A stretch of 39,217 bases of DNA, from positions 1-39,217 of the forward strand of contig SKOH01000126.1 of the NCBI GenBank assembly GCA_007120165.1. Reading direction: 5' to 3'. Source of the DNA: Clostridiales bacterium (GTDB taxonomy: Bacteria > Bacillota > Clostridia > Peptostreptococcales > T1SED10-28). The position numbers were made by a program, and so were the translations under genes. Below the pieces are notes generated by a model that did not search any database, was not told the DNA's origin, and saw only the letters and a list, made by a program, of their open reading frames with translations. Shown here piece by piece: positions 1 to 39,217 of the stretch (the stretch's first letter is position 1; each line of letters begins with the position of its first letter).

Positions 1-758
1 AAGAGTTTTACTTTATCTTCAGTGGCTTTATTGGATCCTAAAAGTCCGAATTCTTCATTGTATCCGTTGCCTTCAATGGATACCGCCAGCAAATCGTCCA
101 GGCCGTAAACCTTTTTTGCCCCTTTGCTTTTTAGAATCCTTTTCGTTCTTGCCCGGGTGTGTATGTCGCAGGTTAACACGTTTTTTGTATGATCCAGAAT
201 CGTTACCGGATTGTTGGAAAAAATCACTTCGCATTCAATACCGTAGGATTCCACTAAGGATTTATAATACGCTACATAATCCACTCCGGTGAAGGTATGT
301 TTGTTATAGCCGAATAAATCCCGAAATTCCTTTTCCGTTAATACATCGGTCCAGGGGTTTACCCCTTTGGCATCTAAAATATCCAGATCCATTAAATGAT
401 TTCCCACTTCATCGGAGGGATAGCTAAGCATCAGTACTACTTTTTTTGCCCCCTTGGCAATACCCTTTAAGCAAATGGCAAAGCGGTTTCTGCTTAAAAT
501 CGGAAAAATCACCCCTAGGGTTTCATCTCCAAATTTATCTGCCACATCTTTTCCGATGGCATCAATTGAAGCGTAATTCCCTTGGGCACGGGCCACAACG
601 GATTCTGTCACGGCGATAATGTCCTTATCCTGTATTTCGTATCCTTCCTGCTTTGATGCCTGTAATACCGTATCCACCACGATCTTTTCCAAATCATCCC
701 CCTGGTTAATAATTGGGGTTCTCAGTCCTCGAGTTACGGTTCCGATAATTCTTTCCAT
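1..758 (-). CDS. Coenzyme F420-0:L-glutamate ligase-like protein (CofE family), 3' end cut by window
   Basis: The open frame starts at an ATG at 758 behind a strong AGGAGG site and runs off the left edge with no stop, giving about 252 visible residues. The protein begins MERIIGTVTRGLRTPII and carries the segments TESVVARAQGNY, PILSRNRF and LMLSYPSDEVGN. I recognise these as typical of the CofE-like (F420-0:gamma-glutamyl ligase) proteins common in Clostridia. The founding family adds glutamate to coenzyme F420-0 using GTP. Most Clostridia are not known to make F420, so the substrate here is uncertain and may be another carboxylate. It lies downstream of the phosphofructokinase gene on the same strand, about 98 bases away, with a promoter-like sequence in the gap. 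Family assignment is fairly sure; function is not. Confidence 0.8.
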   Translation of the reverse strand, partial: MERIIGTVTRGLRTPIINQGDDLEKIVVDTVLQASKQEGYEIQDKDIIAVTESVVARAQGNYASIDAIGKDVADKFGDETLGVIFPILSRNRFAICLKGIAKGAKKVVLMLSYPSDEVGNHLMDLDILDAKGVNPWTDVLTEKEFRDLFGYNKHTFTGVDYVAYYKSLVESYGIECEVIFSNNPVTILDHTKNVLTCDIHTRARTKRILKSKGAKKVYGLDDLLAVSIEGNGYNEEFGLLGSNKATEDKVKL

Positions 759-818
759 AGAATGTCCTCCTAAAAATTCACCTTTACGGTTTTTGTAGTT
801 TTTATTTACCAGTATATC

Positions 819-847
819 AGTATATCGGTTATCAGGAAAAAAAACAA
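819..847 (-). promoter_or_regulatory. Candidate promoter of the CofE-like gene
   Basis: On the minus strand, TTGTTT (842-847) and TATACT (819-824) are separated by 17 bases. A second TATACT follows at 811-816. The spacing fits a housekeeping sigma factor, but the region is AT-rich and the match could be chance. Confidence 0.35.
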
Positions 848-856
848 AAGAAATCA

Positions 857-2074
857 TCATTTTTTTAATATTTTCTGTACCTGGGGCGCTCGCAGATGAT
901 GGGCGAAAAACCGTTCCTCTCCCACTAAAGGACGCAGGTACTTGCGAAAAGCTTCAGTAATATGATTGCCCTCGGAATTGATAAAATGATCCGGCATGGA
1001 TTTCGTATATTTTGCCACTTTTTCCAACGCCGTCAGCTGATAGTCCACGGAATAGTCTCCCGTTCGGTGAATCGTTACGGATCCGTCCTGATTATGCCAT
1101 AGGGCAAACTGGGCGGCTTTTTCTCCCACTTCCCGGGCCTCATGCTGGTCCACTTCCGACACACAGCCCATAAAGGACCGCTGTAAGTAGCCGAAAGTGT
1201 CGGAGCGTACCCGCTTGATCTTTAACTGCTCTTTAACATATTCCACCAAATTTTCACCTAAGGCTCCGGAACCTGATAATACAATATTTCCATGGGCATC
1301 ATACTCCGCCTTTTTAATCAATTCTTTGACCACAGGCTCGCCCTTTTCATTTTTAATGCCTTCCGAGACCGCCACCACGCATCTTCCCCATTTGTCGTAG
1401 ACCTCTTTAACTTCCCGTAAAAACTTCTCCTTGGAAAAGGGACGCTCGGGAAGATAAATTAAATGGGGGCCGTCATCAAAATACTTTTGGGCGATGGAGG
1501 AAGCCGCGGTTAAAAATCCCGCTTCCCTACCCATAACCACACCGATATAGACCCCGGGCAAAGCACGATTGTCAAGATCCACCCCGGTAAAGGCCTGGGA
1601 GACAAACTTTGCTGCGGAACCGTATCCTGGAGTATGGTCATTGACCAGTAAATCATTGTCAATGGTTTTGGGGATATGAATGGCACGGAATTCATAATCC
1701 GATTTTCTGGCGTATTCATTTACAATATGCACCGTAGAGGCGGAATCATTCCCTCCGATGTAAAAGAAATACCGGACATCATGGGCCTTCAGTACATGAA
1801 AAATTTCCTGACAGTATTTTTCATCCGGTTTATCCCGGGTGGAAAATAACGCTGAGGCCGGAGTTCTGGCCACACTTTCCAGATTGTGAGTGGTTTCCTG
1901 GCTAAGATCTAAAAAATCCTCGTCAATAATTCCCCGTACTCCGTGTACTGCTCCGTATACCCGCTCGACCTGACTAAACTTTCGGGACTCCAACGCAACC
2001 CCTACCAGGGATTGATTAATCACCGCGGTGGGTCCCCCGCCTTGAGCAATTACGACTTTTCCTTTTAATGACAT
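857..2074 (-). CDS. pfp: 6-phosphofructokinase, pyrophosphate-dependent type
   Basis: This 405-residue protein phosphorylates fructose 6-phosphate in cytoplasmic glycolysis. The N-terminal GGGPTAVIN (12-20) is the phosphate-donor loop. GGND (107-110) has Asp where ATP-dependent enzymes have Gly, and PKTIDND (135-141) has Lys where ATP enzymes have Gly. In the PFK family both changes mark use of pyrophosphate, and the reaction is then reversible. MGREAG (181-186) is a sugar-phosphate binding motif. I place the start at the ATG at 2074 because AGGAGG lies seven bases upstream; the longer frame from 2095 would place that site inside the coding region. The tocopherol cyclase-like gene lies 56 bases upstream on the same strand and may share its transcript. 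The usual PPi motif is GGDD, so the GGND form is a small deviation. Confidence 0.9.
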   Translation of the reverse strand: MSLKGKVVIAQGGGPTAVINQSLVGVALESRKFSQVERVYGAVHGVRGIIDEDFLDLSQETTHNLESVARTPASALFSTRDKPDEKYCQEIFHVLKAHDVRYFFYIGGNDSASTVHIVNEYARKSDYEFRAIHIPKTIDNDLLVNDHTPGYGSAAKFVSQAFTGVDLDNRALPGVYIGVVMGREAGFLTAASSIAQKYFDDGPHLIYLPERPFSKEKFLREVKEVYDKWGRCVVAVSEGIKNEKGEPVVKELIKKAEYDAHGNIVLSGSGALGENLVEYVKEQLKIKRVRSDTFGYLQRSFMGCVSEVDQHEAREVGEKAAQFALWHNQDGSVTIHRTGDYSVDYQLTALEKVAKYTKSMPDHFINSEGNHITEAFRKYLRPLVGEERFFAHHLRAPQVQKILKK

Positions 2075-2130
2075 AATGTTTCCTCCTTTAATCACGAATG
2101 TAGACTTTCCAACGGTATCCTTTATAGATT

Positions 2131-3159
2131 CTACTGACTCTTTGTCTCAGGATCCCGGTGCTTGATGCTCAATTTATTCTTATTTGCGTTCTCTTCGATA
2201 ACCACTTCGATCCCCGCAGCCTTTCCATGATCTTTATATACCTCACCGGTTTTCTTATCAAAGAGTTCAAAAGACACTTTCCCGGTTACCCCTTCTTTGA
2301 TGATCCGCTCCATCTTTCCTTTAACCGGCGCAATCAGCTCTTTTTCCAAATCCGGCATGGCCCTTACCGTCAGCTTAGCTTCCTTATTTTCCGCCACAAA
2401 GGAAACTTCCTTTCCCTTTTGTTGAAGCTCACTGAGTTTCGTTCCATTATAGGTGGCAAAGCGATACTGTTTTTTTTTGATTAGCAAATTACCAATATGC
2501 CCTTGAAAGGACCTTCCCAGAAAAGGAATATGGGCAATAGAAAAAAACAGCGAAGTTTCCCGGGTGGCAAAGGTGTTGCAGTGTACCCAGATATATTCTT
2601 CAGGGAATGAGGTCCCCCAGTCTTTTTCGATATATCCTCGGCCATAGTTAAACTTTAAACTTTGGTCATTCATCTGAATGGTCCCCATAATGTCATGATC
2701 CATACTGATCACGCCATGATTGCACTGCATTTTAGGAAAATAGGCAAAGGGGCCCATAATCGTGGGAGAATAAATATCGGTTTCAATTGGGGTAAGGGTA
2801 TGAAGTTCTATGGTTCCCTGAAACAATCGCTCCTGATCCTTTAAATCGAGAAATATTTTCTTCTCTGTAAAGATGGATTTTCCCACCTGCACTTTAAAGG
2901 GATTTTTTTGGAATGTAAAGGATTCCACGGGATACCGGACGTAGCCGGTGACTAAATCTTTTTCTCCTGCTTCGCTCCTATAGGACAGAATATACTGAAT
3001 AAAACTGTGTTGATCACCTTCAAACAGACTAACCCCTGGAATAAGGGCCAGGGTAATGTCTCCGTCCTGACTGACCTGTTTATAATACCACCCTTCAAAA
3101 TAATTGCGTTTTGTTAAACTTCCCTGAAAGTGCATCGGCTTTTTTCGATTTTTCGGCAT
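2131..3159 (-). CDS. Tocopherol cyclase-family protein (function unknown in bacteria)
   Basis: The 342-residue protein has YFEGWYYKQ near residues 19-27, then repeated beta-rich stretches and a segment around IEKDWGTSFPEEYIW. Both resemble the tocopherol cyclase-like fold family, which is widespread in Firmicutes where no tocopherol is made. There is no signal peptide or membrane segment, so it should be cytoplasmic. The start at 3159 has a good GGGGAGGA site. It is divergent from the HAD phosphatase and upstream of phosphofructokinase. The lipocalin-like fold suggests binding of a hydrophobic ligand, but no substrate can be read from the sequence. A role in carotenoid or isoprenoid chemistry would be a guess. 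Confidence 0.72.
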   Translation of the reverse strand: MPKNRKKPMHFQGSLTKRNYFEGWYYKQVSQDGDITLALIPGVSLFEGDQHSFIQYILSYRSEAGEKDLVTGYVRYPVESFTFQKNPFKVQVGKSIFTEKKIFLDLKDQERLFQGTIELHTLTPIETDIYSPTIMGPFAYFPKMQCNHGVISMDHDIMGTIQMNDQSLKFNYGRGYIEKDWGTSFPEEYIWVHCNTFATRETSLFFSIAHIPFLGRSFQGHIGNLLIKKKQYRFATYNGTKLSELQQKGKEVSFVAENKEAKLTVRAMPDLEKELIAPVKGKMERIIKEGVTGKVSFELFDKKTGEVYKDHGKAAGIEVVIEENANKNKLSIKHRDPETKSQ

Positions 3160-3288
3160 TGAATCCTCCCCTTAATAAAACTCTTTCGTCTAAACAATTC
3201 AAACTAAATTACTTTAATTTATGTATACCCTATACTAATTCGCTACACACCCTCTTTTTTCCTTCATTTCCTGAGAATAATTCTGTGT

Positions 3289-3294
3289 TATAAT
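3289..3294 (+). promoter_or_regulatory. Candidate -10 box for the HAD phosphatase gene
   Basis: A perfect TATAAT lies 33 bases before the HAD start codon and about 19 bases before its GGAGGG ribosome site. I see no convincing -35 box at the expected distance. Confidence 0.4.
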
Positions 3295-3326
3295 ACCTGT
3301 ATTACTAAGAATTTGGAGGGATTTTA

Positions 3327-3998
3327 ATGATAAAAGCCATTTTTTTTGATTTAGACGGAACGCTGCTGAACACGATTGAAGATATCGGAGATTCCATGAA
3401 CCGGGTCCTGGAAAACCATGGCTATCCTACCCATGAGGTTTCCCGTTATAAAACTTTTGTCGGCGACGGTATGCCCACTTTAGTACGAAGGGCTCTTCCC
3501 GAAGAAAAAAATTTAAGGGAAGAAGAGGTCCAGGCCCTGATAGGGGAAATGAAAACAATCTTTGCTGATAATTGGCAGAACAAATCCGAACTGTACCCTG
3601 GAATAAAGGAAGTTCTGAGCACATTGGATGAGGAAGGCTACCTGCTAGGGATTCTTTCCAACAAACCCCATGACTTTACATTAACCACCTATGAATATTT
3701 CTTTAACGCTTGGGATTTCAAAGTAATTCAAGGCTACGATCCTGATCATTATCCCTTAAAGCCGGACCCTGAAGCGCTTCTTTCTCTAATTAATAAATGG
3801 AATCTTAAAAAGGAAGAAGTCCTCTATATTGGAGACTCCGACGTGGATATGCAAGTTGCAACAAATGCAGGGGTTAAAAGTGTAGGCGTTTCCTGGGGTT
3901 TTCGAGGAGCAGAGGAACTGCGGGAAAGTGGCGCCGATTTTGTGGTGGACCAGCCGGAGGAGATTTTGGAAATTGTTAAAACTAGCAAAAACCTCTAA
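3327..3998 (+). CDS. HAD-superfamily phosphatase, phosphoglycolate phosphatase-like
   Basis: The 223-residue protein has all HAD motifs. The nucleophile motif FDLDGTLLNT (7-16) has Asp8 and Asp10, motif II is SNKP, a lysine sits in PLKPDP, and the acidic motif is IGDSDVDM. The segment between motifs I and II is the size of the alpha-helical cap seen in Gph/PgmB-type enzymes. Such enzymes hydrolyse small phosphoesters such as 2-phosphoglycolate or sugar phosphates in the cytoplasm. The start at 3327 follows a GGAGGG site. It stands alone on the plus strand, divergent from the tocopherol cyclase-like gene. The exact substrate cannot be decided from sequence. Confidence 0.85.
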   Translation: MIKAIFFDLDGTLLNTIEDIGDSMNRVLENHGYPTHEVSRYKTFVGDGMPTLVRRALPEEKNLREEEVQALIGEMKTIFADNWQNKSELYPGIKEVLSTLDEEGYLLGILSNKPHDFTLTTYEYFFNAWDFKVIQGYDPDHYPLKPDPEALLSLINKWNLKKEEVLYIGDSDVDMQVATNAGVKSVGVSWGFRGAEELRESGADFVVDQPEEILEIVKTSKNL

Positions 3999-4033
3999 AA
4001 CATTCCTATTAGAACCATTTATTGTGCTTCATA

Positions 4034-4073
4034 ATTATGCCACCCCTTAGAAAAACCTAAGGGATGGCATAAT
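4034..4073. terminator. Long stem-loop between convergent genes, possible bidirectional terminator
   Basis: ATTATGCCA (4034-4042) and TGGCATAAT (4065-4073) enclose CCCTTAG and CTAAGGG (4044-4050 and 4057-4063), with one mismatch between the two stem parts and a loop of about six bases. It lies 35 bases after the HAD stop codon. Neither side has a strong T tract, so termination is likely but unproven. Confidence 0.5.
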
Positions 4074-4288
4074 TTAAAACGGGTGACTTCTTAAATACTT
4101 ATACCTCTTAAGGTCCAAAGGGTTCAGCCGGCACCCACTTATTACTTCACCATGCACTCCTGTATAATTTGCGCCGGAGAACAGGCTTCATCCTGCGGAA
4201 AAAACCAGGGTTTCAGGTCCCCAGGGGTGCAGGATCAAAGGTGAATATAATCTTTATTCACAAGGATTAATCATCAATCCGGCTTAGG
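4074..4288. other. Intergenic region without a recognised gene, some dyad symmetry
   Basis: I see no plausible coding frame with a ribosome site. Short inverted repeats are present, for example CATCCTGC near 4190 against GCAGGATC near 4229, and AACAGG near 4180 against CCTGTA near 4160. It is more GC-rich than other gaps here and could hold a small structured RNA or be a decayed remnant. I could match it to no RNA family. Confidence 0.3.
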
Positions 4289-4843
4289 CTAATTTAGAGG
4301 CAGCAGTACCTTATCGATTACATGGATAATGCCGTTTCGCGCGGAGATGTTCGGCACTAGTATATTTACCTCCTGACCAAAAATATCACTAATTACCGCG
4401 TTTCGATCCACCATAAAATTCTCCCCGAGAAGGGTACGGATTGCCCGCTCCCTCACCGGCGGAACGACGCTGTTGGCTGCCCGGCGACCAGTCGCTACAT
4501 GATATAACAGGACGTCCAGAACCAGTTCAGGAGGGAGGTCTCGGATCTCTTCTATCCCCAGGAGCCTATAAAGGTTATTAAAAGCTTCATCGGTTGGGGC
4601 AAATACCGTATACTGCCGGTTCCCCTCTAAAAACAGGTTCACCAAGCCGGCGTCCAGCTCTTCATCCACATATTGAAGGGCTTTTACCAGTTCATTGAAT
4701 TCAGCCTCAATGGCGATTTCAGCGATAGACTGTGTTCCCCGGGCAGGGGCCCGACTCCCTTCATTTCCAGGCATGGCAAAAGCGACGGTGCTGAAGGTTA
4801 ACAGCAATACTAAAACAATCGCAATGATCTTTATCTTTTTCAT
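4289..4843 (-). CDS. Secreted FAS1 (fasciclin) domain protein
   Basis: The 184-residue protein starts with a clear signal peptide (positive residues, hydrophobic core, likely cleavage after AFA at residue 23). The rest is one FAS1 domain: VFAPTDEAFNNL is the H1 motif, YHVATGR sits in the middle, and NGIIHVIDKVLLP is the H2 motif near the C-terminus. FAS1 domains are extracellular adhesion modules. There is no sortase motif or C-terminal membrane anchor, so the protein is probably released or held non-covalently. The start follows AAAGGAGAG. It lies downstream of the larger secreted protein gene but is separated from it by a hairpin and a long untranslated region, so it probably has its own promoter. 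The match is firm; its ligand is unknown. Confidence 0.88.
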   Translation of the reverse strand: MKKIKIIAIVLVLLLTFSTVAFAMPGNEGSRAPARGTQSIAEIAIEAEFNELVKALQYVDEELDAGLVNLFLEGNRQYTVFAPTDEAFNNLYRLLGIEEIRDLPPELVLDVLLYHVATGRRAANSVVPPVRERAIRTLLGENFMVDRNAVISDIFGQEVNILVPNISARNGIIHVIDKVLLPLN

Positions 4844-5163
4844 AATGCTACTCTCCTTTCAAATTTGTTTTAACTTCTTAACCAATAGCTCTTTTACTAA
4901 CCTGATCGATACACAACACCTCGTTTCATAGGTAGCTTGATGGCTGCTAGGACAAAGTCGTGCCTATTCCATATGAATTCCTCTCAAAGTCCCCAACCTC
5001 TGTTTGGATAGTATTTTAATACCCTTTCTATCAAACAACTAACAGGTTTACATAATCGGAGATTATATTTTATGTAAAAATTTGTTAGTTTAGTGGAGAA
5101 TACTATCACCAGCAATGCTCCTTACCGATTCTTCAGGTCATACCCGGCATCTGTAAGCTATTA
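4844..5163 (-). other. Long upstream region of the FAS1 gene
   Basis: About 320 bases with no believable gene separate the FAS1 start from the next terminator. They contain the nested inverted repeat at 5007-5107 and a TATAAT-like box on the minus strand inside it. About 150 bases of possible leader follow, with short hairpins such as ACCT/AGGT near 4920-4935. No AACCGACC segment of the c-di-GMP-II type is present and I recognise no riboswitch. Confidence 0.35.
5007..5107. repeat. Nested inverted repeat of about 100 bp
   Basis: Three pairs of arms are nested: GATAGTATT (5007-5015) with AATACTATC (5099-5107), AACTAACA (5037-5044) with TGTTAGTT (5083-5090), and TTTACATAA (5047-5055) with TTATGTAAA (5070-5078). 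The unit is AT-rich and non-coding. It could be a miniature inverted-repeat element or a regulatory structure; the sequence alone does not decide. Confidence 0.6.
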
Positions 5164-5187
5164 GAGACGGATATTTCTATCCGCCTC
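5164..5187 (-). terminator. Stem-loop after the 514-residue secreted protein gene
   Basis: GAGACGGATA (5164-5173) pairs with TATCCGCCTC (5178-5187) around a TTTC loop. In the minus-strand RNA the single imperfect pair becomes G-U, which suggests that strand is the functional one. The T tract after it is poor. Confidence 0.5.
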
Positions 5188-5259
5188 CATGGTCTTAGCC
5201 TGCTGCTGGAGTTCTATATTGTTTACTGAATCGGATTTATTTGCTGAGAGATCTCTCGA

Positions 5260-6804
5260 TTAGTACGGACCAAAATTCGGATCCGGTACCCAAGTTCCCA
5301 CATTTACATGCACACCGTAAAAGTTGTTTTGAGGAACAATTATGGTGTTTCCGTCACTTATTTTGTGATCGAATTGTCCTGGTGCAGGGTTTCCGCTAGG
5401 TGCTGCTGCATAATCCTGGACTTTCAAGTATTCTGCCACATCTTCAAATTCCCAACCATCCTTAAGATTTACGGTGATGGAAACGTATCCATTATCAGGT
5501 GCTGAAAAAGTTACGGTACCTACATCAATGTTTTGACCTGCAAACAACGTAGTGGTTTTTTCTAATCCGTCATATTTCACATAGGTTGCCCAATTTCCTC
5601 GCTGGTTGTACCGCAGTTCACCGGGCTTATTTCCATTCGCTGCCCAAGCAGTTTCTCCTTCAAAAATTAATTTTTGAACATTTACTTTTAATACTGCACT
5701 GTCACTTTGTTCAGTTTCCACGATGGTTGCAGTATTGTCGTAAGTGAAGCTAAAGGGACCATCCACATGATAATAGTCTTCCCAAGAAAACTCTTTATCG
5801 TAAGTGAAAGTATCTCCATTAGGTGCAGTTACGCTGCCAAGGGCTTTAAATCCGAAAAGGTCACTATTGTCCACAATGTTTACAGTTTTATAGAGTTCAG
5901 ATGACGGTTCTCCCCAAACAATGCTTTCACTGGCTTTATATTCATCTCGTTCGGTGGTCACCGTTACTTCATTGATGCCTTCGATTTTGCTGGTTACTTC
6001 TTCAGAATAGGTTCCAACTAACTCTTCACCGACTTTAAGAGTATAAGGTACGCCAAATCCCTCTCCGAAATCAACCGTGATCAAGTCTCCTGCAAGATAA
6101 TCTTCGATATTTGTTATTACAGCGTCCAACTGGCCGGTATTTTTAATTGTTACCTCTCCAGATACTACAAAGTCTTTATCTTCTGACCCTTCATAGGTTA
6201 CGTCTATCGTCCATGTAGCTTTTTCGTTTCCGCTGCCATCCATAAATAACCAGATTTTTGGTATGCCGTCGATGGTATATTCATTTTCTGTTTCTACCAT
6301 TTTTTCGATATCCCATTCATGTTCTCGGATAAATGAGGTGTCTACAGTTTTACTAACGGTAAGTTCTTCTGTTAAAGCTGGTTTTCGAAAGTCTGAAATA
6401 ACCAGTCCACCGCCGGGTCCCGGCTGTCCTTTAATATAAATGGTTGCAGTAAGCCCGTCCAGTTCAAAATACGGGGTATAAAAATGCCATACTTCAGCAG
6501 TTAAAGGAGCTCCCGGCTGATATTCTCCAGAACCGGTCCCCCCGAGTACCAGCAATGCATCGGTGGATTCTCCTTTGGTACTGAATACCCAGTGGATCCA
6601 ACCGCCGGTCTCTTCAAATATCGGCAATCGGGGATCCTCGGATCCGGGCTCAAAAAATCTTTCCGAGTTCGTACCACTGCCATCCCACACTTCAGAATAA
6701 TCGTGTTCAAAATCAATAGCCAAACCGGTTAAAGACGTACCCAAAGCCATCATTAAAACAAGTACCATTACAAGACTGATTCGCCAACTTCTTTTATAAC
6801 TCAT
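5260..6804 (-). CDS. Large secreted beta-rich protein, c-di-GMP-II riboswitch controlled, function unknown
   Basis: This is a 514-residue protein starting at the ATG at 6804, eight bases after GGAG; a GTG at 6813 overlaps that site and is less likely. The N-terminus is a signal peptide (basic start, hydrophobic core, end near TGLA at about residue 29). The mature part is Thr/Val/Gly-rich and beta-strand-like. A middle region around VTIKNTGQLDAVITNIEDY resembles DUF11/Ig-like surface repeats. A C-terminal region contains NQRGNWATYVKYDG, SAPDNGYVSITVNL and FYGVHVNVGTW, which I recall in other Firmicute exported proteins. No LPXTG motif, S-layer domain or transmembrane anchor is visible. Two tandem c-di-GMP-II riboswitches sit in its leader, so it is likely a surface or biofilm protein made when c-di-GMP is high. 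No enzymatic motif is recognised. Confidence 0.8.
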   Translation of the reverse strand: MSYKRSWRISLVMVLVLMMALGTSLTGLAIDFEHDYSEVWDGSGTNSERFFEPGSEDPRLPIFEETGGWIHWVFSTKGESTDALLVLGGTGSGEYQPGAPLTAEVWHFYTPYFELDGLTATIYIKGQPGPGGGLVISDFRKPALTEELTVSKTVDTSFIREHEWDIEKMVETENEYTIDGIPKIWLFMDGSGNEKATWTIDVTYEGSEDKDFVVSGEVTIKNTGQLDAVITNIEDYLAGDLITVDFGEGFGVPYTLKVGEELVGTYSEEVTSKIEGINEVTVTTERDEYKASESIVWGEPSSELYKTVNIVDNSDLFGFKALGSVTAPNGDTFTYDKEFSWEDYYHVDGPFSFTYDNTATIVETEQSDSAVLKVNVQKLIFEGETAWAANGNKPGELRYNQRGNWATYVKYDGLEKTTTLFAGQNIDVGTVTFSAPDNGYVSITVNLKDGWEFEDVAEYLKVQDYAAAPSGNPAPGQFDHKISDGNTIIVPQNNFYGVHVNVGTWVPDPNFGPY

Positions 6805-6995
6805 TTTTTTCACTCCTCTGTTTACCCTATGAAAATCTGAAACGAGAGAGCTGATAGTCCGGCCTTTTTTTCTATTGATTCAAACCTTTTTCCTTTCGTC
6901 TCATCTTTTCATCAATTAAAACCCTTCCTTTCATTTTTCAGGGTCCCACCTTATGGAATTTGTTTATTTTCCTGATAAAACCACCCCCTTCAAAC

Positions 6996-7084
6996 ACAAA
7001 AACCGACCCACTACGGTCGGTTACGCTACCGGCTCCCTCTGAAAAAAGCGTCCATCTACTTCTCAGAGATCACTGCCTCCTATT
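6996..7084 (-). promoter_or_regulatory. c-di-GMP-II riboswitch, gene-proximal copy, with terminator
   Basis: Reading the minus strand, the element starts GGAGGCAGTGAT at about 7080. It then has the stem CTCTGA/TCAGAG (arms 7063-7068 and 7037-7042), then GGACGCT, then GGTAGCGTAACCGACC. These match the GEMM-II aptamer in order: GGAAACAAUGAU, P2, UUGGGCACU, GUAGUGCAACCGACC. The internal helix ACGCT (7047-7051) with AGCGT (7023-7027) is perfect. AACCGACC (7001-7008) pairs with GGTCGGTT (7015-7022), followed by TTTG in the minus strand, forming a terminator that destroys the aptamer. That arrangement predicts that ligand binding turns expression on. The outer P1 helix is weak. It lies about 190 bases before the secreted protein start. 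Confidence 0.85.
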
Positions 7085-7111
7085 TGTTCCTATTCAGTTT
7101 TTTGCAAAAAT

Positions 7112-7200
7112 ACAAAAACCGACCCAATAATGGTCGGTTACGCTACCCACTCCCTTTGAAGAAAGCGTCCAATTACTCTTCAAAGATCACTGCTTCCAAT
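7112..7200 (-). promoter_or_regulatory. c-di-GMP-II riboswitch, promoter-proximal copy, with terminator
   Basis: The minus strand reads GGAAGCAGTGAT, stem CTTTGAAG/CTTCAAAG (7178-7185 and 7154-7161), TAATTGGACGCT, then GAGTGGGTAGCGTAACCGACC in shorter conserved pieces. This is the best match to GEMM-II in the window. ACGCT (7164-7168) pairs with AGCGT (7140-7144). The terminator is AACCGACC (7117-7124) with GGTCGGTT (7132-7139), followed by T's. It forms a tandem with the copy at 6996-7084, so a transcript must pass two switches to reach the secreted protein gene. Confidence 0.88.
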
Positions 7201-7210
7201 TTCATATTAA

Positions 7211-7239
7211 TTTATACCCTCTGAAAATCATGATAAACA
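7211..7239 (-). promoter_or_regulatory. Promoter immediately upstream of the tandem c-di-GMP-II riboswitches
   Basis: On the minus strand TGTTTA (7234-7239) and TATAAA (7211-7216) are 17 bases apart. Transcription would start near 7204, just before the aptamer, as expected for a 5'-terminal riboswitch. The sequence around the -10 box (GATTTT..., GGGTATAAAT) is shared with the promoter at 8594-8623. Confidence 0.6.
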
Positions 7240-7431
7240 TTATTATTTGAAAATTCTTATTATTTAAAGTTTTTTTCATCGTAATAGCTGTTGAGTTTAG
7301 ATTAGAAAACATACTAAGTTTCCAGCTACACCTTTGAGCACTGGAATAATGTAATAGTTTTAAAAGAATAACCTGTGAACGTGTCTCTCATTTCAGACTA
7401 AAATAAGTTGATATCATACTAAAGACACAAA

Positions 7432-7483
7432 AACCGACCACATAATGGTCGGTTAAGTTGCCAAGTACTTACATCTACAACTT
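7432..7483 (-). terminator. Terminator after the SGNH hydrolase gene, sharing the riboswitch AACCGACC module
   Basis: AACCGACC (7432-7439) and GGTCGGTT (7447-7454) form an 8-bp stem followed by TTTTTG on the minus strand. Directly before it is a second stem, AAGTTG (7455-7460) with CAACTT (7478-7483). The sequence GGCAACTTAACCGACCATTATG is close to the 3' part of the riboswitch copies, but the 5' aptamer half is missing. It probably works only as a terminator. Confidence 0.7.
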
Positions 7484-7530
7484 ATTAATTAGATTTCAAA
7501 CAATTTTCCATTAAATTTTTAACTTTTTTA

Positions 7531-8418
7531 CTATCGAAAGGCCCTCGGGTTTCGAACTTTTATCAATTCTTCCACAATCAGTTGATGTCCGATATTTGTT
7601 GGATGAGGGTCTACATTTGGAAACCATGTGACGGAAAAATTCACTGCATCTTCATTACTCCGAAATGCATTATATACGTTTGCAACACTAACCCGTCTTC
7701 CTTGGTGTCTTCTCATGGTCTGATTCATTGGGCGAATCAGCTCTTCCATTAATTGATAAAATTCCGGCGACTCCATCTTAGACACAGGATTGTAAATGCT
7801 GAGTGCAATAATATGGGCATCGGAATTCAGCGCGTGTATTACGCTTATAATTCTAGGCCAATCTGTCTGAAACTGGTCTACTCCCTGCCACAGTGGGCAT
7901 AGCTCAGGTTCTGCATACCTCAACATATTAAGATGTTTTTCCGTAATCTCATGCCAGAAATCCTCTCCTCTATAGGCAATCGCAGTCAGTAAATCTTCAA
8001 TAGAATCTTCATATGGATTTAGCCCATATTCCATCATCATTGACCCAATCATCGGCTGCAGCAGATTGTTTCCTCCAATGCTTACGGTGACCACATCCGC
8101 TTTCTTTACCATTTCCTGGACCATTGGATTGGAAAGAGTGGTTAAAAGACCCTGGGTGGTCAGTCCCGGAATAGCAATGTTTCCATCATCCACAACGGTT
8201 GGTACTCCCGGTACTTTTTCAAAACCGAACCCTTCGAGATACATCGAGTACCCGTCAAAATAACTTTCCCCAGGGTCTGCGCTCATCCCTGCTGCAATGG
8301 AGTCCCCCAAATTTAAATAGGTTTGGGTATCCATTTGAGGTCTCTCGGCCATAGCGTGGAACGGCAGGGCTAATAATAAAGCTGCCACAAGAATAAACAC
8401 CATCCATTTTTTAACCAT
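7531..8418 (-). CDS. Exported SGNH/GDSL-family hydrolase
   Basis: This is a 295-residue protein starting at the ATG at 8418 behind AAAGGAGG; the upstream in-frame codons precede that site. A signal peptide ends near AMA (about residue 24). The SGNH blocks are visible: NLGDSIAAG with the nucleophile serine, a Gly-containing middle block, SIGGNN, and the C-terminal DPHPTNIGH with the Asp/His pair. Family members are esterases or lipases acting on lipids, acylated sugars or cell-wall esters outside the membrane. The long insertion between SIGGNN and the last block is rich in Trp, Tyr and Glu. A diverged c-di-GMP-II riboswitch lies in its leader and a terminator follows it, so it is a single-gene unit. 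The substrate is unknown. Confidence 0.88.
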   Translation of the reverse strand: MVKKWMVFILVAALLLALPFHAMAERPQMDTQTYLNLGDSIAAGMSADPGESYFDGYSMYLEGFGFEKVPGVPTVVDDGNIAIPGLTTQGLLTTLSNPMVQEMVKKADVVTVSIGGNNLLQPMIGSMMMEYGLNPYEDSIEDLLTAIAYRGEDFWHEITEKHLNMLRYAEPELCPLWQGVDQFQTDWPRIISVIHALNSDAHIIALSIYNPVSKMESPEFYQLMEELIRPMNQTMRRHQGRRVSVANVYNAFRSNEDAVNFSVTWFPNVDPHPTNIGHQLIVEELIKVRNPRAFR

Positions 8419-8491
8419 GTTTTCCTCCTTTACTTTTCCAATTCCACGATTCCAACCCATCCTTTTATTTATCCATTCCTCCTTTCCTCTA

Positions 8492-8582
8492 TAAAAAAAC
8501 CTACCATAAAGATGGTCGGTTCCGCTACTAACTCACTTTGGCGAAAGGGACCTGTTACTCTTCAAAGGTTCTCGCTTCGATT
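8492..8582 (-). promoter_or_regulatory. Diverged c-di-GMP-II riboswitch before the SGNH hydrolase gene
   Basis: The minus strand reads CGAAGCGAGAACC, then a stem of CTTTG/CAAAG, then GAGTAACAGG, then GAGTTAGTAGCGGAACCGACC in pieces matching the 3' half of GEMM-II. The 5' GG is replaced by CG, and the helix partner of AGCGG (8522-8526) is CCCT-like with a C-C mismatch. The terminator AACCGACC/GGTAGGTT has one G-A mismatch, compensated by an inner ACCAT/ATGGT extension, and is followed by a T run. It may have reduced or altered ligand response. It ends about 75 bases before the hydrolase start. Confidence 0.72.
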
Positions 8583-8593
8583 AAATGATTTTA

Positions 8594-8623
8594 TTTATAC
8601 CCGGTAAAATCAAAGTTACTCAA
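8594..8623 (-). promoter_or_regulatory. Promoter of the riboswitch-SGNH hydrolase unit
   Basis: TTGAGT (8618-8623) and TATAAA (8594-8599) are 18 bases apart on the minus strand. The predicted start near 8587 is just before the riboswitch. The -10 surroundings match those of the promoter at 7211-7239. Confidence 0.6.
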
Positions 8624-8771
8624 TCATTGTCTGAATTTTCTCAATTTTACTATCGTATATTTTATACTATTTTACCACTGATAAGAGCCCCGCTACCGTT
8701 TCTAGTCTTCTTGCAGTTTCAACCGACTTCTCTTCGGGTATCTATTTTAAAAAAAGAAAGTGGGAGTTGGT

Positions 8772-9437
8772 ATGAATAAAGAAGAAATACTCGATGAACT
8801 TCGCTCCGCCCTATCCGGTAGAACCTTTGATGCTTTGCTCCCACCGATAATTTTTGCTGTAATGAATGCCTTTTTTGATTTAACCGTTGCTGCTATAACA
8901 TCGATTGTTATTGCCGTTATTCTAGGGCTTGTCCGCTTAATTAAAAAACAGAACTGGTTTTATGCTCTGGGTGGGTTTTTAGCGGTATCCTTTGCGGCGG
9001 GCTTTGCTTATTTTACCGGCAGTGCCGCTAATTATTTTTTCGCCAGCCTAATAAGCAGCGGCTTTGTTTTTTTATTGGCCCTCGGCAGCCTTCTACTCGG
9101 CAGACCCCTGGCAGCATGGCTGTCTCATCTGAGCCGGGGCTGGCCGCTGTCCTGGTTTTGGCGAAGGGATGTAAAACCCGCTTACCGGGAAGTTACCATG
9201 GTCTGGACGGTTTTACTGTTTGCACGCTTTTTTATCAGGCTGTTCTTTTTTCAACGGGGCAGCGCAGTGGAACTGGCCTGGATTAACACACTATCCGGAT
9301 GGCCGCTTATTCTTCCTGTGCTGATTCTCAGTTATGTTTATGGGATTTGGCGCCTAAAGAATCTACAGGGACCCGGCGTAGAGGAATATCAAAAAGGCGA
9401 AAAGCCTCCTTGGAAAGGGCAAACCCGAGGGTTTTAA
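8772..9437 (+). CDS. DUF3159-like multi-spanning membrane protein
   Basis: This is a 221-residue hydrophobic protein with about six membrane segments, for example around IIFAVMNAFFDLTVAAI, ALGGFLAVSFAAGFAYF and LILPVLILSYVYGIW. The N-terminal pattern SGRTFDALLPPIIF and the later GR-rich loop resemble DUF3159 proteins, which are of unknown function. I chose the ATG at 8772, five bases after GGGAG; a GTG at 8760 is also in frame. Its stop lies inside a terminator. It is divergent from the SGNH hydrolase and convergent with the glutaredoxin gene. Nothing in the context indicates its role. Confidence 0.65.
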   Translation: MNKEEILDELRSALSGRTFDALLPPIIFAVMNAFFDLTVAAITSIVIAVILGLVRLIKKQNWFYALGGFLAVSFAAGFAYFTGSAANYFFASLISSGFVFLLALGSLLLGRPLAAWLSHLSRGWPLSWFWRRDVKPAYREVTMVWTVLLFARFFIRLFFFQRGSAVELAWINTLSGWPLILPVLILSYVYGIWRLKNLQGPGVEEYQKGEKPPWKGQTRGF

Positions 9438-9455
9438 CACCTTCGGGTTTTTGTT
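9422..9455 (+). terminator. Rho-independent terminator after the DUF3159-like gene
   Basis: AACCCGA (9422-9428) pairs with TCGGGTT (9443-9449), followed by TTTTGTT. The hairpin begins inside the last codons of the membrane protein gene and lies between convergent genes. Confidence 0.75.
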
Positions 9456-9470
9456 AAAGTAATACTTAAG

Positions 9471-9809
9471 TTAAGTATCTTTAATAAATTTATGACCGCA
9501 GCTCGGACAGGTTACTTTAATTTTTCCCTTTCCCTTCGGCACCCGCATCCGCTTTTTACAGGACTCGCAGGGAGTTACCGTGTAGTCGAGAAGACGTTGG
9601 ATTTTTCCAATATCCAGTCCGACCACAATCTCTTCGCCAATTTTAAATGCGGGAACACCCTGAAGACCCATTTGTTGAAACTCACGATTGGCCGCAGGAT
9701 CCTCATTGACATCCTTAATCTCATAATGATATCCGGATCCGGAAAGAAACTCTTTCCCTTTAGTGCAGTGAGGTCAGGTTTTGGTGCTGTACATAATAAT
9801 CTTTTTCAT
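9471..9809 (-). CDS. Selenocysteine-containing glutaredoxin with C-terminal zinc ribbon
   Basis: This is a 112-residue protein when the in-frame TGA at 9774-9776 is read as selenocysteine. The start is the ATG at 9809 behind AGGAGG. Residues 1-76 are a glutaredoxin/NrdH-like thioredoxin fold: MKKIIMYSTKT, then U12-P-H-C15 at the place of the CPxC active site, and the cis-proline V52-P53. Residues 77-112 add a zinc ribbon with paired CxxC motifs (Cys81/84 and Cys101/104). The codon before TGA is Thr, as in family members with a TCPHC-type site, and the frame is fully conserved on both sides. A bacterial SECIS-like hairpin follows the TGA. A conventional reading would truncate the gene to a 66-residue fragment starting at 9671. 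It likely acts as a cytoplasmic thiol/selenol oxidoreductase. It is monocistronic and convergent with the DUF3159-like gene. Confidence 0.88.
9741..9776 (-). promoter_or_regulatory. UGA selenocysteine codon and putative bacterial SECIS hairpin
   Basis: The TGA is at 9774-9776. Sixteen bases further on the minus strand, GGAAAG and CTTTCC (9752-9757 and 9741-9746) form a 6-bp stem with the loop AGTTT. The apical loop starts 22 bases after the UGA and has G at its second position, which fits the general bacterial SECIS pattern of a stem 16-37 bases after UGA with a G in the first two loop bases. Confidence 0.72.
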
Positions 9810-9903
9810 TGTCTTATCCTCCTATTCATATTATCGTAACCTTCTGAGATGGCAAACAAATGGTCTCTATGATAAAATAATGATCAGCGAGGTGAAGGTC
9901 TTC

Positions 9904-10977
9904 ATGAAAAACATTGAAAATGCCAAAAGGCTCCCCACCATAATTCATGTGGATTTGGATGCTTTTTATGCTTCTGTAGAAGAGCGGGACAATCCCCGAT
10001 TAAAGGGCAAACCCGTTATTGTCGGCGGGCGCAGTAACAAAGGGGTTGTGACCACTGCTAACTATGAAGCCCGTAAATACGGTGTCCATTCAGCGATGCC
10101 CATGTTTATGGCCCGGCGAAAATGTCCAAAGGGGATTTATGTTCCGGGACGAATGGAACGCTATCAGGAGGTATCCCGGGAAATCTTTCGAATTCTCCAC
10201 AGCTTTAGCGATGTTCTTGAAAAGGTTTCCATCGATGAAGCCTATTTAGATATTACCCACTTGGAAGCAGAACCCCACAAACTGGTTTTCGAACTGAAAG
10301 AAACAGTTTATAAAGAAACGGGGCTGACCCTGTCTGTGGGGATCGCCTATAATAAATTTTTAGCAAAACTGGCTTCCGATTGGCATAAACCTGCGGGAGT
10401 TAAGGAAATTACTCCGGAGATGGTTCCCGAAATTTTGCTTCCTCTTCCGATTAGAAAGGTTCATGGACTTGGACCTAAATCCTGTGGGCTATTAAACAAC
10501 TTAGGACTATATACCATAGGAGATCTTTTGGAGCTTCCCGAAGAATTTCTCATGGAACTTCTAGGTAAATCCGGTCGGGAAGTATACCACCGTATTCGAG
10601 GGATTGACCCCCGTCCGGTAAACACCCACCGGGAACGGAAATCCCTAGGAATTGAGCGAACCTTTCCCAAGGGTACCCGAAACCGGCAAGTTTTAGAAGA
10701 GTATTTGCAAAATTTCTCCCAGGAGCTTTCCCGAGACTTAAAGGAAAAAAAACTCCATGCCCGTACCATTACATTAAAGATTAAGGATGAAAATTTCAAA
10801 GTTCAAAGTCGGGGAAAAACTCTTTTTCAGCATATCAATGGTGCCGACGAAATCTTTGAGATGGTCCATGGAATATTTCAAGAGTTGGCCTTGGAGGTAC
10901 CGCTTCGCCTGATCGGTATTACGGCTTCCAATTTACTCTCCGAAGACCTGCAGCAATTGTCTTTTTTTGATTTATAA
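9904..10977 (+). CDS. dinB: DNA polymerase IV (Y-family translesion polymerase)
   Basis: This is a 357-residue protein. Residues 15-27 (HVDLDAFYASVEE) carry the first metal-binding Asp and the FY steric gate, and SIDEAYLDIT (109-118) carries the catalytic Asp111-Glu112. YNKFLAKLASDWHKP is the palm/finger junction, and helix-hairpin-helix segments around VHGLGPKSCGLLNNLG bind DNA. The C-terminus QLSFFDL is a beta-clamp binding motif. The start at 9904 has GAGGTGA upstream; a frame open back to 9781 overlaps the divergent glutaredoxin gene and lacks a ribosome site. Its stop overlaps the end of the convergent epimerase-like gene by six bases. It extends damaged primers with low fidelity. No LexA-type box is obvious upstream. 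Confidence 0.94.
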   Translation: MKNIENAKRLPTIIHVDLDAFYASVEERDNPRLKGKPVIVGGRSNKGVVTTANYEARKYGVHSAMPMFMARRKCPKGIYVPGRMERYQEVSREIFRILHSFSDVLEKVSIDEAYLDITHLEAEPHKLVFELKETVYKETGLTLSVGIAYNKFLAKLASDWHKPAGVKEITPEMVPEILLPLPIRKVHGLGPKSCGLLNNLGLYTIGDLLELPEEFLMELLGKSGREVYHRIRGIDPRPVNTHRERKSLGIERTFPKGTRNRQVLEEYLQNFSQELSRDLKEKKLHARTITLKIKDENFKVQSRGKTLFQHINGADEIFEMVHGIFQELALEVPLRLIGITASNLLSEDLQQLSFFDL

Positions 10978-11802
10978 AAGCAGATTGCCTTCACAGGTAA
11001 TTTGTACCTCGGTTTCAATCGTCGCCGAGGTTACTTTTTTTGTCCTTCGATCATAAGCAGTCCGAACCGCAATGACCCCTCCGGGCTGTTGAATATTCAA
11101 CCGGATGTCTTCTTCTTTTTTCATTGCCCACAACAGTCCCAGTGCGAGGCTTCCGGAACCGCAGGACCGCTCTTTTCCAAAGCTCTCAATTCCCGGTACA
11201 TAGACCCAGGGGGAAAGGTGTATATCTTCTCCCGATATCCGGTAGCCTAAAGCCCCGAAGGCAGGACTGCTTTCTTCCCTCGCCAAATGTTTCAGCAGTT
11301 CCCGATAATCCGTCGGATTGTTTTCTCTTTCTGACTCCTGAAAAATAAAATGGGTAATCCCCTGCATGGCTACCAAATACCCGGCGAAGGTATTTTTTCC
11401 TGTAACCACCTCTTTTTTCGATATCCCATAGCCTTCCAAGGGCATCTCTCCCTTTACCCGAAAGGTTACGGAATCTACTTTTCTCACTTCACATTCAAGC
11501 GTTTTTCCCACCCCGGAAAATTCCAGTAAAAAGGTTTCCTTTTCCAGGTCTTCCTGCCAGGCAATATACGCCCCAAGGGCCAACAAACCGTTCCCGCAAA
11601 ATTCTCCACCGCTCATTTCCATTCTTCCCTTAGCTCTTGAATCAGTCTTAGGCGTTATAAAACCAACCTGCTCTCCATTTAAGTGGGTGTAGGCCATTGC
11701 CGTTTTTGCGATTTTTATATAGTCTTCTTTTCTGATATCCGCCTCGGTAATAATAATGGTGGTATTTTCAGCGGGGCTCAGTTTAATAAAAGAAATTTTC
11801 AT
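10972..11802 (-). CDS. Diaminopimelate epimerase-fold racemase/epimerase, substrate uncertain
   Basis: This is a 276-residue protein starting at the ATG at 11802 behind GGAGGA. The two active-site cysteines of the DAP epimerase fold are present: GGEFCGNG with Cys69 and ERSCGSGS with Cys214. They lie in the two pseudo-symmetrical halves and act as paired acid and base in PLP-independent epimerisation. The flanking residues differ from classic DapF (EMCGNG and ACGTG with more conserved surroundings), and the DapF substrate loop is not evident. The true substrate may be another amino acid, as with histidine racemases of the same fold. There are no lysine-pathway genes nearby. Fold assignment is strong and dapF itself is only one possibility. 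Confidence 0.78.
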   Translation of the reverse strand: MKISFIKLSPAENTTIIITEADIRKEDYIKIAKTAMAYTHLNGEQVGFITPKTDSRAKGRMEMSGGEFCGNGLLALGAYIAWQEDLEKETFLLEFSGVGKTLECEVRKVDSVTFRVKGEMPLEGYGISKKEVVTGKNTFAGYLVAMQGITHFIFQESERENNPTDYRELLKHLAREESSPAFGALGYRISGEDIHLSPWVYVPGIESFGKERSCGSGSLALGLLWAMKKEEDIRLNIQQPGGVIAVRTAYDRRTKKVTSATIETEVQITCEGNLLL

Positions 11803-11969
11803 AGGATCTCCTCCATACAAATAAATTTTATAACGAAAATTTTTCTCTTTTATTGAAACACCTCATCAATGCTAATGCTCTACGGATTTTATGTATTACT
11901 GCAATCCTGTTCGTTGTCGATTTTTAATAAACTTTGGGTATTATCATTAATAAGAAAGAAGGTCATAGA

Positions 11970-12863
11970 ATGAAAAAACAAAATTCTAAAATATATGATA
12001 TTAACAAAGTCACTCTTATTGGAATCTTAGTGAACCTTTTCCTATCAGGGATTAAAATATCCGCAGGAATTTTTGGAAACAGCAGTGCTCTTTTTGCCGA
12101 TGGTCTTCATTCATTGTCCGATTTTTCTACGGATATCATCGCTTATCTAGGTGCGCGCTTAGGGAATAGGCCTCCCGATGATTATCATAATTATGGCTAT
12201 GGCAAATATGAAACTTTAGCGACGCTGATCATTGCCATTTTTTTAGGGTTTGTGGCTTTACAGATCTTTATCAGCGCTTTCCAAACCATCCTTTCCGTTT
12301 ATCGCGGTCAGGTATTGGAGCACCCCAGTTGGTGGGCTTTTATTGCCGCCTTGACCTCAATCCTCCTTAATGAAGGGCTTTTCCGCTATTCCCTGGCTGT
12401 GGGGAAAAAGATCAAAAGTGATTCGATCATCGCTAATGCCTGGCACCACCGGTCCGATGGATGGACCTCTATCGGAGCGTTAATCGGGGTGGGGGGAGCC
12501 CTGTTATTAGGGGGACAGTGGGTGGTTTTGGACCCTGTTGCCGCAATGATCGTCAGTATTTTGGTGTTGAGAGTGGCCATCCAAATTTTCCTTCCCGCCA
12601 TACAGGAACTCCTGGACTTTACCCTGCATAAAAAGGAACTGAAAAAAATTTCTTCCATCATAAAAAAGTACCGGGAAGTCCATGAATATCATAAACTTCG
12701 AAGTCGAAAAGTGGGGGGCAATATCGTATTAGAGTTTCATATTGTTTTAGATGGAAATTTATCTTTAAAAAAATCCCACGACATTGCCGATGCCCTTGAA
12801 TGTGAACTCAAGGATGCCTTAGGTAACAGCACAATAATTACGATTCATATTGAACCCCGCTGA
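11970..12863 (+). CDS. Cation diffusion facilitator family metal efflux transporter
   Basis: This is a 297-residue protein beginning at the ATG at 11970 after AAGAAGG. It shows six membrane segments. The metal-site motifs are FADGLHSLSD (residues 42-51) in the second helix and WHHRSDGWTS in the fifth; the latter's HxxxD is typical of Zn/Fe/Mn-type CDFs. The cytoplasmic C-terminal domain, around residues 205-297, contains HEYHKLRSRKVGGNIVLEFHI, which forms the ferredoxin-like dimer domain. The protein exports divalent metal in exchange for protons. It stands alone on the plus strand, followed after about 140 bases by the CsbD-like gene. The metal cannot be fixed without more comparison. Confidence 0.9.
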   Translation: MKKQNSKIYDINKVTLIGILVNLFLSGIKISAGIFGNSSALFADGLHSLSDFSTDIIAYLGARLGNRPPDDYHNYGYGKYETLATLIIAIFLGFVALQIFISAFQTILSVYRGQVLEHPSWWAFIAALTSILLNEGLFRYSLAVGKKIKSDSIIANAWHHRSDGWTSIGALIGVGGALLLGGQWVVLDPVAAMIVSILVLRVAIQIFLPAIQELLDFTLHKKELKKISSIIKKYREVHEYHKLRSRKVGGNIVLEFHIVLDGNLSLKKSHDIADALECELKDALGNSTIITIHIEPR

Positions 12864-13005
12864 TGGCTGTTGGCGTTAATGCTGCGCCGACCTTGCTCCC
12901 TGATGGCTTGTTTCAGTCGTATGTTTATTGGGTATGATATGAACATCAAATGGCGGAGTTTATCGTTATTAATTTATTCGTATTTATTGGGAAGGAGGAG
13001 AATTA

Positions 13006-13194
13006 ATGGATCGCGAGAAATTCAAATCCCAATGGCATCAACACAAGAGTGAAATCAAAGAAAAATGGACGAAGCTCACCGATGACGATATTAATTACAT
13101 CAGCGGAGAAAAAAATAAACTCATTGAAAAGCTACAGGAACGGTATTCCCTATCCCGAGAGGCAGCAGAACGGGAAATGGAGCGAAAGATGTAG
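13006..13194 (+). CDS. CsbD-like stress protein
   Basis: This is a 62-residue, highly charged, helical protein. It begins MDREKFKSQWHQHK and contains EIKEKWTKLTDDDINYI and GEKNKLIEKLQERY, the pattern of the CsbD family. CsbD proteins are small, abundant and often induced by general stress; their biochemical role is unknown. An AAGGAGGAG site lies just before the ATG at 13006. A terminator follows the stop. It could be co-transcribed with the cation transporter upstream, but a 140-base gap separates them. Confidence 0.85.
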   Translation: MDREKFKSQWHQHKSEIKEKWTKLTDDDINYISGEKNKLIEKLQERYSLSREAAEREMERKM

Positions 13195-13202
13195 TAATTT
13201 AA

Positions 13203-13246
13203 AAACCCTCGGATTTTAGATTTTCGGATCTAACGTTTGAGGGTTT
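13203..13246 (+). terminator. Terminator after the CsbD-like gene
   Basis: AAACCCTC (13203-13210) pairs with GAGGGTTT (13239-13246), with an inner stem TTAGAT/ATCTAA. A moderately T-rich tail follows. Its position between convergent genes suggests it can also serve the methyltransferase gene on the other strand. Confidence 0.65.
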
Positions 13247-13324
13247 CACTTATTTTACATGCATAAAATCCTCCTGTTTACTACCTCAAAAGGTTATTAA
13301 GCCTTTTTCTTAATAATCCTTGCC

Positions 13325-15400
13325 TTAATTTAAAGAAATTTGAAAAAAGTCCCCCAAAACCTGATCAATTTCAGCCCTTATAGGAGTCCTCTCCTTTCCC
13401 TTAAGAATTTTTCCGACTAAGGCTTCGATTTTCAGCTGCAGTGCTGCATCCAGGGGAATTCTTAAATCCATCACACTATTGGGGTAATAGTCGTAAATTC
13501 CTTTTCCTAAATTTTTTCCGAAACTTTGAAAATACTCTTCATAAACTGCAGAGTTTAATAGACCCAGTAAAAACTCAAGAGATATCAGATCTTTATGCTT
13601 ATCCTTCACTACAAGAGCGTAAACATCGGCACTGCAAAAAACTGTGCCCGGATCCAGGGCGAAACGATTCGAATCACTTTTATAAGGAAATAATATTTTT
13701 TTCTGCTCAAACTGGGAAGGGGTTCTTCCCCATTGAAGATGATGCCATGGCCTTATTCCCCTTAGACATTCCCGGCGCTTACTTAGCCTTTCCCGGTAAC
13801 TGCTGATGTGCTCCATAGCCTTTGAGGGTGAGGTTGAATCTTTAATAAGGTCGGCATAAATCAGTCTTTGGTCATTCTGTAAAATCCGGTACTTTTCCAC
13901 ATGACGGCTCTTAATCCAATTTTTCAGTAAATCCGACTCTATCCCCCTTCCCGCCGCTTCATGATTTTTCATTACAAAGGCTTTATCACAGCCGGTAATA
14001 ATTCCCTGGAAGCTCTTAGCAACTTCTCCCAAGGTGACGGAGGAAAGGGATTCAATCTTTTGAAACCGTGCTTTTTCCCTGGAGGAGATCAACGTCCACC
14101 GTTGATCGGTTAAGGACGTTTGAGGAACAGAAAAAGCAGTAAAAATCCGTTGCTCTAGTAGTTTATTAAGCGGTGTTTGAATGTCTATTTTGCCTTGTAG
14201 CTTAGTCAGCTTTCGAACCAGGATAGGCTCTTCCTCTTTATCAGCAGATTTCCCAGTGAATAGATATATAGCCGTTGCCACACCAAGACCTTTGAAAATT
14301 TCACCACCATAAAAATCCACAATTTCCACAATGTCCGCCCTCTGTTGCAGGTATTTCCGAAGGGTTCTTCCCGTAGGGTTTTCCATAAAATATCGGGAAG
14401 TGATGATCATCCCTTTTCCCTCTTCCTTTAGGTTTTCTAAAATTCTTTGAAAAAAACAATAGGATAAATCGGATTTATCATGAAAAACTTCAGGATACTG
14501 TTTTAAAAGCCACTTTTTATAATCACGACCCAGCCCCTTATGTCCTACATAGGGGGGATTTCCCACAATAATATCGAATTTTTCAGTAAAAAAAAGGTTA
14601 TTCCTTTGATTTATCTCCCTTTCCTTTTCCCACCTTCTAAGACTGTCCCCTTTTAAAATATTTAACCTTTTTGGTAAGTGGTTAAGATCCTTTAACAGCA
14701 GGTTTATTATCGTAAGATCTATTGCAAATCCATCGGTGTCCATACCGAAGATACAGTGTTCCAATAAATGATTATGCAAATGCTTTTCTTGCCAGTAATC
14801 GGATCCATACATCCTTTGCAAATCAGATAACGCCTTTAAAAACTTAGCATGCAAAACATCGTAGACCTGTACTAAGAAGTTCCCGGAACCGCAGGCGATA
14901 TCCCCAACTTTTACAAAAGGATTTTTTACAGGATCCACATCCCTTAGGGCCTTTTGGACAATGTATTCGACAATTTCCGGAGGAGTGTAAAACTGCCCTA
15001 GGCTTTTTCGCTGTTTCGGCTCCAAAAATTCTTCGTAAATATCCCCTAAAATTTGAGGTTCCCCTTCTTTAAAGGAAATTCCCTTTTGTCTAAGCTCCAG
15101 GTACAATGCTTTTACCGCGGTTTTCCCCTCCGGAGTCCAGCAGGGTTCCCCTGAATCCTTATATTCCTGCTGTATTCGATACAAAACGCCTTGTAAAGGT
15201 TCAAAGAGGTAGTTGGAACGGAGTAAAGTCTTTGTCCCGATTTCAATAAAACCCTTATCTTCTAAAATTCGGTACAGCAGTATTTTATTAATAATTTCGT
15301 AGGCCTCTTTACGGGTCAGGGAGGCATTTTCTTTCACGAGTTTCTTATTGGTCATAGCCCTTAGGGCTCGGGATAATACCTTCAATACCTCTTTTTTCAT
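13325..15400 (-). CDS. Solitary adenine-specific DNA methyltransferase (type IIG/Eco57I-like, TaqI-type C-terminal domain)
   Basis: This is a 691-residue protein. Residues 1-130 are a helical N-terminal region ending in LGDIYEEFLEP. SLGQFYTPPEIVEYIV (133-148) and IACGSGNF (168-175) form the S-adenosylmethionine site. NPPYVG (281-286) is the catalytic N6-adenine motif. The C-terminal third, with WIKSRHVEKYRI, HHLQWGR and LLGLLNSAVYEEYF, resembles a TaqI-type target recognition domain. I see no PD-(D/E)XK or HNH nuclease motif and no restriction or specificity gene nearby. It may therefore be an orphan methyltransferase with a regulatory or protective role, like the solitary CamA of Clostridioides difficile, though no direct relation is claimed. 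The start follows AAAGGAGATATCC. Confidence 0.87.
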   Translation of the reverse strand: MKKEVLKVLSRALRAMTNKKLVKENASLTRKEAYEIINKILLYRILEDKGFIEIGTKTLLRSNYLFEPLQGVLYRIQQEYKDSGEPCWTPEGKTAVKALYLELRQKGISFKEGEPQILGDIYEEFLEPKQRKSLGQFYTPPEIVEYIVQKALRDVDPVKNPFVKVGDIACGSGNFLVQVYDVLHAKFLKALSDLQRMYGSDYWQEKHLHNHLLEHCIFGMDTDGFAIDLTIINLLLKDLNHLPKRLNILKGDSLRRWEKEREINQRNNLFFTEKFDIIVGNPPYVGHKGLGRDYKKWLLKQYPEVFHDKSDLSYCFFQRILENLKEEGKGMIITSRYFMENPTGRTLRKYLQQRADIVEIVDFYGGEIFKGLGVATAIYLFTGKSADKEEEPILVRKLTKLQGKIDIQTPLNKLLEQRIFTAFSVPQTSLTDQRWTLISSREKARFQKIESLSSVTLGEVAKSFQGIITGCDKAFVMKNHEAAGRGIESDLLKNWIKSRHVEKYRILQNDQRLIYADLIKDSTSPSKAMEHISSYRERLSKRRECLRGIRPWHHLQWGRTPSQFEQKKILFPYKSDSNRFALDPGTVFCSADVYALVVKDKHKDLISLEFLLGLLNSAVYEEYFQSFGKNLGKGIYDYYPNSVMDLRIPLDAALQLKIEALVGKILKGKERTPIRAEIDQVLGDFFQISLN

Positions 15401-15497
15401 TGGATATCTCCTTTAAATGCTTACTTTGATTATGTATTACCTTCTTCAGTCTTGAGTGGATTCTTAAAATTAACTAAGGATTCTGTTATTTTTCATT

Positions 15498-15503
15498 ATT
15501 ATA
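15498..15503 (-). promoter_or_regulatory. Candidate -10 box for the methyltransferase gene
   Basis: TATAAT occurs on the minus strand about 98 bases before the start codon. A -35 box is not clear at the right distance. Confidence 0.35.
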
Positions 15504-15567
15504 TCATACTCTATCATCAAAAAAATGCAGGGAATTCCGGTTTATGTGATGCTTAGCTGAGCCGTAG

Positions 15568-15604
15568 GATAAGGGTGCTGGAAATACCTTCCTGCACCCT
15601 TATC
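15568..15604 (-). terminator. Stable stem-loop after the glg operon
   Basis: GATAAGGGTGC (15568-15578) and GCACCCTTATC (15594-15604) are perfect 11-base inverted repeats with an inner GGAA/TTCC. The hairpin starts five bases after the glycogen phosphorylase stop. It lacks a T run on the minus strand, so it may protect the 3' end as much as terminate. Confidence 0.6.
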
Positions 15605-15608
15605 GCTC

Positions 15609-18056
15609 TTAGGGATCCAGTGGATGCAAACCCCATATTTCGTTGCTATACTGATGAATGGTCCGATCGCTGGAAAAATATCCGGCCTTTGCGATATTTT
15701 TAATGGCTATTTCCCACCATTTTTTTTGATTTTGATACAGCTCGCCGATCTTTTCGTTGGCTCGGCAATAGGGTTCGAAATCTTTCAGTACGAAGTAGGG
15801 ATCAGCTTCTCGGTTGATACCGAACAATAAGTCCTGGAAAATTTCCCGGTAAAGATCCGGCTCCTCCGGTTCCAGGGTACCGTCCACCAGTTGGTCCAAA
15901 ACTCGTTTCAGTTCCGGATTATCTTCATAGATCTTATAGGGATGATAACTGCCTTCCTTCCGGAACTTTAAGATATCCTCTTCTGTCAGCCCGAATATTT
16001 CAATGTTTTCTTTTCCCAGGGCCTTTTGCATTTCAATATTGGCTCCATCCAGGGTACCCACGGTGAAGGCTCCGTTAAGCATAAACTTCATATTTCCCGT
16101 CCCTGAAGCTTCTTTTCCTGCGGTGGAAATCTGTTTGCTGACATCGGAAGCAGGAATAATCATTTGAGCAAGGGTAACGTTATAGTTTTCAATAAACACC
16201 ACCTTTATTTTTCCTTCGATGGTTTTATCATTATTAATCAGCTCAGCAACGGAATGAATCAGCTTGATGATCAGTTTTGCCCGGTGATACCCCGGTGCAG
16301 CCTTTCCGGCAAAGATAAAGGTTCGGGGATGAGTATTTTTTTTGGGGTTTTCCAAAATTTGATTGTATAAATGCATAATGTATAAAACATTCAGCAATTG
16401 CCGTTTGTATTCATGAAAGCGCTTAATCTGGGTATCGAAAATCGAATCGACATTTACTTCGATTTTGCTGTGGTGGAAGATGTAATCTGCCAGTTCTTTT
16501 TTCTTTTTCCGGCGAATTATTCTAAGGTCCTGCTGCAGCTTATCCTCATGGGCATAGTCCATAAGCTTTTCCAGTTCTTCTGCCCGGGTAATCCAGCCGT
16601 TTCCGATTTTTTCCGAAATCTTTTCTGCCAGGGCCTCATTGGCCAGCAGCAGAAACCTTCGGTGACTGATCCCGTTGGTAATGCTTTTGAATATCTCGGG
16701 ATACAGCTGATAAAAGTCTTTAAAAGTGTCTTTCTTTAATATTTCACCATGCAGCTCGGCAACGGCGTTTACCGATCCGGAACCGAGGATCGCCAGTTTT
16801 GCCATATGCACCCGCTGATCGCTGAGTATGGTCATTCGCCGGATTCTCTCCCACTGTCCCGGATAGAGCTCCCACAATTCCCGACAAAAACGTTCATTGA
16901 TTTCAACAATAATATCATAAATTCTTGGAAGTAAAGACTTTATCAACTCCACAGACCAGGTTTCCATGGCTTCCGGTAAAATGGTATGGTTGGTATAGGC
17001 AAAGGTTTTTCGGGTAATCAGCCAGGCCTGGGTCCAGTTCAGTCCCTCTTCATCCATTAAAATTCGCATCAATTCGGGAATGGCTAAGGCGGGGTGCGTA
17101 TCATTAATGTGAATGGCGATATTTTTATAGAACTCCATCAGATCTTTGTTGGTATTTTTATATTTTTTAAGGATGCTTTGAATACTTGCGGATACAAAAA
17201 AATATTGCTGTTTTAGTCGAAGATGCTTCCCTTCTTCGTGGATATCCTCAGGATAAAGCATTTTTGAGATAACCTCCGCAAGCTCCTTTTCCGCCAGCGC
17301 ATCCACATACTGTCCTTTGCTAAACAATCCCATATCCAAGGGTTTTAACGCCCTTGCTCCCCAAAGCCTCAGGGTGTTAATCAGGCTTGACTGATAGCCA
17401 AGGATGGGAATATCATAGGGTATGGCTTTAACGCATTGACTGTTTAGATACCGTACTTTGAGTCTTTCATCCTCATGGTAGTAATCCAAGGCACCCCCAA
17501 AATGCACCAGTTGGGGTTCTTCGGATTTAGATACTTCCCAGACATTTCCGTATTCCAGCCAGGGATCAATCATTTCCACCTGTCTGCCGTTCTTAATCTT
17601 TTGTTGAAACAGTCCATACTCGTAGCGTATCCCGTTTCCATGGCCCGGCAGTCCCAAGGTTGCCATCGAATCCAAAAAACAGGCGGCCAGTCTTCCCAGT
17701 CCTCCATTTCCCAGACCGGCATCGGGCTCCATTTTCTGGATATTATCAAAATCCGCATCCAGTTCTTCAAAAGCTTTTTTTACCTTATCCCGAATTTTTA
17801 AATTCATCAAATTATTTTCTAAAAACCGGCCCATCAAAAATTCCATCGAAAGATAGTAAACCTGCTTGGCTCCCTGCTTTCGCACCCGCTCCTTGGAATA
17901 GGCCCAGTCCACGGTAATATATTCACTTACCGTGGTAGCAAGGGCTTTGTAGATTTGAGACTCCGAAGCATTTTGAAAAGTCCTGCCGAATAAGGTCTGC
18001 AGTTTTAACTCAATGGATGTTTTAATATCCTCTACCGTTACATTTTCCGGTTCCAT
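15609..18056 (-). CDS. glgP: Glycogen/alpha-glucan phosphorylase (first copy)
   Basis: This is an 815-residue protein that releases glucose 1-phosphate from alpha-1,4-glucan ends. The PLP-binding region SGTGNMKFMLNGAFTVGTLDG lies near residue 655. Other conserved blocks are YLSMEFLMGR, GNGGLGRLAACFLDS, HINDTHPALAIPELMR and HEYKRQLLN. The start at 18056 uses GGTGAG and lies four bases after the glgA stop, so it is the last gene of the glgB-C-D-A-P operon. The N-terminus lacks an extended regulatory segment of the eukaryotic type. A paralogue of about 785 residues lies at 31225-33582 in the maltodextrin operon. The operon position suggests this copy acts on stored glycogen. Confidence 0.96.
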   Translation of the reverse strand: MEPENVTVEDIKTSIELKLQTLFGRTFQNASESQIYKALATTVSEYITVDWAYSKERVRKQGAKQVYYLSMEFLMGRFLENNLMNLKIRDKVKKAFEELDADFDNIQKMEPDAGLGNGGLGRLAACFLDSMATLGLPGHGNGIRYEYGLFQQKIKNGRQVEMIDPWLEYGNVWEVSKSEEPQLVHFGGALDYYHEDERLKVRYLNSQCVKAIPYDIPILGYQSSLINTLRLWGARALKPLDMGLFSKGQYVDALAEKELAEVISKMLYPEDIHEEGKHLRLKQQYFFVSASIQSILKKYKNTNKDLMEFYKNIAIHINDTHPALAIPELMRILMDEEGLNWTQAWLITRKTFAYTNHTILPEAMETWSVELIKSLLPRIYDIIVEINERFCRELWELYPGQWERIRRMTILSDQRVHMAKLAILGSGSVNAVAELHGEILKKDTFKDFYQLYPEIFKSITNGISHRRFLLLANEALAEKISEKIGNGWITRAEELEKLMDYAHEDKLQQDLRIIRRKKKKELADYIFHHSKIEVNVDSIFDTQIKRFHEYKRQLLNVLYIMHLYNQILENPKKNTHPRTFIFAGKAAPGYHRAKLIIKLIHSVAELINNDKTIEGKIKVVFIENYNVTLAQMIIPASDVSKQISTAGKEASGTGNMKFMLNGAFTVGTLDGANIEMQKALGKENIEIFGLTEEDILKFRKEGSYHPYKIYEDNPELKRVLDQLVDGTLEPEEPDLYREIFQDLLFGINREADPYFVLKDFEPYCRANEKIGELYQNQKKWWEIAIKNIAKAGYFSSDRTIHQYSNEIWGLHPLDP

Positions 18057-18060
18057 AATC

Positions 18061-19497
18061 TCACCGCCTTTGGATTAACTCCTCGTAAAGGGAACGATAC
18101 TCTCTGGCCGATTTTCTCCAACTGACGTCTGCATTCATGGCGTTTTTTCTAAGATATTTCATAACCTCCGGTTTATGATAAGCGTTGATGGCCCTATTAA
18201 TGGCGAACAGCAAGTCATGGCCGCTATAATGGATAAAGCTGAATCCATTCCCTTCCCCGGTGAATTCATTGTAGGGCTCCACCGTATCCCGTAGGCCCCC
18301 GGTTTCCCTCACAATGGGGATGGTGCCATAGCGCATCGCAATTAATTGTCCAAGGCCACAGGGCTCAAATAGGGAAGGCATTAAAAAGAAATCTGAACCG
18401 GCATAAATTTCCCGGGCAAGGGTTTCGTCAAATCCGATGTAAACCCCCATCTTTTCGGGAAAATCATGGGCTAACCCATTAAAAAAGTCTTCATATTTTT
18501 TTTCTCCGGAGCCGAGAATAACGACCTGCACCTTCTGCTGCAGCAGGTCAGTTATTATGCCCTGAATCAAATCGAGTCCTTTTTGTTCTACAAACCGGCT
18601 GATTAAACCAATTACCGGTATGGACGGGTCCGAAGGGAGCTGGAATTTTTCCTGTAAATAGGTTTTATTAACGGCCTTTTTCTGAAGATTATCTGGGTCA
18701 TAATTTTTGGCGATTTTTCCGTCTGTTGCAGGATCATAATTTGCTACATCAATGCCGTTTACAATGCCTATCAGCTTCTCGTTTTGTTGTTGCAAAACCC
18801 CTTCTAATCCTTCTCCGAAAAATTCTGTCTTGATCTCTTCACTATAAGTCGGACTTACCGTAGTCAGGGCATCAGAAAACTGCAGCGCACCCTTCATCAG
18901 GTTTACATTCCCATAAAACTCCAAGGCATTGGGATGAAAATATTCCATCCCCAGTCCTAGGGGATCGTCCATAATTTCACGACCGAAGACCCCTTGATAT
19001 CTTATGTTATGAATTGTAAAGACCGTTCGGGTCTTTTCAAAACAGGGGTCCTTTGCATAAAGGGCTTTTAAAAATACCGGCACCGGGGCGGCCTGCCAAT
19101 CATGGCTATGAATGACATCGAAGGGTTTTCCCAAAACTTTGATAGCTTCCAGAACCGCTTTGGAGAAAAAAATGAAACGTTCCCCGTCATCCCCATAGCC
19201 GTAAAGACCCCATCGCCAGAAATAAAACTTATTACTGATAAAATAGTACTGTATCCCTTTGTAATAAAGGCTCTTTATCCCAACATACTGTCTGCGCCAG
19301 CTAATCTGCACTTCACATTCCTGAATCAACTGCATCTGCTGTTGAAAGTGTTTCGGGATATCACCGTACATTGGTAAAAAAACGGACACTTCAATTCCTT
19401 CTTTGGTAAGGGCCATTGGCAAGGCCCCGATCACATCTCCCAAACCTCCGGTTTTTGCGAAGGGGGAAGCTTCCGATGCAACAAAAGCAACCTTCAT
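18061..19497 (-). CDS. glgA: Glycogen synthase, ADP-glucose type
   Basis: This is a 478-residue GT5 glucosyltransferase. The ADP-glucose binding motif KTGGLGDV starts at Lys15, HSHDWQAAPVPVF lies in the N-terminal Rossmann domain, and the C-terminal nucleotide site includes MPSLFEPCGLGQL and GGLRDTV. It adds glucose from ADP-glucose to alpha-1,4 chains. I place the start at the ATG at 19497, seven bases after AAGGAG, one base after the glgD stop. A TTG at 19515 would extend it by six residues over the ribosome site and is unlikely. It is followed after four bases by glgP. Translational coupling through the operon is probable. Confidence 0.96.
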   Translation of the reverse strand: MKVAFVASEASPFAKTGGLGDVIGALPMALTKEGIEVSVFLPMYGDIPKHFQQQMQLIQECEVQISWRRQYVGIKSLYYKGIQYYFISNKFYFWRWGLYGYGDDGERFIFFSKAVLEAIKVLGKPFDVIHSHDWQAAPVPVFLKALYAKDPCFEKTRTVFTIHNIRYQGVFGREIMDDPLGLGMEYFHPNALEFYGNVNLMKGALQFSDALTTVSPTYSEEIKTEFFGEGLEGVLQQQNEKLIGIVNGIDVANYDPATDGKIAKNYDPDNLQKKAVNKTYLQEKFQLPSDPSIPVIGLISRFVEQKGLDLIQGIITDLLQQKVQVVILGSGEKKYEDFFNGLAHDFPEKMGVYIGFDETLAREIYAGSDFFLMPSLFEPCGLGQLIAMRYGTIPIVRETGGLRDTVEPYNEFTGEGNGFSFIHYSGHDLLFAINRAINAYHKPEVMKYLRKNAMNADVSWRKSAREYRSLYEELIQRR

Positions 19498-19498
19498 G

Positions 19499-20566
19499 TT
19501 AATTCTCCTTTTCAATTATGGCTTTTTTTGTAATAAACAAGGGTTTATCCGGTGTACCGATGAGTCTTACGCCGGATTTTATCTCCACATCCTTGTCTAA
19601 AATCGCGTTTTCAATAACCGCTCCCCTCCCGATTACCGCTTTTTGCATGATAATACTGTTCTTTATTGAAGCTCCTTTTTTCAATTTCACCCCTCGAAAA
19701 ATAATACTGTTTTCAATATTTCCTTTAATAATACAACCTTCCGTTACCAGGGTTTTCTTTACATGGGAAGCTTCCAAATATTTGGTCGGTGCCTCATCAT
19801 TTCGAATGGTTATAATTGAACCTCTGCCTTGAAAGAGATCCGTCCAAAGCTTTTCATCCAACAATTCCATATTCTCTTTGTAATAGCAATAAAGATTATC
19901 CACATAGGCCACATACCCCTTATAGAGAAATCCATAGATTTTATAATTTTTATGTTCATCAATCAATACTTCCAAGGGATTGCTCCCGATTTTTCCGACA
20001 TTCTCCAACAGCTTTTTAAAAATTTCTTTTTTCATCAACACGACTTCCATGGATCGTTTATAACCAGCATCTTTCTGGGTTTCCGATAATCCGGTTACCC
20101 GATCTTCCTCCAGGGTTATATACAGTCCTTTTGTTAAAGGGGGCTTCTTATCCATACCATAGGCAATCACAATATCCGCCTCTTTTTCATTAAAGAACTG
20201 TTCCATGGGCTCAAAACTGGAGAAGTATACAATAGTGCTGTTGCTGTAAAGCACGTATTCCTCTTTACTTCGCTCTAAGTAATCCGTGTGCTCTTCATAC
20301 CGGGAGGGGAGCATAAACAGCCCGTCCTTATTCCGTAAAAGTCCCCATTCTTTGCCGGATTTCACATGATTTATTAATGAACCGCTGTGCTCTCCAGTAA
20401 AAATTCCTACATTTTTAATTCCCGAGATACTCATACTGGACAAAATCAAATCCACCATTCTATATTTGCTGCCAAAGGGGATGGCCCCCGGGGAACGTTT
20501 CACAATTAACTGCTCCAAGCCTTTTGGTCTATCCCGATCATTTATGATTCCCATAATATTTTTCAT
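19499..20566 (-). CDS. glgD: GlgD, regulatory/second subunit of glucose-1-phosphate adenylyltransferase
   Basis: This is a 355-residue GlgC homologue beginning [12 protein letters not shown]. It contains [20 protein letters not shown] and a C-terminal left-handed beta-helix with hexapeptide-like repeats (around [19 protein letters not shown]). It lacks the GGxGTRL pyrophosphorylase loop that GlgC has, which is typical of GlgD in Firmicutes, where it partners GlgC and modulates activity. The ATG overlaps the glgC stop by four bases, so the two subunits are translationally coupled. Confidence 0.95.
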
Positions 20567-21756
20567 GCATCACCCCTCCTTCGAATTTCGTAACCCTTCG
20601 GACTATCCTCGGACAGAACAATTCTCGATTGATGGGGAATTACCGTAATTTCATCTTTCGGATCTTTCAGTAATTTCACGCCGTCTTCGATGATTGTGCC
20701 TTCGCCGATTATGGTTTTCTCAATTAACACATTTTCACCGATTCTTACCTTAGGCATAATCACTGACTCAATAATTCTGGTTTGCTCACCTACGAATACT
20801 TCCGGAAAAATCACTGTGGTATCCACTTCCCCTAAGATCTTGCAGCCGTCACTAATCAAAGCTCTGTGAATTTCTGCGTGCTCCCCTACATATTTCGGCG
20901 CTACTTTATAGTTTTCCGATCGAAAAACCCATTTTCTGTCAAAGAGATCCAGAATAAAATCCTTCGATAATAAATCCATATTGGCTTCCCAGTAACTGTT
21001 TACCGTTCCTACATCTTTCCAATACCCGCTGAAGTTATAGGCATAAAGTTTTTTATTCTTGCCAAGAAGCTGGGGGATAATGTCTTTGCCAAAGTCGTGG
21101 GAAGAATCCTCTTTCTTTTCATCTTCAATCAGTTGTTCTCTTAAGACTTTCCAGTCAAAAACATAAATTCCCATCGATGCCTGATTATTTTTCGGTTTTT
21201 CCGGTTTCTCCTGAAATTCCACAATTTTTCCATCCTCGTCGGTATTCATAATCCCAAACCGATTGGCCTCTTCCCAGGGTACTCTAAGCACGGATATCGT
21301 GGCATCCGCCTGCATTTCTTTATGATGGTCGATCAGCCCCTGATAGTTCATTCGGTAAATATGATCTCCCGAAAGTATCAAAACATATTTCGGATTGTGC
21401 TGATCGATATATTCAATGTTTTGGAAAATGGAGTTGGCGGTTCCGGAATACCACTGTCCGCCGTCTTTATTGATATAGGGGGGCAGAATCGTGACTCCAT
21501 CCCCATTTTCATCCATGGTTTTATCCAGATCCCAGGAACTCCCGATACCGATATAACTGTTTAATGTCATCGGACGATACTGGGTCAGCACTCCGATGGT
21601 ATTAATACCTGAATTGGCACAGTTGCTCAGGGTGAAATCGATAATTCGGTACTTGCCTCCGAAGGGCACTGCAGGCTTGGCGATATCATCGGTCAAAAGG
21701 CCTAAACGGGTCCCCCTTCCTCCGGCTAACAGCATGGCTACTACTTCTTTTTCCAT
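20563..21756 (-). CDS. glgC: Glucose-1-phosphate adenylyltransferase, catalytic subunit
   Basis: This is a 397-residue enzyme that makes ADP-glucose from ATP and glucose 1-phosphate, the committed step of glycogen synthesis. [14 protein letters not shown] (9-22) is the nucleotide loop. [14 protein letters not shown], the substrate-site region [13 protein letters not shown] and FQEKPEKPK follow, and the C-terminal beta-helix has repeats such as [20 protein letters not shown]. The start follows TGGAGGTG. It lies 29 bases after glgB and overlaps glgD by four bases. The length is normal for the family. Confidence 0.96.
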
Positions 21757-21785
21757 AAATACACCTCCATTGTTATTTTCAAAGC

Positions 21786-23687
21786 TTATCGATGGGCGTC
21801 ATGAGTCCTTTTTAAAAAAATTGTGGCTAAAGGGGGAAGGGTAATTTGAATCTCCCTTTTTCCCAAGACTTTTCCTTTACTATTTGTCGTTCGGTAAATG
21901 CCTTCATTTTTCACTCCCGAGCCACCATACTCCTCTAAATCGCTATTAAATACTTCTTTGTATACTCCCGGTTTTGGAAGCGTTACCGTGTATCCTTCCC
22001 GAACCACAGGGGTGAAATTACAAAGTACCACCAGTTCCTCTTTCCCCCCTTTACGAATAAAACTATAAATGCTTCGGTCCATATCATCGGCATCAATCCA
22101 CTGGAAGCCATCGGGATGATGATCTTTCTCCCATAATGGCGCCGCCCCTTTATAAAAATGCAAAAGACTTTTTTTGTACCGATGAAAGGCTTGATGCTCT
22201 TTTTCTTGAAGCAGATTCCAGTCCAGGGATTTTGATGGATTCCATTCCTGAAGTTCTGGAATCTCCGATCCCATAAAGTTCAGTTTTTTTCCGGGGTGAG
22301 CAAACATGTATCCGAAATAGGCTCTAAGATTTGCAAACTTCTTCCATTTATCCCCGGGCATTTTTTCAATCAGGGGCTTCTTTAAGTGTACCACTTCATC
22401 ATGGGACAATGGCAGGATAAAATTTTCCGAATAGGTATAAGTCAGCGTAAAGGTCAATTTATGATGATAGTCTTTTCGTATGATCGGATCCTTTTCCATG
22501 TATTGCAGGCTATCATTCATCCAGCCCATATTCCATTTATAGTTAAAGCCCAAACCTCCCTGATCTACAGGATGGGTAACCTTCGGAAATGCTGTGGATT
22601 CCTCGGCCATCATCAGTGCTCCGGGAAAATTTTGAAATACCGCTTTATTAAGCTTTTGAAGAAAATCAATACCTTCCAGGTTTTCCCGTCCACCTTTGGA
22701 ATTTCTTGTCCATTCTCCCGGTTCTTTTCCGAAATCCCGATAGATCATATTGGATACCGCATCCACCCGAATACCGTCCAGATGAAAAAGGTCCAGCCAA
22801 AATATCGCATTGGAGATCAGGTAGCTTTGAACTTCCAATCTTCCTAAATTAAAATTAAGGGTTCCCCAGCCTTTATTGTTGGCCCGGGAGTAATCATCGT
22901 ATTCGTAGAGGGCTTTTCCGTCAAAGTAGGCCAGCCCATGAACGTCTTTACAAAAATGTCCCGGAACCCAGTCCAAAATTACTCCAATCCCTCTTTGATG
23001 ACAGCGGTCAATTAAGTACATTAAGTCCGTTGGGGTGCCGTACCTGCTGGTAACGGAGTAAAAACCCGTCGTCTGGTACCCCCAGGATTCATCCAAGGGA
23101 TGCTCCATAATCGGCAGGAGCTCAATATGGGTGTAGCCCATGGTATGTACATATTCCACGAGCTCCTTCGCTAATTCCCGGTAGGTAAAAACTTTTCCAT
23201 CCTCCCGTTTCTTCCAGGATCCTAGATGCACTTCATAAATTGCCAAGGGTTTGTCGTATAAGGTCTTCGTAGATTTTTCCATCTCCCATTTTCCGTCCTG
23301 CCATTGATGGTGACTGAGCCTCTGTACGATGGAGGCCGTACCCGGGCGAAGTTCCGAATAAAAGGAGAAGGGATCCGCCTTTTTGATTGCTTTTCCCTCG
23401 GCACTGATCACTTCATATTTATATAAATCCCCTTCTTTAACCCCTTCAATAAACAACGACCACAGGTTGGAGCCCTTTACTCGGTCCATGGAGTACCCCT
23501 CTCCCTGCCAATGATTAAAATTTCCGATCACCCGGATATCTTTCGGGTGTGGGGCCCACAGGGTAAATCTTACCCCCGGCCGTCCGTTTTCTTCCCTAAG
23601 ATGGGCTCCCATAAACTGATAAGCCCGCTGATGGGTCCCTTCATGAAAATAAAAAATATCCCTAGGATCAACGACCCTTTCATTCAT
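21786..23687 (-). CDS. glgB: 1,4-alpha-glucan branching enzyme (GH13, GlgB)
   Basis: This is a 633-residue protein. An N-terminal CBM48-type module (about 30-110, with [21 protein letters not shown]) is followed by the GH13 barrel. The nucleophile is Asp309 in DGIRVDAV, the acid/base lies in MMAEEST (359-365), and the transition-state Asp in LSHDEVVH. It introduces alpha-1,6 branches in glycogen. I chose the ATG at 23687, with GAGGGGG at suitable spacing; a GTG at 23693 is too close to the site. This is the first gene of the glg operon, directly downstream of a promoter-like sequence and the lacI terminator. Confidence 0.96.
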
Positions 23688-23728
23688 GATCACATACCCC
23701 CTCTCTTTACAGCATGAATAGTGTTTTA

Positions 23729-23758
23729 ATTATACCCAGGGTCAATGAAAATACCCAG
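23729..23758 (-). promoter_or_regulatory. Candidate promoter region of the glg operon with a direct repeat
   Basis: The minus strand has TATAAT (23729-23734) about 42 bases before glgB. ATACCCAG occurs twice on the plus strand (23732-23739 and 23751-23758), 19 bases apart, covering the -10 box and the zone toward -35. No good -35 box is seen, so an activator using the repeats is conceivable. Confidence 0.4.
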
Positions 23759-23775
23759 TACTCTTTTTATTACAA

Positions 23776-23800
23776 TAAAAAAACCTGCCGAAGCAGGGTT
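23776..23800 (-). terminator. Terminator after the lacI-family gene
   Basis: On the minus strand an AACCCTGC stem with a TTCG loop pairs with GCAGGTT and is followed by a T run. It begins six bases after the regulator's stop and separates the transporter-regulator transcript from the glg operon. Confidence 0.85.
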
Positions 23801-23805
23801 TAATA

Positions 23806-24837
23806 TTAGTCGTCTTCTGTAGATTTTCTCTTGTATATGATATGAGGAGTAATAATTTTATTGCCCCGTTCCCCTTTTTCAATGGCTCTGACGATAAGAT
23901 TGATCGCTTCTTCTCCCAGGGTTAAGGCATTAACATCCACCGAGGTGAGGGGTGGATTAGAATATCTTGACAAAATACTGTTATTAAAACTCGCCACCGC
24001 AATATCCTTTGGAATTTCCAGCTTCAGCTGCTTAAACAGCCGCACTGCTGCAAAAGCAACCAGGTCATCGGTAATTATCACTGCATCGGGAATCGGTTTC
24101 AAATCGGTAATAATGGAAGCGTATTGATAACCGGTTTTTTCATCGAAACTTCCGGTGTACACTTTTTCCTGATCAAATTTTAAATTGCTTTCCTCCAAAG
24201 CTTTTTTAAATCCCTCAATGCGCTTTTTCGTAACCATCAGCGACAGGTCTCCGGCAATCATCGCAATATTCTTTCGGCCTTTCATCGTTAAGTAACGGGT
24301 AAGTTCATAAGTTGCCATATAGTTATCGTTATCCACGTGATTAATGCGGTCTCCTCCTTCATCGGGGGAACCGATAATTGCAAAGGGAAAGTCCACGGAA
24401 GATAAGTATTCTACACACTCGTCCTGAACTTCGCTGGACATCAAAATGATGCCGTCGACCTTCGAGCTGTTGATGTATTTTTTGATTACTGCCAACTCTT
24501 CATTTTTGTTATCATTTGTAGATAAGAGGATATCGTACCCGGACTTTGAGGCTCGGTGAGTAATCCCCCGAAGTGCCTCGGGAAAGAAGGGGTTTAATAA
24601 TGCATCCTTTGAGGTGGAGGGCATAATTACCCCGATAGTGCCGGCTTTGCGGCTGACCAGGGATCTGGCTATGGCATTTGGATGATAGCCTAATTCCTCC
24701 ATGCACTTCAATACTTTTTCTGTGGTCATAGGACTGATTTTCGGATTTTTGGAAATCACCCGGGATACGGTTGAGGAGGATACTCCCGCTTTTTTTGCAA
24801 CGTCCTTGAGCGTTACGGTTTTTTTCTTAATCAACAT
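23806..24837 (-). CDS. LacI/GalR-family transcriptional regulator, probably of maltodextrin genes
   Basis: This is a 343-residue protein. The N-terminal helix-turn-helix TLKDVAKKAGVSSSTVSRVI (about 8-27) and the hinge helix around NAIARSLVSRKA are followed by a periplasmic-binding-protein-like sugar domain with TIGVIMPSTS and GIILMSSEVQ. I prefer the ATG at 24837 behind GAGGGGTG; a GTG at 24843 adds two residues. It follows the ABC ATPase gene by 79 bases with no terminator between, so it may be the last gene of the transporter operon. Two LacI-type palindromes at 31053-31068 and 37289-37300 are its likely operators. The effector is probably a maltooligosaccharide (inference). Confidence 0.9.
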   Translation of the reverse strand: MLIKKKTVTLKDVAKKAGVSSSTVSRVISKNPKISPMTTEKVLKCMEELGYHPNAIARSLVSRKAGTIGVIMPSTSKDALLNPFFPEALRGITHRASKSGYDILLSTNDNKNEELAVIKKYINSSKVDGIILMSSEVQDECVEYLSSVDFPFAIIGSPDEGGDRINHVDNDNYMATYELTRYLTMKGRKNIAMIAGDLSLMVTKKRIEGFKKALEESNLKFDQEKVYTGSFDEKTGYQYASIITDLKPIPDAVIITDDLVAFAAVRLFKQLKLEIPKDIAVASFNNSILSRYSNPPLTSVDVNALTLGEEAINLIVRAIEKGERGNKIITPHIIYKRKSTEDD

Positions 24838-24916
24838 CTTCACCCCTCATCTTTCGTTACTGAAACCTATTGGTGTAAAAAACAATCTATAAGATCCTTA
24901 ACTATTCAGCACTACA

Positions 24917-26002
24917 TTAATTAATTCTTTCTCCAGTTTCCTGATCAAAGTAGTGGATGGCTTCCAGATCATAACCGAAGGAATACCGTTTTCCCCCTTC
25001 ATAGTCGTAATGCCCCGGGGTGGAAATAATCAGTTCATGGCCGTCATCAAGTTTCCCGTACAGAATCTTCTCTTTCCCCAGCATTTCCACCACATCGAGG
25101 TTTACGTTAAAGGTGTCTCCGTATTCTCCACCGGATTCAAAACGTTCCGGACGAATCCCTGCGGATACGGACTTACCTTCATAGGCTTTCAACCCTTCTT
25201 TGTGGGTATCCGTGGGGGTGATCATCATCAAACGATTGTCTGAAATAAACCGGCCCTGTTCAATTTTCCCCTTTATAATATTCATCGACGGAGAACCGAT
25301 AAAGGCTGCCACAAATAGGTTTTTCGGACGCATATACAGGTCGTCGGGTTGACCCACCTGCTGAATGATCCCGTCATTCATTAATACGATTTTACTGGCC
25401 ATGGTCATCGCTTCCGTCTGGTCATGGGTTACATAAATCGTTGTAGTGCCCAGCTGTTTATGAAGGCGGATCAGTTCCACCCGCATATGCTCTCTGAGTT
25501 TTGCATCTAAATTGGATAATGGCTCATCCATTAAAAACACCTTCGGATTTCGAACCATGGCCCTGCCCAGGGCCACCCGCTGGCGCTGACCACCGGAGAT
25601 ATCCGAGGGTTTGACATATAAATTCTCCTCCATTTGAAGAACCTTCGCCGCTTCCTGTACCCGCTCATCAATAATACTTTTCCGCTCTTTCCTCATGGTA
25701 AGGGAAAAAGCCATATTCTCATACACGGTCATATGGGGATACAGAGCGTAGGACTGAAAGACCATGGCAATATCCCGGTCCTTAGGGGCCACCTTATTCA
25801 TTCTCTTATCATCAAACAGCAGATCCCCTTCGGTAATAGAGTTCAGCCCTGCAATCATTCGAAGCATCGTGGTCTTTCCGCAGCCGGAAGGCCCCAAAAT
25901 GACACAAAATTCCTGGTCCTTAATCTCCAAGTTAATATCTTTAAGGGTAAATTCTTCCCTTCCTTCGTATTTTTTTCCGATATTTTTCAGTACCACATTC
26001 AT
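24917..26002 (-). CDS. ABC transporter ATPase of the MalK/MsmX (CUT1) type
   Basis: This is a 361-residue protein. Walker A is GPSGCGKTT (37-45), the Q-loop is VFQSYALYPH, the signature is SGGQRQR (136-142), Walker B is VFLMDE (155-160) and the H-loop is YVTHDQTEA. A C-terminal TOBE-type domain of about 120 residues (SAGIRPERFE) is normal for sugar importers. It energises carbohydrate import with the two permeases directly upstream. The start follows AGGAGG. Presence of a local ATPase is notable because many Firmicute sugar importers share a distant MsmX, though it could also serve other transporters. Confidence 0.93.
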   Translation of the reverse strand: MNVVLKNIGKKYEGREEFTLKDINLEIKDQEFCVILGPSGCGKTTMLRMIAGLNSITEGDLLFDDKRMNKVAPKDRDIAMVFQSYALYPHMTVYENMAFSLTMRKERKSIIDERVQEAAKVLQMEENLYVKPSDISGGQRQRVALGRAMVRNPKVFLMDEPLSNLDAKLREHMRVELIRLHKQLGTTTIYVTHDQTEAMTMASKIVLMNDGIIQQVGQPDDLYMRPKNLFVAAFIGSPSMNIIKGKIEQGRFISDNRLMMITPTDTHKEGLKAYEGKSVSAGIRPERFESGGEYGDTFNVNLDVVEMLGKEKILYGKLDDGHELIISTPGHYDYEGGKRYSFGYDLEAIHYFDQETGERIN

Positions 26003-26039
26003 ATCGTTTCCTCCTCGCGTAGTTATCCGTCCCCAGTGC

Positions 26040-26996
26040 CTAACCTTTAACCGATCCCTTTGAAAGACCGGATACCAGCTGGCTTTGCAAACTTATAAAT
26101 AATAATACGATCGGTATCGCTGTCAATAATCCCCCGGCGGCAAAGGCCGGCTGATTCATAGTTCGAAAATCATTTACCAGGGTAAAGAGTCCTGCGGCTA
26201 AGGTATAGGACCTAGGACTGGTCAGAAGAACCCTGGGCATTAAGAAATCCATAAAGGGACCGATAAAAGACCAAAGACCGATAATCATCAGCATGGGTTT
26301 TGCCACGGGCATAATGATCAGCCGATAGATCTGCATATTGCTGCAGCCGTCAATTTTTGCAGCATCATCCAGTTCCGTGGAGATGGAGTCGATATACCCT
26401 TTTAGAATAAAAGTGTTCGCCGCAATTGCTCCGCCGGAGTAAATCAGAATCAGCATCATTTGACGGGTAAAATAAGGCAAGACCGATGAAAGTATGGAAT
26501 GCATTGTGAAAAATGCCGTAATCCCGGCAAACACAGGTATGGTCTGGATTAACAGTATGGCCATTAAGGAAGACTTTCGCCCTTTGAACCGGTACCGGGA
26601 ATAAGCATATCCGGTAAAGGATACAAACAAAAGGGTCAACAACGCGGTGGAAATGGAAATAAACAACGTATTCCTCACCCAGGCCAGATAAAGTGTCTCG
26701 GTAAAAAGATATTCAAAGTGCTGTAGAGAAAACTCAAAATTACGGTTAAGCACCAGATATCCGTCCTGCAATCCGTTAAAGGCGGAAACCACCATTTGAT
26801 ACAAGGGCCAAATAATAATGATCGACCAGGCCACTAATACCAGATGGGCAATGACCAAACCTATTTTCCCCTGGGGAGTTAAGGGCTGCCGATCGGATAA
26901 ATAAAGGGTGCTCTTATTTTTTCTTTTTAAAAAAGGAAAGGTTTTTCCTATCCGTTCCAGGAAAGTCTGCTTATGTCCGTTATTGTTATTTTCCAT
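26040..26996 (-). CDS. malG: Maltodextrin-type ABC transporter permease MalG
   Basis: This is a 318-residue inner-membrane protein with six transmembrane segments. The EAA loop that docks the ATPase is DDAAKIDGCSNMQIYRLIIMP, shown here in part as DDAAKIDGC and RLIIMPVAKP. A hydrophilic N-terminus of about 45 residues precedes the first helix. The start codon overlaps the malF stop by one base (TAATG), so the permeases are translationally coupled. With MalF it forms the channel for a maltose/maltodextrin-like substrate, inferred from the surrounding enzymes. Confidence 0.92.
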   Translation of the reverse strand: MENNNNGHKQTFLERIGKTFPFLKRKNKSTLYLSDRQPLTPQGKIGLVIAHLVLVAWSIIIIWPLYQMVVSAFNGLQDGYLVLNRNFEFSLQHFEYLFTETLYLAWVRNTLFISISTALLTLLFVSFTGYAYSRYRFKGRKSSLMAILLIQTIPVFAGITAFFTMHSILSSVLPYFTRQMMLILIYSGGAIAANTFILKGYIDSISTELDDAAKIDGCSNMQIYRLIIMPVAKPMLMIIGLWSFIGPFMDFLMPRVLLTSPRSYTLAAGLFTLVNDFRTMNQPAFAAGGLLTAIPIVLLFISLQSQLVSGLSKGSVKG

Positions 26997-29089
26997 TATA
27001 ATCGCTCCTCCTTAAATGCCTTAGAATTCCTGAATCCAAGGTAAGCAAAGAACATCACGCCCAGGGATACAAAAAGAATAATCGCAGCACTTATGGCTTG
27101 ATACTGATTGACCATGGTGAGTTTGTAAATATAGGATACCAAAATGTCTGTTCCCCCGGCTAAATTGCCATATCTGCTGGGATTAAAGGGGCCTCCCCCA
27201 TGGAACAGATAAATGATGGAGAAGTTGTTAAAATTAAAAGTATATTGGGTAATCAGCAGGGGTGCGGTCTGAAACAGTACAATGGGGATCGTGATTCTTC
27301 TAGTCTTTTGCCAGATGGTTGCACCATCTATTTCCGCCGCTTCATATAAATCCGACGGGATGGCCTGTAAAACCCCGGTGGTCAGTAAAAACACATAGGC
27401 ACTTCCCAGCCAACCCTGAAGTCCGATTAATGTGAGCCTTGTTAAATTTGTACTGTGTTTTACGATAATTCTCTCGCCAAAGATATTGCTGATAATATCC
27501 GTTAAGGCTCCATTGGGAGAAAACATGATACTGAAAAACAAAATGGTAATAAAGGCCGGCACTGCCCAGGGCAATAAATAAATTGTTCGAAAAATTTTCT
27601 TTCCCACAATCCTCTCATGATTGGTGATCAGGGCAAGCACAAAACCGATCAGGATTGCAAAGGTGGTGGCCACCAGAGTCCAAATTAAGGTCCAACCAAG
27701 AATCTGCCAAAATACGGATCCTGCCAAGCCCTGGCCCATAACCAGCAGCCGGTAGTTATCAATGCCGATCCAGGAAAACTTGGATTGATTTTGGGGATTC
27801 ATATTCGTAAAAGACAGCATCAATGTGGTAATTACCGGTACCACGACAATGAATATAATCACAAACAACGCGGGAAAGGATACCATGTAGGGAAAACCTT
27901 CGTGTTTAATATTTTCCAAGGTTTCAAACCAGTTCTTCGGACGAATTCCCACAATGGCTTTTTCTTCCACGGCTTTAATATCCCTTAAGGAAATCCAATA
28001 AAGGGCCCCTGCAATCAGAATTAAAAAGATCGCTAAAATTCCTTCAATCAAAAACATCATTGATGTATAAACCCGGGGGGCTCCTTCTGCTAATGTTATC
28101 AGCCCCGCAATACCGTCTCCTTGATAATTACCATAACCCAGGGCATAGGGTATCGCTGCAAAATAAATGAAAAAAGATGCCACTAGAAACAGTCCGGCTT
28201 TTACAAATTGTTTATTCAGCAATTGCCCCATTCCCGGTAAGAAAAACGTACTGTACGCAATTACCGGCTTGGTTTTTTCCACCTCTATGGGGATTTTTCT
28301 TCGCTTATCGGCGATATCCGCATTTAAGGTTTTTTTCAGCTGTTTCGGCCGTTCTTTCATTTCATGTCTCAGGGTACGAATCAGTTCTCTATTGGCCTTT
28401 TTCGGAGATTCCAGCCGTTTTAACGTTAAGGCTTTGTTATACCGAAATTTTAATTCTTTTTTTCCGATTTTCAGTGCCTTATCGGATATCAGTTTATCTT
28501 TCCGTTTTTTCTTAAGAGAGGCGATGCTGCTTTTCAGCTCCTGCTTTTCCTCCTGCTTATATTCGTTAAAACGCACTTTAGCTTGGGCTTCTTCTTCGGC
28601 ACTAAGCTTTTGACGTTGTTCTTTCGCATCTGCTAATTTCTTTTCCTTTTCTATATAGGTGAAGATCAGCTCAGGGTAATACTTTCGTTCAAGCTTAGCT
28701 TCTTCATGGTAGTAGGTGGCTTCGTAATTCAGGTTTAAATAGTTTTTAAAAAAGCCTTCCTTTTTTTCGGCTTCAAACTCTTTGACTTTATACCTTTTTA
28801 AACTGGGGGACAGCTCTTTATCCAGATTTTTTTCAAAGGACCGGCTCTCTTCCTTTAGTTTTTTCCAAAACAGATTTTTTTCCTCCTGATAAGCCTTATA
28901 AGCTTTATAGTAAGGATGATCTTTTTTATTTTTCTTAAGCGCCTGGACTTGCTTTTCCAACGCCTTTTTCTCTTCCTTCGAAGCCGTGTCCATTTCATGC
29001 TGCAGTACTGCAATATCTAATAAAAACTGATTTTTCCGTTCATAGGTATTTCCTATTTCATCTATTAAGTATCGATTATACTTTCTCAA
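26996..29089 (-). CDS. malF: MalF-type ABC permease with a long charged N-terminal extension
   Basis: This is a 697-residue protein, far longer than the usual 290-520 for this family. Residues 1 to about 270 are strongly charged (Lys/Glu-rich), without membrane segments, and look like long helices or coiled coil. Then comes a hydrophobic part with FFLPGMGQLLNKQFVKAGLFL and two helices before the permease core. The core has the EAA loop EAAEIDGATIWQKTRRITIPI (partial motif EAAEIDGA). The start codon is TTG at 29089 after GGTGGGAG. It overlaps malG by one base. The extension is presumably cytoplasmic and could contact the ATPase, glucan enzymes or the wall-facing machinery; none is shown. It deserves attention. 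Confidence 0.9.
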   Translation of the reverse strand: MRKYNRYLIDEIGNTYERKNQFLLDIAVLQHEMDTASKEEKKALEKQVQALKKNKKDHPYYKAYKAYQEEKNLFWKKLKEESRSFEKNLDKELSPSLKRYKVKEFEAEKKEGFFKNYLNLNYEATYYHEEAKLERKYYPELIFTYIEKEKKLADAKEQRQKLSAEEEAQAKVRFNEYKQEEKQELKSSIASLKKKRKDKLISDKALKIGKKELKFRYNKALTLKRLESPKKANRELIRTLRHEMKERPKQLKKTLNADIADKRRKIPIEVEKTKPVIAYSTFFLPGMGQLLNKQFVKAGLFLVASFFIYFAAIPYALGYGNYQGDGIAGLITLAEGAPRVYTSMMFLIEGILAIFLILIAGALYWISLRDIKAVEEKAIVGIRPKNWFETLENIKHEGFPYMVSFPALFVIIFIVVVPVITTLMLSFTNMNPQNQSKFSWIGIDNYRLLVMGQGLAGSVFWQILGWTLIWTLVATTFAILIGFVLALITNHERIVGKKIFRTIYLLPWAVPAFITILFFSIMFSPNGALTDIISNIFGERIIVKHSTNLTRLTLIGLQGWLGSAYVFLLTTGVLQAIPSDLYEAAEIDGATIWQKTRRITIPIVLFQTAPLLITQYTFNFNNFSIIYLFHGGGPFNPSRYGNLAGGTDILVSYIYKLTMVNQYQAISAAIILFVSLGVMFFAYLGFRNSKAFKEERL

Positions 29090-29105
29090 GGCACTCCCAC
29101 CTTTA

Positions 29106-29561
29106 TTATTTTTTACTGCTGTCCACCCCTGTACTTAGGGATAATGTGATGCCGATCAGCACCAGATAAGCGGCGATTCTGAAGTAGTAGAACAGGGAAT
29201 TAAAATTCCAGCTAATGAAAGTAAACGCCAAACCTCCAATCAGCATGATAAACCATAGATAAATAAACAGGCTGTTGATTTTCCCCTTTTGATAAGCAAA
29301 AAATGTATGAAGGGCAAACCCTAAGGGGATTACAAGATTCAGCATGTATAAAAGTATATTTCCCGACACATAGGCATCAAAGGCCTCCTCTTCAGAAACT
29401 TCCAAGGCATCCTGGGTCTGCACTTCTTCGAACCACTGCAAAAACATTCCCCGGTCTTTGACTTCCATTAATACTTCAACAGAAAGAATCATAATTACTA
29501 TACTGATAGTAATCAACAGGATATAGAGTTTTTTCCGGGTGATATGGTAGTCCCTAAACAT
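29106..29561 (-). CDS. Small four-helix membrane protein in the transporter operon, unknown function
   Basis: This is a 151-residue protein with four predicted membrane segments (around LLITISIVIMILSV, YMLNLVIPLGFALHTFF, LFIYLWFIMLIGGLAF and IAAYLVLIGITLSLS) and an acidic loop QDALEVSEEEAFDAY between the first two. I chose the ATG at 29561, six bases after AAGGTG; a GTG at 29570 overlaps that site. It sits between the binding protein and malF genes and ends 16 bases before malF's start. The position suggests a role with the transporter, for instance assembly or sensing, but I recognise no family. Confidence 0.75.
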   Translation of the reverse strand: MFRDYHITRKKLYILLITISIVIMILSVEVLMEVKDRGMFLQWFEEVQTQDALEVSEEEAFDAYVSGNILLYMLNLVIPLGFALHTFFAYQKGKINSLFIYLWFIMLIGGLAFTFISWNFNSLFYYFRIAAYLVLIGITLSLSTGVDSSKK

Positions 29562-29567
29562 GTTTTT

Positions 29568-29618
29568 CACCTTTTCAAAAGGTGCAGGGAGAAAGGCTGT
29601 ACCTTTTTCCCTGCACCT
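29568..29618 (-). promoter_or_regulatory. Two overlapping hairpins between the binding protein gene and its downstream genes
   Basis: A long stem pairs AGGTGCAGGGA (29580-29590) with TCCCTGCACCT (29608-29618), with an inner AAAGG/CCTTT. A second palindrome, CACCTTTT (29568-29575) with AAAAGGTG (29577-29584), overlaps one arm of the first and contains the ribosome site of the next gene. The first hairpin probably stabilises or ends part of the binding protein mRNA; the second could hide the downstream site. Confidence 0.65.
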
Positions 29619-29676
29619 AACTTAGTTTGTTTCAAGTATTGAATTTTCCCTATTGATTTTACAAAATCCTGCTAGT

Positions 29677-31002
29677 TTAATAATTCTGCATCATCGCTTC
29701 AAAGGATGCCTGCACTTCTTGATAGGCTTCCTCAGCATTCGCAGGTTCTACAGCAGACCAGGACAGCATAGCATTTTTCCAGGTATCCCATACTTGGCCC
29801 CATTCGCTGAATAACGGTCTTGCAGGCGCTTCATTGTAGGATTCGATAACGGCTTCGATTACTTCTTTATTCGTATCAGAAAGTTGATCGGATTCCGTAT
29901 AAACTGATGGTTCCACATTTGCCATAATCTTACCGCTGGCTTCAAAGAACTCCACCGCGTAATCGGTGTTCATGATTTCTTCGATCATTCTATGACCCAG
30001 AAGCATCTGCTCTTCATCGGTTTCAATTCTAGCGTTTAGAACCAGTCCCCAACCACCTTGCCAGTGAGCTAACGGATTGCCGTTCACTGTAACTTGGCTT
30101 AAGGGTAAAATTTCCAAGTCTTCTCCGTCTCCTGCCTGGCTTGAAAGGTTTCCGGTAGACCAGGGTCCTTCGATTCGAAGAGCCGTATTTCCGCCGGTGG
30201 TAAATTCAGCGTCCATATAACCCCATGCGGCTTCCTCGTCCCATAGGTCGGTTCCGGCTTCGTGGTGTGCTTGCCAGTAGTCAAATAAGGCTTCGAAAAC
30301 CGCTTGCTTTTCAGGATCCAGTTCGTCAAAGTCCTGGGTTAAGTCGGAGTATAATTCATCATTTTCATCATGGGCAAGCATTTCAATTTCTGCACTGTTG
30401 GTAACAGCCACACCAAACCATGCATCAAATACGGGAATCAGCATTTCTTCATGTCCCAGTTCCGTAAACTCAATTTCTGAACCCAGGTCAATTCCCAGTT
30501 CTTCAGCATTTGCAGTATTCGCAAAGGTAATAAGGGTCTCAATATTCATCGGGAAGGCCATATACTCATCATTAATTACGAAATTTCCGCCAAGTCCTTC
30601 ATCATAGTTGTCATATCCCCCTACTCTATCGGCTAATTCCTGAGCGTCCAGAGCTGCCAAGGCATCATTTTGATAAAGGCCGAATATACGATCTGCGGGG
30701 ATGGCATAAAGGTCTGCCACATCTTCATTCGTAGGATCCGTAGAGTCCAGTACATCCAGGTGATCAAAAGCCGGAGTCTCAATAAAGTTAATCGTTGCAT
30801 CAGGATTGTCCTCTAGTACACGATCTCTTGCTGCTTCATATATTGGTAACCAATCTTCTTCTACCTGTACGGAAATGGTAGCTGTGAGCCCTTCAGCTTC
30901 ATCAAGATCTGTGCCGCCGTTGTCTCCGTTGTCATCATTTCCGCAAGCCATTAATGCAAAACCTAGAACTAAGACTAACAATAAACCTATAACCTTTTTC
31001 AT
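29677..31002 (-). CDS. malE: Maltodextrin-type solute-binding lipoprotein
   Basis: This is a 441-residue protein with a lipoprotein signal peptide ending in LMAC (Cys20), followed by an Asp/Asn/Gly-rich linker and an extracellular binding-protein fold. Features include IPADRIFGLYQND, WGYMDAEFTTGGNTALRIEGPWS and AHWQGGWGLVLN, as in MalE-like proteins. The start is the ATG at 31002 behind GGGAGGAT; the longer frame starts upstream of the site. It is the first gene of the transporter operon and has a clear promoter and a LacI-type operator. High acidity suggests an exposed outer surface. The ligand is inferred from the neighbouring glucan enzymes. Confidence 0.92.
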   Translation of the reverse strand: MKKVIGLLLVLVLGFALMACGNDDNGDNGGTDLDEAEGLTATISVQVEEDWLPIYEAARDRVLEDNPDATINFIETPAFDHLDVLDSTDPTNEDVADLYAIPADRIFGLYQNDALAALDAQELADRVGGYDNYDEGLGGNFVINDEYMAFPMNIETLITFANTANAEELGIDLGSEIEFTELGHEEMLIPVFDAWFGVAVTNSAEIEMLAHDENDELYSDLTQDFDELDPEKQAVFEALFDYWQAHHEAGTDLWDEEAAWGYMDAEFTTGGNTALRIEGPWSTGNLSSQAGDGEDLEILPLSQVTVNGNPLAHWQGGWGLVLNARIETDEEQMLLGHRMIEEIMNTDYAVEFFEASGKIMANVEPSVYTESDQLSDTNKEVIEAVIESYNEAPARPLFSEWGQVWDTWKNAMLSWSAVEPANAEEAYQEVQASFEAMMQNY

Positions 31003-31052
31003 TGTACATCCTCCCTTAATTTGTTTTCTTTCGGACTGCACCATGACTTATG

Positions 31053-31068
31053 ATGCAATCGATTGCAT
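31053..31068 (-). promoter_or_regulatory. LacI-family operator of the transporter operon
   Basis: ATGCAATCGATTGCAT is a perfect 16-base palindrome with the GCAA-N4-TTGC core and central CG typical of LacI-family sites. It lies about 20-40 bases downstream of the predicted transcription start, where a repressor would block elongation. Confidence 0.82.
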
Positions 31069-31097
31069 AATCGACTAAAAAAAATTCCTTTGAGTTT

Positions 31098-31126
31098 ATT
31101 ATACCCTCTCTACCGGAAAGTTACAA
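31098..31126 (-). promoter_or_regulatory. Promoter of the maltodextrin transporter operon
   Basis: TTGTAA (31121-31126) and TATAAT (31098-31103) are separated by exactly 17 bases on the minus strand, about 95 bases before the start codon. This is one of the best promoter matches in the window. Confidence 0.8.
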
Positions 31127-31163
31127 CAATTATTTGAAAATTTAAGTTAGTTTTCCAAACCTG

Positions 31164-31199
31164 TAAAAACCGGGCCGAAGGATTTATTCCCGCCCGGTT
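31164..31199 (-). terminator. Terminator after the second glucan phosphorylase gene
   Basis: AACCGGGC (31168-31175) pairs with GCCCGGTT (31192-31199), followed by TTTT on the minus strand. It separates the degradation operon from the transporter promoter. Confidence 0.85.
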
Positions 31200-31224
31200 C
31201 TCAAAGGTCACGTGCACTTACAAA

Positions 31225-33582
31225 CTACCCTTTTTGAATGCCCCATACTTCCGTTGCATATTGTTCAATCGTCCGATCGGAACTGAACTTCCCGGCAGCA
31301 GCAATATTTGCCCAGGATTTTTTGAGCCAGTTTAGCCGATCTTTGTAAGCGGTTTCCGCATCCTGCTGGATGTTGCGGTATGCCTCAAAATCTTGAAGAA
31401 TAAAGTAGTGGTCTGCATGGTGCCAGTGGGCCCCTTTTAATAAAGCATCATAAAGATCTTTAAACATTCCGGTATTTTCATCATCAAAGGTTCCGTCCAC
31501 TAGGGTATCCACCACCCTTTTAAGCCCTTGAACTTTTTTATAAGGGATTTTCGGATCATAACTCTTCTTCATCTTTTCAATATCCTCCACCCTAAGGCCG
31601 AAAATGAAATTGTTCTCTTCCCCTGCTTCTTCAACGATTTCAATATTAGCGCCGTCATAGGTTCCAATGGTTGGGGCCCCGTTCAGCATAAACTTCATAT
31701 TCCCGGTACCCGATGCTTCCTTGCCGGCGGTTGAGATCTGTTCTGATAAATCCGCAGCGGGAAAGAGCTTTTCCGCATAGGAAACCCGGTAGTTTTGTAC
31801 GAATACCACTTTCATTTTTCCCTTCATGGCCGGATCTTCATTGATCAGTTTTTTGACTTCATTAATATATTTAATGATTCCCTTGGCTCTAAAGTACCCC
31901 GGAGCCGCTTTTGCTCCAAAAATAAAAGTTCTTGGATGGGGTTGATACTCCGGATTTTCTTTTATTCGATAATATCGGTCTAGAATGTAAAAGGCCAGCA
32001 TCAGTTGACGCTTGTACTCATGAAGCCGTTTTATCTGAATATCATAAATGGATTCAGGGTCTATGGTGATGTTTTCATGATTCTGGATAAAGTCTGCCAG
32101 TTCTTTTTTCTTCGTTCTTTTAATGCGGTCAAAGCGTTTTAACACCTCTTCGTCTTCCTGAAACTCTTTAAGCCCCTGGAGTTTTTCAAGATCCACAATC
32201 CAATCCTTATTTCCCAGGAGTTCTGAAATCAGCTCTGCAAGCTGGGGGTTGCTCTTTAACAGCCATCTTCTCTGGGTGATGCCGTTGGTCTTATTGTTGA
32301 ATCGCTCAGGATACAAATCGAACCAGTGTTTTAGCTCTACATTTTTCAGCAGATTGGTATGCAGTTCCGCCACGCCATTCGTAGAATGGGTTCCGTAAAT
32401 GGATAACCAGGCCATTTTGATACTTCCCTTATGAATAATTTCAAAGTCCTTTAGGCGGGTAATTCCTTTGTTTTTAAGCTCTTCTAATAATTGACTGTTA
32501 ATCCGGTGAATGATGTCATAAATTTCCGGCAGCAGTTTTTTGTAGAATTCCACCGGCCACTGTTCCAGCGCCTCCGCCATTAACGTGTGATTGGTATAGG
32601 CTAAGGTTTTGGTGCTAACCTCCCAGGCCTCATCCCAACTGAGTCCTTCCTGGGTGGTCAGGAGTCTTATCAGTTCCGGTACAGCAACCGCGGGATGGGT
32701 ATCATTCAGCTGTATGGCATGGAAACGGTGAAATTCTCGGAAATCTTTGTGCGTTTCTTTATACGTATGAATCAAATCCTGTAACGAGGCGGAAACAAAG
32801 AAATACTGCTGTTTTAACCGTAAAATCTTTCCTTCTTCTGTGGAATCATCAGGATATAGTACTTTGGAAATAGCGCTGGCTTTGATTTCCTCTTCCAAGG
32901 CCCCTGGATAATCCTGGCGGTTAAATATTTCCAGGTCAAATACTTTTTTCCCCTGGGCTTCCCACAGTCTTAAGGTATTGATCGTCTTTTTTCCATATCC
33001 CACTATGGGGGTGTCAAAGGGTACTGCTACTACCTCTTCGTCATGGAATTTTACGATTACCGCCCGGTCCCGTCGTTTAATGGACCAAGGATCCCCATCC
33101 CGGGTCCAGTCATCTCCCTTTTCCACTTGAAAACCATTTTTGAACTCCTGTTTGAAAATTCCGTATTGATATCGGATTCCGTACCCCGTTAAAGGATAAT
33201 TCCGTGTGGCGGCAGAGTCTAGGAAGCAGGCTGCAAGTCTTCCCAGTCCTCCGTTACCCAGGGCTGCATCCTCTTCCTGTTCTTCCAAAATCTCAAGGCT
33301 CAGCCCTTCCGATGCTAAGATTTCCTGAACTTCTTCCTTCAACTGCATATTGATCAAATTGTTTGTAAGCGCTCTTCCCATTAGATACTCCGAGGAGAGG
33401 TAATAGGCTTTTTTAGCATTTGAAAAGCGTTCCTCACTTTCGATCCAGTGGGGAGCAATTTCTTCCATTACCACTTTGGCCAAGGCATGATATTTTTCCT
33501 TCGCTGTGGCTTTTCCCATTTTCTTTTTTGCTCCTGTTAATAAACGTGCTTCCATTTTCTCTAATAATATTTCTCTGTTCAT
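31225..33582 (-). CDS. glgP: Alpha-glucan/maltodextrin phosphorylase (second copy)
   Basis: This is a 785-residue paralogue of the enzyme at 15609-18056. The PLP region SGTGNMKFMLNGAPTIGTYDG and the blocks YLSSEYLMGRALTNN, GNGGLGRLAACFLDS and QLNDTHPAVAVPELIR are conserved. It starts at the ATG at 33582 behind GGGAGG, one base after the malQ stop. Its place in the GH31-malQ operon suggests that it attacks imported maltodextrins rather than stored glycogen, so it could equally be named malP. The two copies differ along their whole length, so they are not a recent duplication. Confidence 0.95.
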   Translation of the reverse strand: MNREILLEKMEARLLTGAKKKMGKATAKEKYHALAKVVMEEIAPHWIESEERFSNAKKAYYLSSEYLMGRALTNNLINMQLKEEVQEILASEGLSLEILEEQEEDAALGNGGLGRLAACFLDSAATRNYPLTGYGIRYQYGIFKQEFKNGFQVEKGDDWTRDGDPWSIKRRDRAVIVKFHDEEVVAVPFDTPIVGYGKKTINTLRLWEAQGKKVFDLEIFNRQDYPGALEEEIKASAISKVLYPDDSTEEGKILRLKQQYFFVSASLQDLIHTYKETHKDFREFHRFHAIQLNDTHPAVAVPELIRLLTTQEGLSWDEAWEVSTKTLAYTNHTLMAEALEQWPVEFYKKLLPEIYDIIHRINSQLLEELKNKGITRLKDFEIIHKGSIKMAWLSIYGTHSTNGVAELHTNLLKNVELKHWFDLYPERFNNKTNGITQRRWLLKSNPQLAELISELLGNKDWIVDLEKLQGLKEFQEDEEVLKRFDRIKRTKKKELADFIQNHENITIDPESIYDIQIKRLHEYKRQLMLAFYILDRYYRIKENPEYQPHPRTFIFGAKAAPGYFRAKGIIKYINEVKKLINEDPAMKGKMKVVFVQNYRVSYAEKLFPAADLSEQISTAGKEASGTGNMKFMLNGAPTIGTYDGANIEIVEEAGEENNFIFGLRVEDIEKMKKSYDPKIPYKKVQGLKRVVDTLVDGTFDDENTGMFKDLYDALLKGAHWHHADHYFILQDFEAYRNIQQDAETAYKDRLNWLKKSWANIAAAGKFSSDRTIEQYATEVWGIQKG

Positions 33583-33583
33583 A

Positions 33584-35065
33584 TTATAACCTCCCATAGG
33601 TCCTGTTTATGTCATAAATTCGCCTTGCCAGTGCCTCCGACAAGTGATGCTTTTCCATACGCCAATCCCAGTTTTCTCCCAAAGTGGAGGGAATATTCAT
33701 CCGTGCTTCATCTCCCAGCTCTAAAAAATCCTGCATAGGCGCTACTGCAACTTTTGATACGGAACTCCATGCCCCCCGGATCATTCCCCAGGGGAAACCT
33801 TCCTCCCTATCCATCTTGAAATACTTTTTTGCAAAGGCCAGTTCTTCCGCTGGGATGTTTCCGGTCCAACCGGCTACGGTGTGGTTATCGTGAGTCCCCG
33901 TATATACAATGGAGTTTTGAGTATAGTTGTGGGGCAGATAATCGCTTTCCTCCCTGGGATCGAAGGCAAACTGTAAAACCTTCATTCCTGGAAATCCGGA
34001 ATCCTTTATCAGTTGTTCCACCTCGGGAGTCAGATAGCCCAGGTCTTCCGCAATGATATTTAATTCTCCCAGTTCTTCTTTGATAACGTCAAAGAGCTCG
34101 ATCCCCGGTCCCTTCGTCCATTGTCCAAACATGGCGGTATCTTCACCATAGGGCACTTCCCAATAGGCTTCAAAGCCTCTGAAATGGTCAATCCTCAACA
34201 CATCATAGAGCTTGAAACTATGCTTGATTCTCTTAATCCACCAGCGATAACCATTATCCTTCATGTTTTCCCAGTCATAAATGGGATTGCCCCATAATTG
34301 GCCGGTACTGGAAAAAGCATCCGGCGGGCATCCGGCCACGGTAATGGGCCTATAATTTTCATCCAGACGAAACATTTCGGGATTCTTCCATACATCGGCA
34401 CTGTCCTCGGATACATAAATGGGTAAATCTCCGATAATTTCGATCCCTTTATCATTTGCATATTTTTTTAATCGAAGCCACTGGTTTTCAAAATAATACT
34501 GGGTAAAGATCCAAAAGAAGATTTCTTCCTGATTTCTTTTAACAAAAGTTCTTACCGTCTCGGAACGCCAATTACGGTAATCCTTATCCCACTCCAGCCA
34601 GGACTTCTCCCCGTGGGCTTTTTTGATGGCCATATATAAGGAGAACTCCTGCAACCAGTGATAGTTTTCCTGGTAGTAATCTTCCAGTTTTTTTCTAAGA
34701 CTCTTTTTCCCTCTTTCATAAGCCTTTCTGAGAAGTTCCATTTTCCCTTCATACAAATGAAGGTAATCCACTTTTCCAGGATTTTTATTAAGATTTATCC
34801 TGTCTATTTCCCCTCGGGTAATTATGCCTTCTTCCAATAACACATCCAGATCGATAAAATAAGGATTGCCGGCAAAGGCAGAAAAGCTCTGGTAAGGTGA
34901 GTCCCCATAACCGGTAATCCCCAGAGGAAGAATCTGCCAATACTTACTACCGGATTTTTCTAAAAAATCCACGAATTTATAAGCTTCCTTTCCAAAATCT
35001 CCGATCCCATATTCTCCCGGTAAAGAGGAAATATGCAGCAATAGTCCGTTTGAACGTTTTAACAT
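33584..35065 (-). CDS. malQ: 4-alpha-glucanotransferase (amylomaltase)
   Basis: This is a 493-residue GH77 enzyme. RSNGLLLHISSLPGEYGIGDFG is the N-terminal signature in shorter form SSLPGEYGIGD. The nucleophile Asp lies in RIDHFRGFEAYW, the acid/base Glu in IIAEDLGYLTPEV, and the third acid in GTHDNHTVAGW. It disproportionates maltooligosaccharides, feeding the phosphorylase. The start at 35065 is 12 residues inside the longest frame, because AAGGAGG lies immediately before it. It is 40 bases after the GH31 gene and abuts the phosphorylase gene. Confidence 0.96.
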   Translation of the reverse strand: MLKRSNGLLLHISSLPGEYGIGDFGKEAYKFVDFLEKSGSKYWQILPLGITGYGDSPYQSFSAFAGNPYFIDLDVLLEEGIITRGEIDRINLNKNPGKVDYLHLYEGKMELLRKAYERGKKSLRKKLEDYYQENYHWLQEFSLYMAIKKAHGEKSWLEWDKDYRNWRSETVRTFVKRNQEEIFFWIFTQYYFENQWLRLKKYANDKGIEIIGDLPIYVSEDSADVWKNPEMFRLDENYRPITVAGCPPDAFSSTGQLWGNPIYDWENMKDNGYRWWIKRIKHSFKLYDVLRIDHFRGFEAYWEVPYGEDTAMFGQWTKGPGIELFDVIKEELGELNIIAEDLGYLTPEVEQLIKDSGFPGMKVLQFAFDPREESDYLPHNYTQNSIVYTGTHDNHTVAGWTGNIPAEELAFAKKYFKMDREEGFPWGMIRGAWSSVSKVAVAPMQDFLELGDEARMNIPSTLGENWDWRMEKHHLSEALARRIYDINRTYGRL

Positions 35066-35105
35066 AAGGGCCTCCTTATTCTCAATTAAGTATTCCAACA
35101 ATACT

Positions 35106-37241
35106 TTATACGTTAACTCGATAACGGATGTTTTGAAGGCATCCCTTCGGGTCTACTATTTTGAATTTAATAATCTGCAGTTGAGGAAGAGGATTTTCCA
35201 CATCAATTTCGTAATTCTCCCCACAACGGCTGACAGTAATTTTCATTAAATGCTTACTCTCACTGCTTAAGCTGATGCCGTCATCATCATAGTAAAGATA
35301 TTCTCCCCGATCTTTAATAAAAGCCAGAATTTCCAGTTCATCTACCGATAGATTCTTTACATTCTCAGCAGGCTTTCCCAGAGGCATCATTTTATTTGGT
35401 CGTAGAAAAAAGCGTAAATGATTCAAGTCATATTCCATTACCTGGGGTCCTTTCGGTGCAAGCGTGATATCCGTCGTTTTTTCCGTTAGAGAAATCAGGG
35501 CCATTTCTTCCGGAAGATTCACAAGTCTTCGGGATTGATTCTTTTTATAGATCGGAGCAAGCATGATCTCTTCTCCGATAAACAACTGATCTTCTATCTC
35601 CTCATAACCCTCCATGTACTCAAAGGCTAAGGGTTTGAAAAACAGCTTATAATCCTCTACCGCTTTCATATATGTTGAATACAGATAGGGGATTAACCGA
35701 TAACGACCTTTAATGACGCTTCGGGAGTTATTCAGCACCTCATTTGAAAAGGCATAGGGCTCCTGATCCCTTGTATCCAGTGCCGAATGATTTCTAAGCA
35801 ACGGGGTAAAAGCGCTGAACTGAAACCAACGGGTGAGAAGCTCTCCCGAACACTGGCCGCCAAAGCCTCCGGTATCGGCTCCGATATAATAAAAGCCGCA
35901 CATATTAATAGAAGGCATCATACGTATGTTCTCTTCAAGGTGGGTCCACCAGGAAGCATTATCTCCGGTCCAGATGCCTCCGTATCGATGCATCCCGATG
36001 CTTGAAGCTCTTGATATCAGTAAAAACCGTTTATTTAAATGTCTTCTCAAACCCCCATTCGCGGCTCGGGTCATATAATCTCCATACAGATTATGTACCT
36101 CCCGGTGAAGGTGCCGCTTCCCTTCAACGTTATGGTAAAAGCGCTGGTGATAACTCTCGTCATTCAACAAATCGGCGAAGGTATCCTTCAGTTCAAAAAA
36201 TTTATGGACATTCAGGTTTTTCCCCCGGGAGGCTGCAGCTAAATCCACGGCTTCTTCCAGACTTTTTTCATCATAAAAAATCGCCGGCTCGTTCATATCA
36301 TTCCAGACCCCTTCGATACCCAGGTCGGTTAAGTATTTGTACTTTTCCCCAAACCATTGCCGGGTTTTAGGTTGTAAAAAATCAGGAAAATGTACTTTCC
36401 CCGGCCAAACCGCCGCCACGTAAGGATCCCCTTGGGCATTCAGACAAAAGTGTTTCCCAGCAATTCCTTCCTCGTAAATGTTATAATCCGCTTCGATTTT
36501 AATACCGGCATCAATTATCGGGACCAGGTAAACTCCGTTATTTTTCAAATTCTCAACGAACTCTTTAAATTCCGGGAACCGTTTTTCTGAAACCGTGAAA
36601 TTTTTAAAATCCTCCATATAATCTAAATCCAGGTAAATACCATCCAGGGGGATGTCTTCGGTTTTAAAGGTTTCATACACCTCTTTTATTTCCTCCAGAT
36701 CCTTATACCCCCAGCGGCTTTGGAAATATCCAAAAGCCCATTTCGGTGGAATGTAGGCTTTTCCGATCATCTGAAGAAAGCGGGATACAATTTCCTCGAT
36801 GCTGCTGCCGGGAATTTTAATGATTCGAAAATCCCTGCCCAAAATTTTAATTTCGAACAGTTCTTCCTTTTCAAACCCGATGTCGTACACTACTTCCCCG
36901 GGGAAATCAATGAACCAGCCAATTTGTTCATGGTCTTTCACATGGATAAAAAAGTTATGGGCTCCGTATAATTCAAACTTATCTTCAGTATGGTTTGCCT
37001 CGTCCCGGCAATAGGAGCGAAATCTTCGTCCTCGCCGGTTTATGCTCCCTAAGTGCTCTCCCAGCCCATAAATCCGGTCACTCGGTTTCAGGTCGAAGGC
37101 CAAAGTTGTCGTTTTTCCCAGAGTGATTTTTTCATTGAAGCTGATTTTCGCCGGGGAGCCCTTTTCCAGTATGATCTCCGTATCCATGGGGGTCCCAAAT
37201 TCAAATCCTTCGATCTCTTCCTTCAGTTTGAAAGATTGCAC
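35106..37241 (-). CDS. GH31 alpha-glucosidase
   Basis: This is a 711-residue enzyme. The nucleophile Asp315 lies in GVWNDMNEPAIF, the acid/base in WTGDNASWW, and the substrate pocket includes IYLDLDYME and WAFGYFQSRWGY. It releases glucose from alpha-glucosides, probably intracellularly since there is no signal peptide. I place the start at the GTG at 37241, six bases after AAGGAGG. A longer reading from an ATG at 37292 would run through the operator and is rejected. It is the first gene of an operon with malQ and the second phosphorylase, with its own promoter and LacI-type operator. Confidence 0.92.
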   Translation of the reverse strand: MQSFKLKEEIEGFEFGTPMDTEIILEKGSPAKISFNEKITLGKTTTLAFDLKPSDRIYGLGEHLGSINRRGRRFRSYCRDEANHTEDKFELYGAHNFFIHVKDHEQIGWFIDFPGEVVYDIGFEKEELFEIKILGRDFRIIKIPGSSIEEIVSRFLQMIGKAYIPPKWAFGYFQSRWGYKDLEEIKEVYETFKTEDIPLDGIYLDLDYMEDFKNFTVSEKRFPEFKEFVENLKNNGVYLVPIIDAGIKIEADYNIYEEGIAGKHFCLNAQGDPYVAAVWPGKVHFPDFLQPKTRQWFGEKYKYLTDLGIEGVWNDMNEPAIFYDEKSLEEAVDLAAASRGKNLNVHKFFELKDTFADLLNDESYHQRFYHNVEGKRHLHREVHNLYGDYMTRAANGGLRRHLNKRFLLISRASSIGMHRYGGIWTGDNASWWTHLEENIRMMPSINMCGFYYIGADTGGFGGQCSGELLTRWFQFSAFTPLLRNHSALDTRDQEPYAFSNEVLNNSRSVIKGRYRLIPYLYSTYMKAVEDYKLFFKPLAFEYMEGYEEIEDQLFIGEEIMLAPIYKKNQSRRLVNLPEEMALISLTEKTTDITLAPKGPQVMEYDLNHLRFFLRPNKMMPLGKPAENVKNLSVDELEILAFIKDRGEYLYYDDDGISLSSESKHLMKITVSRCGENYEIDVENPLPQLQIIKFKIVDPKGCLQNIRYRVNV

Positions 37242-37288
37242 TGTTTTTCCTCCTTGTGGGGATTTCCCTAGGGGGCTCCCTGATTTAT

Positions 37289-37300
37289 GCAAACGATTGC
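37289..37300 (-). promoter_or_regulatory. LacI-family operator of the GH31-malQ-phosphorylase operon
   Basis: GCAAACGATTGC has the same GCAA-N4-TTGC core with central CG as the site at 31053-31068. It lies just after the predicted transcription start, about 48 bases before the GTG start codon. Confidence 0.78.
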
Positions 37301-37315
37301 CTTATTTTTTTTAAT

Positions 37316-37344
37316 ATAATATCATACTTTCTCCACTATTGTAA
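37316..37344 (-). promoter_or_regulatory. Promoter of the GH31 operon
   Basis: TTACAA (37339-37344) and TATTAT (37316-37321) are 17 bases apart on the minus strand, directly upstream of the operator and 15 bases after the ROK kinase stop. Confidence 0.65.
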
Positions 37345-37359
37345 GGTGCCCAGGTAAAA

Positions 37360-38325
37360 TTAATCCTCCAGTAGGAACATGGCGCTCCCTAAGATTCCGG
37401 CATCATTTTTCAACTCTGCAATCACAATTTTCGTCGGATTTTGTTCTTTTACATAGGTGTGGGTTTTCGTCAGTCTTCTGAGTTCCTCTAAAAACACATC
37501 CCCGCTTTCACTAAGACCGCCTCCAAGAGCAATGACCTCGGGATCAAAAATATTAATCAGATTGGATAACCCGATGGCAAGATAATGAATGAAACGCTTA
37601 AGAGCCTTTTCTGCCACTTCGTCATGTCTTCTGGCAGCATCAATTATCTGCTGGGGAGTAACCGGTTTTTGCTGTTTTTCAAGGGTTTTTTTGAGGCTGG
37701 AAGTTTCTCCGGCGTCTAATAAATAAGTGGCGTATTTTACCAGTGCAGTGGCAGAGGCAAAGGTTTCCAGACAACCGTTGTTTCCACAGTTGCAGTTATA
37801 GAAATTTTCGCCTACAATCATATGTCCAATTTCCGTTCCTAGATAATGACTGCCGTGAAACACTTTCCCATTGATTATTACGCCGGCTCCGAGGCCTGTG
37901 CCTAATGTTAAGAGCAGGGCATTTCGAGTATTTTTCATAGCACCGAAATGAAATTCTCCAAAGCCTGCTAAGGAAGCGTCATTTCCGACTTTTACCCGGA
38001 GGCTTAATTCTTTTTCCAGGGATTTTTGCAGCGGCTTATTCTCCCAGTAAAGATTATTGGCAAATACCACATCCCCATTTCCGTTGGCTACTCCTGGAAA
38101 ACCAATCCCGACACCATGAATCTCTTCCTTAGTCAAACGATTATCCCGCAGGATCTTTTCGACTTCCCCCACGATTAATTTGAGGATCTCTTCGAAATTC
38201 TTCGTGCTTGGCGTCTTCCTTTTAACTTTTCTCAGGATTTTACCTTCCGGAGAAATCAGACCGAATTTAATGCTGGTTCCCCCTAAATCGATTCCGATCA
38301 TTTTCTTTTGCTGCGCCTGATTCAT
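37360..38325 (-). CDS. glcK: ROK-family glucokinase
   Basis: This is a 321-residue protein. The phosphate loop GIDLGGTSIK (11-20) is at the N-terminus, the catalytic Asp116 in GNDA, and GTEIGHM (163-169) and the zinc-binding CNCGNNGC (178-185) follow, all normal for ROK sugar kinases. There is no N-terminal DNA-binding domain, so it is a kinase and not a NagC/XylR-type regulator. It phosphorylates glucose released by the GH31 and MalQ steps. The start is the ATG at 38325 behind AGGAGGATG; an ATG at 38343 lies upstream of that site. A TATAAT box lies about 36 bases upstream on the minus strand (38361-38366). Confidence 0.93.
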   Translation of the reverse strand: MNQAQQKKMIGIDLGGTSIKFGLISPEGKILRKVKRKTPSTKNFEEILKLIVGEVEKILRDNRLTKEEIHGVGIGFPGVANGNGDVVFANNLYWENKPLQKSLEKELSLRVKVGNDASLAGFGEFHFGAMKNTRNALLLTLGTGLGAGVIINGKVFHGSHYLGTEIGHMIVGENFYNCNCGNNGCLETFASATALVKYATYLLDAGETSSLKKTLEKQQKPVTPQQIIDAARRHDEVAEKALKRFIHYLAIGLSNLINIFDPEVIALGGGLSESGDVFLEELRRLTKTHTYVKEQNPTKIVIAELKNDAGILGSAMFLLED

Positions 38326-38403
38326 GCTCATCCTCCTAACCATCCTAAATTGATGTAATTATTATATCATAAAATAACAGAAAATTCTTTTTTAAAGACA
38401 CCC

Positions 38404-38432
38404 TTTACTTTTCCCACACTTTGATTTATAAT
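38404..38432 (+). promoter_or_regulatory. Promoter of the tRNA-Ala gene
   Basis: TTTACT (38404-38409) and TATAAT (38427-38432) are separated by 17 bases. The predicted start is about 14 bases before the tRNA. Confidence 0.65.
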
Positions 38433-38453
38433 ATAGTTTGTTGCAAGTAATTC

Positions 38454-38528
38454 GGGACTGTAGTTCAGTGGGAGAATACTTGACTGGCAGTCAAGGGGTC
38501 ACGGGTTCGAATCCCGTCAGTTCCACCA
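38454..38528 (+). tRNA. tRNA-Ala (anticodon GGC), CCA encoded
   Basis: A full cloverleaf can be drawn. The acceptor is GGGACTG with CAGTTCC, including the G3-U70 pair that is the alanine identity element. The D stem is GTTC/GAAT, and the anticodon stem CTTGA/TCAAG encloses CTGGCAG with GGC at the anticodon. The T arm is ACGGG-TTCGAAT-CCCGT. The discriminator A and CCA are present in the DNA. The D loop is short, giving 75 bases in total. Confidence 0.95.
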
Positions 38529-38543
38529 ATTAAACATTACTAA

Positions 38544-38582
38544 ATGAGTCCATAGAGGAATCCTCTGTGGACTCATTTTTTA
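38544..38582 (+). terminator. Terminator after the tRNA-Ala gene
   Basis: ATGAGTCCATAGAGGA (38544-38559) pairs with TCCTCTGTGGACTCAT (38561-38576) with one G-U-type exception, followed by a run of T's. It is a strong rho-independent terminator. Confidence 0.9.
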
Positions 38583-38644
38583 TCTCAGCCGTATATCCCC
38601 TTTTAAAATATATCGTTCTTACCTATCAGGTTTCATGAAGAGGC

Positions 38645-38671
38645 ATAAAAAAAGAGTGCCGAGACACCCTT
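38645..38671 (-). terminator. Terminator after the polysaccharide deacetylase gene
   Basis: On the minus strand AGGGTG and CACTCT form a stem with a TCTCGG loop, followed by seven T's, directly after the stop codon at 38674. Confidence 0.82.
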
Positions 38672-38673
38672 AA

Positions 38674-39217
38674 TTATTGCAGTTCTTCAATATAGTCTTT
38701 CAGCAGTACAAACTCAAAGCCTTCCTCCAGTAAAGCCTGCACCCCTACTTTTACCCCCTCCGCCACTTCACTATCAGGATGATTCATATGAAAGAGCATA
38801 ATTGATCCCGGTTCCGCCTGAATCATACGGTTGTATATCTGCTCGGAAGAAAAAGTAGCCCCGGCATCACCGAGTACATTATAATTTACCGGCACCTCTC
38901 CTAAATCTTCTATAATTTTTACCGCCACTTCATCGTAATATGCGGTGCCCGAACGGAAAAATTTCGGAGCATAGCCGGTTAATTCCTTGATTCTTAAATG
39001 ATTTTGATGAACCTCGTGATAGACCTCTTCTACCGAAGCAGTTCCGGATATTCCGTAGGCGCTTCGTCCGCTTACAGATAAGGGTTTATGGTCTTCTCCA
39101 TGATTGGCAATATCAAAATTCGGGTTTTCCCAAAGACTTACTACCTTATCAGGATGGGCTTGCAGCCAATCGGCACTTATAAAAAGTGTGGCGGGTATGT
39201 CCATCTCTATCAGATAG
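38674..39217 (-). CDS. Polysaccharide deacetylase (NodB homology) family protein, 5' end cut by window
   Basis: The frame is open to the right edge, so the N-terminus is missing; about 180 residues are visible. PATLFISADWLQAHP, NHGEDHKPLS (the metal-binding HxxxH-like site), FFRSGTAYYDE and the C-terminal IMLFHMNHPDSE match the NodB fold in order. Family members remove acetyl groups from chitooligosaccharides, peptidoglycan or other surface sugars, usually outside the cell. An apparent ATG at 39204 is internal, since the reading frame continues upstream of it. The first catalytic Asp motif lies outside the window. A terminator follows the stop. Confidence 0.85.
   Translation of the reverse strand, partial: YLIEMDIPATLFISADWLQAHPDKVVSLWENPNFDIANHGEDHKPLSVSGRSAYGISGTASVEEVYHEVHQNHLRIKELTGYAPKFFRSGTAYYDEVAVKIIEDLGEVPVNYNVLGDAGATFSSEQIYNRMIQAEPGSIMLFHMNHPDSEVAEGVKVGVQALLEEGFEFVLLKDYIEELQ

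Follow-up and report, generated by a model that had tools for sequence, protein, structure and literature searches.

Probable selenocysteine decoding in a clostridial glutaredoxin gene

On the minus strand of a 39,217-nucleotide stretch of a Clostridiales bacterium (contig SKOH01000126.1, positions 1 to 39,217, assembly GCA_007120165.1; the whole stretch is referred to here as the window), a glutaredoxin-like frame is broken by a TGA where the first active-site cysteine is expected. This raises the question of whether the TGA terminates the frame, marks a dead or misread gene, or is decoded as selenocysteine (Sec). A first-pass annotation had proposed a hidden selenoprotein glutaredoxin. This reading is strongly supported by the selenium machinery of the genome, by the distribution of TGA and Cys codons among homologues and by the conservation of a downstream hairpin. 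On this evidence, the gene almost certainly encodes a Sec-containing glutaredoxin of the YruB/cGrx1 type that carries a zinc ribbon at its C-terminus, with the UGA at codon 12 decoded via SelB and the hairpin.

A glutaredoxin frame with a single in-frame TGA

The gene and its flanking signals are as follows:

9471 to 9809, minus strand: predicted selenoprotein glutaredoxin gene, 112 aa, TGA as Sec (U12), stop TAA (translation with TGA as U; PF00462; same frame and TGA in 14 genomes)
9774 to 9776, minus strand: TGA, putative Sec codon at the first active-site position (UPHC), aligned with Cys codons in other homologues
9818 to 9823, minus strand: ribosome-binding site AGGAGG, 8 nt before the ATG (sequence)
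9421 to 9450, minus strand: hairpin just 3' of the gene that may act as a terminator in both directions (predicted folding energy -16.4 kcal/mol, z -3.0)

The frame runs over 112 codons from the ATG at 9809-9807 to the TAA at 9473-9471, and its sole earlier stop is the TGA at 9776-9774. When that codon is translated as U, the 112-aa product starts MKKIIMYSTKTUPHCTKGKEF and matches the Pfam Glutaredoxin family (PF00462) with 42.7 bits against a gathering cut-off of 22.9; the same family is matched by all 20 homologues. Translation and Pfam thus confirm that the TGA falls at the first active-site Cys of an otherwise intact glutaredoxin frame, at the coordinates first given for it. The ribosome site claimed ahead of 9809 is also present: AGGAGG lies at 9823-9818 with a spacing of 8 nt, and most homologues likewise have an AGG-rich site upstream of the start. 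At the other end of the gene, a convergent plus-strand ORF (8760-9437) would share the possible two-way terminator hairpin, although a terminator scan called none.

As the first-pass annotation had anticipated for standard gene calling, all that a mechanical ORF finder lists for this gene is a 66-aa fragment (9471-9671). Since that fragment opens at an in-frame internal ATG, the TGA might be taken for a real stop, leaving an 11-residue peptide and a separately started 66-residue C-terminal protein. However, the start of such a protein would fall within the glutaredoxin fold, leaving it with no active site. Residues are conserved on both sides of the TGA, and other members of the family carry Cys in one unbroken frame. 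Termination at this codon is therefore very improbable.

Two domains, one of them a zinc ribbon

The readthrough protein divides into two parts:

9585 to 9809, minus strand: glutaredoxin domain, residues 1-75 (Pfam; AlphaFold model; best PDB match 7c10)
9474 to 9584, minus strand: C-terminal putative zinc ribbon, residues 76-112, with Cys81, Cys84, Cys101 and Cys104 (invariant Cys; subthreshold Zn_ribbon_4; beta structure in the model)

In the AlphaFold model (mean pLDDT 94), residue 12 sits immediately ahead of helix 1 (residues 13-25). The active site U12-P-H-C15 and the V52-P53 motif are conserved among the homologues, the resolving Cys15 being invariant. The C-terminal part, which the first-pass annotation had overlooked, is beta-rich in the model and contains two CxxC knuckles (C81, C84, C101 and C104), all four cysteines of which are invariant in 20 homologues. 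Its Zn_ribbon_4 score of 23.0 bits lies under the Pfam cut-off of 30.3; the four cysteines would bind zinc. The ribbon motif of the glutaredoxin, CPxCK..RVPKGKGKIKVTCPxCG, is also found at the ends of small membrane-like proteins from Spirochaetes, Peptoniphilus and Enterococcus (L056, L066, L078). Because these small proteins are otherwise unrelated, the ribbon constitutes a shared module.

The genome encodes the selenocysteine machinery

Sec insertion would require selA, selB, selC and selD, and a search for them had been proposed as a check. All four are present in the genome, a 2.41-Mb draft in 229 contigs with an estimated completeness of 98%. SelA, selB and selD score 606, 362 and 372 bits, respectively, all above their family cut-offs, and the tRNA-Sec gene (selC), with a TCA anticodon, scores 74.6 bits, also above its cut-off. 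The genes selA, selB and selC are adjacent in one cluster, and the glutaredoxin gene is on a different contig.

Other genes of this genome carry in-frame TGAs at expected Sec positions. These are selD itself (SAGUAGK; L015 1441-2375, cut by the contig end) and two GrdB-type genes (TSTUGTC; L112 1240-2547 and L113 3-1244), which indicates that this genome employs UGA for Sec at several established sites. The same observations bear on a genome-wide reassignment of TGA to another residue, for example Trp or Gly. No evidence in support of such a reassignment was found; the large genes of the window are unbroken under table 11, and at the known Sec sites of SelD and GrdB it is Cys that TGA replaces. 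We give this explanation next to no weight.

A SECIS-type hairpin accompanies the TGA

Downstream of the TGA, the transcript is predicted to form a hairpin:

9741 to 9757, minus strand: candidate hairpin of the bacterial SECIS type, starting 16 nt downstream of the TGA, with loop AGUUU at 9751-9747 and G at 9750 (fold; conservation in TGA homologues)

The element, GGAAAGAGUUUCUUUCC at 9757-9741, folds with -7.7 kcal/mol and begins exactly 16 nt past the TGA. It has a 6-bp stem and a 5-nt loop, AGUUU (which an A-U pair can close further), with G at loop position 2, in agreement with the SECIS-like stem originally described. The TGA-to-loop distance is 22 nt, and the hairpin lies within the limits of the published bacterial SECIS model. 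Taken alone, the hairpin of the window is modestly above chance (p = 0.03 against synonymous recoding), and 53-63 nt windows around it fold no better than shuffles. The signal is thus local and comparative, and it is conservation in relatives that makes the case for the hairpin beyond chance.

Across the same 21-nt segment, 19 TGA genes fold with a median energy of -6.6 kcal/mol and 13 Cys genes with one of -0.4 kcal/mol. The Mann-Whitney p value for this difference, 2e-6, overstates independence because the sequences are related and is not a true probability. The base of the stem varies on both sides among homologues, where C-G, G-C and U-A pairs are found. A later sample added five new TGA genes (L134, L135, L138, L139 and L140) with energies of -5.9 to -9.8 kcal/mol, and among its new Cys genes the hairpin is kept in L123 only (-4.4 kcal/mol); L120, L121 and L137 in that sample are repeats of genes already counted. 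Weak hairpins are also retained in some of the earlier Cys genes (L040, -3.6 kcal/mol; L037, -4.2 kcal/mol). The hairpin thus accompanies the TGA and is mostly absent from Cys genes. A search of this stretch against Rfam returned no SECIS family match. Bacterial SECIS elements are highly variable in sequence, and this null result is for that reason weak evidence.

Sec and Cys forms among relatives

The full-length ribbon form occurs in 17 of 60 related genomes, all 17 belonging to the same order. Fourteen of these, this genome included, have TGA at the active-site residue and three have Cys; among ribbon-type orthologues the TGA is shared down to 43% identity. Aligning homologues, the second check that had been proposed, therefore places either TGA (Sec) or Cys at exactly residue 12. 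The three Cys genomes have selB and tRNA-Sec, and a lost machinery therefore does not account for their Cys codons. When the wider class was sampled, all eight ribbon forms from outside the order proved to use TGT or TGC, and selB is found in only three of the eight genomes. One genome with the TGA form (G004) yielded neither selB nor tRNA-Sec, in an assembly that is 79% complete and comprises 310 contigs. A tree of the glutaredoxin domain implies at least seven Sec/Cys changes, at a resolution too low for their directions.

These comparisons weigh on whether the TGA could be a nonsense mutation or a miscalled TGC or TGT, the gene being dead or encoding an ordinary Cys glutaredoxin. The genome is indeed a 229-contig draft, and TGA is one base away from the Cys codons. 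Against this, the TGA is at the identical position in 14 independent genomes, and the hairpin goes with TGA rather than with Cys. Over the 96 codons after the TGA, dN within the genus is 0.05-0.07 with dS near saturation, indicating that the downstream part is under purifying selection as protein; over the 11 codons before it, the amino acids are unchanged within the genus, on too few codons for a firm dN/dS estimate. A pseudogene or sequencing error is thus exceedingly improbable.

The gene neighbourhood provided no functional clue, a divergent dinB-like gene being retained mainly in close relatives, and a search of viral contigs gave distant glutaredoxins only. Elsewhere in the window, a large glycogen/maltodextrin cluster was recognised by eye from translations (15609-37292, minus strand), comprising two glycogen phosphorylases, a synthase, GlgC/GlgD, a branching enzyme, a glucanotransferase and an ABC transporter. 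A MalF-like permease ORF of 697 aa (26996-29089) is extended at its N-terminus by a long, charged segment of roughly 280 residues.

A second, short predicted Sec-glutaredoxin in the same genome

The first-pass annotation also missed a second, short and predicted Sec-glutaredoxin of this genome (contig C164; L139 716-955). Its UPHC site again contains a TGA, and the gene has a hairpin as well. It has counterparts in two sister genomes: that of G003 (L140) has TGA and a hairpin, and in that of G001 (L141) the codon is TGT and the hairpin is gone. Within one genus, the short gene therefore provides a clean natural Sec/Cys pair. An 89-aa ORF that by eye resembles a CsoR/CstR-type repressor (L139 357-626) precedes it.

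Mechanistic model and comparison with known systems

The frame, the position of the TGA, the machinery, the conservation of the hairpin, the fold and the ribbon cysteines are all supported by the sequence, and a mechanism can be proposed from them by analogy. At UGA codon 12, SelB would deliver Sec-tRNA(Sec) to the ribosome under the guidance of the hairpin that begins 16 nt downstream. By analogy with cGrx1 (PMC7642778), the Sec12 selenolate would attack an oxidised thiol, selenol or disulfide of a partner protein, and Cys15 would resolve the intermediate as a selenenyl-sulfide, which a cellular thiol donor may then reduce. The zinc ribbon probably either docks the domain onto its partner or makes the domain more stable. 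Matches to GshF (TIGR01435) in the genome were below cut-off only, in a search that among the glutathione routes covered the GshF type. A Sec-MsrA partner, as in Clostridium oremlandii, was also considered; neither of the two MsrA genes here has an in-frame TGA, and this pairing is unsupported.

Two consequences follow for annotation and for the study of SECIS elements. A standard ORF search loses the catalytic residue and leaves the 66-aa fragment, so that the gene would be misread in databases. In addition, natural Sec/Cys pairs occur in the family, some of the genes retaining the hairpin and others having lost it; such pairs are useful for examining the origin and decay of SECIS elements.

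Glutaredoxin is a recognised selenoprotein family (PMC13188914), and Sec-glutaredoxins in Clostridia were listed as early as 2006 (PMC1794560), in agreement with the first-pass annotation. A literature search combining glutaredoxin, selenoprotein and zinc ribbon found the ribbon-fused form undescribed, which is weak evidence of novelty as subscription papers lay mostly outside that search. It is conceivable, at slightly less than even odds, that the ribbon-fused proteins form a distinct Sec-glutaredoxin subfamily with repeated Sec/Cys exchange in one order of Clostridia and with a dedicated partner unlike that of the short, cGrx1-type protein of the same cell.

Among NCBIfam models, the best match is GlrX_YruB (TIGR02196), which covers the whole domain (residues 3-75); the score of 62.9 bits is nevertheless below the curated cut-off of 88.55, and the protein described here has the zinc ribbon in addition. 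The Uxx-star family (NF041212) is likewise a glutaredoxin-like family that includes selenoproteins, but the score against it, 31.4 bits, falls short of its cut-off of 66, and Cys15 is invariant in the present proteins. The Cys-type ribbon glutaredoxins of the class (L031, L032, L034 and L122-L129) share the two-domain layout but have TGC or TGT and have mostly lost the hairpin. The closest solved structure is that of cGrx1 of Clostridium (Alkaliphilus) oremlandii, a native selenoprotein (PDB 7c10, 7c12 and 7c13; PMC7642778). It shares the glutaredoxin fold, with a TM-score of 0.90 over the target and 42% identity in the structural match, and the U(C)PHC active site with Sec at the first position, but comprises 84 residues in the PDB entry and has no zinc ribbon. 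The short glutaredoxin of this genome, 66% identical to the Cys-substituted cGrx1, is nearer to cGrx1 than the ribbon form is.
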